Below are positions 1-64,000 of a DNA stretch of 64,000 nucleotides, one piece after another. Below the pieces are notes generated by a model that was not told the DNA's origin, searched no databases, and was given only the letters and a program-made list of their open reading frames with translations. How positions within the stretch are numbered: position 1 is the stretch's first letter; the number at the start of each line of letters is the position of its first letter. The translations under genes were made by a program, and so were the position numbers. Source of the DNA: an uncultured delta proteobacterium (GTDB taxonomy: Bacteria; Myxococcota_A; Polyangia; Polyangiales; Polyangiaceae); the NCBI GenBank assembly GCA_903906315.1, contig CAIVJW010000244.1, positions 1 to 64,000 of the forward strand, read 5' to 3'.

Positions 1-1458
1 CGCGCGCGCCGACGAGGACGCGATCGGCGAAGCGGTCGGCGCCGGGGCGATCGCGGGCTCGGCGGTCGCGGGGGCCGACGGCGCGGCGGTCGCGGGCAGC
101 GCGGCCCCCGGGTCGCGGCTCGCGCGGCCGGCCAGGAACACCGCGGCGACAATCACGGCCGCGACGCCGACGGCGATCGCCGCGCGCGCCGGCGGACGAC
201 GGGGCGCGTGCACGGGCGCCGAGGCGACGATGGCCGGGCCGGTCTCGGTCGGCTCCGGCGACGAGTCGAGCAGCAGGCGCGGCTTCGGCGCGGCCACGAG
301 GGAGCTCGCGGCGAGTGCGCCGTCGGCCGAGGCCGTCGCGAGCGGGGCGATCGCCGATCGCGCCTGCGGAGCGGATCGCGCCGCGACGACCCCCGACGAC
401 GCGGGCGTCGGGGCGTCGGGCTCGACGTCGACCTCGATGGCCGCGTCGCCGCCGCCGAGCGCCGCGTCGAGGCCCTCGCGGATCGCGCGCACGCGCTCGC
501 CCCCGACGTCGGCGACCCAGCGCCCGATCTGCCGCGCGCTCGGCGCCGGGCCGAGAGCCAGCGCGGCCGACCGGAGCGCGGTCGCCAGGTCGCCCGCGTT
601 CTGCCAGCGATCGGCGGGGTCGCGCAGCAGCGCGCGCAGGAGGACGCCCGCGGCCTCGCCGGGCAGGTCCGCGCGCCGCGTGCGCGGGTCGGGGATCTCC
701 TGCTCGGCCACGCGCCGGAGCGTGCGCATCGCGTCGTCGCCGCCGAAGAGCTTGGCGCCCGTGATCGCCTCCCACGCGACGATGCCGAGCGAGAACACGT
801 CCGATCGGCGGTCGACGTCCTCGCCGCGCGCCTGCTCGGGCGAAAAGTAGGCGAATTTGCCCTTCAGCTCGCCGGTCGAGGTGTGCGACCGCCGGTAGAG
901 AGCGCGCGCGATGCCGAAGTCGGCGACGCGCGCGCGGCCGTCGATGCCGACGAGCAGGTTGTGGGGCGACACGTCGCGGTGGACGATCCCGAGCGGCGCG
1001 CCCGCCGCCGTCGTGGCCTCGTGCGCGTCGTCGAGGCCCTGCGCGGCCTGCGCGATCAGCTCGAGCGCGACCGGCAGCGGCACGTGCTCGCGCCGCCGGT
1101 CGCACGCGCGCAGGATCGCCGCGAGCGACGCGCCCACGCACAGCTCGAGCACGAGGAAGAGCGCCCCGTCGTCATCGCGCCCGAGATCGAGCGTCTGCAC
1201 GACGTGCGGGCTCGACACGCTGGCCGCGACGCGGGCCTCGTCGAGGAACATGTCGACGAAGCGCGGATCATCGGCGAGGTGCGGCAGCATCCGCTTGATC
1301 GCGACGAGCTTCTCGAAGCCGGCCTCGCCGCGCACCCGCCCGGCGAACACCTCGGCCATCCCGCCCGCCGCGATGCGGAAGAGGAGCTCGTATCGGCCGA
1401 CGAGCGCGCGCGCGCCGCCGCGTGGGCCCGCTCCCGACGGCGTCGAAGCCGCTCGCAT
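1..1458 (-). CDS. Ser/Thr protein kinase, PknB-like (3' end off window)
   Basis: Hanks-type kinase read on the minus strand from the ATG at 1458; the frame stays open to base 1, so the C-terminus is missing. The kinase domain fills about the first 290 residues: a Gly-rich loop (AAGGMAEVF), a VAIK Lys motif, the catalytic loop HRDVSPHNLL near 985, DFGIA, and an SPEQARGE activation segment. HRDVSPHN in place of HRDLKPEN is common in myxobacterial kinases. An Ala/Pro-rich linker follows, then a hydrophobic stretch near 120-190 (VGVAAVIVAAVFLAG) that should be a transmembrane helix, so the kinase is probably cytoplasmic and membrane-anchored. The missing end would be an extracytoplasmic tail. The substrate is unknown. 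Confidence 0.92.
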   Translation of the reverse strand, partial: MRAASTPSGAGPRGGARALVGRYELLFRIAAGGMAEVFAGRVRGEAGFEKLVAIKRMLPHLADDPRFVDMFLDEARVAASVSSPHVVQTLDLGRDDDGALFLVLELCVGASLAAILRACDRRREHVPLPVALELIAQAAQGLDDAHEATTAAGAPLGIVHRDVSPHNLLVGIDGRARVADFGIARALYRRSHTSTGELKGKFAYFSPEQARGEDVDRRSDVFSLGIVAWEAITGAKLFGGDDAMRTLRRVAEQEIPDPRTRRADLPGEAAGVLLRALLRDPADRWQNAGDLATALRSAALALGPAPSARQIGRWVADVGGERVRAIREGLDAALGGGDAAIEVDVEPDAPTPASSGVVAARSAPQARSAIAPLATASADGALAASSLVAAPKPRLLLDSSPEPTETGPAIVASAPVHAPRRPPARAAIAVGVAAVIVAAVFLAGRASRDPGAALPATAAPSAPATAEPAIAPAPTASPIASSSARA

Positions 1459-1740
1459 TGAGCCTTCACGCTACCCGCGGGCCCGCCCGTGTCAACGAAG
1501 CCGCGGGAGCGCCGCCTCCTGCGCGATCTGGGGTTGCCTTGCGCGGCGCTTCCACCGAGCCGCCGAGGTCCGAGAGCGCGCCACCGACCGCGCCCCGGTC
1601 GCGACCGCCCTCCGGTCGGTTCGAGGAGCCGGGCCCCCGGTCCGGCCCGCGGGCTGAGCGCCTGCGCGAGCGAGCGCGAGTCCGGCCGACCGACGCGCCC
1701 CCCCAGCGCCCGCTCGAAGCCGGCGTCGCGCGGACTACCC

Positions 1741-1932
1741 CCCTTTCGCGCGAAGCGCCCGGTCCCGATCCCCGACGGCCGCGACGCCCGGGTCGCCGCC
1801 GCGGCCGATCGGGTCGCGCGCCCACAGCGCCTCGCGGCGATCGTGTTGGGCAGCTTCGCCCACGGCGAAGCCACGCCCGGATCCGACCTCGCCCTCGCCC
1901 TCGGTTGCCTGCGCGGTCGCGACCCGCCACCA
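1741..1932 (+). pseudogene. nucleotidyltransferase-like relic (degenerate)
   Basis: Inside the otherwise empty 1459-2002 stretch, the plus frame at 1831-1902 reads LAAIVLGSFAHGEATPGSDL followed by ALAL. This matches the GS-x(10)-D-x-D active-site signature of MNT/KNTase-type nucleotidyltransferases, but the second Asp is replaced by Ala (DLA in place of DLD). No convincing start, RBS or downstream domain is visible, and the flanking frame is low-complexity Arg/Pro/Ala. I read it as a remnant of a minimal nucleotidyltransferase domain. A chance match in a GC-rich frame is the alternative. Confidence 0.35.
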
Positions 1933-2002
1933 TGGATCACGCCGCCGGTCCCGAGACGCGGCGCGCAACGCTGACAAGGCCCCGCTCGCGAGGATCACAC
2001 CG

Positions 2003-3163
2003 ATGCGCATGAACCACCGCGGGCTCGTCGTTCTGGTCCCGGCCGCGCTGCTCGCGCTGACCTCGGCGCTCGTCGGCTGCGGCTCGTCCGCCGAGGACCA
2101 GGGGAGCATGTTCACGGAGTCGACCGCCGCCAGGACCGCCGGTCAGGGCGGCGCGTCGAGCGGGGCGGGCGGCGCGGGCATCGGCACGGAGACGGGGTCC
2201 TTCGACGCGGGCACCGGCACCGGGTCCGGGACCATCACCCCCGACGCCGCCTGCGCCTCGTCGAGCGTCGACGGCGCCCTGACGCCGCTCGCGATGTACG
2301 TGCTGCTCGATCGCTCCGGGAGCATGAACCAGAACGGGGCCACGAAATGGAACGACGCGAGCGACGCGTTCGATCAATTCGTCGCCGATCCCGGCGCCGC
2401 CGGCATCAAGGTGGCGCTCTCGTTCTTCCCGATGTCGAACGCGTCGTGCGACGGGACCGGCTACTCCACGCCGGTCGTGCCGATGGGCGCCTTGCCCGGG
2501 AACGCGAACGCGGTCGGCGCGGCGATCGCGTCGCACGGGCCAGGCGGGGGCGGGAAGGGCACGCCGATGGAAGGCGCGCTGAACGGCCTGCGCCTCTTCT
2601 GCTCGTCCTACGCGCAGTCGAACCCGGGCGACAAGACGGTCGCCGTGCTCATCACCGACGGACAGCCCAACGGCTGCGATGAGAGCTCGAACCACCTCGC
2701 CGGCATCGCGTCGGCGATGGCGACGGGCAACCCGTCGGTGCCCGTGTTCGCGATCGGCATGGTGGGCGCGGACTTCGGCTTCATGGATCAGGTCGCGCAG
2801 GCCGGCGGGACGACGAAGTCGTTCGACGTCTCGCAAGGAGGCGCGGGATCCTTCCTCGCCGCGCTCAAGGCCATCGCGGGCCAAGCGCTCCCCTGCGAGC
2901 TCGCGATGCCGACGAGCAACGGCCAGAAGGTCGACCCGACGAAGGTGAACGTCACCTACACCGACCAGAACGGCGTCGATCACGCGCTCGACCAGGTCCC
3001 CGGCGCCGCCGCGTGCGTGCCGAGCGCCTGGTATTACGACGACCCGGCCGCGCCGACGAAGATCCTGCTCTGCCCGGACACCTGCCAGGCCGTGCGCGCG
3101 CAGGCCTCGGGCAAGATCCACATCGTGCTCGGGTGCGCGACCAACGTGGCGCCGCCCACGTAG
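2003..3163 (+). CDS. VWA-domain lipoprotein
   Basis: 386 residues. It starts with a basic, hydrophobic signal ending in a lipobox-like ALVGC, then a Gly/Thr/Ala-rich tether to about residue 85. A von Willebrand factor A domain follows, with the MIDAS motif DRSGSMN (DxSxS) and the later TDGQPNG segment, so metal-dependent protein binding is likely. Placement is predicted to be lipid-anchored, periplasmic or on the cell surface. A GAGGA-like SD sits about 10 bases before the ATG at 2003; the ATG at 2009 is an alternative start. VWA lipoproteins with Gly-rich tethers are common in myxobacteria; the ligand is unknown. Confidence 0.88.
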   Translation: MRMNHRGLVVLVPAALLALTSALVGCGSSAEDQGSMFTESTAARTAGQGGASSGAGGAGIGTETGSFDAGTGTGSGTITPDAACASSSVDGALTPLAMYVLLDRSGSMNQNGATKWNDASDAFDQFVADPGAAGIKVALSFFPMSNASCDGTGYSTPVVPMGALPGNANAVGAAIASHGPGGGGKGTPMEGALNGLRLFCSSYAQSNPGDKTVAVLITDGQPNGCDESSNHLAGIASAMATGNPSVPVFAIGMVGADFGFMDQVAQAGGTTKSFDVSQGGAGSFLAALKAIAGQALPCELAMPTSNGQKVDPTKVNVTYTDQNGVDHALDQVPGAAACVPSAWYYDDPAAPTKILLCPDTCQAVRAQASGKIHIVLGCATNVAPPT

Positions 3164-3290
3164 CGCCCAGGGTCGAGCTCCCGCTCGCGGCGATCCGGCA
3201 GGACGCACGCGACCCCGCGTCCCTCGCCGCCCGAGCGCGCCCGCCTCCGCTTTCTGGCCTTCGGAGGGGCCGCCGGTACAGTGGGGGTCG

Positions 3291-4520
3291 GTGCCGTTCC
3301 TTCGAAGCCTCCGGACCCGCGTCCGCGCGAGCCTCGCGCTCGGCGCGTTCGCGATCGCGATCGGCCACGCGACGCCGTCGGCTGCGTTCTCGCCGTTCCT
3401 CGTCGTCCCGGACGCGGACGTCGTCGACGCCTCGCCCGCCTACCGCTACGCGAACATGACCGACGCCGAGGCGTACGACGAGCTCGATCGGCGCACGATC
3501 CTCTACTCGAAGGTCGACTCCGCGCCGGGCGTGCGCGCGCCGATCCGCCTCACCGGGCGCCTGCACGGCGTGTGGTTCCACTCGTCGCTCCCGCCCGAGG
3601 AGCGCGTCGACAGCGCGTTCGAGATCCTCGACGTCCGCCTCGCCCTCGCGCTCGACGACTTCGCCGCGATCCTCGAGGCGCACGACATCGACGAGGTCGT
3701 GCACTACACGATGTACCGGCCGAACGTGGGCGGCGGATCCGATCACGGCGTCGGCGACGAGAGCTCGGGGCACGCGGGCCGGCAGACGATCGGATCGCGC
3801 CGGCGGCCGGTGATCGAGGCCCGCGGGGGACCGGGCGCGAAGGCGACGACAGCCCCCGGCCCCGTCGTCCAGGGCGCGCCCGCGCGACCGGCGCAGCCCG
3901 CCGCGGTGGCTCCTCCGGCCCGCCGCGACGGCGCGGTCGACGCGAAGGCCGGCGCGGCGCCGGTCGGCACGCCCCCCGGCCTCGGCAAGGGGGCCGTCGA
4001 CCGGACCGCCCACGACAAGCGCGGCCACGAGCCCGCCGGGGCGAAGCAGAAGACGCCCCCGGACGGCGAGAAGCACGCCGCCCCCGTCGCCCGCGCCCTC
4101 GCGACGTCGCCCGCCACCGCCACGCCGAAGGCCACCCTCGCGACGCCCCGGCGCGGACCCTCCCCGCCCCCGCCGCGCGCGGCCACGGCCCTCGCCCCGG
4201 CGCCTCGCACGACGCGCGCGCCGCCCGGCACGCGCCACCCCGCCGGGCTCGCCATCGACGTCGGCCAGGTGCACCAGAAATCGACCGGCCGCTGGCTGAA
4301 CGTCGCCGCGCACTTCCACGGCCGCATCGGCGATCGGACCTGCGGCGATCGCGCGCGCGTCCCCGACGAGGCCGACGCGCGCGAGCTGCGCGCCCTGGTG
4401 TGCGAGGCGTCCGAGAGCGGAGTCTTCACCTACGTGCTGACGCCGAACTTCAACGCCGCGCACGTCGATCATTTTCACATGGAGATCAAGCCGGGCGTGC
4501 GGTGGTTCCTCACGCACTAG
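3291..4520 (+). CDS. M15/extensin-C-like protein with large low-complexity insert
   Basis: GTG start at 3291; 409 residues with a signal peptide (cleavage near SAA-FS, residue 32). The C-terminal part has a HxxGxAxD motif (HPAGLAID, about residues 316-323) and a later DHFHMEI (about residue 393). These fit the zinc ligands of the peptidase M15 / extensin-like C-terminal superfamily, which acts on cell-wall peptides. The N-terminal half of the fold (GVWFHSSL to VHYTMYRPN, residues 85-145) is separated from the metal motif by about 150 residues rich in Pro, Ala, Lys and Arg. That insert is compositionally unlike the rest. Activity is inferred only. It lies 127 bp after the VWA gene. Confidence 0.75.
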   Translation: MPFLRSLRTRVRASLALGAFAIAIGHATPSAAFSPFLVVPDADVVDASPAYRYANMTDAEAYDELDRRTILYSKVDSAPGVRAPIRLTGRLHGVWFHSSLPPEERVDSAFEILDVRLALALDDFAAILEAHDIDEVVHYTMYRPNVGGGSDHGVGDESSGHAGRQTIGSRRRPVIEARGGPGAKATTAPGPVVQGAPARPAQPAAVAPPARRDGAVDAKAGAAPVGTPPGLGKGAVDRTAHDKRGHEPAGAKQKTPPDGEKHAAPVARALATSPATATPKATLATPRRGPSPPPPRAATALAPAPRTTRAPPGTRHPAGLAIDVGQVHQKSTGRWLNVAAHFHGRIGDRTCGDRARVPDEADARELRALVCEASESGVFTYVLTPNFNAAHVDHFHMEIKPGVRWFLTH

Positions 4521-4625
4521 GAACGGTCTCGCGTGACCGCGCTCCCGCGACGAACGAGCCGTGGAGCGCAGCGTCCGAGGGACCACGGCGCGCAGACGAG
4601 GACCCGAGGCCCAGGGCCCCGCGGG

Positions 4626-4639
4626 GCGTAGTGCTACGC
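4626..4639. promoter_or_regulatory. 14-bp palindrome upstream of efflux operon
   Basis: A perfect palindrome (GCGTAG, central TG, CTACGC) lies 112 bp before the efflux operon, flanked by CCCCGCGGGG at its left. It could be an operator or a terminator hairpin for the preceding gene. No metal regulator gene is adjacent. Confidence 0.25.
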
Positions 4640-4721
4640 GACGGGGCCATTGTCCCCGCCGATCGGCCGATGGGCCCACCCCCGACGCCCTCGGACGCGG
4701 GGCCCACGCAGCGCGATCGAT

Positions 4722-4737
4722 TGGCACGTCGAGTGCC
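4722..4737 (+). promoter_or_regulatory. candidate sigma-54-like promoter / inverted repeat
   Basis: TGGCAC, five bases, GTGC resembles the -24/-12 sigma-54 consensus TGGCAC-N5-TTGC with one mismatch in the -12 box. The same bases form an inverted repeat GGCAC-N5-GTGCC, so an operator is equally possible. If it is a promoter, transcription would begin only a few bases before the ATG at 4751, giving a nearly leaderless message. That fits the lack of a clear SD there. Confidence 0.25.
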
Positions 4738-4750
4738 TGGCGGGCTCCCG

Positions 4751-6109
4751 ATGCCGACGCGAATCAGCCGACCGCTCCTCGCGCGCAGCCCAGCGATCCT
4801 GGGTGCGCTCGTCGCGATCGGCCTGGCGACGACCGCGGCCGTCCCCGCGGCCCGCGCCGAGGGCGCCCGCGACGCCGCCGCACCGCCGGAGCTCGGCCGG
4901 CTGCTGCGCGACGCCGGGGCCCTTTCCTCGTGGCTGCGCGAGCACGGCCCCGCCATCGCGGCAGCGGGCGCCCGCGTCGCGCAGGCGCGCGCCGACGTCG
5001 CGAGCGCGAAGCTCCTGCCCAACCCCGTGCTCGACACGTCCGTCTCCGACATGGTCCTCGGCGCGACCAACCCGCCGGGGCTGCGCTTCGTCGACACGGC
5101 GATCCTCACGTTCGGCGTGTCGGAGACGATCGAGATCGGCAAGCGCGGCCCGCGCATCGACGGCGCAGGCCTGCGCCTCGACGGCACCCGCAAGGAGGCC
5201 GACGCGGAGCTGCTCGACCGCGTGGCCATCGCGCGGTCGGCGCTCGGCCGGGTCGTCTACGTGCGCGCGAAGCAGCTCGTCCTCGAGGACGCCCTCACCT
5301 CGGCCCGCCGCGCCACCGAGGTCGAGCGATCGCGCCTCGAGCAGGGCGCGATCTCCGGCACCGACTACGACCGGATGGAGCTCGAGCGCATGGCCCTCGA
5401 GACGGACGCGGCGCGCAGCCGGTCCGAGGTCACGGGCGCGCTCGCCTTCTGCCGCGCGGCCCTCTTCGCCCCGTGCGACGGCGTCGGCGCGAGCCTCGGC
5501 GATCTCGACGCCGCCGCACCGCTGCCGGAGTCGGTGTCCCCCACCACCCTCGACAAGCGTCCCGACGTCCTCGCCCTGCGCCTGCGCAGCCAGGCCTCGC
5601 AGAAGGACCGCGTCCTCGCCGAGCGGCGCGCGATCCCGGACCCGACCCTGCGCCTCGCGTACACGCACGATCGCCTCGTCATCTCGGGCGATCAGCAGAA
5701 CACGCTCACCGTCGGCGTGATGGTGCCGCTGCCGATGTTCGACCACGGCCAGGCCGACGCCGCCCGGGCCACCTCGCGCGCCCAGGAATTCGACCACACG
5801 GCGCGCGCCGTCGTCGCCGGCGCCAGGAGCGACCTCGACGCGCTCGTCTCGCGCCGCGCCTACCTCGAGGACGCGCTCGAGCGCCTCGGCACGACGGCGC
5901 TGCCCAAGTCCGCGGGCGTCCTCGCGGTCACGCAGCGCGCCTTCACCCAGGGCCAGGTCGGCCTGACCGATCTGCTGCTCGCGCGGCGCGCACACCTCGC
6001 GCTCCTCGTGAGCGCGATGGACCTACGCTTCGAATACTTCGCCGTCCGCAGCGAGCTCCGCCACGTGCTCGGGCTCGACGGCCCCGAGCCCCCGAAGGAA
6101 ATCCAATGA
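4751..6109 (+). CDS. czcC: HME-RND efflux outer-membrane factor (TolC/CzcC family)
   Basis: 452 residues with a signal peptide ending near PAARA-EG. Two repeated Ala/Leu/Arg-rich helical halves are typical of outer membrane efflux proteins, with the recognisable segments SAKLLPNPVL, LTFGVSETIEIGKR (first half) and VGVMVPLPMFDHGQ plus QGQVGLTDLLLARR (second half). It should form the trimeric outer-membrane duct of a metal exporter. The stop overlaps the ATG of the adaptor gene by four bases (ATGA), so the genes are translationally coupled. The start is set at the ATG before the signal peptide; the same frame is open far upstream, but that stretch is non-coding in character. Confidence 0.88.
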   Translation: MPTRISRPLLARSPAILGALVAIGLATTAAVPAARAEGARDAAAPPELGRLLRDAGALSSWLREHGPAIAAAGARVAQARADVASAKLLPNPVLDTSVSDMVLGATNPPGLRFVDTAILTFGVSETIEIGKRGPRIDGAGLRLDGTRKEADAELLDRVAIARSALGRVVYVRAKQLVLEDALTSARRATEVERSRLEQGAISGTDYDRMELERMALETDAARSRSEVTGALAFCRAALFAPCDGVGASLGDLDAAAPLPESVSPTTLDKRPDVLALRLRSQASQKDRVLAERRAIPDPTLRLAYTHDRLVISGDQQNTLTVGVMVPLPMFDHGQADAARATSRAQEFDHTARAVVAGARSDLDALVSRRAYLEDALERLGTTALPKSAGVLAVTQRAFTQGQVGLTDLLLARRAHLALLVSAMDLRFEYFAVRSELRHVLGLDGPEPPKEIQ

Positions 6110-7341
6110 GCACCACCGGACCGAGCCTCCCGCCCGCCGAAGGACTCGCGGCGGACTTCGTCCCCGAGCCGAAGCTCGATCCCGGCAAGCCCGACGGCCA
6201 GCGCCCCCGCGCCACCGCAGTCGGCGTCGGCCTGTCGATCCTCGCGAGCGCGGCCGCCGTCTGGGTGGCCGCGAGCTTCACGCGCGATCCCCCGCCGAAG
6301 GCGGCCGAGGCCAGGGGCATGACCGTGGGCTCCGCCGACGTCACGCTCGCCGCCGACGCGCCGCAGTGGCGCGTGCTCAAGGTCGCCCCGGCGAAGGCCG
6401 CCACCGTGCACTGGAGCGACCCGGTGCCGGCGCGCGTCCGCATCGACGAGACGCACGCCTCGAAGGTCGGCACGCCGCTCGAGGGCCGCGTGCTCTCGGT
6501 GTTCGTCGAGCTCGGCCAGCCCGTGAAGGTCGGCGAGCCGCTCTTCTCGGTGGCGAGCCCCGACGTCGCGGGCCTGCGCGCCGAGCGCGAGAAGGCTTCG
6601 GTCGACCTCGAGGTCGCCAAGACCCGGCTCGAGCGCGTCAAGAGCATGGTCGAGGCGAAGGCGCTGCCCGCGAAGGACGAGCTCGAGGCGAGCCAGGTCT
6701 ACCGCCAGGCGCAGGTCGCCGCGCACCTCGCGGCGTCCAAGCTCGCCAGCCTCAAGGTCGGCGGCGGCGACAACGAGTTCACCGTCGTGTCGCCGCGCGA
6801 CGGCGTCGTCGTCGACAAGGGCGTGCTGCCGTCGCAGCAGATCCAGCGCGACACGGCCGCGATGATGGTCGCCGACGTATCGAACGTGTGGGTGCTCGCG
6901 GACCTCTTCGAGTCCGACGCGGCCGGCATCAAGAAGGGCCTGCACGTGCGCGTGACGAGCCCCTCGGTGCCGCACTTCTCGGCCGACGCCGAGGTCGAGA
7001 TGGTGTCCTCGGTGGTCGACCCCGTCCGCCACACCGTCCCGGTGCGCGTGCGCCTGCCGAACGCCGACGGCCTGCTCAAGCCGAACATCTACGCGCAGAT
7101 GCGCTTCGAGAGCGCCCCGCCCGACGGCACCGTCGAGATCGCGGCCGGCGCGATCGTGTCGAACGGCTCGCGCCAGTACGTCTACGTGCAGAACGACAAG
7201 GGCACGCTCGCGCGCCGGGACGTCGTCGTGGGATCGGTCCGCGAGGGCCGCGCCCCGGTGCTCGAGGGGCTGAAGGTCGGCGAGCTCGTCGTCGAGGAGG
7301 GCGCCATCCTCCTCGACAACCAGGTCGCCCTCGCCCACTGA
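6106..7341 (+). CDS. czcB: HME-RND efflux adaptor (membrane fusion protein)
   Basis: 411 residues. One N-terminal transmembrane segment (VGLSILASAAAVWVAASF, about residues 40-58) is followed by the usual adaptor order: barrel-sandwich half-motif (KVGTPLEGRVLSVFVELGQPVKVGEPLF), a coiled-coil hairpin (residues about 150-210), the second lipoyl half (FTVVSPRDGVVVDKGVLPSQQI), a beta-barrel and a membrane-proximal domain (VEIAAGAIV...YVYVQN). It bridges the inner-membrane permease and the outer-membrane factor. There is no His-rich N-terminal metal-binding extension. Four-base overlap with the upstream gene; the permease gene starts 99 bp downstream. Confidence 0.9.
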   Translation: MSTTGPSLPPAEGLAADFVPEPKLDPGKPDGQRPRATAVGVGLSILASAAAVWVAASFTRDPPPKAAEARGMTVGSADVTLAADAPQWRVLKVAPAKAATVHWSDPVPARVRIDETHASKVGTPLEGRVLSVFVELGQPVKVGEPLFSVASPDVAGLRAEREKASVDLEVAKTRLERVKSMVEAKALPAKDELEASQVYRQAQVAAHLAASKLASLKVGGGDNEFTVVSPRDGVVVDKGVLPSQQIQRDTAAMMVADVSNVWVLADLFESDAAGIKKGLHVRVTSPSVPHFSADAEVEMVSSVVDPVRHTVPVRVRLPNADGLLKPNIYAQMRFESAPPDGTVEIAAGAIVSNGSRQYVYVQNDKGTLARRDVVVGSVREGRAPVLEGLKVGELVVEEGAILLDNQVALAH

Positions 7342-7440
7342 CGGGCGGCCCCCGACCGCCCTCGAACGACGCCGATCCGCGCGACCCCTCGCGCGGCGGG
7401 GCCCACCCGCGCCCGCGCCGCGACGGAGATCGAAAGAGGC

Positions 7441-10400
7441 ATGCTCGACCGACTGCTCTCCTTCTCGCTGACGAACCGACTCGCCGCGTTCCTGTTCGCG
7501 ACGGTGCTCGCGGCGTTCGGCTACTACGCCTACGCGAACCTCACCGTCGAGGCGTTCCCGGACCCCACGGACACGCAGGTGCAGGTCATCACGATCTTCC
7601 CCGGTCAGCCGACCGAGGAGGTCGAGCGGCGCGTCTCGCTCCCACTCGAGCGCGCCCTGAACGGCACGCCCGGCCTGTTCCGACTGCGGTCGATCTCGCT
7701 CTTCGGCCTCTCGTTCGTGACGCTCACCTTCTCCGACGGCGTCCGCGAGCTCGAGGCGCGCCAGCAGGTGCTCGAGCGCATGGGCCACGCCGACCTTCCG
7801 CGCGGGATCGAGCCGGCGATGGGCCCGATGGCGACGCCCATCGGCGAGGTCTACCGCTACACGCTCGAGGGCGCGGGCGCCGACCCGATGACGCTCCGCA
7901 CGCTACAGGACTGGGTCGTGCGACCGCAGCTGCTCCAGGTGCAGGGCGTCGCCGACGTCGTGTCGTACGGCGGCCTGCAGCGCGAGATCCACGTCGAGCC
8001 GAACCCGCCCAAGATGGCCGCGCTCGGCGTCGGCCTGAACGACGTCTTCGGGGCGCTGCAGAAGGCGAGCGACAACGCGACCGGCGGCTACGTCGAGCGC
8101 GGCAGCGAGATGTTCGTCATCCGCAGCCTCGGCATCTTCCGCGACCTCGGCGACATCCGGAAGGTGCGCGTCGGCTTCCACGAGGGCGTGCCGGTCAGCG
8201 TGCGCGACGTCGCCGACGTGCGCGAGGGCTGGTCGCCACGCCAGGGCGTCGTCACACGCGACGACGACGAGGACGCGGTCGAGGGCATCGTGCTCATGCG
8301 CCGCGGCGAGAACCCGACCAACGTGCTCGACGGCCTGCGCAAGCGCGTCGGCGATCTCAACGACCGCATCCTGCCCAAGGGCGTGAAGCTCACCGCGTTC
8401 TACGACCGCACCGAGCTCGTGAAGACGACGCTGAAGACGGTCTTCAAGAACCTGGCCGAAGGCGCCATCCTCGTCACGCTCGTGCTCTTCGCGTTCATGC
8501 TGAGCGTGCGCGCGTCGCTCATCGTCGCGGCCGTCATCCCGCTCTCGCTCGGCGCGTCGTTCATCTACCTCTACTCGCGCGGCATGTCGGCGAACCTGCT
8601 CAGCATGGGCGCGGTCGACTTCGGCATCATCGTCGACGGCGCCGTCATCCTGGTCGAGCACCTCTTCCACCGCCTCTCGCCCGCGCACGACGGCACGCTC
8701 CCGCCCGGGTCGGACCGCCCCATCGCCGATCGCGTGCTCGAGGCCGCGCGCGAGGTCGCGCGACCGACGCTCTTCTCGCTGCTCATCATCATCGCCGCGT
8801 ACCTACCCATCTTCTCGCTCCAGCGCGTCGAGGGACGCATCTTCGCCCCGCTCGCCAACACGGTCGTCAGCGCGCTCCTCGGCGCGCTCCTCGTGAGCTT
8901 CACGCTCGTGCCCGTGCTCGCGCTCTACGCCCTGCGCAAGCCCAAGCCGCACCGCGACTCGCCCCTGCTCACGTGGTCCAAGCGCGCCTACGAGCCCTCG
9001 CTCGACTGGGCGATGAAGAACCCCGCGATCGTGATGACCCTCGCGACGGGGTCCCTCGTCGCCGCGTTCACCCTGGTCCCGCGCCTCGGATCGGAGTTCC
9101 TCCCCGAGCTCAACGAGGGCGCGCTCTACGTGACGTGCTCGCTCCCCGGCAACATCTCGCTCACCGACGGCCGCAAGATGGCGCCGCGCGTGAAGAAGCT
9201 GCTCCGCCGCACGCCCGAGGTCACCGCGTTGCTCTCGCAGCTCGGCCGACCGGAGGACGGCACCGACCCGAAGCTGCCGAACAACCTCGAGGTGTTCGTA
9301 AAGCTCGAGCCGCTCGAGAAGTGGCGGCCGCAGATGAAGACCGTGAACGACCTCGTCGCCGAGATGGCCGCGAACACGGCCGAGATCCCGGGCGTCGAGT
9401 TCAACTTCTCGCAGCCCATCCGCGACAACGTGAACGAGAACATCTCCGGCCAGCAGGGCCAGATCGCCTTCAAGATCTACGGCGAGGATCTCGAGGTCTT
9501 GCAGAAGGCCGCCGAGCAGGCCAAGGACGTCATCTCCGAGGTGCCCGGCGCCGCCGACGTCGGCCTCGTGAAGTCCGGCGTCGCGCCGCAGGTGGCCGTC
9601 CGCCTCGATCGCGACGCGCTCGCCCGCTACGACCTCGATCTGGGCGAGGTGCAGGACTACATCGAGACCGCCATGGGCGGCCACGTCGCCTCCGAGATCT
9701 GGGAGGGCGAGCGGCGCTTCGACGTGACGGTGCGCCTCCCGTCGTCGACGCGCGAGGACGTCGGCGCGATCCGCGGCGTGATGCTGCCGCTGAAGGACGG
9801 ATCGCTCGTGCCGCTCTCGGCCGTGGCCGAGGTGGCGATGGCGACCGGCCGCGCGGCCATCACGCGCGAGAACGGCCGCCGGTACGTCGGCGTGCGCATG
9901 AACGTGCGCAACCGCGACCTCGGCGGCTTCGTGAAGGAGGCCCGCGCGAAGGTCGCGGCCGCGGTCCAGACGCCGCCCGGCTACGAGGTCGCGTGGGGCG
10001 GCGAGTTCGAGAACCAGGAGCGCGCGATGGCCCGCCTCGCGCTCGTCATCCCCCTCGCGCTCTTCATCACGTTCCTGCTCCTGTTCTCGGCGTTCGGGTC
10101 GATCTTCGACGCCGTGATCATCCTGCTCAACGTGCCGTTCGCGCTCATCGGCGGCGTCATCGGCCTCGGGATCGCGAAGATGCCGCTCTCGGTGTCGGCG
10201 GCCGTCGGGTTCATCGCGCTGCTCGGCCAGGCCGTCCTCAACGGCGTGCTCGTCGTCGCGGCGATCCGCGCCCGGCTCGAGGGCAAGGCCGAGACGCCGC
10301 GCCCCGCGGGGTCGACCGATCCGCTGCTCGACGCCGTCGTGCTCGGCACGCGCGACCGGCTGCGCGCCGTGCTCATGACGGCGCTGCTCGCGTCGCTCGG

Positions 10401-10590
10401 CCTCCTGCCGGCGGCGCTCTCGCACGCCATCGGCAGCGAGACGCAGCGGCCGATCGCCGTGGTCGTCGTCGGCGGCACGATCTCGGCCGCGGCGCTCACG
10501 CTGATCGTGCTGCCGGTGACGTACTACTGGGCGTGCCGGCTGCGCGCGTGGATCGAGGCGAGGCGCGAAGGGGCGGCGATCGCGGCCTGA
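7441..10590 (+). CDS. czcA: HME-RND heavy-metal efflux permease, CzcA-like
   Basis: 1049 residues, the full length for the family, with a good SD (AAAGAGG) before the ATG. An N-terminal TM segment, porter domains, six TMs (VTLVLFAFMLSV onward), a second porter half and six more TMs are visible. TM4 carries DFGIIVDGAVILVE, containing the Asp, Asp and Glu of the proton relay seen in CzcA/CnrA-type (HME1/2) pumps; CusA-type Cu/Ag pumps lack the first Asp. Divalent cations such as Co, Zn, Cd or Ni are therefore the more likely substrates. It is the third gene of the operon and ends directly against the convergent HD gene, with no gap. Confidence 0.93.
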   Translation: MLDRLLSFSLTNRLAAFLFATVLAAFGYYAYANLTVEAFPDPTDTQVQVITIFPGQPTEEVERRVSLPLERALNGTPGLFRLRSISLFGLSFVTLTFSDGVRELEARQQVLERMGHADLPRGIEPAMGPMATPIGEVYRYTLEGAGADPMTLRTLQDWVVRPQLLQVQGVADVVSYGGLQREIHVEPNPPKMAALGVGLNDVFGALQKASDNATGGYVERGSEMFVIRSLGIFRDLGDIRKVRVGFHEGVPVSVRDVADVREGWSPRQGVVTRDDDEDAVEGIVLMRRGENPTNVLDGLRKRVGDLNDRILPKGVKLTAFYDRTELVKTTLKTVFKNLAEGAILVTLVLFAFMLSVRASLIVAAVIPLSLGASFIYLYSRGMSANLLSMGAVDFGIIVDGAVILVEHLFHRLSPAHDGTLPPGSDRPIADRVLEAAREVARPTLFSLLIIIAAYLPIFSLQRVEGRIFAPLANTVVSALLGALLVSFTLVPVLALYALRKPKPHRDSPLLTWSKRAYEPSLDWAMKNPAIVMTLATGSLVAAFTLVPRLGSEFLPELNEGALYVTCSLPGNISLTDGRKMAPRVKKLLRRTPEVTALLSQLGRPEDGTDPKLPNNLEVFVKLEPLEKWRPQMKTVNDLVAEMAANTAEIPGVEFNFSQPIRDNVNENISGQQGQIAFKIYGEDLEVLQKAAEQAKDVISEVPGAADVGLVKSGVAPQVAVRLDRDALARYDLDLGEVQDYIETAMGGHVASEIWEGERRFDVTVRLPSSTREDVGAIRGVMLPLKDGSLVPLSAVAEVAMATGRAAITRENGRRYVGVRMNVRNRDLGGFVKEARAKVAAAVQTPPGYEVAWGGEFENQERAMARLALVIPLALFITFLLLFSAFGSIFDAVIILLNVPFALIGGVIGLGIAKMPLSVSAAVGFIALLGQAVLNGVLVVAAIRARLEGKAETPRPAGSTDPLLDAVVLGTRDRLRAVLMTALLASLGLLPAALSHAIGSETQRPIAVVVVGGTISAAALTLIVLPVTYYWACRLRAWIEARREGAAIAA

Positions 10591-11190
10591 TCAATCCCCG
10601 GCCGCGAGCCACCCGCGCCGCACGGCCTCGTCGAGGCGCGCGTCGAGGTGCTCCCACACGGCCGGCGCGCCCTCGATCACGATCTGCGCGTTCAGCGCGC
10701 GCACCTGCCGCGCGGTGACGCCGTGCTCGCGCCACGACCTCCCCTCGGTGAGAAGGTTCTGCAGGATGGGCTGCGCGCGGTCGACCGCGCGCGCGAACCG
10801 CGCCTCGGGCGTCGCGCGCCCCTCGAACTCGCGCCAGGCCGCGCGGAGCTCGCCCGCGAGCGGATCGCCGAGGAGGCCGAAGACGCGCGTCGCGGCCGCC
10901 TCTTCGCGGTCGGCCTGCGTCGCCGAGCCGGCCGCGTCGTAGAGGAACGTGTCGCCCGCGTCGATCTCGACGAGGTCGTGCACGATCACCATGCGAAGCA
11001 CGGCCAGCAGGTCGACCGCCGGATCGCGCGCGTGCGAGGCGAGCACGATGGCCATCAGCGCGAGGTGCCACGAGTGCTCGGCGTCGTTCTCGCGCCGATC
11101 CGGGTCGAACGAGAGGCGCGAGCGCCGCACCACGGACTTGAGCCGGTCGGCCTCGCGCAGGAACTCGATCGACCGGATCAGCGTGGTCAT
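10591..11190 (-). CDS. HD-domain phosphohydrolase (YfbR/HDDC2-like)
   Basis: 199 residues. HD metal-site residues are seen in order: a conserved Arg region (RENDAEHSWH, first His of the site), IVHDLVEID (the HD pair) and a later Asp in AVDRAQPIL. This pattern and length fit 5'-deoxynucleotidase YfbR / HDDC2 proteins, which dephosphorylate deoxyribonucleoside 5'-monophosphates. It follows the YbjN-like gene by 10 bases on the same strand, so the two are probably co-transcribed. Substrate preference is not provable from sequence. Confidence 0.85.
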   Translation of the reverse strand: MTTLIRSIEFLREADRLKSVVRRSRLSFDPDRRENDAEHSWHLALMAIVLASHARDPAVDLLAVLRMVIVHDLVEIDAGDTFLYDAAGSATQADREEAAATRVFGLLGDPLAGELRAAWREFEGRATPEARFARAVDRAQPILQNLLTEGRSWREHGVTARQVRALNAQIVIEGAPAVWEHLDARLDEAVRRGWLAAGD

Positions 11191-11200
11191 CGCGCGCGGG

Positions 11201-11905
11201 TCACGCTCCCTCGGCGTCCGCGATCGCCTCGGCCGCCGTGGCCTCGCCGTGCAGGACGCGCGCGATCGCCGGCCCGTAGTTCTCGATCGCGGCGCCGGCG
11301 TCGAGGATCGCGTTGCGCACGAGCAGGCCGGGGAGCGAGAGGCCGCAGTAGTCGACGCCGATCTTGAAGCGGACCTCACCCGTCGTCGGGTCCATCTCGA
11401 AGTTGCCATCGGGCATGCCGTAGTTCGCGCGCATCAGAAAGTCGGCGACCTCCGCGCGCACCTCTTCGCCGGCGTGCGGCGAGAGGATGGCGTAGAGCAC
11501 GAAGCGGCTCGAGTCCTCGAGCACGCGGGCGACCGTCGCGACCGTGACCACGCCGTCGTCGACGTGCGTGACGAAGCTCGTCCAGCCGTCGCCGTCCTCG
11601 GATCGCTCGGGGCTCCAGCCGATCGCGTGCAGCACCTGGGCGACGACGTCGATCGGCGACGGCGCCTTGTCCGGACGGGCGGTGCGGCGCGGGCCCGACT
11701 TCGTGCGCGCAATGGCCCTGGCGCTCGACTTCGCGGGCGCCTTGGCGCGCGGCCTGGTGCTCGACTTCGCGGGCGCCTTGGCGCGCGCTTTGGGGATCAC
11801 CTTCACCGAGGCCTTGGACGCGCGCGTCGGCGCCTTCTTCGCGGCCGCGCGCTTCGGCGCGGCCTTCACTCGCTTCGACGGGGGCGCGGTCTTCTTCGAG
11901 CTCAT
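11201..11905 (-). CDS. YbjN-like protein with histone H1-like basic N-terminus
   Basis: 234 residues. The first 85 or so are Lys/Ala/Arg/Ser/Pro-rich and resemble histone H1 tails and AlgP-like proteins, including a 12-residue unit repeated twice (RAKAPAKSS). The C-terminal 140 residues form an alpha/beta domain (SPIDVVAQVLHAIGW, FVLYAILSPHAGEEVRAEVADFLMRANYG) of the YbjN/DUF1790 or type III chaperone-like fold. The basic tail suggests binding to DNA or another polyanion. It is the first gene of a minus-strand pair with the HD hydrolase. The YbjN assignment is moderate. Confidence 0.7.
   Translation of the reverse strand: MSSKKTAPPSKRVKAAPKRAAAKKAPTRASKASVKVIPKARAKAPAKSSTRPRAKAPAKSSARAIARTKSGPRRTARPDKAPSPIDVVAQVLHAIGWSPERSEDGDGWTSFVTHVDDGVVTVATVARVLEDSSRFVLYAILSPHAGEEVRAEVADFLMRANYGMPDGNFEMDPTTGEVRFKIGVDYCGLSLPGLLVRNAILDAGAAIENYGPAIARVLHGEATAAEAIADAEGA
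11723..11787 (-). repeat. tandem 36-bp coding repeat (two copies, basic tail)
   Basis: A 29-bp identical segment occurs at 11723-11751 and again at 11759-11787 (period 36 bp, 12 codons), encoding the repeated RAKAPAKSS unit of the basic tail. Such repeats are slippage-prone, so length may vary among strains. Confidence 0.8.
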
Positions 11906-12051
11906 GGCGGGACTCTCGCACAGGAGCGGCCGGCCGTGGACGCCTTGCCACCACGCTTCGCACCCCCCTCCGCGAGCGTCCGAAATTAGTCGCACCTTTC
12001 CGCGCAACTCCCACCTCGCTCGCGTCGACATACCCAGCGAGGAGGTCTCGC

Positions 12052-12939
12052 ATGAGGACGAGGGAAGTCTGCGCGCGGGTCGACGATCCGCTGGCCGGCA
12101 CGTCGTATCGCGCGGTCGGTCGGCTCGGCGCCGGGGCGTCGTCCGAGGTGCTCGAAGCGCGCGACCCGCGGGGCCGCCCCTGCGCGGTGAAGGTGCTGCA
12201 CGCCTTGCACGCCGGCTCGGCGGAGGCGCGGTTCCGGATGCGGCTCGAGGGGCGCGCGCTCGCCGCCCTCGATCACCCGGCGATCGTGCCCGTCGTCGAC
12301 TCGGGCGTCACGCGCGACGGGCGGCCGTTCCTGGTGATGCCGCGGCTCGTCGGCGAGACGCTGCAGGACCGGCTCCGGCGCGAGCGGCGGCTCGACCCGG
12401 CCCTCGCCACGTCGATCGTGCGGCAGGCGCTCCGGGGGCTCGCCGCCGCGCACGCGGCCGGCGTCGTCCACCGCGACGTCAAGCCCGGCAACCTGTTTCT
12501 CTGCCGGGCACCCGCGCCCGGCTCGCCCGCGACGATCGCCGCCCGTCGGGTGCGCGTGGTCGTGCTCGACTTCGGCATCGCCAAGATCCTCGGCGCCAGC
12601 GGCCCCACGGGCGCGAACGTGATCGGCACGCCGCGCTACCTCTCGCCCGAACAGGTGCTGGGCGGCGCGATCGACGCGCGCGCCGACGTCTACGCGGCCG
12701 GCGTCGTGCTCTTCGAGGCCATCGCGGGGCGCGGCCCGTACGACGCAACCGGGCAGGCCGCGCACATGCTCGCCCACGTGCGCCAGCAGCCGCTGCGCCT
12801 GGGCGAGGCGGCGCGCGTCCCGGCCGCGCTCGACCGCGCCGTCGCGCGCGCCCTGGCCAAGTCGCCCGCCGATCGATTCCCGTCAGCGCGCGCCTTCGCC
12901 GAGGCGATCGCGCGCGCCGGCGCGCCGGGGGCCCCGTGA
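12052..12939 (+). CDS. stand-alone Ser/Thr protein kinase
   Basis: 295 residues, essentially a kinase domain alone with no TM or sensor. It has a Gly-rich loop (GRLGAGASSEV), CAVKVLHA with the ATP Lys, HRDVKPGNLFL, DFGIAKI, a GTPRYLSPEQ activation segment and ARADVYAAGVVLFE. SD AGGAGG lies about 8 bases before the ATG. The stop codon overlaps an in-frame GTG that could start the following kinase gene (GTGA), so the two kinases form a coupled pair. It is cytosolic by prediction; the substrate is unknown. Confidence 0.92.
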   Translation: MRTREVCARVDDPLAGTSYRAVGRLGAGASSEVLEARDPRGRPCAVKVLHALHAGSAEARFRMRLEGRALAALDHPAIVPVVDSGVTRDGRPFLVMPRLVGETLQDRLRRERRLDPALATSIVRQALRGLAAAHAAGVVHRDVKPGNLFLCRAPAPGSPATIAARRVRVVVLDFGIAKILGASGPTGANVIGTPRYLSPEQVLGGAIDARADVYAAGVVLFEAIAGRGPYDATGQAAHMLAHVRQQPLRLGEAARVPAALDRAVARALAKSPADRFPSARAFAEAIARAGAPGAP

Positions 12940-13070
12940 GGCCGACCGGCACCTGCGCCCGCTGCCGCCTCGGCGCGGCGTCGACGGTGGGCGAGACGCA
13001 CGTCGACACCCGCCCGCGAGGCGCGCCGGCTGCGCGGGCGGTCCGGTCGCGCCGCCGAGGCCACGAGGCG

Positions 13071-13997
13071 ATGCCGCACGGGCTCGCGGCGCTGACGCGC
13101 GGCACCCCGTACCGCGCCGTGCGCGCGCTCGCCGAGGGCGGCATGGGCGAGATCTACGAGGTGGTTCACGAGACGCTGCGGCGGCCGTGCGCGATCAAGG
13201 TGCTGCACGAGCGCCACCGCGACCGCGCCGACCTCGCGCTTCGCCTGCGCGACGAGGCGCGCGCCGTCGCCGGCCTGCGGCACCCTGGCATCGTCGACGT
13301 CTTCGACCTCGGCCAGCTCGCCGACGGGCGGCCCTACTTCGCGATGGAGCGCCTCGTGGGCAGCGATCTACGCCGCGTCGTGCGCGCGCGCGGCGCGGTC
13401 GAGGTGCCGCGCGCGATCGACCTCGCGGTCGAGGCGCTCGACGCCCTCGAGGCGGCGCACGACGCGGGCATCGTCCACCGCGACGTGAAGCTCGAGAACC
13501 TGTTCCTGTGCACGGGCGGCGCGCTCAAGCTCCTCGACTTCGGCGTCGCGCACCTCCCCGGCGCGCCGAGCGCGGCACTCGGCGGGGGCGCCCTCGGCAC
13601 GCCGCGCACGATGGCGCCCGAGCAGGCGCCGCTGCCCGGCGCGCCCGAGCGCCCGGCCGTGGACGCCCGCGCCGACCTCTACGCCGTCGGCCTCGCGCTC
13701 TACGAGCTCGTGACGGGGTGCGGCCCGTTCGACGAGCTCGGCGGCGACAGGGAGGGGCTGCGCCTCGCCCACGCGCTGCTCGACCCGCCACCGCCGTCGA
13801 TGCTCGCGCCGCAGCCCATCCCGTGGCCCGTCGAGGCCGCGATCCTCCGCGCCCTCGCGAAGCGGCCGGAGGATCGCTTCGCGTCGGCCAACGCGATGGC
13901 CGAGGCGCTGCGCGCGCTGCGCGGCGAGCGAAGGCGAGGCCGGGGGGTCGCCCCGCTGCCGCCCGGGCTCGCGCGGGCGACGGTGGGTCATCCATGA
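13071..13997 (+). CDS. second stand-alone Ser/Thr protein kinase
   Basis: 308 residues from the ATG at 13071 (GAGG SD at -8). Kinase motifs: LAEGGMGEIYEV, CAIKVLHE, HRDVKLENLFL, DFGVAHL, GTPRTMAPEQ and ARADLYAVGLALYE. It lacks a transmembrane anchor. An upstream in-frame GTG at 12936 overlaps the stop of the previous kinase and would add 45 residues containing a CARC pair; which start is used cannot be decided here. Adjacent similar kinases suggest a local duplication, although the two differ clearly in sequence. Confidence 0.9.
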   Translation: MPHGLAALTRGTPYRAVRALAEGGMGEIYEVVHETLRRPCAIKVLHERHRDRADLALRLRDEARAVAGLRHPGIVDVFDLGQLADGRPYFAMERLVGSDLRRVVRARGAVEVPRAIDLAVEALDALEAAHDAGIVHRDVKLENLFLCTGGALKLLDFGVAHLPGAPSAALGGGALGTPRTMAPEQAPLPGAPERPAVDARADLYAVGLALYELVTGCGPFDELGGDREGLRLAHALLDPPPPSMLAPQPIPWPVEAAILRALAKRPEDRFASANAMAEALRALRGERRRGRGVAPLPPGLARATVGHP

Positions 13998-14125
13998 TCC
14001 ACCTCCGCCGAGGTCGGCCTGGCGCCGGGAGACCTCGCAGGCGCCGAGAGCCCACCGCCGTCGCGCTTGGTGTAAGCCCTGCTTCGGCCCTACGTTCCCC
14101 CCCCAGAGACGCGGAGGAGGAGACG

Positions 14126-15088
14126 ATGAACAGCGGCCGAACCATCCTGACGGGCTTGACGATGATCCTCGCGGCGACGACCGCCGCGTGCGCGGGCAGC
14201 GCCCCCAAGGCCGCCGTCGCGAACGAGTCCCCCTCGGCGCCGGCGCGCGACTACGGCCCCTCCGGCGCCCCGGCGCAGGCGGCCCCCGCGTCGCCCGGCT
14301 ACTACGGCGGCGGTGAGGGCGCCGTCGGGCAGTCCGCGCCGCCGCCCCCGTCGGCCGCCAGCAAGTCCTCCGGCGACGACCGCTCCGCGGGCGCGGCCCG
14401 CCGCAGCGAGTCGGTCGCGCCCGCTCCGCAGGAGCGCCCCGGCCTCGGCACCGAGTGGGGCGAGACCCGCCGCTCGTCGATCACGACCGTGCCGTTCGTG
14501 CGCGCCGACGGCAGCTCGCCGTTCGCGACCTCGAGCCTCTTCTACAACGACGAGGAGGGCGCGCGCGCGATGGCCAACGCCGCCGGCTACCGCCGCTTCT
14601 CGAGCGGCACCGTCAACACGGCCGGCAGCGCGATCCAGGTCGGCCTGCGCGACGAGGGCGGCCACTTCCTCAGCGGCTTCGTCGCGGGCGGCAAGAGCTA
14701 CATCGTCGGCGAGCCCGGCCACCGCTACACGATCGTCGTGAAGAACCGCACCGACCTGCGCTTCGAGGTCGTGATGAGCGTCGACGGCCTCGACGTGCTC
14801 GACGGCAAGACGGCGTCGTTCGGCAAGCGCGGCTACCTCGTCGAGCCGCGCGGCGAGCTCGAGGTCGACGGCTGGCGCCAGAGCACCGACGCCGTCGCGG
14901 CGTTCCGGTTCGGATCGGTGCGAGGCTCGTACGCGGGGCAGAAGACCGGCGACACGCGCAACGTCGGCGTCATCGGCTTCGCCTACTTCCACGAGCGCGG
15001 GACCAACCCGTGGCCGTGGACGCGCGAGGAGGTCGAGCGTCGCCAGGAGGCGAACCCGTTCCCCGGCCAGTTCGCCACCCCTCCGTGA
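14126..15088 (+). CDS. Pro/Ala-rich secreted protein or lipoprotein, unknown
   Basis: 320 residues with a strong purine-rich SD (GGAGGAGGAG). The signal sequence ends at TAAC-AGS, a weak lipobox. Residues 35-115 are Pro/Ala/Ser/Gly-rich; the C-terminal 200 residues are globular and beta-rich (SYIVGEPGHRYTIVVKNRT, FEVVMSVDGLDVLDGK), resembling conserved hypothetical lipoproteins of myxobacteria. I do not recognise a function. It follows the kinase pair on the same strand with a 128-bp gap that probably holds its own promoter. Confidence 0.8.
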   Translation: MNSGRTILTGLTMILAATTAACAGSAPKAAVANESPSAPARDYGPSGAPAQAAPASPGYYGGGEGAVGQSAPPPPSAASKSSGDDRSAGAARRSESVAPAPQERPGLGTEWGETRRSSITTVPFVRADGSSPFATSSLFYNDEEGARAMANAAGYRRFSSGTVNTAGSAIQVGLRDEGGHFLSGFVAGGKSYIVGEPGHRYTIVVKNRTDLRFEVVMSVDGLDVLDGKTASFGKRGYLVEPRGELEVDGWRQSTDAVAAFRFGSVRGSYAGQKTGDTRNVGVIGFAYFHERGTNPWPWTREEVERRQEANPFPGQFATPP

Positions 15089-15123
15089 GAGGCGCCACGC
15101 GCTTCGCCCACCGCGGGCGATGA

Positions 15124-15155
15124 GGCGTGCCCCGGACCGAAGCCCGGGGCACGCC
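15124..15155. terminator. GC hairpin between convergent genes
   Basis: A 12-bp perfect stem (GGCGTGCCCCGG and its complement) with an 8-base loop lies 35 bp after the lipoprotein stop and about 100 bp beyond the stop of the convergent adhesin gene. There is no U-tract, as is common in very GC-rich genomes. It probably serves both transcripts. Confidence 0.6.
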
Positions 15156-15254
15156 CGCCAACGAGCCCGACTTCGCCGGCCGCGAAGGCCAGCCGGGCCA
15201 GCGACCAGGCTTCGTGGCCGCGCTGCACCGGCCTTCAAGCCGGAACGCGCGTCC

Positions 15255-16994
15255 TCACTTCGGGGTGACGACGATCTTCTCGAGGTTCAGGCCGCCCGGG
15301 TACATGTAGCTCGTGTACGAGCCGTACCCGTAGACGACGATCCCGAAGTTCTTCGACCCCGTGATCGTGTGCGTGCCGCCGGGGATCCGGTGGCGCGCGA
15401 CGACGAGCCCCGTCGCGCCGATCGGCAGAAACTCCGCGTCCGGGATCGCCTGACCGTCGAGCGTGACGCTCGCGCCCGCGGGCATGACGACGTTGACGAG
15501 GTTCTGCGTGTACGTCGTCGGCGCGTAGAACGTGTACTCGAGGCGGTACTGCTCGGTCGGGATCGCGATCGAGAGCGACGGGTCACCGGCGCCCACGCTG
15601 TCGCCCGTGAAGTTCTCGCCCACCATGTACTGGCCGACGAGCACCTTGTTCGACGCCTTCACGCGGAAGTCCTGCGTGATGGGGCCGATCTCGAGCCACT
15701 GCCCGGCGCCGAGCGTCGCCGGGGGGTGCACCGCGGGCTCGAACTCGATCTGGTTGTCGGGCGCGGCGGAGAGGACGCGGACGAACATGCTGTCGGGCTG
15801 CGGCGCGCCGCTCGCGAGCGAGGGCACCGACGCGGCGGACGTGACGACGAGGCTCTGGCCGAGCGCCTCGACGGGGAAGAGGCTCTCCTCGAGGTGGTCG
15901 CAGGCGAACTTGTCGAACGGCACGAACGCGCAGTCGTGGCCCGCGATGACGCTGACGGGCTTGTTCGAGGCGATGTGCGTGCCGGTGAGGTCGTCGGCGG
16001 GCGCGCCCTTGCAGTAGACGTAGCCGGTCGCCGCGTCGTCCTTGCAGCCCGCGGGCTGGTTCGAGGGCACCGCCGTCTCGAGCTGCAACACGTCGCCTCG
16101 GTTCAGCGTGTACTTGCCGGTGCCGCCCGCCGCGAGCGCGCCGACCCCGGCCCCCGCGCGGACGTTGGCGGTCGAGGTCACGTCGACGGTCGTGCCGTCC
16201 TCCGTCGCCGTCACCGCGACGAAGCCGGGCGAGCTGAACCACGAGGTGTCGCCGAAGATCGGGTCCTTCTGCCCGACGTGGAGCGTCGGGTAGCTCATCA
16301 CGTAGTACTCGGTGCCGACGGCCGTCGTCGGCAGGACGAGCGACGCGTCGTTCGTGTACGAGAAGCACTGGCCGACGAGCGCCGGGTCCGGGCAATCCGG
16401 CGGCGGGTTCTGCAGCTGGAACTCCAGCGGGCTGAACTGGTAGAGCGTGATCGGCATGGTGCTCTCGACGTGGTAGGCGCCGCCGGCCACGAGGGCCGAC
16501 GTGAGCTGCGCGCCGTCGACGCCGTACGGGCCCTTGAGCTCGTCGACCCACGGAAGCTGCACGACCTCGAGCGCGCCGGGCGCGACGTCGACCTCGCTCG
16601 CGACCTGCGCCCCGCGCGAGACCTTCACGTGGGCGGGGGACGTGGTCGGGTTCGCCACGGCGATGGCGAACTGGAAGCCCGGGAAGACCGACGAGTTCGA
16701 CGTCACCGTCGGCCAGTACTCGCAGCCGATGTAGCTCTTGTTCGCGAGCGCCTCGGCGCACGACTGCGGGATCCTGCCCGAGTTGCCGCCGGTCGAGCCG
16801 CCGTCGGCGCCGATCGTCGCGTCGCCGCCGGCGCCCGTGATGGTGTCCGATCCGCCGGCGCCGGTCGCGCTGTTGCCGCCTCCCTCGTCGCCGAACGTGG
16901 AAGGCTGCGAGGTGGCCGAGCACGCGGGGTGCGCGAGGGCGACGAGCAGCGGGAGGGTGACGAGGGCAAGGTGCGTGCGGCGCGTGGTCAGCAT
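15255..16994 (-). CDS. IgGFc-binding-like surface lipoprotein
   Basis: 579 residues. The signal sequence MLTTRRTHLALVTLPLL ends at ALAHPAC-SAT (lipoprotein-like). A Gly/Ser/Thr/Ala-rich tether (about residues 30-70) follows, then a long beta-rich domain with NPTTSPAHVKV, TTAVGTEYYVMSYP and LTGTHIASNKPVSVIAGH. This pattern is typical of the IgGFc-binding protein N-terminal domain found in many myxobacterial surface proteins. SD GGGGAG precedes the ATG at 16994. Adhesion or surface binding is the likely role; actual IgG binding is not implied. Confidence 0.82.
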   Translation of the reverse strand: MLTTRRTHLALVTLPLLVALAHPACSATSQPSTFGDEGGGNSATGAGGSDTITGAGGDATIGADGGSTGGNSGRIPQSCAEALANKSYIGCEYWPTVTSNSSVFPGFQFAIAVANPTTSPAHVKVSRGAQVASEVDVAPGALEVVQLPWVDELKGPYGVDGAQLTSALVAGGAYHVESTMPITLYQFSPLEFQLQNPPPDCPDPALVGQCFSYTNDASLVLPTTAVGTEYYVMSYPTLHVGQKDPIFGDTSWFSSPGFVAVTATEDGTTVDVTSTANVRAGAGVGALAAGGTGKYTLNRGDVLQLETAVPSNQPAGCKDDAATGYVYCKGAPADDLTGTHIASNKPVSVIAGHDCAFVPFDKFACDHLEESLFPVEALGQSLVVTSAASVPSLASGAPQPDSMFVRVLSAAPDNQIEFEPAVHPPATLGAGQWLEIGPITQDFRVKASNKVLVGQYMVGENFTGDSVGAGDPSLSIAIPTEQYRLEYTFYAPTTYTQNLVNVVMPAGASVTLDGQAIPDAEFLPIGATGLVVARHRIPGGTHTITGSKNFGIVVYGYGSYTSYMYPGGLNLEKIVVTPK

Positions 16995-17211
16995 GGTGGC
17001 TCCCCCGGACAGGCCGGAAACCGAGATGCTAGCGGAGCGACGCGCGCGCGGCCGCTCGAAACGGCGCGCGGGGCCGTTCCCAGGGCCTGGCCGCGCAGCC
17101 GGTACACGACGCCACGTGCGAGCCCGCGCAAGGCCGAGCTGCTGTCGTCGAGGTCCGCAGCGCGGGGCAAGAGCCCCACCGGGTGCCGCCGCGGGTCGAA
17201 CGATCCGATCG

Positions 17212-18492
17212 TCAGTGGAAGGCGTAGCCGACGACGAAGCTCGCGTCGTAGAGCGCCGGCAGGCTCTTCGTGAACGTGCTGCCGGCGCCGCCGCGCACGC
17301 CGACGTCCCACCGCTCGGTCGCGCCGAGGACGAAGCCGGTCTCGACAAGGCCGCGCCAGAGCACGTAGGGCACGTCGCTCGGGATGATCGTGAGCGACCC
17401 CCCTCCGCCGCCGCCCGCGTAGAACGACCACGATTTCGGGCGGATCCGCAGGCTCGTGTCGAGCCCGAGCGGGATGAGCGCCCTCGACGCCGCGAGGTCG
17501 CCCACGATCCCGGCCGATCCGCGCAGCTGCCACTCGAGGTCGTCGGTCACGCGGTACCGGAGCCCGAGCGCACCGGACCCGCTCGGCCCCGCCCACGCCC
17601 CGGCGCTCGATGCCGCGATCGGCCCGCCACCGACGACGCCTCCGCCGAGGTACAGGATCCCTCGCAGGCTCGGAAGCACCTCGGCCGCCGCGCCCGCGCC
17701 CGCGGCACCCGCGCCCGCCGCCTGCGCGCTCACGCTCGCGCTCGCCCTGCCCGGCAGCGCCGCGAGAAACAGCTGGATCGGCGTCCTGCACCCCTCCGGC
17801 GGCCCGCTGCCCGCCGCCGCGGGCTTGCACGCGTCGAGGCCCCCGCTCGATCGCACGGTCTCCTCCGACTGCGACCGCTTCGCCCCGACGCCGATCGTGG
17901 GCACGGAGACGCCGCCGCCGACCGATTCCTTCGTGCCGCTCGTGAGCGCGAACGCGCCGACCGCGTAGCCCGTCACCACGTGCGTCGCGCGCGAGCACTC
18001 GCCCGTGAGCGCGAGGCGCGCCGGGTCCGCGTCGCCCGCCTCGTACTGGCCGACGACCGCGTAGCGCAGGGCGAGCTTGCCGGATCGCGCGAGCTCGCCC
18101 TCGAGCGACGCCGCGCCGAGCGGGAGCTTCGCGTAGAGCTCGTCGTCGCTCGTGATCGCGAAGCCGTCGGTCGCGACCGAGGTCGCCACGAAGCGGTACG
18201 CGCCGCCCGCGCGGCACCGGTCGAGCACCTGCATCTCGCAGCCCGAGTAGCTGACGACCACGAGCCCCGAGGCGACCTTGCCCTCGAGGCGCGAGCGCTC
18301 GGTCGCGGGCCACTCGGTGACGAAGGGGCGATCGTGCGACGCGCCCACGCTGCAGCGCCCGAGCTGCGCTCCGTCCGCGCGCGGGGCGCTCGCGGGCAGC
18401 GGCGCGCAGCCGACCCACGAGGCCGCCGCGACGGCGAGCGCGATCGCCCCGATCGGCCGCAATCCGCGCCCGCGCACCGCGAGAGAAGGCAT
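17212..18492 (-). CDS. outer-membrane lipoprotein with C-terminal beta-barrel, unknown
   Basis: 426 residues. The lipobox is AASWVGC (Cys about residue 29). The N-terminal half holds a conserved-looking domain (SGCEMQVLDRC, DDELYAKLPLGAASLEGELARSGKLALR) that I have seen in uncharacterised myxobacterial proteins. The C-terminal 170 residues alternate hydrophobic and polar residues with Gly/aromatics and end in F-H, as in an outer-membrane barrel (ALGLRYRVTDDLEWQLRGS, FYAGGGGGGSLTII). Transcribed toward the adhesin gene with a 217-bp gap. The function is unknown. Confidence 0.78.
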   Translation of the reverse strand: MPSLAVRGRGLRPIGAIALAVAAASWVGCAPLPASAPRADGAQLGRCSVGASHDRPFVTEWPATERSRLEGKVASGLVVVSYSGCEMQVLDRCRAGGAYRFVATSVATDGFAITSDDELYAKLPLGAASLEGELARSGKLALRYAVVGQYEAGDADPARLALTGECSRATHVVTGYAVGAFALTSGTKESVGGGVSVPTIGVGAKRSQSEETVRSSGGLDACKPAAAGSGPPEGCRTPIQLFLAALPGRASASVSAQAAGAGAAGAGAAAEVLPSLRGILYLGGGVVGGGPIAASSAGAWAGPSGSGALGLRYRVTDDLEWQLRGSAGIVGDLAASRALIPLGLDTSLRIRPKSWSFYAGGGGGGSLTIIPSDVPYVLWRGLVETGFVLGATERWDVGVRGGAGSTFTKSLPALYDASFVVGYAFH

Positions 18493-18638
18493 GCGCCGAC
18501 GCTAGCCGCGCGCTCGGGTGGCGGCAACGGGAGCGCCGCGACGGAAAGCGGCCCCACGGGCGCGTTCACGCGCGCCGGCGCACGTCGCCGCCACGCGGGG
18601 CTCGCCCCGCGCCCCCCGGTCGGCTATCCCGTGCCACC

Positions 18639-20846
18639 GTGAGCAACGGACTCAACCCCGCACAGCAAGCGGCCGTCGATCACGACCTCGGGCCGATGCT
18701 CGTCCTCGCCGGCGCCGGCTCGGGCAAGACGCGCGTCGTCACCCAGCGCGTCGCGCGCCTGATCCAGCGGGGCGTGCCGGCGCGGTCGATCCTGGCGATG
18801 ACCTTCACCAACAAGGCCGCCGCCGAGATGCACGAGCGCGTCACGGCGCTCGTCGGGCCGAAGATCTCGAAGGACCTCGACGTCTCGACCTTCCACCGCT
18901 TCGGCCTGAAGGTGATCGGCCTCGAGACCAAGGCGCTCGGGCTGCGCGGGACGAAGTTCGCGATCTTCGACCAGGCCGACTGCGCGGGCGTCGTGCGCGA
19001 GATCCTGCGCACCATCAACTCCGGGCGCGCGTACGACGTGGGCGCGATCCTGACGCGCATCTCGAACGCGAAGAACGCCTTCGTCGAGCCCGAGGCGTGG
19101 TCGCGCGCCGAGCTCGAGGGCGGCCACGACGTGGTCGACGAGTACGACGAGATCGGAAGTCAGGTGTACCCGAAGTACCTCGCCGCGATGCGGACGTTCC
19201 AGGCGTTCGACTTCGACGACCTCATCTGCGAGGTCGTCCGCCTCTGGCGCAAGCGCCCCGAGGTGCTCCAGAAGTGGCGCGACCACTACCGCTACCTCAT
19301 CGTCGACGAGTACCAGGACACCAACCACGCGCAGCTCGAGCTCGTGCGGCTGCTCGCCGGCGGGCACCGCAACGTGTGCGTCGTCGGCGACGACGACCAG
19401 TCCATCTACGCCTGGCGCGGCGCCGACGTGCGCAACATCCTCGAGTTCGAGCAGCATTTCCCCGGCGCGAAGGTCGTCAAGCTCGAGGAGAACTACCGAT
19501 CGAAGGCCGCGATCCTCGACGTCGCCAACGCCGTGCTCGCGAAGAGCGGCGCGCGCCGCCACGGCAAGGTGCTGCGCCCGACCTTGCCCGGCGGCGACAA
19601 GGTCGAGGTCATCGTCTGCACCGACCCGGAGGTCGAGGCCGCCTTCGTCGGCGACTCGATCCGCACCTCGATCGAGGGCGGCATGCGCCCGAAGGACTTC
19701 GCGGTCCTCTACCGATCGAACCTGCAATCCGCGCCGATCGAGGCGGCCCTGAAGGAGCGCCAGATCCCGCTCCGGATGATCGGGGGCAGCCAGTTCTACG
19801 AGCGCAAGGAGGTCAAGGACCTCATCGCGTACCTGCGCACCGCGCTCGACCCGCACGACGAGATGTCGCTGCGCCGGATCATCAACTACCCGTCACGCGG
19901 CCTCGGCGACGTGGCCGTGCAGAAGCTCGGCTACTACGCGACCGCGCACGATCAGCACCTCTGGACGGCCGCGATGCACGCGCAGGCCATCAACGACCTG
20001 GCCCCCGCCGCGGTGGAGGGCTGTCGCCAGCTCGTGCAGCTCATCGAGGGCATCCGCGCCCGCTTCGATCGGGGCGAGACGGGAGCGGTCGTCGCGCGGG
20101 GCGTGTGCGGCGACATCGGCCTCAAGGAGGACATCCAGGCCGGCGCGACCAGCGCGCCCGCGGCCGCGCGTCGCTGGGCGAACGTCGAGGGCCTGCTCGG
20201 CGTCTTCACGCGGCGCGACGATCGCGGGCGCGGCGACCGCGCGTCGTTCGCGGAGTTCCTGCGGCTCATCTCGCTGCGCGAGGAGGGCGAGGAGGAGGAC
20301 GCCACCGACCGCGTGACGCTCACGACGATGCACGGCGCGAAGGGCCTCGAGTTCAAGGTCGTCTTCATCGTCGGCCTCGAGGAGGGCCTGCTCCCGCACT
20401 CGCGCACGCAGAACGAGCGAGCGACCGACGCGCCCGCCATGCACGCCTCGCCGCGGCGCGCGAAGGGCGCGATGGACGCGGGCGACGTGCGCGCCGCGAA
20501 CGACGCCGCCCACGCCGAGGCGAGCTCGCTGACCCTCGACCCCTCGAGCACGGACTCGATCGAGGAGGAGCGCCGCCTCTTCTACGTCGCCGTCACGCGC
20601 GCGAGAGAGAGGCTCTACCTCTGCCGCACGAAGACGCGCGCGATGCGCGGCAAGATCCTGCCGCGGACGCCGAGCCGCTTTCTGCTCGACGTGCCCGCGG
20701 ACCTCCTCGAGGAGCGCGAGCAGCTCGCCGTCGCCGCGCCGAAGCTCGACCAGGTCAAGACCGGCGCGTCGAGCGTGCTCGCCGCGCTGCTCGGCACCCT
20801 CGGCGGCGCCCCCGGGGCCGCGCCGCCCGGCAGGCGCAGGCCGTAG
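18639..20846 (+). CDS. uvrD: UvrD/PcrA/Rep-type DNA helicase
   Basis: 735 residues, GTG start. Superfamily 1A motifs are all visible: Walker A AGAGSGKT, motif Ia MTFTNKAAAEM, motif II VDEYQDTN, motif III DDQSIYAWRGAD, motif IV with NYRSKAAIL, motif V TTMHGAKGLEF and motif VI VAVTRARERLYL. It is a 3'-5' DNA helicase of repair and replication-fork processing. The C-terminus after motif VI is fairly short (about 75 residues). There is a non-conserved insert of Ala/Arg/Asp-rich sequence around residues 590-630. The stop codon lies inside the left arm of the repeat element at 20845. Confidence 0.95.
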   Translation: MSNGLNPAQQAAVDHDLGPMLVLAGAGSGKTRVVTQRVARLIQRGVPARSILAMTFTNKAAAEMHERVTALVGPKISKDLDVSTFHRFGLKVIGLETKALGLRGTKFAIFDQADCAGVVREILRTINSGRAYDVGAILTRISNAKNAFVEPEAWSRAELEGGHDVVDEYDEIGSQVYPKYLAAMRTFQAFDFDDLICEVVRLWRKRPEVLQKWRDHYRYLIVDEYQDTNHAQLELVRLLAGGHRNVCVVGDDDQSIYAWRGADVRNILEFEQHFPGAKVVKLEENYRSKAAILDVANAVLAKSGARRHGKVLRPTLPGGDKVEVIVCTDPEVEAAFVGDSIRTSIEGGMRPKDFAVLYRSNLQSAPIEAALKERQIPLRMIGGSQFYERKEVKDLIAYLRTALDPHDEMSLRRIINYPSRGLGDVAVQKLGYYATAHDQHLWTAAMHAQAINDLAPAAVEGCRQLVQLIEGIRARFDRGETGAVVARGVCGDIGLKEDIQAGATSAPAAARRWANVEGLLGVFTRRDDRGRGDRASFAEFLRLISLREEGEEEDATDRVTLTTMHGAKGLEFKVVFIVGLEEGLLPHSRTQNERATDAPAMHASPRRAKGAMDAGDVRAANDAAHAEASSLTLDPSSTDSIEEERRLFYVAVTRARERLYLCRTKTRAMRGKILPRTPSRFLLDVPADLLEEREQLAVAAPKLDQVKTGASSVLAALLGTLGGAPGAAPPGRRRP

Positions 20847-21034
20847 CTCGACCCTCGCCGAAAAGCGCTGCCGCCTTGGCGACCGACCAAGAGCCCTGAT
20901 TTTCACGACGAAGGCACGGAGACACGGAGCTCAGACTTGATGTTCCTCCGTGCCTCCGTGGTGAGCTTCTCCTCCGGGTGGCCCGGAATCCCCGCGCGAG
21001 GTTGCTGCGAATCCTTTTCGGCGAGGGTCTAGCT
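20845..21034. repeat. MITE-like element with nested inverted repeats
   Basis: The outer 21-bp inverted repeats at 20845-20865 and 21014-21034 match at 20 of 21 positions (core GACCCTCGCCGAAAAG). Inside, a second inverted pair at 20904-20921 and about 20946-20963 carries the motif CACCACGGAGGCACGGAG (16 of 18 matching between arms), a sequence I recognise as a dispersed palindromic repeat in many bacterial genomes. There is no ORF inside and no obvious target duplication. The left arm includes the last two bases of the uvrD stop codon. It may also act as a bidirectional terminator between uvrD and the convergent activase gene. Confidence 0.65.
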
Positions 21035-21041
21035 CTCCGCC

Positions 21042-21785
21042 TCACCCGTCGATCCGGGCCGAAATCCCGCGCTGGGCGAGCCTGTCGGTGACCCGCGCGA
21101 GCGCCGCGGGCGACGGCGGATCGACGCCGCGGAGGCGGGCCTCGAGGCCGAGCGCGGCGTACTTCGCCAGGTACATGCGCTGGTAGGGCACGATCCCGAT
21201 CTCGCGCAGGCCGTGATCCGCGATCAGCCGCGCGACCGCGTCGAGGTTCGCGTCGTCGTCGTTCACGCCGGGGACGAGCGGCATGCGAAGCTCGACCGCC
21301 GCGCCGCGCGCGAGGAGCCAGGCGAGGCTCGCGTGGACGCGATCGTTGCCCGCGCCGGTAAGCTCGCGATGACGCTCGGGGCTCATGTGCTTCAGGTCGA
21401 CCTGAAACAGGTCCACGAGGCCGATCACGGCCGCGAGGCTCGACTCCGGCACGACGCCCGAGGTCTGCACCGCGGTGTGGAGGCCGTGCGACTTCGCCTC
21501 TCGCAGCAGCGCCACCGCCGCCTGCGCGTGGAGCAGCGGCTCGCCGCCGGAGAGGGTCATTCCGCCGCCGCTCACCTCGTAGTAAGCGCGGTCCTCGAGC
21601 ACCTCGGCGACGACCTCGGCGACCGTTCGCGGCGCCGCGCGGCCCTCGCGGAACGCCTCGGGGTTCTGGCACCACGCGCAGCGGAGAGGGCACCCCTCGA
21701 GGAACACCGTCGTTCGAATACCCGGCCCGTCGTGCACGCAGCAGCGCTGGACGTCGAAGACTGGCAATCGAACGGCGGCGATCAC
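21042..21785 (-). CDS. glycyl radical enzyme activase (radical SAM, PflA-like)
   Basis: 247 residues. The radical SAM triad GCPLRCAWC (Cx3Cx2C), the GIRTTVFLEGC segment and the GGGMTLSGGEPL SAM-binding motif are clear. It lacks the extra ferredoxin-like Cys clusters found in many GRE activases, so it is of the short PflA type. It installs the glycyl radical on the neighbouring enzyme, under anoxia. The GTG start at 21785 overlaps the stop of the enzyme gene (GTGA), so the two are translationally coupled. Confidence 0.92.
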   Translation of the reverse strand: MIAAVRLPVFDVQRCCVHDGPGIRTTVFLEGCPLRCAWCQNPEAFREGRAAPRTVAEVVAEVLEDRAYYEVSGGGMTLSGGEPLLHAQAAVALLREAKSHGLHTAVQTSGVVPESSLAAVIGLVDLFQVDLKHMSPERHRELTGAGNDRVHASLAWLLARGAAVELRMPLVPGVNDDDANLDAVARLIADHGLREIGIVPYQRMYLAKYAALGLEARLRGVDPPSPAALARVTDRLAQRGISARIDG

Positions 21786-24307
21786 GACGCGGCCCCGAGC
21801 TCCGCGCGCCCGATGATGTCCTCCTGGATCGTGCGGCCGAGGCGCGTGAAGTACGCCGAGTAGCCCGAGACGCGCACGACCAGATCGGCGTAGTCCTCCG
21901 GCCGCGCCTGCGCCGCCCGCAGCGTGGCCGTGTCGACCGCGTTGAACTGCACGTGAAAGCCGCCCTTCGCGAAATACCCTCGCACGAGGTGCGCGACGCT
22001 CAACACCCCCTTGGCCGACCCGAGCAGCCCGACCGGCAGGCGCATGTTGACGGAGTTGCCGTAGCCGATGTGGGTCTGATCGATCTTCGCCAGCGAGTTG
22101 AGCGCGGCGGTGGGACCGCGCCGCTCGGCGCCGTTGCTCGGGGACATGCTGTTGGAGAGTGGCTCTCCCGCGCGGCGCCCGTCCGGCGTCGCGGGCTCGA
22201 GCGCGCCCTCGTAGACGTTGAGGCCATACGAGATCAGGCTCGCCTTGTACTTGCCGCCGCACGCGGTCTCCCGCGCCGAGACCATCGCGCAGAACCGCGC
22301 GACGAGGTCCCGGGCGAGGTCGTCCACGCAGGCGAGGTCGTTGCCGAAGCGCGGCGCGCCGGCCAGCCGCTGCCGGAGCGCCTCCCGACCGCGGAAGTTC
22401 GTCGCGAGCGCCGATCGGAGCTCGTCCATGGTCACGGATCGCTGCTCGAACACCAGCGTGCGAATCGCGACGAGCGAGTCGACCGCGGTGCCGAGGCCGC
22501 CGCCGCCGACCGCGCCGAAGTTGTAGCGTGCACCGCCCGCCGTCATGTCGCGCGCGCGATCGATGCAGCCGTCAATCGTGCACGAGATGAGCGGGTTGTG
22601 GAACCGCTCGGCCCAGATGCGGTCGCGCAGGTTCGTCGCCTCGGTCACCCAGCCGACGATCGACTCGAGCTGCCGGTAGAACGCGCCCAGGAGCTCGTCG
22701 AAGGAACGCATGGCCGACGGATCGCCGGTGTCGACGCCGTCCTGACTGCCGAAGAACGTGGTCTTGCCGCGGTTCATCACCAGATCGATCGCCGTCGGGA
22801 AGTAGACCTTCGTCCCTCCCGTCGCGCCGTACGTGTCGCCATTGCCGCTCGGCTCCACGCAGCCGACGAGGCAGTACTGGCGCGCATCCTCGAGCGAGTA
22901 GCCGTCGCGCACGAGCGTCGCGATGGCCGTCTCGTCGCAGAGGAACGCGGGCGAGCTCGTCCGGCGGTGAATCTCGACGACCTTGCGGACGTACTCGTCG
23001 GGGCTCTTCTTCGAGACGCGGAACGAGGCCGTCGTCGCGAGCGAGGTCGCCTCGATGGCCTCCATGAAGAGATAGGTGAGCTCGTTCGTCGCGTCGTCCC
23101 CCGCCGCGTCGACGCCGCCGAGAGTGATGTTCTCGACGTCGGATCCGAGGTGATTGAGCCGCACGCCGCCGAGGTTGGGCCAGATGACGACGTTGTCGTT
23201 CAGCTTGATGACGAGCTCCTCGATCAGGCGCGAGGCGTGGTCGCGGGTCAAGGCGCCGCGCGCGACGTCCGCCTGGTAGTACGGAAAGAGGAGCTGATCG
23301 ACCCGACCGGGCGTGATGCCGCTGCCCGCGCCGTAGCTGATGATCGCGGCGTTCTGCGTGAACCACAGCGACTGCACCGCTTCGACGAAGCTCCGCGGCG
23401 GCAGCCAGGGCACGCGGTCGCAGGCCTCGGCGATGACCTCGAGCTCGGCGCGGCGCTCCGGGTCGCGCGAGGCGGCGGCGCCTTCGCGGGCCCGGGCGGC
23501 GAAGCGCCCCGAGAACGCGCGCATGGCCTCGCACGTGAGGCCGACCGCGTCGAGGAAGGCGCGCTCGTCGTCGGTCGTCGCCGAGGCGCGGCGGCGGCGC
23601 GCGTGATCCGCGATGCCCGCGAAGCCGACGCCGAGCACGGTCTTGTGGCCGAGGACGATGTGAGCCTGCGTGTCGGTGCAGCGCCCGCGCCCCTTCACAT
23701 TGTCGGCGGCGCCGGCCCGCACGGCGCCGAAAAGCCGCGGGAGGCTGCGAGCGAAGCGCGCGCCGCGGGCCACGCGCTCCGGGCGACTGCCTCCCCGCTC
23801 CTCTCCGGCGACGAGCCGCGCGAGCGCGCCGATCCCGAAGCTCCCGAGCTTCCTCCGTACCTCGCGCGGCGACAGGTCGAGCCGGCTGGCGAGCCCGTGC
23901 CGGGCCATCGCGGCGACCTTCGCGTCGCGCACGGTCTTGCCGCGCCAGTACGGGATGAGGTCGTCGAAGAGCAGGCGCTCGTCGGCCGGATCGATGCGGT
24001 ATCCGAACTCCTTCAGCTCGGGCAGCAGGTGCTCGAAGACGAACGTGAAGTCGCCGCGCTCCGGCGCGATCGGGGGCGCGATCGGGCGCGACGACCGGTT
24101 GCCGACGAGCAGCTCGTCCGGCTCGATGCGCAGGGTCATCCCGGCGAGCACGCGCTCGAGCGCGCGCGCGGACCGCAGCGAAGGGTGCAGCCCCTCCGTC
24201 TCGCGGTGCGCCTCGGTGTAGAGCCGCGCGCGCTCGAGGCAGATCGCGTGAGGGGCGGTCAGGAGCCGCGTCTTTTGCGCGGCGTTCCGGGGGTGGAGCG
24301 TGGACAT
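21782..24307 (-). CDS. glycyl radical enzyme, PFL-like, substrate unassigned
   Basis: 841 residues, full length for the PFL/GRE family. SD GGAGGAG is 6-9 bases before the ATG at 24307. The active-site Cys lies in CLVGCVEP (GCVE as in eliminases and decarboxylases), and the glycyl radical site near the C-terminus is VRVSGYSAY. The segment ISYGAGSGITPGRVDQ sits where glycerol and propanediol dehydratases carry a His-Ser pair, which is absent here. GRCTDTQAHIVLG also differs from the usual GH-PDY substrate segment. I therefore do not assign glycerol, choline or hydroxyproline chemistry. It is the second gene of the tetR-GRE-activase operon and functions only without oxygen. Confidence 0.88.
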   Translation of the reverse strand: MSTLHPRNAAQKTRLLTAPHAICLERARLYTEAHRETEGLHPSLRSARALERVLAGMTLRIEPDELLVGNRSSRPIAPPIAPERGDFTFVFEHLLPELKEFGYRIDPADERLLFDDLIPYWRGKTVRDAKVAAMARHGLASRLDLSPREVRRKLGSFGIGALARLVAGEERGGSRPERVARGARFARSLPRLFGAVRAGAADNVKGRGRCTDTQAHIVLGHKTVLGVGFAGIADHARRRRASATTDDERAFLDAVGLTCEAMRAFSGRFAARAREGAAASRDPERRAELEVIAEACDRVPWLPPRSFVEAVQSLWFTQNAAIISYGAGSGITPGRVDQLLFPYYQADVARGALTRDHASRLIEELVIKLNDNVVIWPNLGGVRLNHLGSDVENITLGGVDAAGDDATNELTYLFMEAIEATSLATTASFRVSKKSPDEYVRKVVEIHRRTSSPAFLCDETAIATLVRDGYSLEDARQYCLVGCVEPSGNGDTYGATGGTKVYFPTAIDLVMNRGKTTFFGSQDGVDTGDPSAMRSFDELLGAFYRQLESIVGWVTEATNLRDRIWAERFHNPLISCTIDGCIDRARDMTAGGARYNFGAVGGGGLGTAVDSLVAIRTLVFEQRSVTMDELRSALATNFRGREALRQRLAGAPRFGNDLACVDDLARDLVARFCAMVSARETACGGKYKASLISYGLNVYEGALEPATPDGRRAGEPLSNSMSPSNGAERRGPTAALNSLAKIDQTHIGYGNSVNMRLPVGLLGSAKGVLSVAHLVRGYFAKGGFHVQFNAVDTATLRAAQARPEDYADLVVRVSGYSAYFTRLGRTIQEDIIGRAELGAAS

Positions 24308-24933
24308 GGGGACTCTCCTCCGCCCGACGCAGGGGCGGCGACCATCTCGCGGATCAGGAGCGCGACGACGCGGCGGATGTGGCGCTTGCGCGCGTCGAGC
24401 GCGGCGGGGCAGAACGGATCCTGGCCCGTCAGCGCCTCGAGCACCCGACCGTAGGTGAAATACGTGACGATCATCCCGTAGACGCTCGTCAGCACCTGGG
24501 CCAGCTCGAGATCGCCCGGGGCGCCCGGGGCGAGGCGAGCGAGCCACTCGGCGGCGGCCCGAAACGACGGCAGCGTCCGCGACACGAGCCGCTCCACGTG
24601 CCGCCCACTGGCGACCTCGCGCTGGACGATGCTGCAGAACGTGCGGTTTTCGGCCAGAAACTCGCCATACGCATCGGCGACGTCGGCGGCCTGGTCCTCG
24701 AGAAGCGCGCTCCGAGCCATCGCCCCGACGAGGGCGATCGTCAGTCGACGATAGTAGTCGTCGAGGAGCTCGCCGAGGAGCTCCTCCTTGCTACCGAAAT
24801 GGTAGTGGATGAGGGCCTTGTTCACGCCCGACCGCGACGCGATGTCGCGGGTCGTCGTCGCGTCGAACCCGAGCTCGCCGAACAGGTGGTCGGTGGCCGC
24901 GAGGATCTTCGCCCTGGTCTCGTCGGGTCGCAT
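24259..24933 (-). CDS. TetR/AcrR-family regulator of the glycyl radical operon
   Basis: 224 residues. N-terminal helix-turn-helix: ILAATDHLFGELGFDATTTRDIASRSGVNKALIHYHF, split here as helix 1, the recognition region (TTRDIASRSGVNK) and the typical YHF-SKEEL end. The ligand domain is divergent, as usual. The stop lies 49 bases inside the glycyl radical enzyme gene, so the genes form one transcription unit, and it probably autoregulates through the palindrome at 24940-24968. The effector could be the substrate of the glycyl radical enzyme; this is inference. Confidence 0.88.
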   Translation of the reverse strand: MRPDETRAKILAATDHLFGELGFDATTTRDIASRSGVNKALIHYHFGSKEELLGELLDDYYRRLTIALVGAMARSALLEDQAADVADAYGEFLAENRTFCSIVQREVASGRHVERLVSRTLPSFRAAAEWLARLAPGAPGDLELAQVLTSVYGMIVTYFTYGRVLEALTGQDPFCPAALDARKRHIRRVVALLIREMVAAPASGGGESPCPRSTPGTPRKRRGS

Positions 24934-24939
24934 GGCGCC

Positions 24940-24968
24940 TTGGGCGATTGGTTTAGGCGATCGCCCAA
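24940..24968. promoter_or_regulatory. inverted repeat, likely TetR operator
   Basis: TTGGGCGAT at 24940-24948 and ATCGCCCAA at 24960-24968 form perfect 9-bp arms with an 11-bp spacer. A second, nested 10-bp palindrome GGCGATCGCC spans 24956-24965. The site starts 7 bases upstream of the tetR ATG, which fits an autoregulatory operator covering the promoter or ribosome site of the tetR-GRE-activase operon. Confidence 0.6.
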
Positions 24969-25064
24969 TCCAGGTCAAGGGTCGCGACGCAGGTCGCTTG
25001 CGGCTTCCACGACGCGGCGGACGGCTCGGTCGGGTCGACGCCGATCTTCCCGTAGCGCGGCGGA

Positions 25065-25670
25065 TCAGAACGTGACGGCGTCGCCGGCGATCGTGACGCC
25101 GAACGAGACGAAGGACGTGTCCGCCTCGACGACGAACCCGCCCCGCGCCTCGAGGCCCACTTCGACGCGCCGGCTCCGCACCACGACGCCGCGCAGCGCG
25201 ACCAGGTAGCCGCCGTCGAGCTCGCGCGGGGCGATGGTCCGGCCGAGCACCGTGGCGCGGACGTCGACGTCGTAGAGGCCGATCCCGAGGCGCAGGCGCA
25301 GGCGCCACCACTCGGCGCCGAGCCCGCCGAGGACGCCGATCGCGGCGAGCGATCCGGTCGACCGGACGCTGCCGATCGACGGCCCGAGGTCGACGCGGCT
25401 CTGGCTCGCGTAGAGCGGGTAGTACCCGACGTCGACGAAGGGCGAGACCCAGGGCGTGCGAAACGAGAGGCTCGCGGCGACCGCTCCACCCCCATTTTTC
25501 GACCAGATTTCGCGAGCTTGCGTGGATCGTCCCTGGACCATCAGGTCGTATCCACCGAACGCGTCGACCTCGAGGGCGTAGCGCGCGCGCGGCTCCTCCG
25601 CGGAGGCGATCGTGGGCGCGAGGGCGGCGAACGCGCCCGCCGAAAGCGCCACGACCCAGCGCCCGGTCAC
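25065..25670 (-). CDS. small outer-membrane beta-barrel protein, unknown
   Basis: 201 residues from a GTG at 25670 that overlaps the stop of the upstream gene (GTGA). It has a signal peptide (VVALSAGAFAALAPTIASA-EE) and then alternating amphipathic strands (YALEVDAFGGYDLMV, LSFRTPWVSPFVDVGYYPLY, GYLVALRGVVVRSRRVEVGLEARGG), ending in F. This fits an 8-strand outer-membrane barrel. No named family is recognised. It is the last gene of the minus-strand run that starts with the persulfide reductase. Confidence 0.7.
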   Translation of the reverse strand: MTGRWVVALSAGAFAALAPTIASAEEPRARYALEVDAFGGYDLMVQGRSTQAREIWSKNGGGAVAASLSFRTPWVSPFVDVGYYPLYASQSRVDLGPSIGSVRSTGSLAAIGVLGGLGAEWWRLRLRLGIGLYDVDVRATVLGRTIAPRELDGGYLVALRGVVVRSRRVEVGLEARGGFVVEADTSFVSFGVTIAGDAVTF

Positions 25671-27022
25671 GGCGTCACCTCGGCCGGGAGCGGCACGTCG
25701 AGCACCTCGAAGCGCTGGCGCACGAGCCCGGGGCGGTCGCTGAGCAGCGCGTTCGGGTGGCCGAGCGTCAGGAAGGCGTCGATGTACTCGCTCTCGTCGA
25801 GCGACCAGTAGACGACGCCCCGGCCCTCGGCCTGGAGCGCGCCGACGTCGGCCGTCATCGGGCCCCGCGTCCAGCGCGGCCCCCACCAGGCGCAGCCCGC
25901 GGCGCGCACGTCGGCCGGCTCGAGCTCGACGAGGCACGGCACGTCGGGCGGCCCGAGCGCGACGAAGGCGTCGACGAGCTCCTGGGTGCCCATGCCGACG
26001 ACCACGACGAAGCGCCGGCCCTTCGCGGCCGCCGCGGCGCCGAAGCGCTTGGACGCCGCGACGGCGGGCTCGATGGAGTCGACGGTCTTCACGTCGAGCC
26101 ACGCGCCGCGCAGCGTCGTGTCGTCGATCGCGGCGGCGAGCGCCTCGTCGAGCGTCGGCACCGGCTCGCCGTACTTGAGCGTGCAGAGCGCGCGCACGTG
26201 GGCGAAGCCGAACTCCGCGACGGGTCCGTGGCAGTAGGTGCCGCTGCTGAGGCGCGGGGTGAAGGTGTCGTCGTGGTAGAGGATGGGCACGCCGTCCAGC
26301 GTGCGGCGCACGTCGATCTCGACGAACGACGCGCCGAACGCCTCGGCCCGGCGGATCGACGCGACGGAGTTCTCCGAGACGCCGCAGTCGTCGATGGTGC
26401 GGCACGCGCCGCGGTGCGCGCCGAAGAGGAAGCGACCCTCGGGGTCCTTGCGCGCGCGCTGCCACGTCGCGACCAGCGCGTCCGTCGGCACGTCGGCGTC
26501 CTCGCCGGTCGCGAACTCGAGCGTCGTCGACGCGAGGTCCACGCCCTCGAGCGAGGCGGCGTCCCCCGCGCAGAGCGCCCGCGCCGTCGCCTCGGGACCG
26601 ACGAAGAGGCGGATGAGCCCGACGGTCGCCTCGCGGGGCAGGCGCCACACGCCCTCCATCACGAGGCGCGCGCCGCCGTCGAGGCAGCCGGCGCGCAGGA
26701 TGGCCATCGCCGAGTCGGGGGCGCCGAAGAGCGAGAGGGTCCCGGGCGCGTCGTGCGCGACGACCGGCCCGCGCAGCCGCGGCGCCACGCGCGGGAACGA
26801 GTAGAGGCCGGCGAGGCGGGCGATCGCCGGCTGGCCGAGAGGCTCGGCGTCGCGCAGGAGCCCGCCGTCGGGGAAGACCGGATCGATCACCTTGCGCCGC
26901 CCGCCGCACGACCCAGCCAGCGACAGCGCCGCCGCGATCAAGCAAAGCCAGCGCGGGCCGGATCGCGGCCCGGCCCGCCGACCATGCCCGCGAAGGGCAG
27001 GCTGCGTGCGAGAACCGTTCAT
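25667..27022 (-). CDS. glycerophosphodiester phosphodiesterase-like lipoprotein
   Basis: 451 residues. The signal is unusually long and Arg-rich, and ends at LAGSCGG (lipobox). The first about 170 residues are of unknown type. A GDPD-type TIM barrel follows: HRG near residue 204 (FGAHRGACR), ENS, FVEIDV, and LYHDDTF, giving the catalytic His, Glu and Asp ligands of the GDPD family, and a late LDVKTVD strand. Hydrolysis of glycerophosphodiesters in the periplasm or at the surface is the likely role. The start at 27022 is chosen for the signal peptide; an ATG at 27064 would overlap the upstream gene. Confidence 0.8.
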   Translation of the reverse strand: MNGSRTQPALRGHGRRAGPRSGPRWLCLIAAALSLAGSCGGRRKVIDPVFPDGGLLRDAEPLGQPAIARLAGLYSFPRVAPRLRGPVVAHDAPGTLSLFGAPDSAMAILRAGCLDGGARLVMEGVWRLPREATVGLIRLFVGPEATARALCAGDAASLEGVDLASTTLEFATGEDADVPTDALVATWQRARKDPEGRFLFGAHRGACRTIDDCGVSENSVASIRRAEAFGASFVEIDVRRTLDGVPILYHDDTFTPRLSSGTYCHGPVAEFGFAHVRALCTLKYGEPVPTLDEALAAAIDDTTLRGAWLDVKTVDSIEPAVAASKRFGAAAAAKGRRFVVVVGMGTQELVDAFVALGPPDVPCLVELEPADVRAAGCAWWGPRWTRGPMTADVGALQAEGRGVVYWSLDESEYIDAFLTLGHPNALLSDRPGLVRQRFEVLDVPLPAEVTP

Positions 27023-27026
27023 CGCG

Positions 27027-27773
27027 TCAGAACCCGACCCCGGCGACGACTCTCGGATAGGCATAGCGAATGGTGGAGTCCGAAAAGGCGATCCACGCCT
27101 GGTAGTCGGGCAAGGTCCACATCACTCCGAACCCGCCGTTCACCGCGAAGGTCGGGCCGAGCGGCACCTCGACGGTCAGCGTGCTCGCGAGGCCCGAGAA
27201 GCTGACGCGCTGCTTCGAGACCGTCTGCGCGTCGCCGAGGCGCACGTGCTGCGCGAACGTGACGATGGCCTCGCTCGTGAGCGCGATCCGCGTCGACCCG
27301 ATCGCGTAGCCGAGCGCGATCCCGGGCTCGAGGATCCCGCCGAAGCCGAAGGCGTCGAAGCCCTCGAACGCGAGCGCGCCGAACCACATGCCGCCGTGCA
27401 CGAGCGGCCCCACGGAGAAGTCCCCGACGCGCAGCGCCCACGCGAGGCCGAGCTCGGCCTGGTTCGACACGTAGGCGCCGCGGGCGCGCAGATCGACCGA
27501 GAAGCCGGCGGGGAGCCCCAGCCGGATCGCGGCCGTGAGCTGCGGGATCGTGCGCGTCTCGGACTCGGTCACGCGCCGGGGCAGGACGTCGAGCAGCGCG
27601 CCCACGCCGGCGCGAACGCGGAAGCGGCCCGGACCGTCGGGGTGCAGGAGGGGGCCCTTCGGAGCGACCGCGACCGCGGTCGTCGCTGCGGCGGGCTCGC
27701 CCGCGCGGGCGGCGCCGGGAAACGCGGCGAGCGCGACGGGCAGGACGATCGTCGCGAGGACGGTGGCGCGCAT
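27027..27773 (-). CDS. outer-membrane beta-barrel protein, unknown
   Basis: 248 residues. Signal peptide MRATVLATIVLPVALAAF, cleavage near ARA-GE. The mature part is a series of amphipathic strands (FRVRAGVGALLDVLPRR, GFSVDLRARGAYVSNQAEL, RVVAGVGF) ending in F, as in outer-membrane barrels. It lies 4 bases upstream of the GDPD-like gene on the same strand, so the pair is probably co-expressed. An ATG at 27818 would add 15 non-signal residues and is less likely. Confidence 0.7.
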   Translation of the reverse strand: MRATVLATIVLPVALAAFPGAARAGEPAAATTAVAVAPKGPLLHPDGPGRFRVRAGVGALLDVLPRRVTESETRTIPQLTAAIRLGLPAGFSVDLRARGAYVSNQAELGLAWALRVGDFSVGPLVHGGMWFGALAFEGFDAFGFGGILEPGIALGYAIGSTRIALTSEAIVTFAQHVRLGDAQTVSKQRVSFSGLASTLTVEVPLGPTFAVNGGFGVMWTLPDYQAWIAFSDSTIRYAYPRVVAGVGF

Positions 27774-27859
27774 CGGCGACGGCTCGGTAGCACGCGCGAG
27801 CGCGCGCGGGGGCGCCATCTCGGTGAGGCGCCGCAGCCACGAGCGCGCGGGGGGGCCGG

Positions 27860-28408
27860 TCAGCGACCCGCGAGCCAGAGCCGCGCGCGAAAGCCGGGCC
27901 CCGAGGTGAAGCCCGTCTCGGCGAAGCGGATGGCCTGATCCGGGCCGACGAAGAAGCTCGTCGGGAACGCGTGCACGCCCCACGCGCGCGCGATCGCCCC
28001 GTCGGCGTCGACGACGACCGGGAAGCCGAGCCCGCGCTTCTGCATGCCCGCGCGGATCTCGGCCGCCTGCCCCGAGTCGGTCGCGACCGTCACCATCGCG
28101 TGGTCGCGCGCGAGCGCGTCGAGGGTGCCGCTCTCGGCCTCGCACACCCCGCACCACGTGGCCCAGAAGTGCACGAGCACGGGCTTGCCGCGAAAATCCG
28201 CGAGCGTGACGCCCTTGCCGTCGAGATCGCGGCCGACGAGCGACGGGGCGGCGCCCTCGGCGATCCCGCGGTGCGTGAAGGCGCGCACGCCGAGGAGCAG
28301 GGCGATCACGAGGGCCCACTGGCCGACCGAGCGCAGGCGCTCCCGGCCGGTGGGCTTCGCGGCGGTGGGCGTGGCCTCGGCCGCGGACGACGTCGGGCTC
28401 GCGCGCAT
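27860..28408 (-). CDS. TlpA/ResA-like membrane-anchored thioredoxin
   Basis: 182 residues. An N-terminal transmembrane anchor (SVGQWALVIALLLGVRAF) is followed by an AhpC/TSA-Redoxin fold with HFWATWCGVC (CxxC) and a later cis-Pro region (GVHAFPTSFFVG). The domain faces the periplasm and is a thiol-disulfide reductase or oxidase of the TlpA/ScsD/ResA group. Start and stop of this gene and the upstream reductase share one base (TGATG), showing translational coupling. Context suggests protein persulfide or disulfide handling. Confidence 0.88.
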   Translation of the reverse strand: MRASPTSSAAEATPTAAKPTGRERLRSVGQWALVIALLLGVRAFTHRGIAEGAAPSLVGRDLDGKGVTLADFRGKPVLVHFWATWCGVCEAESGTLDALARDHAMVTVATDSGQAAEIRAGMQKRGLGFPVVVDADGAIARAWGVHAFPTSFFVGPDQAIRFAETGFTSGPGFRARLWLAGR

Positions 28409-30066
28409 CACTCGAAGGGGATCCCGCCCTCGAGCTGCATGCTGAGCCAGCCGCCGGTGACGTTGACCACGTCCGCGAAGCCGAGCTCCTTCAGGATCCG
28501 CAGCGCGAGGTGGCCGCGGAAGCCGACGCGGCAGTGCACGGCGATGCGGCGGCCCTTCGGGAGCGCATCCCACTGAAAGCGCAGGTCGTCGACCGGGATG
28601 TGCGTCGCGCCGATCACGTGGCCCTTCGACCACTCGCCGAGGTTGCGCACGTCGAGCACGAGCGGGGGCGCGCTCGACGCGAGCTCGGCGCGCAGCTCGG
28701 CCGCGGTGATCGAGGGGCTGAAGCCGGACAGGTGGTTTTCGGCCACGAAGGCCGCGAGGTTGATGGGATCGTTCGCCGACGAATACGGCGGCGCGTACGC
28801 GAGGTCGAGCTCGGCGAGGTCGTGCACCGTGAGCCTGCCCAGGAGCGCGGTCGCGAGCACGTCGATGCGCTTGTCGACGCCCGCGTGCCCGAAGGCCTGC
28901 GCGCCGAGCAGCCGCCCGTTCTTCTTGTCGAAGACGATCTTGAGCGTGAGCTCCTTGGCGCCGGGGAAATAGCCCGCGTGGTGATCCTTGTGCACGACGG
29001 CCACGCCGACGTCGAACCCCGCGTCGCGAGCCGCCTTCTCGCCGAGGCCCGTCATCGCGGCAGTCGCCTCGAAGATCTTCACGACGCTCGTCCCGAGCGC
29101 GCCGCGGTAGCGCATCGACTGGCCCATCGCGTTCGACGCCGCGATGCGCCCCTGCCGGTTCGCGGGCCCGGCGAGCGGGACACGCACCTTCCTGCCCGAG
29201 ACCTTGTGATCGATCTCGAGCATGTCGCCCGCGGCGTAGATGTCCGGGTCGGAGGTGCGGAGCTCCTCGTCGACGAGCAGGCCGCCCGTCGGGCCGATCA
29301 CGAGCCCGGCGCTCTTCGCGAGCGTGAGCTCGGGCCGCACGCCGACCGAGAAGAGCACGAGATCGGCCGGGATCCGGCGCCCATCCGACAGCTCGACCGT
29401 GCGGTCCTCGGGGTGCACCGCCTTCACGCCGAGGCCCGCGACCACGTGCACGCCGCTCCGCTCGAGCTCGCCTTCGACCAGTCGCCCGATCTCGGGGTCC
29501 ATCACGGCCATCACCGTCGGGAGCAGCTCGATCACGGTCGTGTCGAGCCCGCGCTTCTGGAACGCCTCGGCCATCTCGAGGCCGATGAAGCCGCTGCCGA
29601 CGACGACGGCCGTCTTCGGCTTCGCCTCGTCGATGAAGCCGTGCAGCCGGTCCATGTCCGGCACCGTCCACAGCTTGAACACGTGCGGCGCGTCGTGGCC
29701 CGGGAGCGGCGGCAGGATCGGCGTTCCGCCCTGCGCGAGCACGAGCTTGTCGTAGGCCAACCACTCTTCGCCCTCGGGCCCGCGCACTCGAACGCGCTTG
29801 CCCGGCCGGTCGATCTCGAGCGCCTCGGTGTCCACCTTGGCCGTGACGCGGTAGCGCCCGTCGAAGCCCTCGGGCGTCTGCAGGAGCAGCTTCGACCGCT
29901 TCTCGATGTCGCGCGACAGGAAGTACGGCAGGCCGCAGTTGGCGTACGAGACGTACGGGCCACGCTCGAGGAGCGTGATGTCCGCGGTCTCGCTGATGCG
30001 GCGGGCACGGGCTGCAGCGGTGGCGCCACCGGCCACGCCACCGACGATCACGAGCTTCTTGTTCAT
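28408..30066 (-). CDS. CoA-disulfide/persulfide reductase fused to rhodanese
   Basis: 552 residues. The N-terminal 450 form a pyridine nucleotide-disulfide oxidoreductase: VIVGGVAGGATAAARAR (FAD), the redox Cys in SYANCGLPYF, VVVGSGFIGLEMAEAF (NAD(P)H) and YAAGDMLE. The last 100 are a rhodanese domain with the active-site Cys in VHCRVGFRGH and LDVRNLGEW. This is the CoADR-RHD / NADH-dependent persulfide reductase architecture, which reduces CoA or protein persulfides and polysulfide. It heads a minus-strand operon with the TlpA-like gene and is divergent from a rhodanese-like lipoprotein gene, pointing to sulfane-sulfur metabolism. Confidence 0.92.
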   Translation of the reverse strand: MNKKLVIVGGVAGGATAAARARRISETADITLLERGPYVSYANCGLPYFLSRDIEKRSKLLLQTPEGFDGRYRVTAKVDTEALEIDRPGKRVRVRGPEGEEWLAYDKLVLAQGGTPILPPLPGHDAPHVFKLWTVPDMDRLHGFIDEAKPKTAVVVGSGFIGLEMAEAFQKRGLDTTVIELLPTVMAVMDPEIGRLVEGELERSGVHVVAGLGVKAVHPEDRTVELSDGRRIPADLVLFSVGVRPELTLAKSAGLVIGPTGGLLVDEELRTSDPDIYAAGDMLEIDHKVSGRKVRVPLAGPANRQGRIAASNAMGQSMRYRGALGTSVVKIFEATAAMTGLGEKAARDAGFDVGVAVVHKDHHAGYFPGAKELTLKIVFDKKNGRLLGAQAFGHAGVDKRIDVLATALLGRLTVHDLAELDLAYAPPYSSANDPINLAAFVAENHLSGFSPSITAAELRAELASSAPPLVLDVRNLGEWSKGHVIGATHIPVDDLRFQWDALPKGRRIAVHCRVGFRGHLALRILKELGFADVVNVTGGWLSMQLEGGIPFE

Positions 30067-30219
30067 GAGGGGTTCTCGGGGTTCGGGGGTCCACCCGGCG
30101 GGGCGACCTCCCGCCCTATGAGAGCCTGGCTGCCCCAAAGGGTTCTCCCGCCGGGCCCGATTTCGGCCCGCACCTTCCAGGCGAACCCTTCCGCCGCTGC
30201 GCGGCTCTCACCCGGGGCC

Positions 30220-30738
30220 ATGCGTACTCCCGATCTCCTTCCGGTGCACGGCCCCGCCCGTGGCCTCCTCGTGCTCCTCGCCGCTCTCGCCCTGTCGGCG
30301 ACGGCCTGCCAGAAGGCCGACGCGGGCTCCGAAAAGACCGGCTCGGCGGAGTCCCCCTCCAAGGTCGCCGGCAAGCCGCTGCGCGAGGCGATGCTCCCGC
30401 CGGCGGACCTCGCGAAGACGCTCGCCGATCCGGCCGCGAAGAAGCCGCTCATCCTCTTCGTCGGCCCCGAGCAGCTCTTCGTGAAGCACATCCCGGCCGC
30501 GAAGAACGCCGGAGAGGCCGGCGAGGGCGTCGAGACGCTGGTGAAGCTCGTGAGCTCGCTGCCGCGCGACACCGACGTCGTCATCTACTGCGGCTGCTGC
30601 CCGCCGCGAAACTGCCCCAACATCAAGCCCGCGTACGCCAAGCTCCTCGAGCTCGGCTTCACCAGCGTGCGCGCGCTCGACCTGCCCCAGAACTTCCGCG
30701 CCGACTGGCGCGAGAAGGGCTACCCCGTCGAGCCGTAG
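30220..30738 (+). CDS. rhodanese-like lipoprotein with Cys-rich active loop
   Basis: 172 residues. The signal ends at ALSATAC-QK (lipoprotein-like, with a weak -3 residue). The remaining domain has rhodanese-like strands (KPLILFVGPEQLF, HIPAAKNAG, DTDVVIYCGCCPPRNCPN, LLELGFTSVRALD). The position of the catalytic Cys carries CGCCPPRNC, four Cys in nine residues, unlike a standard single-Cys rhodanese loop. It may bind metal or carry persulfides outside the cytoplasm. Divergent from the persulfide reductase, with 153 bases between the starts that must hold both promoters. Confidence 0.75.
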   Translation: MRTPDLLPVHGPARGLLVLLAALALSATACQKADAGSEKTGSAESPSKVAGKPLREAMLPPADLAKTLADPAAKKPLILFVGPEQLFVKHIPAAKNAGEAGEGVETLVKLVSSLPRDTDVVIYCGCCPPRNCPNIKPAYAKLLELGFTSVRALDLPQNFRADWREKGYPVEP

Positions 30739-30792
30739 CCGACGCCGCGCGCCGCCCGGGGTCTGCTAGCGTCCTCGCGAGGGCGAGCCAGC

Positions 30793-32508
30793 ATGCAACC
30801 GTTCCAGTCCTTCGACGAGGTCGCGGCCTTCCTTCGCCAGAACGAGGTCGGCCGGCGCGCCAGCCTCGAGACGCCGTTCGGCCGCCGCCTGCTCTTCTAC
30901 GCCGACCTGACCGCGACGGGCCGCTACCTGCACTTCGTCGAAGCCTGGGTCCGGCGCATCCTGCCGTTTTACGCCAACACGCACACGGCCGTCTCCTCGA
31001 CGGGCCGCATCATGACCGAGCTCCGCGAGGCCGCCCGCGGCGTCGTCGCGCGCGGCGTGGGCGCAGGGCCGGGCGACGTCGTCGTGTTCGTCGGATCGGG
31101 CGCGACGGCCGCGATCAACAAGCTCGTCGGCCTGCTCGGCCTGCGCATCTCGGAGCCGCTCGAGCGCGAGCACTCCCTGTCGCGCGCGATCCCGGACGCG
31201 GACCGCCCGGTCGTCTTCGTCGGCCCGTACGAGCACCACTCGAACGAGCTCCCCTGGCTCGAGTCCGTCGCCCACGTCGTCGAGATCGCCCTCGATTCCC
31301 GCGGCGCGATCGACCTCGACGACCTCGACGCGAAGCTCTCGGCGCACGCGGCGCGGCACCTCAAGATCGGCACCTTCTCCGCCGCGTCGAACGTGACCGG
31401 CGTGATCACCGACGTCCGCGCCGTCGCGCGCGTCCTGCACCGCCACGGCGCCGTCGCGTGCTTCGACTACGCCGCGGCCGCGCCCTACGTGCCGATCGAC
31501 ATGCACCCCGCGGCCGAGGACGAGCGCATCGACGCGATCTTCGTCTCGGCCCACAAATTCCCCGGCGGCCCGCAGGCCTCGGGCGTGCTCGTCGCCGACC
31601 GCGCCCTGTTCCGGTCGCGGACGCCCGAGCGCCCGGGCGGCGGCACCGTCGACTACGTCTCGGCCTTCGAGCGCGTCGCGGTCGACTACGTGCAGCGCCT
31701 CGACGAGCGCGAGGAGGGCGGGACCCCCGCGATCATGGGCGACATCCGCGCCGGCGTCGCCTTCCTCGTCAAGGAGGCCGTCGGCCCGGCGCGCGTGCTC
31801 GACCACGAGCTCTCGATGTCGCGCCACGCGATGGAGCGCCTCGCCCGCCACCCCAAGATCCGCCTGCTCGGCTCGACGGATCTGCCCCGCCTCGGCGTCG
31901 TGTCCTTCCTCGTCGAGGGCCTGCACCACGACCTCGCGAGCGCGCTGCTCGACCACCTCTTCGGCATCCAGAACCGCGCCGGCTGCGCGTGCGCGGGCCC
32001 GTACGGCCACCGCCTCCTCGGCATCGACCGCGCGCAGAGCGAGCGCTATCGCGCGCGTATCGCCGAGGGCCTCGTCGGCCTCAAGCCCGGCTGGGTGCGC
32101 CTCTCGCTGCCCTACTACGCCTCCGAGGCCGACCTCGACTTCCTCCTCCGCGCCGTCGAGTTCGTCGCCGACCGCGGCCGCGACTTCGTCCCCGCCTACG
32201 AGCTCGACTGGCGCGACGGCGTCTGGCGCCACGTCGATCGCCCCGTCCCCGACGTCGCCCCGATCGAGCTCACCGTCGAGGCGCTCTGGGAGGCCGCGCA
32301 GACCTTCGCCGCCGGCGATCACGAGTCCCCCCTCTCCGAGGCCCAGCTCGCCGCCGAGCGCGCGCGCTACTTCCCCGACGCGACGCGCGTCGCCGACGAC
32401 CTCGCGCGCCGCTGGGAGCGCGATCCGCCGACGTGGAACGCGCCGACGGGCCGCGCCGACATCGACGATCTCGTCTGGTTCGACTACGCCCACACGCGCG
32501 GCCTCTGA
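30793..32508 (+). CDS. class V aminotransferase, cysteine desulfurase-like, with extended C-terminus
   Basis: 571 residues. PLP fold type I with the Schiff-base Lys in VSAHKFPGG, the PLP loop GSGATAAIN, FDYAAAAP, and a Cys-rich segment GCACAGPYGH where desulfurases carry their active Cys. This type is a less-studied relative of SufS/Csd. Residues after about 450 are an extra segment of unknown function. It sits 54 bp after the rhodanese-like lipoprotein gene on the same strand, so it could supply persulfide sulfur. Actual activity (desulfurase, lyase or epimerase) is open. Confidence 0.82.
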   Translation: MQPFQSFDEVAAFLRQNEVGRRASLETPFGRRLLFYADLTATGRYLHFVEAWVRRILPFYANTHTAVSSTGRIMTELREAARGVVARGVGAGPGDVVVFVGSGATAAINKLVGLLGLRISEPLEREHSLSRAIPDADRPVVFVGPYEHHSNELPWLESVAHVVEIALDSRGAIDLDDLDAKLSAHAARHLKIGTFSAASNVTGVITDVRAVARVLHRHGAVACFDYAAAAPYVPIDMHPAAEDERIDAIFVSAHKFPGGPQASGVLVADRALFRSRTPERPGGGTVDYVSAFERVAVDYVQRLDEREEGGTPAIMGDIRAGVAFLVKEAVGPARVLDHELSMSRHAMERLARHPKIRLLGSTDLPRLGVVSFLVEGLHHDLASALLDHLFGIQNRAGCACAGPYGHRLLGIDRAQSERYRARIAEGLVGLKPGWVRLSLPYYASEADLDFLLRAVEFVADRGRDFVPAYELDWRDGVWRHVDRPVPDVAPIELTVEALWEAAQTFAAGDHESPLSEAQLAAERARYFPDATRVADDLARRWERDPPTWNAPTGRADIDDLVWFDYAHTRGL

Positions 32509-32517
32509 GGACAACCC

Positions 32518-33465
32518 ATGAGCCCCGACCGCTCCCCCCTGCGCCTCCACGAGGTCTTCGGCCTCTCGCCCCTGCCCGTCCGCGCCCGCGAAGCCTGGCT
32601 CGCCATCCGCGGCGACGCGAGCGTGCCGCCATCGCGCGTCGATCTCAGCACGCTCGGCGTGCTGCAGCCCTTGCTCTCGGTGCGCACCTGGCTCGGCGCG
32701 CGCCGCGCCGACCGCCGCATCCCGATCTACAACCTCTTCAACCGCACCCCGACGCCCCTCGCCGACGGCTGGTCGATCCGAAAGACCCAGGTGCGGGACT
32801 ACCGCGGCGGGACGCTCACCTACGACAGCCACAACGGCACCGACTTCGTGCTGCCGGTCGGCACCGTCGTCGTCGCGCCCGCGCCCGGCCGCGTGCTGCG
32901 CGTCTCGAGCGAGTTCAACCGCGGCGGCCTCAAGGTCTTCCTCGACCACGGCCGCGGCCTCGCGACGACGTCGAACCACCTCGCCCGCGCCCTCGTCCGC
33001 CCGGGCGACGTCGTGCGGCGAGGCCAGCCCATCGCGCTCTCCGGCTACTCGGGCCTCGACGCGATCATCGCCTTCCCGCTCAGCGTGCCGCACGTACACT
33101 TCAACGTCTGGCTCGACGGCGAGTACGTCGACCCCTTCGCGACGACCGGCGAGGCGCCCCTCTGGCGCGACGGCAACGATCCGCGCCCCGCCTCCCTCGA
33201 CGGCGCCCCCGAGGCCTACGAGCCCACGGACTGGGACGAGGCGGGCGTCGACGACGCCGTCCGCGCCTGCCTCGACGACGAGGTCCGCGCGAGCCTCGCG
33301 CGCGAGCCGGACCTCGCGGTGCGCGCGATGAGCCTGCTCTTCCAGCGCAACTACTACCCGACCCGCTTCCGCGATCGGCCGAGCGTCGTTCGCGACGCTC
33401 ATGCGCGCGAGCCGCGCCTCACGCTCCCGGTGCAGGCCGGCGAGTGGGAAGGGATCGCCCTCTAG
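32518..33465 (+). CDS. M23 (LytM-type) peptidase-domain protein
   Basis: 315 residues with no clear signal peptide. The LytM zinc motif HNGTD (HxxxD) and the second motif HVHFN (HxH) are present, spaced as in M23 metallopeptidases, with a conserved FLDHGRGL strand between. N- and C-terminal extensions of about 95 and 110 residues are unlike standard M23 proteins. It lies 9 bases after the desulfurase-like gene with a GAGGA-type SD, so the two genes are in one operon. Without a signal peptide its cell-wall role is uncertain; a cytoplasmic or leaderless-secreted form is possible. Confidence 0.82.
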   Translation: MSPDRSPLRLHEVFGLSPLPVRAREAWLAIRGDASVPPSRVDLSTLGVLQPLLSVRTWLGARRADRRIPIYNLFNRTPTPLADGWSIRKTQVRDYRGGTLTYDSHNGTDFVLPVGTVVVAPAPGRVLRVSSEFNRGGLKVFLDHGRGLATTSNHLARALVRPGDVVRRGQPIALSGYSGLDAIIAFPLSVPHVHFNVWLDGEYVDPFATTGEAPLWRDGNDPRPASLDGAPEAYEPTDWDEAGVDDAVRACLDDEVRASLAREPDLAVRAMSLLFQRNYYPTRFRDRPSVVRDAHAREPRLTLPVQAGEWEGIAL

Positions 33466-33525
33466 CGCGCCTGCCGTGGGCTCGGCGGAACGAGTCCGTC
33501 GCTACGCGCGGGCCAGTCCGGATCG

Positions 33526-34455
33526 TCAGTCCGACGCCGCCGGCGCGGCCGCCGCGTCCGACTTCACCCACACGAGGCTCGCCTTCTCGCGCAGCGCGCG
33601 ATCGGCGTCCTCGCGCAGCTTTTCCATCCGACTCGTGCGCATCGCGTCCATCACCGGACCCTTGACGCTCTCGAAGGTGACGGACTCGTCGACGCGGCGG
33701 TCGGCGAGCTTGATGATCCACGCGCGCCCCTTCGGCCCGCGCAGGATGCCGCTCGTCTGACCGGGCGCCAGCCCGTCGAGCGCCTGACGCCACGCCTCGG
33801 GGACCTGCGCCCACTTCATCATGCCGAGGTCCCACGGCTTCTGCGACTCCGGCAACCCCGGGAACTGCTTGCGGGCCACCGCCTCGAAGGACGTCTTCTT
33901 GATCTCCTCGAGGTCGCGCAGGAGCCCGGGCTCGTCGTTCATGCGCAGGATCTGGAGCACGTGCTGCTCGGTGCGGATGCGCTTCGCGTTCGCCTCGAAG
34001 TGCGCCTTCGCGTCGGCCTCGGTGACCTCGGCCTTCGCCGCGACCTCGCGCCGAGAGTAGAGCTCGCCGAGCTCGGCGCGCTGGAACGCCATCATCGTCG
34101 CCTCCAGCTGTCGAAGCTTCTGCTGATAGCCGACGTCGGCGTCGAGCCCGAGCGCCAGCGCCTGCTGCCGCACGAGCTCCTGCCGGACGACCGACTCGGC
34201 GGCGTTCTTGCGGTGCAGCGGCTTGCCCTCCGCGCCGTGCATGTCGCCCTTGAGCTTCAGCTTCACGTCGGCGTCCGTGATGGCCACGCCGTTCACCGTC
34301 ACGACGACGTCGTCGCGCGCGGCCTTCGCCGAACCGGGCGGGGCGGGCGCGGCCGTCGCCACGGCGGACGAGGACGGGTCGCGCTTGCCGCACGCGACGA
34401 GGGCGAGCGACGCCGAGAGCACGAAGGGGACGAAGCTGCGGTGGGGCGTATTCAT
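33526..34455 (-). CDS. SurA/parvulin-like peptidyl-prolyl isomerase lipoprotein
   Basis: 309 residues with lipobox ALVAC. A SurA-N-like helical region (VTVNGVAITDADVKLKLK, AAESVVRQELVRQQALALG) is followed by a parvulin-like PPIase segment (EQHVLQILRMND, DLGMMKWAQVP, GQTSGILRGPKGRAWIIKL). It has the layout of PrsA/SurA chaperones that help fold outer-membrane or secreted proteins. Its neighbours are large secreted proteins downstream, but it lies 139 bp from the cytochrome gene and may have its own promoter. Confidence 0.85.
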   Translation of the reverse strand: MNTPHRSFVPFVLSASLALVACGKRDPSSSAVATAAPAPPGSAKAARDDVVVTVNGVAITDADVKLKLKGDMHGAEGKPLHRKNAAESVVRQELVRQQALALGLDADVGYQQKLRQLEATMMAFQRAELGELYSRREVAAKAEVTEADAKAHFEANAKRIRTEQHVLQILRMNDEPGLLRDLEEIKKTSFEAVARKQFPGLPESQKPWDLGMMKWAQVPEAWRQALDGLAPGQTSGILRGPKGRAWIIKLADRRVDESVTFESVKGPVMDAMRTSRMEKLREDADRALREKASLVWVKSDAAAAPAASD

Positions 34456-34570
34456 GGCGGTTTCGGCGGGAACCCTAGCACCGGGAGGCGTCGCCCTGAA
34501 AAGCGAAGAGGCAGCGCCTCTCGACGCCGCCTCTCCGTGGTTCAGCCCGAAGGCTGGCTACCTGTTGCCG

Positions 34571-34588
34571 CCCCGCGGGTGCGCGGGG
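34571..34588. terminator. GC hairpin after the decaheme cytochrome gene
   Basis: A 7-bp stem (CCCCGCG/CGCGGGG) with a 4-base loop lies 6 bases past the cytochrome stop codon on the minus strand. No U-tract. Plausible intrinsic terminator. Confidence 0.4.
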
Positions 34589-34594
34589 TGCGGA

Positions 34595-37500
34595 CTAGTT
34601 CGCGGGAGCGTGGCAGGCCGCGCACGCCTCGCGCTCGTCGCCGCTGAACGGGCTGAGCGGCGTCGGGTCGTACGTCATGTCGCGGAAGTGCGCCGTGGCG
34701 GCGTCCGTGTCGTGGCAGCCCATGCACGGCAGACGCGCCGGCTTGGTCTTCCAGGAGCCCGAGGTCGTCGGACCGTGGCAGTTCGCGTCGCAGGTGCGGA
34801 GCTCGGTCGGGTAGGTGATGTCCCAATCACGACCGGGGATGCCGTCCGCGTGCGAGACGGTCACGTTCGGGTAGTGCAGCGTGGCGCCGGCGTGGACGGC
34901 GTGGACGCGCTGCGAGATCGGCACGGCGCCCGGCCAGATGCCGCCGGAGTTCGTCTGCTGCTGGTAGTCGTGGCAGCTGCCGCACGAGTCGACGGCCACG
35001 TTGTTGAAGAGCTTGTTGTGCCGATTGAAGTCGAGCACGAAGCCCTTGGTGTCGGTCGGGTCGGTGTGACACGAGCCGCAGTTGTTGGCCGGGGGCTTCT
35101 CCTCGGTGGCCGTACCGACCTGGAACGCGATCTGTCCGACCGTCGGGGTCTGGAAGTCGATGTCGCTCGTCTTGGTGCCGCGGTCGTTGATCTCAATCTT
35201 CGCGATGTACGTGCCCGGGGCGAGGTCGTCGACCGGATCGAGCGTGTAGGCGATCTCGGTGGCCGTGCGCTTGATCTTGGCGTCGTCGGTCAGCGCGTCG
35301 GTCGGCTTCGCGAGCGTGTTGCTCACGGTCGACGCGGTGCCGAGCGTGTTCGTCGCGCCCGGCGTGTTGCTGCCGAGGACGTGGACGGGGTAGCCGCCGA
35401 GGACGTCGGCCGGGAAGAGCGCGGAGGCGGCGCCGACCGAGCCCGAAGCGACCTGGAGACCGAAGAAGTCGCCCAGGTTGCGGCTGCGAATCGCGACCGA
35501 GCTGGCCACGTTCACGCGGATCGTGGCGCCGATGGCGTGCGCGTAGGCCGCCGGGGCGACCGTGAAGGTGTCGGTCGCGCGGGTGAAGGCCAGGGTCTCC
35601 TCGACCGGCGTGTAGCGGTCCAGGATGACGCTGCCGGCCAGCGGGAACTGCACGCCGTTGCCGGCCTTGACCGTGAACGTCGTGCCGGCGACGGCGACGG
35701 CGCTCGTGGCGCTGTCGGCCGCGGCCGTGCTGTCGAGGTACGCGATCGCGCGGGCCTTGAACGGCGCGTAGTTGTTGAGCCACGCGACGACCTCGGTCGG
35801 CGTCGCCTTGGACACGTCGGCGAACTGCTGGACGCTGTAGACGCTCGTCGCGTCGGCGGCCGCCGCGACGGCCGCGAAGGTCAGCGTGGTCGCCGTGTTA
35901 CCGGTGATCGTCGCGACCTGGCCCAGGCCCGTGCCGCTCAGGACCTTGACCGAGAAGCCCTTCCACTGGTCGACCGTCCACTTCGCCGCGGAGTCGGCGA
36001 GCGTGGTGAGAGAACCGCCCGTGGCCTTGCCCTGCGCGGCGCCGGCAAAGCCGAACGACGCGTAGGTCAGGATGTCGGTGGCCTTGTACGCCCAGACGCC
36101 CGTCACGGTCATCGTCGTGCCGACGTTGTCGACGACGGTGTACGTGGCCGTCGGCTTGCCGCTGGCGCTGTTGTTGGTGACGGTGACGGTGTAGCCGGCG
36201 TACTGGTGGTCGATCCACGTCTTGTTCGCGCCGAGGAACACCTGGTTCGCGTCGGTGAACGTCGTCGTGGTGGCGCCCGCGACCCACGCCGGGGTGAGGG
36301 CGACCTCGCCGCTCGCGCCGGTCGCGTAGACCGGGACCGTGACGGCGGCGGGCACGAGGATCTTGCCGTCGTCGACGAAGAGGTCCTGACCGTTGTCGGC
36401 GATGATGCCGAGGGTCGTCTTGCCCGTCGCGCTCGCCAGGCTGTACGTCATGCCAACCGGGCTCGCGTTCGTGCTCTTGACGACCACGCGCGCCTTCGTC
36501 GTGAGGACGGGGCTGCGGCGCTCGCGCGGACCGGAGACGAAGAAGCTCGACCCGGTGAACTTGCCGTCGCGGGCGACGGTGCAGGCCGTGCCGGCCGCGT
36601 TCGCGACGCAACCCTCGGCGCCGTTGCCGGGCGGGTTCGCGGTCACGCCGTCGTCGACCACCATCGTCGTGTGATCGATGAGCGCCTTGGTGGCGACGTC
36701 GGTCAGCGCGATGTGGACGACCGGGGTCTCGCCCTTGACGAAGAACTTGCCGTTGGCCGCCCCGGTGACGGTCATGGTCGGCTTGAACTCCATGTTCTTG
36801 CGCGGATCCTTGCCGACCCAGTCGTGCGCAGTGACGGGCGACGGCGCGACGCCGTCGTTGTGGCAGTTCACGCAACCGGTGTCGTTCGTGGCCTTGCCGC
36901 CCTTGTGGTTGGCGCCCGTGACCCAGTCGATCGTGTCGTGGCACGAGCCGCAGACGGCGCGCGACGGCGCGTCCTTCCAGTTGTCGACCTGCGCGCCCTT
37001 GCCGTCGTGGCACTTGGTGCAGTTGGCGAGGATGGCCGGGAACTCGGCCTTCCACCACGACACCGGCGAGGCGACGTAGTTGTAGATCGCGTACTTGCCG
37101 TTGTCGGCCGACTCGTCGGCCGCCGTCGCCGGATCGTCGAAGACGATGCCGTCCGCGCCCGGGATGCTCGCGAGCTCGCCGCCGGCGTGGATCTTGTGCG
37201 TCATCACCTTCATGTCGATGGTGTTGCCGCTGTACGCGTCGAAGCTGCCGGCCTGGTGGCAGGTCACGCAGTTCTCGAGACCGATGCGGTCGCCGCCGTG
37301 GCCCGTGACCGACGTGTGGCAGTTGTTGCAGGCCGCGGTCGGGACGATGTCCCGCGTCGCGGGGGCCTGGCCGCCGTTCGGCACGAAGTCGAGGAACGCC
37401 GACGCCGTCGGGCCCGTGTGGCCGCCCAGCATGAGGGCGACGCGGTGGAGCAGCGCGCGGTCGTAGGTGATCGCCGTCTTGGCGACGGGCGTCGTGATGG

Positions 37501-38248
37501 CCGAGATGTTCGTGCTGAAGACGTACGTGTACGTGCCGTCGCCGTGATCCGTCGAGACGCCGTTGTTCTCGCGGTACGCCTGGTCCACCGAGTAGCCGTC
37601 GGGCTTCGGGAAGCCGGCGCCCTTCACGGTCTTCGTGCGGTAGACGTACGACGTCCAGTTGCCGTACGCCTCGCCGGCGTTCGGGGCCGCGAGCTTCGAG
37701 ATGTTGAAGTACTCGCCGGTGACGCCGGTGACGGGCTTGCCGTCCTTCGTCATGACCTTGAACTCGACGGTCACGAGGCCCGTGTCGTCGGCGGTCACGG
37801 CCGTGATGGTCGCGTCGACCATGTACTTGCCAGCCGCGAGGTCCATCGCCTCGAGCGCGGCGAGGCCGTGCCGATCGCCGACGAGGATGGCGAGGCCGTC
37901 CTTGCCGGGCTCGCCCGGCGAGCCCGCGTCGCCATTCAGCCCGGGCGCGCCCGCGTCGCCGTCGAGGCCGTTGGCGCCGTCGGCACCGTCTGCACCCTTG
38001 GCGCCGTCGGCACCGTCTGCACCCTTGGCGCCGTCGGCGCCGGCCTTGCCGTCAGCACCCTTGTCGCCGTTTGCGCCCGTCGCGCCGTCGGTGCCGTCGG
38101 CACCCTTGACGCCGTCCTTGCCCGACGTGCCCGCAGGCCCGGCCGAGCCCTGGGGGCCGGTCGCGCCATCCGCGCCGCTGCACCCGACCGCGAAGAGAAT
38201 CGCAGCCATTCCTGCGGTCCCCCAGACCATGCTGTACCTGAACGCCAT
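34595..38248 (-). CDS. OmcA/MtrC-like decaheme cytochrome c with collagen-like stalk
   Basis: 1217 residues with SD GGAGGTG before the ATG at 38248. A lipobox FAVGC (Cys23) is followed by 31 uninterrupted Gly-X-Y triplets (residues 25-117). Heme motifs: five CxxCH from about residue 307 to 463 (CNNCH, CVTCH, CTKCH, CGSCH, CVNCH), then about 590 residues of beta-rich insert, then five more from about 1057 to the C-terminus (CGSCH, CGSCH, CDANCH with CX3CH, CMGCH, CAACH). Two pentaheme clusters flanking a beta region match the OmcA/MtrC family of outer-surface electron-transfer cytochromes. The stalk should hold the hemes away from the membrane. No MtrA/MtrB partners are in this window, so the electron route is unproven. 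Confidence 0.88.
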   Translation of the reverse strand: MAFRYSMVWGTAGMAAILFAVGCSGADGATGPQGSAGPAGTSGKDGVKGADGTDGATGANGDKGADGKAGADGAKGADGADGAKGADGADGANGLDGDAGAPGLNGDAGSPGEPGKDGLAILVGDRHGLAALEAMDLAAGKYMVDATITAVTADDTGLVTVEFKVMTKDGKPVTGVTGEYFNISKLAAPNAGEAYGNWTSYVYRTKTVKGAGFPKPDGYSVDQAYRENNGVSTDHGDGTYTYVFSTNISAITTPVAKTAITYDRALLHRVALMLGGHTGPTASAFLDFVPNGGQAPATRDIVPTAACNNCHTSVTGHGGDRIGLENCVTCHQAGSFDAYSGNTIDMKVMTHKIHAGGELASIPGADGIVFDDPATAADESADNGKYAIYNYVASPVSWWKAEFPAILANCTKCHDGKGAQVDNWKDAPSRAVCGSCHDTIDWVTGANHKGGKATNDTGCVNCHNDGVAPSPVTAHDWVGKDPRKNMEFKPTMTVTGAANGKFFVKGETPVVHIALTDVATKALIDHTTMVVDDGVTANPPGNGAEGCVANAAGTACTVARDGKFTGSSFFVSGPRERRSPVLTTKARVVVKSTNASPVGMTYSLASATGKTTLGIIADNGQDLFVDDGKILVPAAVTVPVYATGASGEVALTPAWVAGATTTTFTDANQVFLGANKTWIDHQYAGYTVTVTNNSASGKPTATYTVVDNVGTTMTVTGVWAYKATDILTYASFGFAGAAQGKATGGSLTTLADSAAKWTVDQWKGFSVKVLSGTGLGQVATITGNTATTLTFAAVAAAADATSVYSVQQFADVSKATPTEVVAWLNNYAPFKARAIAYLDSTAAADSATSAVAVAGTTFTVKAGNGVQFPLAGSVILDRYTPVEETLAFTRATDTFTVAPAAYAHAIGATIRVNVASSVAIRSRNLGDFFGLQVASGSVGAASALFPADVLGGYPVHVLGSNTPGATNTLGTASTVSNTLAKPTDALTDDAKIKRTATEIAYTLDPVDDLAPGTYIAKIEINDRGTKTSDIDFQTPTVGQIAFQVGTATEEKPPANNCGSCHTDPTDTKGFVLDFNRHNKLFNNVAVDSCGSCHDYQQQTNSGGIWPGAVPISQRVHAVHAGATLHYPNVTVSHADGIPGRDWDITYPTELRTCDANCHGPTTSGSWKTKPARLPCMGCHDTDAATAHFRDMTYDPTPLSPFSGDEREACAACHAPAN
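37979..38032 (-). repeat. 27-bp tandem coding repeat, two copies
   Basis: Two near-identical 27-bp units encode GAKGADGAD twice (residues 73-90) within the collagen-like stalk. Slippage here would change stalk length in steps of nine residues. Confidence 0.75.
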
Positions 38249-38377
38249 GGGAATCACCTCCGCGGATGCTCGCGAAGAGCTGTCCGGAATTGGGCGCCCA
38301 CTGCAAGGGGGGTGCCCAGGAGATGGATCCGCAGAGGCGGCGCGCATCGAACGCCGGCGTTGACAACGATCAAGTCT

Positions 38378-38416
38378 GGCAGGCTCAGCGCCTGCCGAGA
38401 TTTCGGCATTGCCGAA
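38378..38416. promoter_or_regulatory. two palindromes upstream of the cytochrome gene
   Basis: GGCAGGC-TCAGC-GCCTGCC (38378-38396, 7-bp arms) and the 15-bp palindrome TTCGGCA-T-TGCCGAA (38402-38416) lie between the cytochrome start (38248) and the end of the Cys-rich gene (38521). The second looks like a regulator-binding site, the first like a hairpin. Either could act as cytochrome operator or as terminator of the Cys-rich gene. Confidence 0.35.
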
Positions 38417-38520
38417 GGAGCGCGCAGCGACGGCGCGCATTGCGCAAACCACGCGAAGTCAGCGCTTATTCCGACACGGAGCCAGGGGCGACCCGCGCGG
38501 GCCGCACCCTGGTCGCCCGA

Positions 38521-41412
38521 TCAGCGGCCGCGGCGGCGAGCGAGGGCGATCGCCGCGAGGGCGATCGCGAAGGCGCCGAGGCCGGGGCGGTCCCCGTCAC
38601 CTCGGGCACGGACGGCGCAGCCGCCGGACTCGTCGCTCGTCGGCGCGGGGGCGGCGGCCGCCTTCGCGACGCACGCGCCCTCCTTGCAGGAGCCGCCGGA
38701 GCAGTCCGCGTCCGACGAGCACGTGCCCGCGGGCGCCCCGCAGACCTTCGCCGCGGCGTCGCAGACCGTCCCGCGGCACTGGTCGTCGCTCGCGCACGGG
38801 CCGTCGCCCGCCGCGAGGCCGCACACGTCGTCCTTGGCGTCGCAGCGGCCAGACGCGCAGACGCGCGCGCCGACCTCGTCCGTGCACTTCGCGACGCCGG
38901 CGGGCGCGCCGGGCAGGGGCTTGCCGTTCGCGACCTTGGCCGTGCAGGCGCCGGGCCTTCCGGCCGTTCCATCGCACCACTCGGTGCCCTTGCACGCCGC
39001 ATCGACCGTGCAGCCCGCGACGCACGCGCCGCTCGCGGCGTCGCACGCCGGGCCGCCCGCGTGGCCCTCGCAGTCGGCGTCCTTCGCGCACGCGCCGCAG
39101 CGGCCACCGTCGCAGAGCGGGGCCTCCGCCTTGGGACACGCGAGCTTCGCGCCGCTGCCGTGATCGCCATCGCAGGCCGCGCAGGAGGACATCGCCGCGT
39201 CGCAGACCGGCTTCGACCCCTCACACGCCACCGCGCTCTCGGCCGTGCACTCGACGCAGGCGTGCGAGGCCGGATCGCACACGGCCAGCGGCGCCTTGCA
39301 GTCCGCGTCCTTCGTGCAGCCCGCGCCGCACAGCTCGTTCGTGCACTGGCTCGAGCGGCAGACCGTCGCCGCGTCGGCGGGGGAGCAGGGCCCGTGGCCG
39401 TCCGCGAGACCGCACTGGTCGTCCTTCGGGTCGCAGACGGCCGACGCGCAGACGAGCGCGGCCGCCTCGGCGGAGCACGTGCCGTCGAGCGTGGGCTTGC
39501 CGTGCGCAGGGTCGCTCGGCATCGGCTGGCCGTTCGCGAGCGCGTCGCGACACTCGTGCGTCGACGGCGCGCACCACTGGCCGCCGAGGCAGTCGACGTC
39601 GATGTTGCAGCCGCCCTTCACGGTGCACGTGCCGTTGTGGCTGCACTGGCCCGAGCGGCAGATCGCGGCCTCGGCCTGCGTGCACGGCCCGTCGCCGTCC
39701 GCGAGGCCGCACTTGTCGTCGACGGGGTCGCAGGCGCCGGAGGCGCAGACGGCCTTGCCCACCTCGAACGAGCACGTGCCGTCGAGCTTTGGGATCGCAT
39801 GCGATGGGTCGTTCGGAATCGGGGCGCCGTTCGCGAGCTTCGGCGCGCAGAGGCTCACCGAGGTGTCGCAGTAGTCGTTCGCGCCGCAGTCCGAGTCGAA
39901 GTTGCAGCCGCCGAGAGGCAAGCACACGCCCTTCACGCTGCACGCGCCCGTACGGCACACCACCGAGCCGTTCGCCTGCGTGCACGGACCGTCGCCGGCC
40001 GCGAGGCCGCAGAGGGCGTCCTTCGGGTCGCAGGCGCCGCTCGCGCAGACGAGCGCGGCCGCCTCGGGGGTGCAGGTGCCGTCGAGCGCCGGCTTGGCGT
40101 GCGCGGGGTCGCTCGGCAGCGGCGATCCGTTGGCGATCGTGGGCTTGCAGGTGTTCGTCGAGATGCTGCACCAGCTGCCTGCGGCGCAGTCGCCGTCGAC
40201 GTTGCAGGTGCCCTTCGCGAGGCACGTGCCACCGACGCTGCACGCGCCGCTCCGGCAGACGAGCAGCGCGTTCTGCTGCGTGCACGGGCCGTCACCGAGG
40301 GCGAGGCCGCAATGGTCGTCCTTCGGGTCGCACACGCCGCTCTGGCAGACGAGCGCCGCGGCGGCGGCGTTGCACGTGCCGTCCAGCGTCGGCTTCACGT
40401 GGCCGGCGTCCTTGGGCATGGCGCCGCCGTTCGCGACCTTCGCCGTGCACGTGTGCGCGCCGATGTCGCAGAAGCCCGCCGCGCAGTCGCCGTCGGCGTT
40501 GCAGCCGGCGGCCGGCATGCACGTGCCGTCGACGCTGCAGGTCTTGGAGCGGCACACGAGCGGCCCGTTCGCGTTCGTGCAGGGCCCGCCGTCGTTGGCA
40601 TAGCCGCAGAGGTCGTCCTTCACGTCGCAGACGCCCGACTGGCAGGTGGCGGCGGCGGAGTCGGGCGTGCACTTGCCGGCGAGCACGGGCACGTGGCCCG
40701 CGACCGAAGGGATCGGCTTGCCGTTCTCGAGCTTGCCGGCGCACGTCGCGGCAACGTTGTCGCAGTAGTTGCCGAGCTGACAGTGCGCGTCGGAGCTGCA
40801 GCCGCTCGCCGTGCCGGCGAGCTCGGCGAGGTGCGCGCCGGTGTTGCCCGAGGTGTTCGTGACCTGGACGGCGAGGGTGTTGATGCCCATCGCGAAGGGG
40901 CCGCCGACGGGGACGGTGAACGACAAGAGGCTCGCCCAGGCGTTCGCGCCGTCATCCTTCGCGACCTGAACGCCGTTCAGCAGCACGAGGCAGGTGTCGT
41001 CGCAGGCGACCTTGCCGGTCAGCGTCGCGGTGGCCGGGTCCATTCCGTAGAGCGAGAAGGTCGTCGAGTAGGTGTACTTGGCGCCGTTCGCGCCCTTGGT
41101 ATTCACCTGAGCGCTCAGCCATTTCGACGTCGCGGGGTTCGCGACCCAGCCGGCGGCGGCCGCGACGGCGTACGTCTTCGGACCCGGCAGCGCCGCGTCC
41201 GTGCTCGTCAGCGTGTAGTGCGCGTCGACCGTCGCGTTGGGGAGAAGCGCCCCCTTGTCGTCGACCCCCGTCGGGAAGACGCCGGCGATCTTCAGCGCGC
41301 TCGCGGCCTCGCCGAGTGGCTCGTCGGCGGGCCCTTCGCGAGGTGTGGGCGCACACGCGGGGATCGCGAGGGCCACGAAGAGCGCGAGGTGGGGGCGGTG
41401 AGAAGAAGCCAT
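38521..41412 (-). CDS. Cys-rich repeat surface protein with MYXO-CTERM-like tail
   Basis: 963 residues. The lipoprotein-type signal ends at AIPAC. A jelly-roll-like N-terminal region of about 200 residues (DTCLVLLNGVQVAKDDG) follows. Then come about six Cys-rich units of roughly 70 residues with pattern C-AAALVCASG-CDPKD-CGL-GDGPCTQ-VCRSG-CS-GTC, each ending in KPTLDGTC-like text. The last 36 residues are Ser-Gly-Gly-Cys, a hydrophobic helix (LGAFAIALAAIALA) and RRRGR, the layout of the MYXO-CTERM sorting tail. The protein would be processed by a myxosortase-type protease and displayed on the outer surface. The target is unknown. Confidence 0.85.
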   Translation of the reverse strand: MASSHRPHLALFVALAIPACAPTPREGPADEPLGEAASALKIAGVFPTGVDDKGALLPNATVDAHYTLTSTDAALPGPKTYAVAAAAGWVANPATSKWLSAQVNTKGANGAKYTYSTTFSLYGMDPATATLTGKVACDDTCLVLLNGVQVAKDDGANAWASLLSFTVPVGGPFAMGINTLAVQVTNTSGNTGAHLAELAGTASGCSSDAHCQLGNYCDNVAATCAGKLENGKPIPSVAGHVPVLAGKCTPDSAAATCQSGVCDVKDDLCGYANDGGPCTNANGPLVCRSKTCSVDGTCMPAAGCNADGDCAAGFCDIGAHTCTAKVANGGAMPKDAGHVKPTLDGTCNAAAAALVCQSGVCDPKDDHCGLALGDGPCTQQNALLVCRSGACSVGGTCLAKGTCNVDGDCAAGSWCSISTNTCKPTIANGSPLPSDPAHAKPALDGTCTPEAAALVCASGACDPKDALCGLAAGDGPCTQANGSVVCRTGACSVKGVCLPLGGCNFDSDCGANDYCDTSVSLCAPKLANGAPIPNDPSHAIPKLDGTCSFEVGKAVCASGACDPVDDKCGLADGDGPCTQAEAAICRSGQCSHNGTCTVKGGCNIDVDCLGGQWCAPSTHECRDALANGQPMPSDPAHGKPTLDGTCSAEAAALVCASAVCDPKDDQCGLADGHGPCSPADAATVCRSSQCTNELCGAGCTKDADCKAPLAVCDPASHACVECTAESAVACEGSKPVCDAAMSSCAACDGDHGSGAKLACPKAEAPLCDGGRCGACAKDADCEGHAGGPACDAASGACVAGCTVDAACKGTEWCDGTAGRPGACTAKVANGKPLPGAPAGVAKCTDEVGARVCASGRCDAKDDVCGLAAGDGPCASDDQCRGTVCDAAAKVCGAPAGTCSSDADCSGGSCKEGACVAKAAAAPAPTSDESGGCAVRARGDGDRPGLGAFAIALAAIALARRRGR

Positions 41413-41684
41413 CGGGGCTCTGCGCTTCCGTGAGGGGTGGTGGGGCCGCGGGTCCGGGACGAACCCGCCGGGCGCCGCGCGGTCGACGCGCGGGGCGGCT
41501 GCTAGGAGCGAGCCCACGAGCCTAGCAAAAACCTCGGCGCCATGCGGTCCGAGGGCGGACCGCCGACGCCGTGGGCGCCCGCTGTCGACGCGGGGACGGC
41601 CGGCGCGGTGCGAAGCCGGGACGGAGGAGCCCGTCGCCTGCGACGCGGGAGCGCTCCGCCCAGCTCGGCCGACCGCGCTCGCGG

Positions 41685-42020
41685 CTACTTCACCTCGAGC
41701 AGCTCGACCTCGAACACGAGGGTCGATTGCGGCGGGATCACGGGCGGGAAGCCTCGATCGCCGTAGGCGAGGTCCGAGGGGATCGTGAGCTTGCGGAGGC
41801 CGCCGATCTTCATGCCGGCGACGCCCTCGTCCCAGCCCTTGATGACCTGGCCGGCGCCGAGCTTGAACGAGAAGCCCCTGCCGCGGTCGCGCGAGCTGTC
41901 GAACTTCTCGCCGCTCGTCAGCGTGCCGACGTAGTGCACGGTGACGGTGTTGCCCCGCTGCGCCTCGGCGCCCGTGCCGGGGGTGAGGTCGTCGATGTCG
42001 AGCCCGGAAGAAGTGCGCAT
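41685..42020 (-). CDS. FKBP-type peptidyl-prolyl isomerase
   Basis: 111 residues, a single FKBP domain: VTVHYVGTLTSGEKFDSSRDRGRGFSF, VIKGWDEGVAGMKIGG, PSDLAYGDRGFPPVIPPQSTLVFEVELLEV. The conserved aromatic and GWDEG residues of the active site are present. No signal peptide, so cytosolic. The ATG at 42020 has an AAAGGA SD 8 bases upstream; longer in-frame starts exist (ATG at 42050 and beyond) but read as Arg-rich non-coding text. Divergent from the Cys-rich lipoprotein gene at 42200. Confidence 0.92.
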   Translation of the reverse strand: MRTSSGLDIDDLTPGTGAEAQRGNTVTVHYVGTLTSGEKFDSSRDRGRGFSFKLGAGQVIKGWDEGVAGMKIGGLRKLTIPSDLAYGDRGFPPVIPPQSTLVFEVELLEVK

Positions 42021-42199
42021 TTGCTCGGTCCTTTCGTGATTGGCGCGCATCGGAGTGGCGCGGCGCGCCCGGGTCAATCGGATTGTGCGCCCCGGCGACC
42101 GGACCCCGGCGCGGGCCGGTCGGCCGCCGACGCCCGGCCTCGCCCGCAAACGGACGCCGAAACCTCGCCGGACCCCCGGTCGTGGCCTATGAGCTACGC

Positions 42200-42877
42200 A
42201 TGCGCCGCGCCGTCGCTCCGGGCCTCGCCTTCGCCGCGCTCGCCAGCGCGTGCCTGACCTTCGGCCAACCGTCGAGCGGGGGCGGCGGTTCCTCCGGCAA
42301 CCCGCTGCCGCTGCCCGTGCCCCCGCCCCCCGGCGACGTGGTCTGCCTCGACGACGCGACCGGGGCCTGCTCGGACGCGACCGAGATCGCGACCTACACG
42401 CAGTGCATCCTGACCCAGTGCCAGAGCGCGTACGCGACCTGCTTCGGGCCGAGCTTCGCGAGCGGCGTCTTCGAGGGCGACTGCAAGGAGTACGGAGCGT
42501 GCACCGCCGCGTGCTCGAGCTGCGACGCGACGTGCCTGTCGGCGTGCGCGGACAAGCAGAAGACCGCCGCGTGCGGGCTGTGCCTCGCGCAGCAGGTCCG
42601 GACGTGCGCGATCGTCGAGGTGCAGACGGGCACGTGCCAGCGGCCGTGCTCGAGGCTCTCCGACGCGGGGGCGGTGGACGCCGGCGCCGACGCGGCCGTC
42701 GGCGCGCCGGACGCGGGGCGATCGACGGGCGCGTGCATGAGCCTCGCGCTGTGCTGCAACATGCTGCCGCCCGAGGACGCCGGCAGCTGCCAGATCGCGC
42801 TCAGCGAGACGAACGACGTCGACGCGGCGTGCGTGAACGTGATCGCGACGTACAAGGCCTCCGGCAAGTGCCCCTGA
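42200..42877 (+). CDS. small Cys-rich lipoprotein, unknown
   Basis: 225 residues. The signal ends at the lipobox ALASAC, followed by a Gly/Pro tether. The body holds many Cys in pairs and CxxC arrangements (CILTQCQSAYATC, CTAACSSCDATCLSAC, CLAQQVRTC), an Asp/Ala-rich linker, and a C-terminal ACMSLALCCNM cluster. The Cys pattern suggests disulfide-bonded extracellular folding. This matches no family I can name. Such proteins are frequent in myxobacterial genomes. Confidence 0.72.
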   Translation: MRRAVAPGLAFAALASACLTFGQPSSGGGGSSGNPLPLPVPPPPGDVVCLDDATGACSDATEIATYTQCILTQCQSAYATCFGPSFASGVFEGDCKEYGACTAACSSCDATCLSACADKQKTAACGLCLAQQVRTCAIVEVQTGTCQRPCSRLSDAGAVDAGADAAVGAPDAGRSTGACMSLALCCNMLPPEDAGSCQIALSETNDVDAACVNVIATYKASGKCP

Positions 42878-42926
42878 TCGAGGGCGTCCGGGCCGCGTGC
42901 TATCGTGCCGACGGGGTCTCCTCCGC

Positions 42927-44552
42927 ATGACGCGCGCGCGACAGCCGTCCGACCTCGACGTCGCCGGCAGGCTCGGCTGGGTGGACGCGCCGAGCCCGAT
43001 CGAGGCGTTGCCCGCGCTCGCGGAGCGGCTCGGCCTCGCGTGGGTGGGCGCGAAGCGCGACGATCGGCTGCCCGTGCTCCAGGGCGGGACGAAGCCGCGC
43101 AAGCTCGATTTCGCCCTCGCCGAGCCGCGCCTCGCCGACGCCGCGCGCTGGGCCTCCGCGGGCGCGATCGGCTCGGGCAGCCTCGTCGCGCTGACGGCGG
43201 CCGCCGCGAAGCTCGGTCGGCGGCTCGACGCGCACGTGTTCTGGACGGGCCTCTCGACGGGCGTCGTCGACAACCTCGCGTTCACCGCGTCCGGCCCGAC
43301 CGAGCTCCGTTACTACGGCTCGCGCGCGGCCCTCGCCCTGCGTCGGCCGACCGTCCTCCTCGGCGACACGTGCCGCGGCGCCGCGGTGATCCCGCCCGGC
43401 GCGACCTCGCCGACCGGGATGCTCGGGCTCGTGCGCGCGGGCCTCGAGCTCGCCGATCAGGTGCGCGCCGGCGAGCTGCCGGAGCCCGATCGCCTCTACG
43501 TCGCGCTCGGCTCGGGCGGGACCGCGGTCGGCCTCGCGGTCGGCCTCGCGCTCGCGGGCCTCCGCACGCAGGTCGTCGGCGTCGGCGTCGTCGAGCGGAC
43601 GCTCTCTCCGCTCCGCCGCCTGCGCGCGCTGCGCGAGGGCCTGCTCGCGAAGCTCGACGCCCTCGGCATCGCGCGGCCCGAGTCGCCGATCCGCCTCGCG
43701 GTGGACCGGCGCTTCGCGGGCGCGGGCTACGCCGTGCCCACGCGCGCGTCGCTCGACGCATGCGCCGACCTCGAGGCCGAAGGCCTCTCGCTCGAGCCGA
43801 TCTACACCGGCAAGGCGATGGCCGCGCTGATCGCGGCCGCCCGCGCCGGCGGCGCGTCGCGCGTGCTCTTCTGGCAGACCCAGCGCGCCCGGGCCCTCCC
43901 GCACGACGCCCGCTGGCGCGATCGCCTGCCGCCCGCGCTCGCGCACCGCCTGGCGCTCGCGGAGGACCCCGCGCGCCTGGCGCGAAGGCGCCTCATCCTG
44001 GGCCTCGGCGCCGTCGCCGCGGCGGTCGGGGCCGGCGTGCGCTTCACGGGATACCCCGCGCTTGCGGGCTTTCGCGGCACCGTGCTCGCGACGTGGGAGG
44101 CGCACGTCTTCCGCGCAGCGGCCGAGGCGATCCTCCCGCCCGCGACCGACGCCGGCGCGTTCGACGCCATCGCCGGGCGCGTCGACCGCTACCTCGTCGG
44201 AATGCCGCCGTCCGTCCAGCGCGAGATCCACGCGATGCTCGCGATCGTCGAGCACGGCACGCCGATCGGCGGGCGCCTCGCGCGCTTCACGCGGCTCACG
44301 CCGGCCGATCGCGCGCGCCTGCTCGACGGCCTCGCGGCGCGCGGCGGCCTCCTCGCACAGGTCTACTCCGGGATGCGCGATCTCACCTACCTCGCGTACT
44401 ACCAGCAGCCGGCGACGTGGATCGCGCTCGGCTACGAGGGCCCGCGCGTCGCGCTCGACTACGATCCACGCGGACCGGACCGCAGCCTTCACCCTGCCTA
44501 CGAGGACCTCCGCGCGCCGCGCGGCGCGCTGCCGCGAGGAATCGTCCGGTGA
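42927..44552 (+). CDS. PLP-dependent deaminase-like domain fused to GMC small subunit (gluconate dehydrogenase subunit-3-like)
   Basis: 541 residues. Residues 1-345 resemble ACC deaminase / D-cysteine desulfhydrase (fold type II PLP): GGTKPRKLDF with the Schiff-base Lys, GSGGTAVGLAVGLAL binding the phosphate, and a C-terminal IYTGKAMAALI. Residues about 348-370 are RRRLILGLGAVAAAV (hydrophobic, Arg-led). Residues 370-541 resemble the small subunit (gluconate 2-dehydrogenase subunit 3-like) of GMC dehydrogenases (FRAAAEAILPP, VHAMLAIVEHG-like region, YSGMRDLTYLAYY). Overlaps the next gene by four bases (GTGA). The fusion of a sulfur-amino-acid-type PLP enzyme with a redox subunit is unusual. 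A GTG at 42897 is an alternative start. Confidence 0.78.
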   Translation: MTRARQPSDLDVAGRLGWVDAPSPIEALPALAERLGLAWVGAKRDDRLPVLQGGTKPRKLDFALAEPRLADAARWASAGAIGSGSLVALTAAAAKLGRRLDAHVFWTGLSTGVVDNLAFTASGPTELRYYGSRAALALRRPTVLLGDTCRGAAVIPPGATSPTGMLGLVRAGLELADQVRAGELPEPDRLYVALGSGGTAVGLAVGLALAGLRTQVVGVGVVERTLSPLRRLRALREGLLAKLDALGIARPESPIRLAVDRRFAGAGYAVPTRASLDACADLEAEGLSLEPIYTGKAMAALIAAARAGGASRVLFWQTQRARALPHDARWRDRLPPALAHRLALAEDPARLARRRLILGLGAVAAAVGAGVRFTGYPALAGFRGTVLATWEAHVFRAAAEAILPPATDAGAFDAIAGRVDRYLVGMPPSVQREIHAMLAIVEHGTPIGGRLARFTRLTPADRARLLDGLAARGGLLAQVYSGMRDLTYLAYYQQPATWIALGYEGPRVALDYDPRGPDRSLHPAYEDLRAPRGALPRGIVR

Positions 44553-46093
44553 TCTTCGACGCCGCTCGCCTGCCCTCGCCGCTGCACCTCACCGCCGACC
44601 TGTGCGTCGTCGGATCCGGCGCGGGCGGCGCGATGGTCGCCATGGTCGCGGCCGAGGCGGGCCTGCGCGTCGTCGTGGTCGAGGCGGGCTCGCTCCTCAC
44701 GCCGGGCGACATGGTGCAGCGCGAGGAGGAGATGTTCCCGCGCCTGTACTGGGAGGGCGGCGGGCGCACGACGGCGGACCGAGCCATCCACGTGCACCAG
44801 GGCCGGGGCGTCGGCGGATCCACGCTGCACAACCTCAACCTGTGCAAGCGCATCCCGCCGTCGATCCTCGAGAGGTGGGCGCGCGAGCGGCGCCTCGAGG
44901 CGCTGCCGCGCGCGACGTGGGACGCCCTCTACGACGAGGTCGAGGCGCTGATCTCGGTGAGCGCGGTCCCCGAGGATCAATACAACCGCGCGAACCGCCT
45001 GCTTCAGGCCGGAGTCGCCTCGCTGGGCTGGCGAGGCGGCGGGCTCCGCCACAACCGGACGGGCTGCCTCGGCAGCGGCTTCTGCGAGATCGGCTGCGCG
45101 TACGACGCGAAGAACAGCGCGGCGAAGGTCCTCGTCCCGCGCGCCGTGAAGGCCGGCGCCGAGATCGTCACGCGCTGCCAGGCCGTGCGCGTCGTCACGA
45201 GCGGCGGCCGCGTCCGCGGCGTCGAGGCCGTCGCGATCGAGCCGGGCACGCTCCGCCCGATGGGCCGCGTCACCGTCGATGCGGCCCGCGTGTGCGTCTC
45301 GGGCTCGGCGACGAGCACGCCCGCGCTGCTGCTCCGATCCGGCATCCCGGACCCCGGCGACGAGACGGGCAACCGGCTGCGCATCCACCCCGCCGTCGTC
45401 GCGGCCGGCGACTTCGACGATCCCGTGCGCGCCTGGCAGGGCATCCCCCAGACCTACGAGTGCACCGAGCACCTCGACCTCGACGCGCCGCCGGGCGCGC
45501 CGCGCGACGGATCCCGCGGCAAGAAGGCCTGGATCGTGCCCGCGTTCGCGCACCCCGTCGGCACCGCGACGCTCGTCCCCGGCCACGGCGCGGCGCACCG
45601 CGACCTCATGGGGCGCTACGCCCACCTCGTCGCGCTCACGGCCATGATCCACGACGACACCCCCGGCCGCGTCCGCCCCGCGGGCGATCTCGGCCTCTCG
45701 ATCGACTACTGGCCCGGCGACGACGACCGCCGCGAGCTCGCGATCGGCCTCTGGGCGTGCGTGAAGCTGCTCTTCGCCGCCGGCGCGCGCCGCGTCTTCG
45801 TCCCGAGCCGCCCCGTGCGCCTCCTCGAACGCGGCGAGCCCTTCGACGACCTCCGCGCCCTCGACATCCGCCGCGGCGCGATGGACCTCACGGCCGTGCA
45901 CCCGATGGCGTCGGTCCCGATGGGCGACGACCCCAAGGTCGCCGCCGTCGACGGCCGCGGCCGCCACCACCACGTCGAAGGCCTCTTCGTCGCCGATGGA
46001 TCGCTGTTTCCTTCGTCGATCGGCGTGCCGCCGCAGCTCTCGATCTACGCGCTGGGCCTCCACGTCGGCCGCGCGATCACGAAGAGCGGCTGA
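44549..46093 (+). CDS. GMC-family oxidoreductase (FAD), large subunit
   Basis: 514 residues, GTG start overlapping the previous stop. Dinucleotide-binding VVGSGAGGAMVAMVAAEAG, then GRGVGGSTLHNLNLCKRIPPS, a Cys-rich segment (GCLGSGFCEIGCAYDAKNSA), and the C-terminal catalytic region HHHVEGLFVADGSLFPSSIGVPPQLSI with the GMC His/Asn-like motif. It is the FAD-containing partner of the small-subunit-like domain encoded upstream. It probably oxidises an alcohol or sugar and passes electrons on. Substrate not identifiable. Confidence 0.88.
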   Translation: MIFDAARLPSPLHLTADLCVVGSGAGGAMVAMVAAEAGLRVVVVEAGSLLTPGDMVQREEEMFPRLYWEGGGRTTADRAIHVHQGRGVGGSTLHNLNLCKRIPPSILERWARERRLEALPRATWDALYDEVEALISVSAVPEDQYNRANRLLQAGVASLGWRGGGLRHNRTGCLGSGFCEIGCAYDAKNSAAKVLVPRAVKAGAEIVTRCQAVRVVTSGGRVRGVEAVAIEPGTLRPMGRVTVDAARVCVSGSATSTPALLLRSGIPDPGDETGNRLRIHPAVVAAGDFDDPVRAWQGIPQTYECTEHLDLDAPPGAPRDGSRGKKAWIVPAFAHPVGTATLVPGHGAAHRDLMGRYAHLVALTAMIHDDTPGRVRPAGDLGLSIDYWPGDDDRRELAIGLWACVKLLFAAGARRVFVPSRPVRLLERGEPFDDLRALDIRRGAMDLTAVHPMASVPMGDDPKVAAVDGRGRHHHVEGLFVADGSLFPSSIGVPPQLSIYALGLHVGRAITKSG

Positions 46094-46109
46094 CGCCCCG
46101 CGCCGCGCG

Positions 46110-46134
46110 GCCCGAGGAGCGTCGAGCCTCGGGC
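46110..46134. terminator. hairpin between convergent GMC and CBS genes
   Basis: An 8-bp stem (GCCCGAGG/CCTCGGGC) with a 9-base loop lies 16 bp after the GMC stop and 27 bp beyond the CBS stop. A weaker GGGGCC-GATCGC-GGCCCC stem follows at 46137. Likely serves both genes. Confidence 0.45.
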
Positions 46135-46161
46135 TTGGGGCCGATCGCGGCCCCGTCGAGG

Positions 46162-46884
46162 CTAGCTGTGCTCGTCGACGTCCGAGAGCTCGGGCGATCC
46201 GGGCTCGAGGTAGCCGTCCTGCCGCGCGAGCCAGCGCAGGATGTCGATCGACGACACGAGGCCGACGACGACGTCCTCGTTGCTGACGACCGGCATGCGC
46301 TGCACGCCCTCGTACGCCATCAGCGCAGCGGCCTGCGTGATGGGCGCGGTCTCGCGCAACGTGAACGCGACCGACTTCATGATGCCCGCCGCCGTGACGT
46401 CGTGGCCGGGCGTGGGGCCGCGGCCCTGCTCGCGCTGCACGTCGAGCTTCGACACCATGCCGAGCAGGCGCCCATCGGCGGCCACCACGGGCGCGTCGAC
46501 GACGACGCGGTCGCCGAAGAAGGCGCCGAGCTCCTCCAGCGTCACGCCGGGGCGCACGCACGCCACGTTGCGCGCCATGAGGCTCGACACGGCCCCGCGC
46601 GCCGCCGGGTAAACCTTGCCGATGCGGCCCGCCAGCTCGGGAGGCGGCTCGACGACGTCCATGCCGGTGCACACGAGGTGCGACCGTTGGCCCGTCGGGT
46701 CCATCACCACGTCCGTACAGCGCTCGCAGCGCTCGCAGTCCTCGACGGTCATCGAGTGCCCGCGCCGCTCGCAGTACACCGTCAGCCGGAGCGCCTCGCT
46801 GCCATTCGAAGAGAGCGTGTGGAGCGCCCGGATGTCCAGGTGCTGCCCCGCGCCTCGAGCGTCGCCCTCGCCCTTCTCGCTCAT
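46162..46884 (-). CDS. CBS-domain protein with N-terminal Cys cluster
   Basis: 240 residues with SD GGAGGAA. Residues about 35-60 contain YCERRGHSMTVEDCERCERC (Cys at spacing fit for zinc or other metal binding), a region like those seen upstream of CBS pairs in delta-proteobacterial proteins. Then a pair of CBS domains (SSLMARNVACVRPGVTLEELGAFF... and AGIMKSVAFTLRETAPITQAAALMAYEGVQRMPVVSNEDVVVGLVSSIDIL, quoted in parts), which bind adenine nucleotides. Probable energy or redox sensor; partner unknown. Confidence 0.85.
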   Translation of the reverse strand: MSEKGEGDARGAGQHLDIRALHTLSSNGSEALRLTVYCERRGHSMTVEDCERCERCTDVVMDPTGQRSHLVCTGMDVVEPPPELAGRIGKVYPAARGAVSSLMARNVACVRPGVTLEELGAFFGDRVVVDAPVVAADGRLLGMVSKLDVQREQGRGPTPGHDVTAAGIMKSVAFTLRETAPITQAAALMAYEGVQRMPVVSNEDVVVGLVSSIDILRWLARQDGYLEPGSPELSDVDEHS

Positions 46885-47067
46885 CGAGATTCCTCCAAGA
46901 TGCCGCGGCGCCCGCAAGGTCCGTGCCCCACGCCCGCCACACCGAATCGGCGCTCTAGTAGCGCACGAGCGCGATCCGCGCGCAAACGTCTCGTGGACGC
47001 CTCCCCCCGACGAGCACGCGATGCGCCCGTCGACGGCGACCTCGCGCGATCTCGGGCCCACAAAACG

Positions 47068-47094
47068 CCTTCGCCGGCGCGAGGCCGGCGAAGG
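47068..47094 (-). terminator. rho-independent terminator of korAB
   Basis: An 11-bp stem (CCTTCGCCGGC / GCCGGCGAAGG) with a 5-base loop, followed on the minus strand by GCGTTTTG. It sits 22 bases downstream of the korB stop. One of the few hairpins here with a recognisable T run. Confidence 0.75.
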
Positions 47095-47116
47095 GGTAGC
47101 GCGGAGGCGCGGGCGA

Positions 47117-48208
47117 TCAGTCGCCGGTGCCGAGCTCTTCCTCGTCGGCGCTGCCATTGCCCTCGCCGGACTGCGTCGCGGCCACGGTCCACGTGTCGCC
47201 CTGTCGCCAGAGCTCCTCGATGATCCCGTTGCCCTTCGCCGTGACCGCCTTGCTCACCTGATCGAGCTGCAGCTCGGTCAGGGTCTCGGTGCGGACGGCG
47301 CGCAGGATGCCGACCGGCAGCGGGAAGTTCGGCGGGCCCATGTGCGCGAGCATCTGCGCGAGCGCCGGGCTCTCCGCCGTCTCGTCGTGCACGACGATCT
47401 CGGACACGGGCACCTTGCCCTCGCCCTCGCCGACCTCGACGACCTCCGGCATGAAGCTCTTGTTGATCCGAATGCCCATCGTGCCGCCCTTGAACAGCAG
47501 CGGCTTGCCGTGCTGGATCACGATCTGGCGCTCGGCCTTCACTTCCTTGCCGGTGAGGGCGTCGTACGCGCCGTCGTTGAAGACGGGGCAGTTCTGCAGG
47601 ATCTCGACGAACGCGACGCCCTTGTGCTCGCTCGCGCGCTTGATGATCGTCTGCATGAGGGCGACCTCGTTGTCGGCGACGCGCGCGACGAAGGTCGCGC
47701 CGGCGCCGAGCACGAGGGCCGCGGGCTCGAAGGGCTTGTCGATGCTGCCGAGCGGCGTCGACTTGGTGACCTTGCCGAGCTCGCTCGTCGGCGAGACCTG
47801 GCCCTTGGTCAGGCCGTAGATGCGGTTGTTGAACATGAGCACGGTGAGCTCGATGTTCCTGCGCATCGCGTGGATGATGTGATTGCCGCCGATGGACAGC
47901 GCGTCGCCGTCGCCGGTCACGACGAAGACCTTGAGCTCCGGGCGGGCGAGCTTCAGGCCGGTCGCGATGGCCGGCGCGCGGCCGTGGATGCTGTGCACCC
48001 CGTACGTGGCCATGTAGTAGGGGAACCGGCTCGAGCAGCCGATGCCCGAGACGAAGACGATGTTCTCCTTCGGGACGCCGAGGTCCGGCATCGTGCGCTG
48101 GACCTGGGCGAGGATGGAGTAGTCGCCGCAGCCGGGGCACCACTTCACCTCCTGGGGGGAGACGAAGTCTTTGCGGGTGAGCGGGACGAGGGGGGAGGCC
48201 GTGGTCAT
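47117..48208 (-). CDS. korB: 2-oxoacid:ferredoxin oxidoreductase, beta subunit
   Basis: 363 residues with SD AAAGGAG. TPP-binding subunit: WCPGCGDYSI (Cys pair near N-terminus), GIGCSSRFPYYM, then VTGDGDALSIGGNHIIH-AMRRN with the TPP/Mg GDGD motif and LMFNNRIYGLTKGQ. Matches 2-oxoglutarate:ferredoxin oxidoreductase beta subunits (KorB/OorB type). Uses ferredoxin rather than NAD for oxidative decarboxylation or reductive carboxylation, oxygen-sensitive in many bacteria. Follows korA by 14 bases and ends before a terminator. Confidence 0.93.
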   Translation of the reverse strand: MTTASPLVPLTRKDFVSPQEVKWCPGCGDYSILAQVQRTMPDLGVPKENIVFVSGIGCSSRFPYYMATYGVHSIHGRAPAIATGLKLARPELKVFVVTGDGDALSIGGNHIIHAMRRNIELTVLMFNNRIYGLTKGQVSPTSELGKVTKSTPLGSIDKPFEPAALVLGAGATFVARVADNEVALMQTIIKRASEHKGVAFVEILQNCPVFNDGAYDALTGKEVKAERQIVIQHGKPLLFKGGTMGIRINKSFMPEVVEVGEGEGKVPVSEIVVHDETAESPALAQMLAHMGPPNFPLPVGILRAVRTETLTELQLDQVSKAVTAKGNGIIEELWRQGDTWTVAATQSGEGNGSADEEELGTGD

Positions 48209-48222
48209 GTCCGTGTCTCCTT

Positions 48223-50091
48223 TCACAGCGACTCGGCCAGCGGGCGCGCGCCCTCGACCACGTCGGAAACCTTGAAGGGCTTGCCCTGGATCTTGTTGAT
48301 CTGCTCGACGTGGAGCAGGTACTCGGCCCGAACGACGTGCGAGAGCTGCCCTAGGTTGAGCTCGCAGACGACGACCTTCTTGAAGCGCTTGAGCACCGCG
48401 CCGAGGTCCGGCGGCAGCGGGTTCATCCAGCGCAGGTGCACGTGCGCGACGCGCTTGCCTTCCGTCGCGAGCTGCTTCTGCGCCTGCGCGACCGCGCCCC
48501 AGGTGCCGCCCCACGAGAGCAGCAGGAGCCCGCCCTCGGGCCCCTCGACGTGGGTCGGCGGGATCTCGGCGACGATCTTCGCGACCTTCTCGGCGCGAAG
48601 GTGGCTCATCTTCTCGTGGTTCTGCGGATCGTAGGAGACCTCGCCCGTCAGCACGTGCTTCTCGAGGCCGCCGATGCGGTGCTCGAGGCCCGGCGTGCCC
48701 GGCTTGACCCAGTCGCGCGCGAGCGTCTCGGGGTCGCGGCGGTACGCGGCGAAATCCTGCGGGTCCGTGCGGAACTTCGCGGGGAACGGCGTGAGCGTGC
48801 CGGGCTCCGGCAGGCGCCACGGCTCCGAGCCGTTGGCGATGAAGCCGTCGGTCAGCAGGATGACCGGGGTCATGTACTTGATGGCGATGCGCGAGGCCTC
48901 GATGGCCGCGTGGAAGCAGTCGCCCGGTGAGCGAGCCGCGATGACCGGCATCGGCGCCTCGCCGTGGCGGCCGTAGAGCGCCTGGAAGAGGTCGCTCTGC
49001 TCCGTCTTGGTCGGCAGGCCCGTCGAGGGGCCGCCGCGCTGCACGTTCACGATGACGAGCGGGATCTCGAGGATCACGGCGAGGCCGAGCGCTTCGCTCT
49101 TCAGCGCCATGCCCGGGCCCGAGGTGTTGGTCATCGCGAGGCTGCCGCCGTACGCGCCGCCGATCGCCGAGCAGATGCCCGCGATCTCGTCCTCGGCCTG
49201 GTGCGTGACCACGCCGTGGTGCTTGTGGTGAGCGAGCTCCTGCAGGATGTCGGTCGCCGGGGTGATCGGGTAAGAGCCGACGAAGAGCGGGAGCTCGGCG
49301 AGCTTGGCCGCCGTGACCATGCCGATCGCCGTCGCCGCGTTGCCCGTGATGTTGCGGTAGGTGCCGGGCCGGATGCGCGCCGCGGGGACGGTGTAGTTGG
49401 CGTCGAAGAGCTCGGCCGTCTCGCCGTAGTTGTAGCCCGCCTTGAACGCCTTGATGTTGGCGTCGGCGATGTGCGGCTTCTTCGCGAACTTCTTGTTGAT
49501 CGCGGTGATCTCGACCTCGATCGGCCGACTGAACATCCAGAACATGAGCCCGAGGGCCCACATGTTCGTCGACCGCAGGATCTCCTTCACCGAGAGCTGC
49601 GTGTCGGCGAGCGCGAGCTGCGTGAGGCGCGACACCGGCACGCTGTAGACGCGGTAGTTCTGGAGCGCGCCGTCCTCGATCGGGTTCGTCGTGTAGCCCG
49701 CGCGCTGGATGTTCTGCGGGGTGAAGGCGCTCTCGTTCAGGATCAGCGTGCCGCCGCGCTTGACGTCCGCGAGGTTGGCCTTGAGCGCGGCCGGGTTGAA
49801 CGCGACGAGGACGTCCGGCTCGTCGCCGGGCGTGTACACGCGGTGCGACGAGAACTGGACCTGGAAGCCCGAGACGCCGGCGACGGTGCCGGAGGGGGCG
49901 CGGATCTCGGACGGGTAGTCCGGAAAGGTGGAGAGATCGTTGCCCGCGAGCGCCGAGGCCTTCGTGAACTCACCGCCGGTGAGCTGCATGCCGTCGCCCG
50001 AGTCACCCGAGAACCGGATCACCACCGTCTCGAGCTCGTGGACGGTCCTCTTTCGCTTCGCGTCCGTCTCGTGACCCTCGATCTGCTGCAT
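48223..50091 (-). CDS. korA: 2-oxoacid:ferredoxin oxidoreductase, fused gamma-alpha subunit
   Basis: 622 residues. The N-terminal 200 form the gamma domain (VVIRFSGDSGDGMQLTGGEF); the rest is the alpha domain with SYPITPATDILQEL, the ICSAIGGAYGGSLAMTNTSGPGM region and NVQRGGPSTGLPTKTEQSDL. The gamma-alpha fusion is typical of KorA in aerobic and facultative bacteria. The start ATG at 50091 has SD GAGGTG. Forms an operon with korB. Substrate could be 2-oxoglutarate or another 2-oxoacid. Confidence 0.92.
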   Translation of the reverse strand: MQQIEGHETDAKRKRTVHELETVVIRFSGDSGDGMQLTGGEFTKASALAGNDLSTFPDYPSEIRAPSGTVAGVSGFQVQFSSHRVYTPGDEPDVLVAFNPAALKANLADVKRGGTLILNESAFTPQNIQRAGYTTNPIEDGALQNYRVYSVPVSRLTQLALADTQLSVKEILRSTNMWALGLMFWMFSRPIEVEITAINKKFAKKPHIADANIKAFKAGYNYGETAELFDANYTVPAARIRPGTYRNITGNAATAIGMVTAAKLAELPLFVGSYPITPATDILQELAHHKHHGVVTHQAEDEIAGICSAIGGAYGGSLAMTNTSGPGMALKSEALGLAVILEIPLVIVNVQRGGPSTGLPTKTEQSDLFQALYGRHGEAPMPVIAARSPGDCFHAAIEASRIAIKYMTPVILLTDGFIANGSEPWRLPEPGTLTPFPAKFRTDPQDFAAYRRDPETLARDWVKPGTPGLEHRIGGLEKHVLTGEVSYDPQNHEKMSHLRAEKVAKIVAEIPPTHVEGPEGGLLLLSWGGTWGAVAQAQKQLATEGKRVAHVHLRWMNPLPPDLGAVLKRFKKVVVCELNLGQLSHVVRAEYLLHVEQINKIQGKPFKVSDVVEGARPLAESL

Positions 50092-50266
50092 AAAGGCACC
50101 TCGGCGGTCGCGTCGGAAACCGCGCATAAGTTGCGCAGCCGACGCAGTCATTGCAGGAAGTCGTGTACTGGATTCGCTTGCCCCGTCGCGCCGGGACCTG
50201 GCGCGCGCGGCACAAGCAAGACGTTTGCCGGAGCCCGACCCGGCGCATGCGTGCAGGTCAGGAGCC

Positions 50267-50764
50267 CTACGGAAGCGGCAGGCAGTCGAAGCTCAGGCTG
50301 GCGCCCAGCAGGGTCGGCGCCTGCCCGTCGGGCGCAGGGTAGAGGTCGCCCTCGACCCGGATCCACGGGCGAACGCGGTCCTCGCCGAGCCGCGAGCCGA
50401 CGTCGATGAACGCGCCGTTGCCGGACTGGTGGCGCGCCGTCACGAGGTGGACGCGCGTCGCCGCCGCGGCGGACGCCTCCGTGTCGCCGGCGCGGACGAA
50501 GAGGTCGATGCGCGAGTCGCCGGGCGTCGTCGCCGTCCAGGCGAAGACCGTGAAGCTGCCGATCGTCTTCGCGGGGCAGGCGCTCCCGTAGGACCTGGCC
50601 CACACGCCCGACGGCGCTGCGGCCGCCGCGTCGACCTCGGCCGGCCCGGCGGGGGCGGGCAGGTCGAGGCTCGAACCGACGTCCCCGCAGCCCGCGCCGA
50701 GCGCCGCGACCGCGACGACGAGCGACCACGACCGACCGTCCGGAGGCGCCAGAGGGCGGGTCAT
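50267..50764 (-). CDS. small lipoprotein, unknown
   Basis: 165 residues. Signal with lipobox AALGAGC (Cys about residue 26), a Pro/Ala tether, then a small beta-rich domain (KTIGSFTVFAWTATTPGDSRIDLFVRAGDT, FIDVGSRLG). Ends in SLSFDCLPLP. Overlaps the stop of the upstream TIGR02757-like gene by four bases (ATGA), so co-translated. Function unknown. Confidence 0.7.
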   Translation of the reverse strand: MTRPLAPPDGRSWSLVVAVAALGAGCGDVGSSLDLPAPAGPAEVDAAAAAPSGVWARSYGSACPAKTIGSFTVFAWTATTPGDSRIDLFVRAGDTEASAAAATRVHLVTARHQSGNGAFIDVGSRLGEDRVRPWIRVEGDLYPAPDGQAPTLLGASLSFDCLPLP

Positions 50765-51690
50765 GCGCCCGAGGAAGGCGCGCGCCGCCGGGGCGGGTCG
50801 GCCCAGTGCCGGCACACGGACCGGATGCCGCAGCCCTCGCAGCGGTCCTCGTCGCGGCGCGACGGGCAGCGCTGCGCCATGCCGAGGTGACAGAGCGCGA
50901 AGTCGTATTTCACCGGATCGCGCGGATCGTAGCGGCGGAGCGCGGCCGTGATCTCCTCGGCGGTCCTCCAGGTCACGCTCGCGCGGGCGGTGAAGCCGAG
51001 GTTGCGGGCGAGCTTGTGGACGTGGACGTCGACGGGCACGAGCAGCCGATCGATCGGCACGTCCCACAGGCCGAGATCGACGCCGTCGGCGGGGCGCGCC
51101 ATCCAGCGCAGGAGCAGCATCAGCCGCTTCGCCGCGCTGCCGGCCTCGGGGTCGGCGAGGATGTGGCGCGCGCCGCGTCGGGCGCCGTCGTCGCGGTCGA
51201 GGCCGCCCTCGCGGCGGATGCGCGCGGTCCACGCGCCGAGCGCGGCGCGGAGGTCGCCCGAGCGGCGGATCTCGGCGGAGAGGGCGGCGCCGAGCGTCCC
51301 GTCCGCGACCTGCACGCGGCGCGCGCCGACGAGCAGGCCCGCGAGGTCCTCGGCGCGATACACGCGGTGCTTCCAGCCGCGGAGCCGCTCGGCGAGCGCG
51401 CGCGGGTCGTCGGCGGCGCGCGCGAGGCTCGGTGCGCAGCGCGCGAAGGCGTCCGCGATCTTCGCGCGCAGGGCCTTGACGTTGCCGAAGGCGAGCGACG
51501 AGGCGACGATCGCGGCGAGCTCGCGATCGGCCGCGCCCCGGACCGCGTGCACGAGGCCGACCGGGTCGGCGGCGACGCGGGCGGAGACGTCGCAGCGCGC
51601 GCGGATCGCGTCGAGCGCCGCCCCGATGGCGTCGAGGCGATCGGCCTCGCGCGCGATCCGGCGCGACGCGGCGGGCGTGGGGCGCACCAT
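50761..51690 (-). CDS. TIGR02757/DUF2400-type protein with HhH-Cys cluster
   Basis: 309 residues. The layout fits the TIGR02757 family: helical N-half (ELAAIVASSLAFGNVKALRAKI), middle RWMARPADGVDLGLWDVPIDRLLVPVDVHVHKLARNLGF with DVHV, and a C-terminal Cys cluster CPSRRDEDRCEGCGIRSVC, similar to the [4Fe-4S] loop of endonuclease III. The family is uncharacterised but resembles HhH-GPD DNA glycosylases. Co-transcribed with the small lipoprotein, whose function is not obviously related. Confidence 0.88.
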   Translation of the reverse strand: MVRPTPAASRRIAREADRLDAIGAALDAIRARCDVSARVAADPVGLVHAVRGAADRELAAIVASSLAFGNVKALRAKIADAFARCAPSLARAADDPRALAERLRGWKHRVYRAEDLAGLLVGARRVQVADGTLGAALSAEIRRSGDLRAALGAWTARIRREGGLDRDDGARRGARHILADPEAGSAAKRLMLLLRWMARPADGVDLGLWDVPIDRLLVPVDVHVHKLARNLGFTARASVTWRTAEEITAALRRYDPRDPVKYDFALCHLGMAQRCPSRRDEDRCEGCGIRSVCRHWADPPRRRAPSSGA

Positions 51691-51821
51691 GGCCTCGCAG
51701 CTACCACGACCGCGCGCCGGACGCCGGCCGACGCGGGCAGCGGGGCGAAGTCCCCCGAAGCGCCTTGCGCGGCCGGGCGCACGGACGCAGCATCCGCGGC
51801 GACCCGACCCCCGGAGGAGCC

Positions 51822-52904
51822 ATGTCGCACCCGACCCTGCCGCCCATGGACGCCGATCGCTTCGAGGCCACGCGCGAGCGCGCCCGGGGGATCCTCGAGT
51901 CGTACGCGGTCCCCGAGCTCCGCCTCGCGCCGCGCTTCCTGGCGCAGCCCGCTCACCTGACGACGCCCGCGACGGTGTGGAAGTACGTCGAGGGCGCGTG
52001 CACGAGGAGCGCGGCGAGCCTCGTGATGCTCGACCTCGAGGACTCCATCCCGCGCGGCGACGAAGGCGCGCTGCGGGTCGGGCGCGAGAACGTGGTGCGC
52101 GCCTTCAACGAGCTCGACTGGGGCACGCGCCTGCGCTTCTTCCGGCCGCGCGGGCTCGCGCTCGACCCGGGGCTCGAGGACCTCGAGGTGGTGATCAGCG
52201 GGGCCGGCGCGCGCATCGAGGGCATCGTCCTGCCCAAGGTCGAGAGCGCCGACGAGGTGCGGCTCGTCGACGAGGTGCTGACCGAGATCGAGCTCAGGAA
52301 CCGGATCGAGCCCGGATCCATCCGCATCGAGGTGCTGATCGAGAGCGCGCTCGCGGTCGAGGAGGCGTTCTCGATCGCGCGCTCGTCGCGGCGGCTCGTC
52401 GGCCTCGTCTTCGGCGCGTACGACTACTGGAGCTCGCTCGGCATGCTCGGGGTCGCGTACCGACGCGACCACGCGCTCGTCGACTACGCCCGCGCGCGCA
52501 TCGTCGCCGCGGCCGCGACCATCGGCGTGCCGGCGATCGCCGAGATGACCTTCGAGTTTCCCACCCGGGACAAATCCGAAGCCGACCGCGCGGCCGCGCT
52601 CGAGGCGTGCAGGCTCGACGCGCTGCACGCCCGCGACACGGGCTTCCGCGGCAAGTGGGTCGGCATCCCGGCGCAGACCGCGATCGCGCTCGAGGTCTTC
52701 GCCCTGGCGGACGAGGTCGTGCTTCGCGCGATCGACGAGGCGCGCGCCTTCCTGGCCGCCGAGCGAGCGGGGCGCGGAGCGACGATGATCGCCGGCCGGA
52801 TGGCCGATCGGGCCACGGACCGGCTCAACCGCGTGGCCTTGCGCACCGCGTACGTCATGGGCCGCCTCGACCCTGCGATCGCGGCCGAGCTCGGGATCGC
52901 CTGA
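51822..52904 (+). CDS. HpcH/HpaI aldolase-citrate lyase family enzyme, malyl/methylmalyl-CoA lyase-like
   Basis: 360 residues, strong SD GGAGGAG. CitE-like TIM barrel: VMLDLEDSIPRGD (Asp-Glu-Asp metal site), IVLPKVES, RIEVLIESALAVEEAF with the catalytic Glu, LVFGAYDYWSSLGM, and a GKWVGIPAQTAIALEVF-like end. Such enzymes cleave malyl-CoA, beta-methylmalyl-CoA or citramalyl-CoA. A relic of mesaconyl-CoA hydratase follows directly, and an intact copy lies further on, so beta-methylmalyl-CoA lyase of the ethylmalonyl-CoA pathway is a reasonable reading. Confidence 0.82.
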   Translation: MSHPTLPPMDADRFEATRERARGILESYAVPELRLAPRFLAQPAHLTTPATVWKYVEGACTRSAASLVMLDLEDSIPRGDEGALRVGRENVVRAFNELDWGTRLRFFRPRGLALDPGLEDLEVVISGAGARIEGIVLPKVESADEVRLVDEVLTEIELRNRIEPGSIRIEVLIESALAVEEAFSIARSSRRLVGLVFGAYDYWSSLGMLGVAYRRDHALVDYARARIVAAAATIGVPAIAEMTFEFPTRDKSEADRAAALEACRLDALHARDTGFRGKWVGIPAQTAIALEVFALADEVVLRAIDEARAFLAAERAGRGATMIAGRMADRATDRLNRVALRTAYVMGRLDPAIAAELGIA

Positions 52905-52914
52905 TCTTCGGCCT

Positions 52915-53075
52915 CCCGCGACCGACAGGTGAAGCTCCACGCCAGGGAACGTGACCGTCGACGACGACAGGATCGCGATCCCCGCGCCATCCTCCTGCTG
53001 CGCGACGCCGACGTGGGCGATCCGCCCGGCCGCCCGCGCCCTCGGCCTGCAGGGCCGGCCGGTGCGCCCCGATGG
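52915..53075 (+). pseudogene. relic of mesaconyl-CoA hydratase 5' end
   Basis: From 52951 the frame reads VTVDDDRIAIP then SSCCATPTW..AARALGLQGRPVRP, matching VTVDDGMVALF, SFCCATPTYSS, AARALGLRDRPVHP of the intact gene at 56634 residue by residue with about 60-65% identity. Similarity begins near 52930 and stops near 53075. There is no start codon and no downstream part, so it is a fragment about 45 codons long, just after the HpcH lyase. It shows that a hydratase gene once followed the lyase directly. Confidence 0.75.
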
Positions 53076-53183
53076 CGTTCGTCCCCTGCGGCGTGATCAC
53101 TCCAGACCGCCTCGGCGCGAACCTGGGCCGAGGCCGCCTCGACGGAGCGGCGCGCGCTAGCGCCGGGCTAGCCTGACTGCACG

Positions 53184-53418
53184 GTGGACCCCGCGCGCAC
53201 GGCGATCACCGCTCGCCGCCTGGCTCGTCGCGGCACTGGCGAGGGTCGCTGCCGACGCCCGCGACCCGTTCGAGCCGTCGCGGTCCGGCACCGCCGCCTA
53301 CGGCCACAACCACGACGGCGCGCTCGGGCAGGGCCTCACGGTCACAGCGGTCGAGATCCTCGTCTTCGCCGCGATCGTCCGCCCCTTCGCGACGCCGGCC
53401 TCCCCCGCCCTCTTGGCT
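53184..53418 (+). pseudogene. frameshifted, truncated gene for a small membrane protein
   Basis: GTG at 53184 reads VDPARTAITA, after which a +1/-2 shift near 53211 is needed to reach a coding-like frame: LAAWLVAALARVAADARDPFEPSRSGT, GHNHDGALGQG, VEILVFAAIVRPFATPA (in parts). A hydrophobic stretch at 53344-53385 could be a transmembrane helix. The frame then runs into the 3' end of the opposite-strand histidine kinase gene, so the C-terminus is lost. I do not recognise the family. Read as a broken gene at a rearrangement boundary. Confidence 0.5.
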
Positions 53419-55296
53419 TCAGCTGGCGACCCGCTCCGCGCCTATGCCGAGCGCGCCCAGCGCTCTGACCAGCTGACGGATCTCGAACGGCTTCGCGAGG
53501 AACATCCTGCGTGCGGTCGCAGGGCTGTCGATCGCGATCGCCGCGTCGATCTGGCCCGATACGAAGAGCACGGGCACATCGACCTCTTCATCTGCCAGGG
53601 TGTCGATCAACTCGGGACCTGACATTCCGGGCATGCGGACGTCGGTGACGATGGCGTCGATGACCTGCTCCTGCGCACGAACGATGGCGAGCGCCTCCGC
53701 GCCGCCCGCAGCCAGCACCGGGCGGTAGCCGGATCGCTCGATCGCCCTACCCATCAGGCGGAGCAGCGCGGGTTCGTCGTCTACCACCAGGACGGTGCAA
53801 GCTCCGCCGTCGCGCCCGGCCACTCGGCCGTCGACACGGCTCTTCGCCGCAACCGGCACCTGCGTGGCGAGCGCAGTCGCGCGCATCGGCCACAGGACGG
53901 TGAACCGCGACCCCTTGCCGGACTCACTCTCTACCGTGAGCCCCGCCGCGTTCTGCTTCAGTATCCCGAAGACGGTCGGCAGGCCGAGCCCGGAGCCCTG
54001 GTCTTGCCGCTTCGTCGTGAAGAATGGATCGAAGATGTGCTCGAGCACCGAGGGCGCCATTCCGCTTCCGCCGTCCTCGACCACGAGGGTGGCATACGCC
54101 CCCGGCGCGAGCCTCCCCGTGCGGGTCGCCAGCGGCGCACGCAGCTCGGTCGTCGCGCACCGGATTTCCATTCGCCCCCCGGCGGCCATCGCGTCCCGCC
54201 CATTCGCGACGAGGTGGCGCAGAACCTGGCAGAACTGGTCTCGGTCGGCCCGCAGAACCGCGTCCGCCGCCCCCTCCGCCATCACCACGGTGACCGTCGC
54301 AGAAGGCGAGGCGAGGCGTTCGAGCAGGACGCGCGCTCCCTCGACGAGATCCCCCATGCGAGCATCCACGGGCGACACCTGCTGCCGTCGCGAGAACGAC
54401 AGGAGGTGCGCGGTCAGGGCGCCCACCCGGTCGACCGATTCGAGGATGTTGGCCTGAAGCTGCGTCGCCGCCAGCGAGCCGGCGACCTCGTGCACGAGCA
54501 GCTCCGCAGCCGTGCGGACGATGGCCATGGCGTTGTTCGCTTCGTGCGCGACGCCGGCGGCCATCCGCTCCATCGACGCCATGCGCTGCTCGCTGCGCGC
54601 CTCCGCCTCCAGATTGCGCCGGTCCGTGAGGTCCCGGGTCACGCCGAGCAGCTCGACCAGCCCGCCATTCGCGTCCAGCACCGGGAAGGCCAGCACCTCG
54701 GTCCAGAAGGTCGTGCCGTCCTTGCAGTTGTACTCGAGGTCCCCTCGGAATGGGGCCGGAACCCCGCCGGCCTGCAGCGTGGCCAGCATCTGCGTGAAGT
54801 ACCCGACGGACCGCGCAAGCGACTCGGGCGGGAAGATCTCGTCCATCGGTTGCGCCATCGCTTCGGCTGGCGTGTAGCCCCGCACCTTCTCGATCGCCGG
54901 ACTGATGTAGGTCATCCTTCCATCTGGCGACATCGTCCAGACCACATCCCGCGCGCTGTCAGCGAGCACGCGATGCCGCTCCTCGCTGACGTGAAGCGCT
55001 TCCTTGATCCGCTTCTCGTCGCTGAGGTCGCGGACGGCGAGCACGATCTCGGCGCCCTTCGTCGCTGGATCGCGGCTGGCGCGGGCTTCGAGCGCGTGCC
55101 AGCGCTCGGCGGGCGCTTCGTCCCGCGCCGCGGCGAGCACGAACTCGGACAGCTCCGCTGGCAGCACCTCCGAGACCAGTCGCCCGACGATCGCGGGAGA
55201 AAGTGGAAGCTGCCCGGCGGCGGCCCCCGGAGCGACCGCGATGACCCTGCCGTCGGGCCCGATGTTGAGCTTCAAGATCGGGATCGTGGTCGTCAT
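53419..55296 (-). CDS. PAS-domain hybrid sensor histidine kinase with receiver
   Basis: 625 residues, no transmembrane segment. Layout: PAS-like (residues 1-100), a second PAS (105-230: YISPAIEKVRGYTPAEAM, typical), HisKA with H251 in AGVAHEANNAMA (a HEANN box), HATPase (N box NGRDAM, G1 VEDGGSGM, F box FDPFFTTK, G2 GSGLGLPTVFG), and a C-terminal receiver (VLVVDDEPALLRLMG, TDVRMPGMSG with Asp, LAKPF with Lys). Cytosolic sensor. It sits in a spot where two broken genes lie to its right side on the other strand, and its A+T content looks higher than neighbours, suggesting insertion. Output partner unknown. Confidence 0.93.
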   Translation of the reverse strand: MTTTIPILKLNIGPDGRVIAVAPGAAAGQLPLSPAIVGRLVSEVLPAELSEFVLAAARDEAPAERWHALEARASRDPATKGAEIVLAVRDLSDEKRIKEALHVSEERHRVLADSARDVVWTMSPDGRMTYISPAIEKVRGYTPAEAMAQPMDEIFPPESLARSVGYFTQMLATLQAGGVPAPFRGDLEYNCKDGTTFWTEVLAFPVLDANGGLVELLGVTRDLTDRRNLEAEARSEQRMASMERMAAGVAHEANNAMAIVRTAAELLVHEVAGSLAATQLQANILESVDRVGALTAHLLSFSRRQQVSPVDARMGDLVEGARVLLERLASPSATVTVVMAEGAADAVLRADRDQFCQVLRHLVANGRDAMAAGGRMEIRCATTELRAPLATRTGRLAPGAYATLVVEDGGSGMAPSVLEHIFDPFFTTKRQDQGSGLGLPTVFGILKQNAAGLTVESESGKGSRFTVLWPMRATALATQVPVAAKSRVDGRVAGRDGGACTVLVVDDEPALLRLMGRAIERSGYRPVLAAGGAEALAIVRAQEQVIDAIVTDVRMPGMSGPELIDTLADEEVDVPVLFVSGQIDAAIAIDSPATARRMFLAKPFEIRQLVRALGALGIGAERVAS

Positions 55297-55758
55297 CGAA
55301 GGCTCCGGGTCGCGCGGTCGGCTGGCAGCCTGGAGGTGCGACCACCGGATCGGACCCAGAAGTAGCCTCGGCTACAATGGCCCGAGAGCCTGCGGGTAGG
55401 AAGCGCAAACGCCTTCAGACCGGTTCGCCGCATCTTCAAGCCCGGGGGCGTCCCCAGCGGAATCGTCCGTGGCGCGAAGCCAAGGCCCCCTCCCTCGGGG
55501 CTCGACGTGTCCCCTCTCTGCCCCCCCCACGCCCAGCGCGCGAACGTGCCAATCGGTTGGCCGCGATCGCTCGGGCGCGGGTCTCCGTGCGGGCGGCCGA
55601 GGCCGATCGAGCAGAGCGTCGCGGCGAGCTCGCGCGGGGCCAGCGCGAAGCGCCCGAGGCCGCCAGTGAGCCTCGCGGGTCCGAGGGCGCCACCGACCTC
55701 CCGTGGCGCCCTCGCAGCGCCTCCTTTCGGCGCTCGGCACAGGCTGCGAGGTCGGTCG
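55297..55758. other. intergenic stretch without a gene
   Basis: 462 bases between the histidine kinase start and the hemolysin III-type gene. I see a short hairpin GTAGCC-TC-GGCTAC (about 55365-55378), possibly in the kinase promoter region, and a strong terminator hairpin at 55683-55713. No ORF in this stretch has coding character. Confidence 0.6.
55683..55713. terminator. 11-bp hairpin downstream of hemolysin III-type gene
   Basis: GAGGGCGCCAC and GTGGCGCCCTC form a perfect 11-bp stem with a 9-base loop, 45 bases beyond the minus-strand gene's stop. No T run. Likely transcription end or mRNA-stabilising hairpin. Confidence 0.55.
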
Positions 55759-56418
55759 CTACGGCATCACGGACGCCAGCGCCCTCACCATCTCGAAGTG
55801 GCAGACCGCCGCGACGACGACCAGCGCGTGGAAGATCTCGTGATAGCCGAACACGCGCGGTGAGGGGTTCGGGCGCTTGGCCGCGTAGACGAGCGCGCCC
55901 GCCGTGTAGAGGACGCCCCCCGCGAGCAGGAGTCCGACACCCGAGGCCCCGATGGCCACGCGGACCGGCGTCCACGCACCGACGACCGTCCAGCCGAGCG
56001 CGACGCAGATCAGCGCCGTGAGGGGCTTGGGCGCGTGGGCCCAGAAGATGGACTTCACGATGCCGAGCCCGGCGCCCGCCCAGACGACGAGGAGCAACCG
56101 CTCGCCCGCCGCGCCGCGGACCCCGAGCAGGCAGATGGGCGTGTAGGTGCCGGCGATCTGCAGGAAGATCCCCGCGTGGTCGAGGCGCCGCATGCGCTGC
56201 CGGGCGATCGGGCTCCAGCTCGGCCGGTGGTACGCGGCGCTGATGCCCAGCATGCCGGCGAGGCAGGTGGCGTAGACCCCCACGGCGAGCCGGGCGAGGC
56301 CCGCCGGCTGCGAGGCCGTCAAGGCGCCGCCTGCGACGAGCGCGAGGAAGAAGGCGATCTGATGCGACACGCCGCGCAAGAGCGGCTTGTCCGGTGGCGC
56401 CGCCGGGACGACCGCCAT
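55759..56418 (-). CDS. hemolysin III/PAQR-family membrane protein
   Basis: 219 residues with seven hydrophobic segments (IAFFLALVAGGAL; LARLAVGVYATCLAGMLGISAAYH; LDHAGIFLQIAGTYTPICLL; and others). Conserved family residues are present: SAAYHRPSW, DHAGIFLQIAGTYTP, and HEIFHALVVVAAVCHF near the C-terminus, giving the Ser/His/Asp/His zinc site of HlyIII/PAQR (CREST) hydrolases. Inner membrane. A role in membrane lipid homeostasis is inferred from the superfamily. Divergent from the mesaconyl-CoA hydratase gene. Confidence 0.9.
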   Translation of the reverse strand: MAVVPAAPPDKPLLRGVSHQIAFFLALVAGGALTASQPAGLARLAVGVYATCLAGMLGISAAYHRPSWSPIARQRMRRLDHAGIFLQIAGTYTPICLLGVRGAAGERLLLVVWAGAGLGIVKSIFWAHAPKPLTALICVALGWTVVGAWTPVRVAIGASGVGLLLAGGVLYTAGALVYAAKRPNPSPRVFGYHEIFHALVVVAAVCHFEMVRALASVMP

Positions 56419-56633
56419 CACGCCGCACGCACGCAGAGGCGCGCGCGCCTCGCGAGGAGGCCGGGTGAGCCGCGATCTACATGCATGGGGCCGACCGTGG
56501 CCCGTGAGCCGAGGGGAGACAAGCCCAAGACGACCGCGGCGCCGCGCGTCACGGAAGGCTCGGCCCAAGCGGCCGGCCGCGCGCGCGAAGGGCTCCACGC
56601 GCGGGACGCTCCGCGCCGGCGCGTCGCCGTGCG

Positions 56634-57728
56634 ATGCTGCGCGCGATGCTCAGAGCGCCGCGTCACGGCCGCATGCTCGACGACTTCACGCCCGGCGCGA
56701 TCTACGCCCACCCGTGGGACGTGACGGTCGACGACGGCATGGTCGCGCTCTTCGCGGCTTCCTTCTGCTGCGCGACGCCGACGTACTCGAGCCGCGCGGC
56801 CGCCCGCGCCCTCGGACTGCGGGACCGGCCGGTGCACCCGCTCCTGCTCCTGAACCTCGGGGTGTCGTTCAGCGTGCACGACGTGAGCGAGCAGGCGGTC
56901 GCGCACCTCGCCTACATCGACGTGCGCTTCCCGGCCGCCTGCTACGTCGGCGACACGCTGCGCGCGAGCACGCGCGTGCTCGGCGTGAAGCCGGTCTCGT
57001 CGGGCGACAAGGGCGTGGTGCACGTGCGCACCGAGGTGCGAAACCAGGACGACGTGCTCGTGTGCGCCTTCGAGCGCAAGGCCCTCGTCCGCGCCGGCGC
57101 GATCCTCGCGCGCCCGCCGGACCCGCCGCACGACGTCCGCCACGACGGGGTCGAGCCCGCGCGGCTGCCCGCCGTCCTCGCGGGCGACCTCGCGCCGCCC
57201 GCACGCCTGGGCGGATTCGCCACCCTGTTCGAGGATTTTGTGGTCGGCGACGTCTACGCGCACGACGTCGGGCGCACGGTGAGCGAGGCCGAGGCCATGC
57301 AGCTCGCGACGCTGGCGCGCAACTCCCACCCGCTGCACTCGGACGAGGTCTACGCCAAGACGCACTCGTTCGCCCGCACGCGCGTCGTCTACGGGGGCCT
57401 CGTGCTCGCGTGGGCGCTCTCGCTCTCGAGCCGCGACACGGCCGGCAACGCGGTGTGGGACCTCGGCCTCGACGACGGCGCGCACCCGAGCGGCGTGCTC
57501 GCCGGCGACACGCTCTACGCCGCGAGCCAGGTGCTCGCGACCGAGGCGCTCGGCCCCACCTCGGGGTCGGTCACGCTGCGCATCGTCGGCGCCAAGAACG
57601 TGCACACGCGCACGCTGCTCGAGGCGGGCGCGGACCTGTTCACGCCGGAGCTCGGCAAGACGACGGGCAAGGTGCCCGAGAAGGCCGTGGAGATCACGCG
57701 CACGCTGCTCGTGCGGCGCAGAGGCTGA
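56634..57728 (+). CDS. mch: mesaconyl-CoA hydratase-like double hot-dog (MaoC) enzyme
   Basis: 364 residues from the ATG at 56634; an internal ATG at 56673 (MLDDFTPG) is an equally good start. Two MaoC-like hot-dog halves: FTPGAIYAHPWD..VTVDDGMVALFAASF, then VRFPAACYVGDTLRASTRVLGVK, and a second half with FVVGDVYAHDVGRTVSEAEAMQLATLARNSHPLH and VVYGGLVLAWALSLSS, then GVLAGDTLYAASQVL. The order and motifs match mesaconyl-CoA hydratase of the ethylmalonyl-CoA pathway, which hydrates mesaconyl-CoA to beta-methylmalyl-CoA. The epimerase gene follows by 8 bases. A 5' fragment of the same gene lies at 52915-53075. Confidence 0.82.
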   Translation: MLRAMLRAPRHGRMLDDFTPGAIYAHPWDVTVDDGMVALFAASFCCATPTYSSRAAARALGLRDRPVHPLLLLNLGVSFSVHDVSEQAVAHLAYIDVRFPAACYVGDTLRASTRVLGVKPVSSGDKGVVHVRTEVRNQDDVLVCAFERKALVRAGAILARPPDPPHDVRHDGVEPARLPAVLAGDLAPPARLGGFATLFEDFVVGDVYAHDVGRTVSEAEAMQLATLARNSHPLHSDEVYAKTHSFARTRVVYGGLVLAWALSLSSRDTAGNAVWDLGLDDGAHPSGVLAGDTLYAASQVLATEALGPTSGSVTLRIVGAKNVHTRTLLEAGADLFTPELGKTTGKVPEKAVEITRTLLVRRRG

Positions 57729-57736
57729 GGATCGCC

Positions 57737-58171
57737 ATGTTCAAGGTGAAGCGGATCGATCACGTGGCCGTGGCCGTCGACTCCATCGACGACGCGATCG
57801 CGAAGTGGAAGGCGCTCGGGATCGAGGTGAAGGAGCGCGAGATCGTCGCGTCGCAGAGGACCGAGGCGGCGCTCCTGCCCGTCGGCGAGACGAGCATCGA
57901 GCTCATCTCGCCCAAGGGCAACGACGGGCTCGCGAAGTTCCTCGAGAAGCGAGGCCCGGGGCTGCACCACATCGCGCTCGAGGTGGAGGGCATCGACGCC
58001 GCGCTCGCGCTGCTGACGGCGTTGGGCGTACCGCTGATCGATACGGTGCCGCGCCGCGGCGCGCGCGGGCACAAGGTCGCCTTCGTGCACCCGAAGGCCA
58101 CGGGCGGCGTGCTGGTCGAGCTGGTCGAGCCGCAGGAGAGCGAGCACGTCGCCAGCGATCCGGCGGTCTGA
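57737..58171 (+). CDS. mce: methylmalonyl-CoA/ethylmalonyl-CoA epimerase-like
   Basis: 144 residues, the family length. VOC fold: KRIDHVAVAVDSIDDAI with the first metal His (DHVAVAV), TSIELISP, GLHHIALEV with the second His, and VLVELVEP with the last Glu. Converts (2S)- and (2R)-methylmalonyl-CoA (or ethylmalonyl-CoA). It is 8 bases after mch and probably in its operon, consistent with the propionyl-CoA branch of the ethylmalonyl-CoA pathway. Confidence 0.92.
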   Translation: MFKVKRIDHVAVAVDSIDDAIAKWKALGIEVKEREIVASQRTEAALLPVGETSIELISPKGNDGLAKFLEKRGPGLHHIALEVEGIDAALALLTALGVPLIDTVPRRGARGHKVAFVHPKATGGVLVELVEPQESEHVASDPAV

Positions 58172-58338
58172 AGCGGCGCGCCTCGCGTTCGACAGCCTCT
58201 CCCCGGCCTGCGACAAGGCCACACCTCGGCCGGCGCGGCTGCGCGCCGCCGGGCCCTGAATGCGGCGCGAGCAGGCGCATCCATGGGTCCGACGGCGCGG
58301 GGCGCGAGGCGCTCCCCGCGCCCGGGGGAACGAGCACC

Positions 58339-59502
58339 ATGGAACTGCAAGCGAGCTCAGCAACGACGACGGCCGACGACGGCCGCGCCATCGATCCGCT
58401 CCTCGGGCGGGTCGTCGCGAGCCGCTACCGCCTCGACGCCGTGATCGGGGCCGGCGCCTCCGGCGTCGTGTACCGCGCCGAGCACCTCGGGCTGCGGTCG
58501 GTCGTGGCGGTGAAGGTGCCGAGCCCGGCGCTCCTGTCGCACCCCGACGCGCGCAAGCTCTTCCGGCGCGAGGCGCGCGCCGCCGCCCGGTTCGACCACC
58601 CGAACAGCGTCCGCGTGCACGACTTCGGCACCGAGCCCGACGGCCTGACGTACCTCGTGATGGAGCTCCTCGAAGGGCGCGAGCTGCTGGCCCCGATCCT
58701 CGAGGAGCCGCCGATGTCCCCCGATCGCATCGTGGACCTCCTCGGGCAGGTGCTCGACGCGCTCTCCGCGGCCCACGACGCGGGCATCGTGCACCGCGAC
58801 CTCAAGCCGGAGAACATCGTGATCGTGCAGCGCGACGGCAAGGAGGTCGCCAAGATCACCGACTACGGCATCGCCAAGCCTTTCGGCGGCGCGTTCCAGC
58901 AGAGCGCCGCGCTCACCGTCGCCGGCATGCTCAACGGCACGCCGACCTACATGGCGCCCGAGCAGGCCCTCGGCGAGGAGCTCGACGGGCGCGCCGACCT
59001 CTACGCCGTCGGCGTCATCCTCTACGAGCTGCTCTGCGGGACGCCGCCCTTCACCGACGACAAGCCCTTCGACCTCATCCTCGCGCACCTCATGCGGCCG
59101 CCGACGCCGCCGTCGGATCGCCGGGCGGGCGTGCACGCGGGGCTCGAGGCGGTCGCGCTCCGCGCCCTGACGAAGAAGCGCGACGGGCGGTTCGCCGACG
59201 CGCGGGAGATGAGGGCTGCGCTGCAGGCCGCGATCGCCGGCGCGGCGGACGCGCGGAGCGGGGTGCGCGAGGTCGAGAGCCGCCCGGAGGACGAGGACTC
59301 GAGGGCGACGCTCGTCGCCGTCGATGCCAAGCCCGCCGAGGGCGCGGGCGGCCGGACGCGGCGGGCGGCGGTCCGGTGGCTCGCGGCGAGCGCGATCGTG
59401 GCGCTGCTCGGCGCGTCGGCCGTGCTGGCGGGGTCGGTCGCGCTGCGGGGCGCGCGCGACGCGGGGAGCGCGGGAGTCACGGCGACGCGATCGGGCCGGT
59501 AG
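58339..59502 (+). CDS. Ser/Thr protein kinase with C-terminal transmembrane helix
   Basis: 387 residues. Kinase domain at residues 27-285: GAGASGVVYRAEH, VAVKVPS, HRDLKPENIVI, DYGIAKP (DYG replaces DFG), GTPTYMAPEQALGEE, ARADLYAVG-like ADLYAVGVILYE. Then a charged linker and one TM (WLAASAIVALLGASAVLAGSVAL) very near the C-terminus, leaving a tiny outer tail. It is likely an inner-membrane-anchored kinase. Its gene starts 168 bp after the epimerase on the same strand. Confidence 0.92.
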   Translation: MELQASSATTTADDGRAIDPLLGRVVASRYRLDAVIGAGASGVVYRAEHLGLRSVVAVKVPSPALLSHPDARKLFRREARAAARFDHPNSVRVHDFGTEPDGLTYLVMELLEGRELLAPILEEPPMSPDRIVDLLGQVLDALSAAHDAGIVHRDLKPENIVIVQRDGKEVAKITDYGIAKPFGGAFQQSAALTVAGMLNGTPTYMAPEQALGEELDGRADLYAVGVILYELLCGTPPFTDDKPFDLILAHLMRPPTPPSDRRAGVHAGLEAVALRALTKKRDGRFADAREMRAALQAAIAGAADARSGVREVESRPEDEDSRATLVAVDAKPAEGAGGRTRRAAVRWLAASAIVALLGASAVLAGSVALRGARDAGSAGVTATRSGR

Positions 59503-59587
59503 GCGCGGCGGACTGCCCCGTTCGGGGCGACGCGGCAGGATCCACCGCGACCGAGCCTCTCGTGGCCCTCGCTGCGCGCGGTCGACG

Positions 59588-61771
59588 TCAGTACGAGCAG
59601 TAGTTCTGCCCCGGCGTGTCGTGACACGTCGCCCCGCCCAGGCAGAGCCCGCTGCACGACAACGCGCCACCGGGACACTGGCAGTTGCAATAGGACCCGA
59701 CTGCGGTGGTGTAGCAGGTGGCCCCGCTCCCGTAGCCGTCGGTCACGCACTCCGCATTGGAGAAGCACGTGCAGCCGTACTCGCCCGCGACGGGGTTGCC
59801 GCACGCGCGGCCATTGCCACAGACGACGCCGCACGAGCCGCAGTGGCTCGTCGATGCCTTCGCGACGCAGCTGCCGCTGCAGCAGTAGTTGTTGCCGCCG
59901 CACGACGTGCCCGCCGCGACCGCGCGGGTGCAGCTCTGCGTGCCCGTCGTCTTCACCGATCCGCACGCGCCGGCCGCGCAGGCGTAGGCGGTCACGGAGC
60001 GGCTCTGCGTGCCGGTCGCGTCGCACGCGCTCGAGTAGCCGCCGCACGCGCCCCAGGCGCCGTAGACCGTGGCGCCGCACGCGACGCCCTCGGTGGCCCG
60101 CGCGCAGGCCTGCGTGTCGGTGGTGGCGACGTCCGCGCAGGCGCCGGCGGCGCACGTCGGGGTCGTGACGGCGCGGGTCTGGGTACCGCCCGTGGCGCAG
60201 GAGCTCGCGAAGCCGCCGCACGCGCCCCAGGCGCCGAGCGCAACCGGGCCGCAGACCGATCCCTCGGTCACGCGCGCGCACGCCTGCGTCTCGGTCGACA
60301 CGGCCGGGGCGCACGTGCCTCCCTTGCACGCCGGCACGGTCACGGTGCGGGTCTGCGTGCCCTCGGTCGCGCACGCGTCCGCGAAGCCGCCGCACGCGCT
60401 CCAGTCGCCGTGGCTCGGACCCCCGCAGTCCGGGTCGACGAGGCATCCGACGCACGCCTTGCCCGGCTCGTCGCAGAAGTTCGCGCAGGGCGACCCCGGG
60501 TGAACCGAACACGCCCCGGCCTCGCAGACGTCGAGGCCGTTGCAGAAGAGGGCGTCGTCGCATCCGGCCGTGTTGTTCGCGTGCGCACAGCCCTTCTTCG
60601 CGTCGCAGGCGTCGTCCGTGCACGGGTTGTGGTCATCGCAACCGACGGCCGCGCCCGGCTTGCACGCGCCACCGGCGCAGCGGTCGCCCGCCGTGCACGC
60701 GTCGCCGTCCTCGCACGCGGCGACGTTCGGCGCGTGCAGGCAGCCCTTCGTCGCGTCGCACTCATCGTCGGTGCACGGGTCCTGATCGTCGCAGCCCACG
60801 GCCGCGCCCGGCCTGCACGCGCCGCCCTGGCACACGTCGCCGTCGGTGCACGCGTCGAGGTCGTCGCACGGCGCCGTGTTGCCCGCGTGCGAGCAGCCCT
60901 TCTGCGGGTCGCAGGCGTCGTCCGTGCACGGGTCGTCGTCCTCGCACGAGACGGATCCGCCGCCGGTGCAGGCGTGGGCGGCGCAGCTCTCGCCCGTGGT
61001 GCACGCGTCCCCGTCCTCGCAGCCCTGACCGGCGCAGTCGTCGTCGAGGCAGTCGACGCGCCCGTCGCAGTCGTCGTCGCGGCCATCGCCGCACGCGGCC
61101 TCGGCGTCGCCGACCTTGACGCAGCCGGGCGGGCCGCCCGTGGCGAGGCAGCCGTCGGTCGGGTTGCAGGTCGATCCCTCCTCGCACAGGCCGTCATTGG
61201 GCGGGAAGAGGCACACGCCGTGATCGCACTTCGGCGCGAGGCAGCGGTTCTCCGTGCGGCAGCTCCCCTCGCTCGTGCACTCGGCCGAAGGGCAGCTCTC
61301 GGGCGTCTCGGGCGTGCACTCGGGCGCGGCGCACCGGCCGGCGACGCAGGTCGTCGCGGCAGGATCGCCGTCGGGCAGGGGGCACGTCACGCCCGCGCAG
61401 CTGCGCGTCACGACGACCGTGAGCGCGTAGTCCTTCTTCAGCGCGATGCGCGAGAGCCGCGACACGAGCGGCGCGCCGTCGATCGCGAGGAGCTGCACGC
61501 GCACGAGCGGGCTGCCCTCGGCGAGGTCGCCGAAGTCGGCGATGCGGGTGCCGGCCACGTAGTCCGAGGCCGGCTCGCTCGCGCCGTGATCGGTGGTGAG
61601 GCCGTCGTCGACCTCGGTGACGACCCGCCCGAACTCGACGCCCGGCACCAGATCGGTGCGGAGATCGACGCTGAGCGCGTAGGTGGTGGCCCCCCCGCAC
61701 GAGGCCGCGAAGGTCGCGGTCGCGCCGATCGCGACGGCGAAGCTGAGCCAGCGAACGGCCCGACGCACCAT
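59588..61771 (-). CDS. Cys-rich lipoprotein with TSP1-like and CDD-type repeats
   Basis: 727 residues. Signal with lipobox FAASC (Cys about 25), about 90 residues of beta-rich domain, then dense Cys repeats: three or four units of DPCTDDACDPQKGC-type (with CDDxDxCTDD), followed by three thrombospondin type 1-like segments (GDWSACGGFADAC, GAWGACGGFASSC, GAWGACGGYSSAC, each with TQTR or TQSR). It ends in more Cys clusters (CSGSCVAKAS, CNCQCPGG). Outer-surface adhesive or matrix role is likely; TSP1-like repeats in bacteria are seen in myxobacteria and relatives. No MYXO-CTERM tail. Confidence 0.8.
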   Translation of the reverse strand: MVRRAVRWLSFAVAIGATATFAASCGGATTYALSVDLRTDLVPGVEFGRVVTEVDDGLTTDHGASEPASDYVAGTRIADFGDLAEGSPLVRVQLLAIDGAPLVSRLSRIALKKDYALTVVVTRSCAGVTCPLPDGDPAATTCVAGRCAAPECTPETPESCPSAECTSEGSCRTENRCLAPKCDHGVCLFPPNDGLCEEGSTCNPTDGCLATGGPPGCVKVGDAEAACGDGRDDDCDGRVDCLDDDCAGQGCEDGDACTTGESCAAHACTGGGSVSCEDDDPCTDDACDPQKGCSHAGNTAPCDDLDACTDGDVCQGGACRPGAAVGCDDQDPCTDDECDATKGCLHAPNVAACEDGDACTAGDRCAGGACKPGAAVGCDDHNPCTDDACDAKKGCAHANNTAGCDDALFCNGLDVCEAGACSVHPGSPCANFCDEPGKACVGCLVDPDCGGPSHGDWSACGGFADACATEGTQTRTVTVPACKGGTCAPAVSTETQACARVTEGSVCGPVALGAWGACGGFASSCATGGTQTRAVTTPTCAAGACADVATTDTQACARATEGVACGATVYGAWGACGGYSSACDATGTQSRSVTAYACAAGACGSVKTTGTQSCTRAVAAGTSCGGNNYCCSGSCVAKASTSHCGSCGVVCGNGRACGNPVAGEYGCTCFSNAECVTDGYGSGATCYTTAVGSYCNCQCPGGALSCSGLCLGGATCHDTPGQNYCSY

Positions 61772-61991
61772 GCGCGCAGGGTATCACGGCCCTCGATGCG
61801 GGCCGCAGCGCGGCGCAGCGCGGCGACGTGCGCGGGGATCACGGCGGGCGCGTCACGACGGATCGCCTCGGCGGCGGGCACCGCGGCGCCGGAGCGACGG
61901 CTGGCGGCGCGAGCGCGGCCACCGGGCTCGCGCGGTGGTACAAGGGATCGACCTCCCACGGGACCGGCGCGCGCGGTCACCACCGACCGAC

Positions 61992-62798
61992 GTGACCACG
62001 CCCCCCGAACCAAGCCCCGCGCCACCGATCGATCCCGTCGCGGAGCCCGGCGCCGCCGCGGCCGATGGCGCGCCCTCGCTCGCAACCCCGGGGCCGGACG
62101 CGCCGCGCGAGGCGAGGCGCCGCGGGATCGCCGCCGCCGCGATCACGACCCTGGTCGTCACGGCCGTCTCCTGGGTCGCCCCGGAGAAGCACGCGGCCAC
62201 GCTGGTCGGGCTCGCCTTCCTGACCGCGACGTGGTGGCTCGTCGTCCGGCATGACGAGGGCGTGATCCGCGCGTACGGCCTCTCGCTCGGCGGCCTCCTC
62301 GAGCCGGTCGCGATCGACCCGCGACGCCTGGCCCGCGACGCGCTCGTCGCTCTCGCCTGGGCGTTCGGGATCGCGATCCTGTTCTTCCCGCCGTTCTGGG
62401 TCGGCTACCGCGCGTGGTGGCACGCGACCGCGCCGTTTCACCTCCGCGCGCCCGCGTCGATCGCCGACGACGTCGCCGGCCAGCTGCTCGTCATCGCCCT
62501 GCCCGAGGAGGCCTTCTTCCGCGGCTTCCTGCAGACCGAGCTCGATCGCGCGTGGCGGCCGCGCGTGCGCGTCCTCGGCGCCGACCTCGGCCCCGGCCTC
62601 CTCGTCTCGGCCGCGATCTTCGCCGTCGGGCACCTCCTCACGACGCCGCACCCGAGCCGCCTCGCGGTCTTCTTCCCCGCGCTCGTCTTCGGTTGGCTCC
62701 GCGCGCGCACCGGGGGCGTCGGCGCGGGCATCGTCTTCCACGCCCTCTGCAACCTCTTCTCGGCCACGCTCGGGCGCGGCTACGGACTCGCAGGCTGA
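61992..62798 (+). CDS. CPBP-family intramembrane protease, myxosortase-like candidate
   Basis: 268 residues from a GTG, with an N-terminal Pro/Ala-rich tail and several hydrophobic helices. The ABI/CPBP signature is clear: PEEAFFRGFLQTELDR (EExxxR), then AAIFAVGHLLTTPHPS (FxxxH) and GIVFHALCNLFS (HxxxN/D). This family includes CAAX prenyl proteases and the enzymes proposed as myxosortases (which cut the MYXO-CTERM tail). A MYXO-CTERM-like protein is encoded at 38521-41412, but that link is inference. The next gene begins inside the stop (TGATG). Confidence 0.8.
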   Translation: MTTPPEPSPAPPIDPVAEPGAAAADGAPSLATPGPDAPREARRRGIAAAAITTLVVTAVSWVAPEKHAATLVGLAFLTATWWLVVRHDEGVIRAYGLSLGGLLEPVAIDPRRLARDALVALAWAFGIAILFFPPFWVGYRAWWHATAPFHLRAPASIADDVAGQLLVIALPEEAFFRGFLQTELDRAWRPRVRVLGADLGPGLLVSAAIFAVGHLLTTPHPSRLAVFFPALVFGWLRARTGGVGAGIVFHALCNLFSATLGRGYGLAG

Positions 62799-63448
62799 TG
62801 CGCGCTGCCCTCTTCGACATGGACCGCACGCTGCTCCGCAAGGAGACGGCGAGCCTGTACGTCCGCTACCAGGTCGCGATCGGCGAGGCGACGCTCGGCG
62901 ACCTCGCCAAGACGCTCTACTGGGTCGGCAAGTACACCCTCGGCCTGCTCGACGCCGAGAAGGTCGCCGCCGAGGCGCTCCTCGGGCTGCGCGGCATGAC
63001 CGAGACGAGCATGGCCGCGCGCTGCGACGACTGGTTCGGCGGCTGGGTCGAGCACCACATCACCGACGGCGGCCGGCAGGCCGTGCGGCGCCACCGCGAC
63101 GCGGGCGACCTCTGCGCGATCGTGACCGGCGCGTCCCCCTACGCCGCGCGGCCGCTCGCGCGCCGGCTCGACATCGACCACCTCGTGTCGAGCGAGTTCG
63201 AGGTCGACGACCGCGGCGTCTTCACCGGCCGGCCCGTCGCGCCGCTCGCGTTCGGCGAGGGCAAGCTGCGCCGCGCCGAGCGGCTCGCCGACGAGCTCGG
63301 CTTCCGGCTCGAGGACGCGACCTTCTACACCGACAGCGTGAGCGATCTGCCCCTGCTCGAGCGCGTCGCGGTGCCCGTCGCGGTGGCGCCCGACCCGCGC
63401 CTCCGCCGCATCGCGCTCCACCGCGGCTGGCGCATCGAGATCTGGTAG
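62798..63448 (+). CDS. HAD-superfamily phosphatase (HAD-IB/SerB-like)
   Basis: 216 residues. HAD motif I FDMDRTLL (DxD), motif II VTGAS, motif III Lys near KLRRAERL, motif IV TDSVSDLPLLE. The C1 cap region and length fit the HAD-IB family (SerB-like, PSPase-like or lipid-phosphate phosphatases). Shares one base with the upstream protease (TGATG), so co-translated. Substrate unknown. Confidence 0.88.
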   Translation: MRAALFDMDRTLLRKETASLYVRYQVAIGEATLGDLAKTLYWVGKYTLGLLDAEKVAAEALLGLRGMTETSMAARCDDWFGGWVEHHITDGGRQAVRRHRDAGDLCAIVTGASPYAARPLARRLDIDHLVSSEFEVDDRGVFTGRPVAPLAFGEGKLRRAERLADELGFRLEDATFYTDSVSDLPLLERVAVPVAVAPDPRLRRIALHRGWRIEIW

Positions 63449-63558
63449 CCGACACACCGAATCGGCCTGCCGACCGGGAACGCAGAGGCTGCGCGCCGAA
63501 GCGTCGTCAGCCGCTCCGTTTCGGCGCGAAGCCCCAGGAATCCCATCGGCACGACCGC

Positions 63559-63574
63559 GGGCACACCGTCTGCT
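63559..63574 (+). promoter_or_regulatory. candidate sigma-54 promoter for the HoxF-like gene
   Basis: GGGCAC, five bases, CTGCT matches TGGCAC-N5-TTGCT at all but two positions with the required GG-N10-GC spacing. The start site would be about 75 bases before the ATG at 63660. Sigma-54 promoters drive hydrogenase operons in other proteobacteria, but GC-rich DNA yields chance matches. Confidence 0.3.
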
Positions 63575-63659
63575 TGCCTGCGATCGCGACTCGAACCGCG
63601 CCGCCCGACGGGGTCCTCTGCTCCCGTCCTCGAGCGCGCGGATTGCTCGGGAGAAACCG

Positions 63660-64000
63660 ATGTCCGGCGACGTGAGCGCAGTCCTCGCGAAGCACCAGCA
63701 CGACCCGACACGGCTCGTGCAGATCCTGCGGGACCTGATGGCCGCGCAGCGGCACCTCACGCCGCAGGATCTGACCGCGATAGCCAAGGGGCTCGCCTTG
63801 CCCCGCGGTCGCGTGGAGGGCGTCGCAGGCTTCTACTCGTTCTTCGCGACCGAGCCGCGCGGCGCCTACCGCGTCCTCTTCAGCGACAGCATCACCGACC
63901 GCATGGCCGGCAGCGTCGAGCTCCGGCAGCGCCTGCTCGACGCCTTCCACCTGAGGCTCGGCGAGGTCTCGCGCGACGGCCTGCTCAGCGTCGACGTCAC
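63660..64000 (+). CDS. hoxF: HoxF-like NAD-reducing hydrogenase diaphorase subunit (5' part)
   Basis: 113 codons to the window edge, SD GGGAGA. A NuoE-like thioredoxin domain: TRLVQILRDLMAAQRHLT, LALPRGRVEGVAGFYSFF, PRGAYRVLF, LRLGEVSRDGLLSV. The position that carries the first [2Fe-2S] Cys pair in NuoE (CxGTAC) here reads SDSITDRM, with no Cys. That loss is the hallmark of the N-terminal domain of HoxF of bidirectional [NiFe] hydrogenases, which keeps the fold but not the cluster. The missing part should then carry a NuoF-like FMN/NADH domain. A plain NuoE or formate dehydrogenase gamma subunit is less likely. Likely start of a hydrogenase operon extending off the window. Confidence 0.65.
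   Translation, partial: MSGDVSAVLAKHQHDPTRLVQILRDLMAAQRHLTPQDLTAIAKGLALPRGRVEGVAGFYSFFATEPRGAYRVLFSDSITDRMAGSVELRQRLLDAFHLRLGEVSRDGLLSVDV

Follow-up and report, generated by a model that had tools for sequence, protein, structure and literature searches.

The closest described systems are the Shewanella cytochromes MtrC, MtrF, OmcA and UndA (compared here through PDB entries 4LM8, 3PMQ, 4LMH, 3UCP and 6R2Q), which share with the protein of this study a lipid anchor, a domain I, two pentaheme domains and the order of the hemes. Each MtrCAB complex contains one MtrC chain, as in 6R2Q. Unbroken Gly-X-Y repeats on a surface protein are in turn found in the bacterial collagen-like proteins Scl1/Scl2, Lcl and BclA (PF01391). 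Geobacter PgcA is likewise a lipid-anchored multiheme cytochrome of the cell surface with long, repetitive heme-free segments, its PTx repeats (PMC5732950), but it is an unrelated triheme protein whose repeats lie between the hemes and are not Gly-X-Y. A prolyl isomerase that accompanies extracellular multiheme cytochromes has been named for the OmcZ-type nanowire cytochromes (PMC11208441), which belong to a different cytochrome family. The distance between a cytochrome and its membrane decides what that cytochrome can do in extracellular electron transfer.

The window analysed is a stretch of 64,000 nucleotides (contig CAIVJW010000244.1, assembly GCA_903906315.1) from the 8.8 Mb draft genome of an uncultured delta proteobacterium. 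Its decaheme cytochrome gene occupies a minus-strand frame that runs from an ATG at 38248 to a stop at 34595, with an AGGTGA site just upstream of the ATG. Along the protein the order is lipobox, Cys23, Ser24, Gly-X-Y tract and OmcA/MtrC-family head (Table 1), and with lipobox and cysteine in place the product is predicted to be an outer-membrane lipoprotein, which may be exposed at the cell surface. It differs from the Shewanella proteins in having 32 Gly-X-Y triplets, where MtrC and MtrF have five after the lipid-bearing cysteine, a heme-free middle region with some three times the length seen in ordinary family members, one CX3CH site, a parvulin gene next door and no detected MtrB porin gene. 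It differs from Scl1/Scl2, Lcl and BclA in its multiheme head, its outer-membrane lipid anchor and its proline-poor tract.

Table 1. Features of the cytochrome gene and its downstream neighbour, in window coordinates
Feature	Residues	Position	Strand	Basis
CDS, decaheme cytochrome with predicted lipid anchor	1217 aa + stop	34595..38248	minus	
Signal peptide, lipobox AVG at its end	1-22	38183..38248	minus	lipobox by motif only
Cys23, predicted lipid-modified residue	23	38180..38182	minus	lipobox AVG-C
Collagen-like tract, 32 Gly-X-Y triplets	25-120	37889..38176	minus	sequence, PF01391
Domain I, OmcA-like N-terminal beta domain	148-294	37367..37807	minus	PF22112, AlphaFold2, Foldseek
Heme domain II, hemes 1-5	299-468	36845..37354	minus	PF22113, alignment A1
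Heme-free middle region (domain III equivalent)	469-1050	35099..36844	minus	alignment A1
Window-specific insertion 1	622-808	35825..36385	minus	A1 columns filled by the window row alone
Window-specific insertion 2	840-916	35501..35731	minus	A1 columns filled by the window row alone
Heme domain IV, hemes 6-10	1051-1217	34598..35098	minus	heme motifs, Pfam, alignment A1
Heme 8 site CX3CH (CDANCH)	1153	34775..34792	minus	sequence, alignment A1
PrsA/SurA-like peptidyl-prolyl isomerase lipoprotein	309 aa	33526..34455	minus	PF13145

By every testable feature the protein is a member of the OmcA/MtrC family. It scores 268 bits against TIGR03507 (NCBIfam 'OmcA/MtrC family decaheme c-type cytochrome', cut-off 209.3), 104.3 bits against Pfam Mtrc-MtrF_II-IV (PF22113, cut-off 30) and 33.8 bits against OmcA-like_N (PF22112, cut-off 27). 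The ten predicted heme motifs, nine CXXCH and one CX3CH, fall into two groups of five (aa 307-459 and 1057-1209). In alignment A1, which comprises the window head and 17 relatives, the heme sites of both pentaheme domains align, and the ten sites, together with nine other invariant histidines, recur across 18 relatives. As a profile, A1 finds MtrF (3PMQ) in the PDB at 2.7e-77, and also UndA, OmcA and MtrC. An AlphaFold2 model of the head, made with the same 17 relatives, had a mean pLDDT of 47, was reliable in domain I alone and informed neither on the middle region nor on oligomers; the 16 significant Foldseek matches to the model were all OmcA, MtrC, MtrF or UndA. The initial annotation had placed a lipid-anchored OmcA/MtrC-like decaheme protein with one CX3CH site at 34595-38248, which is exactly the CDS, and it was right on the anchor (by the AVG-C motif with Cys23), the family (all three profiles above cut-off) and the heme site (CDANCH at heme 8).

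The same annotation saw 31 Gly-X-Y triplets directly behind the lipid anchor. The position is correct, while the count is 32, from Gly25 to Ala120 without a break and straight after Ser24 (an automatic count gave 33, since it included Gly22-Cys-Ser, which spans the cleavage site). The tract is collagen-like by Pfam (PF01391, 54.4 bits against a cut-off of 27.2), and it matches collagen chains in the PDB and the collagen-like regions of Scl1/Scl2/Lcl in NCBIfam. Proline occupies 5 of the 64 X and Y positions, 12 of the Y positions are Asp, the net charge is -9, and a search for K/R-G-D/E pairs in the tract gave none. A rough triple-helix propensity score, of use for ranking alone, puts the predicted stability of the tract third lowest of seven (30.7, compared with 36.2 for a stretch of type I collagen). 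The underlying DNA contains tandem units of 9-45 bases, in multiples of 9.

Among the lipid-anchored family members of myxobacteria, such tracts turned out to be the norm and near-universal. A survey of homologues, the check which the initial annotation had proposed, found Gly-X-Y behind the lipobox at 28 of the 29 myxococcotal loci that could be assessed (a number of them labelled Deltaproteobacteria or Proteobacteria), the rule in this phylum, and at none of 36 acidobacteriotal homologues, 35 of which also have no recognisable lipobox; these locus counts are not independent, as related species share history. The scan of named genomes was seeded with two heme-region patterns, and Gly-X-Y played no part in the selection of loci. 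A raw search for a glycine codon at every ninth base was swamped by glycine-rich repeats. A member of the family is also present in a cultured species, Minicystis rosea DSM 24000. Lipobox and tract also occur together in two of three Chloroflexota, and likewise in a few unplaced genomes. Lipid anchor and Gly-X-Y are tightly linked. Within the organism's own taxonomic family, the tract stands behind the lipobox in almost every complete TIGR03507 member, mostly with 5-27 triplets, and the arrangement recurs throughout class and phylum with single runs of up to 48. Unbroken runs of 22-48 triplets recur, but the total among relatives varies from 4 to 52 triplets, which means that no constant distance is maintained. 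Many relatives intersperse Gly-X-Y with a module of about 30 residues that contains two cysteines and matches PF19079 ('Collagen-flanked surface repeat') below threshold, or with another repeat; the tract of the window protein is pure Gly-X-Y. A literature search found no description of a collagen-like tract on multiheme cytochromes, a weak absence as most subscription journals lay outside its coverage. The family is thus a known one, and the new part is a phylum-wide collagen-like trait of which we found no description in the searchable papers.

In the window's own genome, five of the six real collagen loci encode lipoproteins that are, or apparently are, multiheme cytochromes: the window gene, the N-terminal fragments of two paralogues, each with 30 triplets and each at the end of a contig, an octaheme protein (15 triplets) and another multiheme protein (10 triplets). 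The residues with which the two fragments end recur at the start of two decaheme genes that are truncated, and these pieces probably belong together. A tract specific to cytochromes, which would describe this genome, does not hold in its relatives, where lipobox and Gly-X-Y also head other, unrelated lipoproteins. The combination is therefore a general stalk of surface lipoproteins rather than one reserved for cytochromes, and these cytochromes use it almost always. Its generic nature is one argument for a stalk that is adhesive, the tract binding other tracts, polysaccharide or mineral and so retaining the cytochromes in a matrix, with distance being secondary. The closest profile matches of the tract are indeed collagen-like regions of adhesins, and a role in localisation has been discussed for the repeats of lipid-anchored PgcA (PMC5732950). 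Against this, the X and Y positions diverge quickly and neither a conserved X/Y motif nor a binding partner is known, and we regard an adhesive stalk as improbable.

The pattern of substitution bears on whether the repeat has any function. In eight pairs of aligned tracts, both paralogues of the window genome among them, glycine codons show 0 amino-acid changes and 66 silent ones while X/Y codons show 109 and 44, figures into which some bias is built because pairs were chosen for recognised tracts on both sides and some sequences were reused. The glycine period is, on this comparison, evidently under selection. A GC-rich genome (GC content 73%) and a tract made of tandem DNA units might point to low-complexity repeat growth without function, but this explanation is largely refuted and we give it almost no weight: besides the selection on glycine codons, the tract is retained across the phylum and absent from the acidobacteriotal homologues, and its position is fixed just behind the lipobox. 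The tract is more than a product of chance: all 32 glycines keep the register, homologues have such tracts too, and glycine is not replaced in the aligned pairs. Fixed glycines with free X and Y positions fit the demand of a triple helix, whereas a disordered linker needs no such period.

Of the explanations considered, we favour a lipid-anchored OmcA/MtrC decaheme head that is held off the outer membrane by a collagen-like stalk, with a probability of about 0.55. This builds on the architecture and family of the protein, the near-universal stalk of the phylum's lipid-anchored members, the selection on glycine and the conserved isomerase neighbour, all of which are observed. Beyond them, the tract would fold as a triple helix, with three chains sharing a stalk of up to ~27 nm (96 residues at 0.286 nm each, if triple-helical), and the cytochrome, tethered in this way, would be a terminal carrier of electrons able to reach across the polysaccharide coat of the cell. 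In its fullest form, the idea is that Myxococcota possess trimeric 30-heme carriers, with three heads on one triple helix tens of nm long, a dedicated isomerase and no MtrAB; we consider this combination rather doubtful.

One reason for doubt comes from Shewanella. MtrC of S. oneidensis (7QTH), MtrF (3PMQ) and the S. baltica homologue (6R2Q) begin Cys-Gly-Gly-Ser-Asp-Gly, with five triplets after the lipid-bearing cysteine (the N-terminal query sequence was fully matched by the deposited chains). Since MtrC is single-copy in MtrCAB, Gly-X-Y as such is no proof of a trimer, and the tract of the window protein is a long form of an element that exists in a monomeric prototype. The Gly-X-Y stalk is real as a sequence feature, but a trimer with 30 hemes is unproven. 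A monomeric spacer, where Gly-X-Y is a flexible or extended, polyproline-II-like tether, enlarged from the short one of Shewanella MtrC and MtrF, and a single head sweeps round its anchor without trimerisation, is an alternative that we think unlikely though far from negligible. It would suit a tract that is poor in proline, strongly negative and low in stability rank, and that is broken by other modules in many relatives, and a flexible tether would sidestep the gap in electron supply discussed below. What speaks against such a spacer is that glycine stays unreplaced while X and Y change freely, when a disordered linker has no need of glycine at every third residue, and that long unbroken runs recur.

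The initial annotation saw the appeal of the stalk in lifting hemes away from the membrane, for contact with minerals or other cells. There is a gap in this argument, as a heme-free stalk parts the head from its donor as much as it moves it towards minerals: ~27 nm is far beyond electron tunnelling, so a rigid stalk would sever the head from a membrane conduit. Searches for an MtrB/PioB porin (PF11854) found none in this genome or in 37 others with such cytochromes, 38 in all, these being drafts and the search covering the MtrB type only. For the MtrA-type decaheme protein (TIGR03508), the own genome gave weak matches alone, the best at 27.6 bits against 192.2. Other cytochromes outside the cell, shuttles or a leaning tether might deliver the electrons. 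As the stalk is without hemes, we suspect that the head takes them up from other carriers, extracellular or in the outer membrane, and does not sit docked on an MtrAB conduit (the MtrCAB complex has been described in PMC12304082).

If the stalked reading is true, the collagen-like stalk would represent a general spacing device for extracellular electron transfer, and the five triplets of MtrC and MtrF would be recast as a short form of the same element. Myxococcota, little studied in this respect, would emerge as carriers of many such proteins. It also raises the puzzle of how electrons pass a heme-free stalk in genomes where MtrB is not detectable.

The middle region of the head is about 260 residues longer than in the nearest relatives (A1), and a Pfam search of its two insertions gave no match. 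Hemes 5 and 6 are 598 residues apart, compared with about 300-420 in a subfamily defined by long spacing and about 165-190 in ordinary members. In the tree, the core of this subfamily forms a clade supported at 100/100. Immediately downstream of the window cytochrome gene lies the gene of a lipoprotein with a parvulin-type prolyl isomerase domain, a partner absent from the initial annotation, and such an isomerase is found directly downstream on the same strand at 24 of 31 subfamily loci but at only 2 of 70 loci of other myxococcotal members. Collagen folding as its main task was rejected, since isomerase-linked tracts are proline-poor (median X/Y proline fraction 0.075, compared with 0.222 in the others), so that it is probably not there for collagen. 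We infer that its client is not the stalk but the large heme head, whose folding or export it may aid. An upstream gene of 998 aa was also considered as a partner and rejected, as no homologue occurs near related cytochromes.

At heme 8, the CDANCH of the window protein is one residue longer than the CXXCH that most homologues have in this position. CX3CH occurs there also in two relatives (L131 and L133), and the three proteins belong to three separate parts of the tree, with tree neighbours that have CXXCH. This distribution leads us to propose a repeated insertion of one residue, and suggests that heme 8 may be a single tolerant site. Surveys of cytochromes already count CX3CH as a heme motif (PMC10734462), and in a few other members of the family a CX3CH or CX4CH motif is found at hemes other than the eighth.

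A gene for a PrsA/SurA-like prolyl isomerase lipoprotein is conserved directly downstream of the cytochrome gene at 24 of the 31 loci of the long-spacing OmcA/MtrC subfamily, an observation that covers the window gene and the surveyed loci L051-L058, L127-L134 and L169-L184. Heme 8 is of the CX3CH type in three scattered members of this subfamily (the window protein, L131 and L133), and it appears that a single residue was inserted there independently in each of them.

Features of the cytochrome gene and its neighbours in the window
Feature	Position	Strand	Remark
PrsA/SurA-like prolyl isomerase lipoprotein gene	33526-34455	-	kept downstream of cytochrome gene
CX3CH at heme 8	34775-34792		
Two insertions in middle region	35501-35731 and 35825-36385		found in window protein alone
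Cys-rich 998-aa protein gene	38521-41517	-	300-bp tandem repeats; MYXO-CTERM-like tail

Both insertions in the heme-free middle region hold repeat-like segments, such as WTVDQWKGFSVKVLSGTGLGQVATITGNTATTLTF, and neither has a Pfam match. For the 998-aa protein there were no NCBIfam or Pfam matches, and no homologue was found near related cytochromes.

The canonical Shewanella proteins MtrC and MtrF start with the lipid Cys and five Gly-X-Y triplets (PDB chains 7QTH, 3PMQ and 6R2Q), which is a short form of the stalk. At L126-L135 and L165-L184, collagen tracts are interleaved with one of two module types, either the two-cysteine SCTVxDNGDGTKTITCxDGTxVTV, with a weak match to PF19079, or ANCxNGGTKVEVGxDANGNG. 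An OmcA/MtrC protein with 19 triplets (L221) is encoded on a contig labelled Nitrososphaerota archaeon, which is possibly mis-binned.

Within the window's own draft genome, highly similar decaheme genes, split at contig ends, are found on contigs C2, C129 and C280 (L059, L060, L063 and L064); their stalks have 30 triplets, and this genome is likely to have at least two stalked decahemes besides the one in the window. Other cytochrome types also carry stalks there, namely an octaheme with 15 triplets (C159, L066) and a multiheme with 10 triplets (C94, L067).
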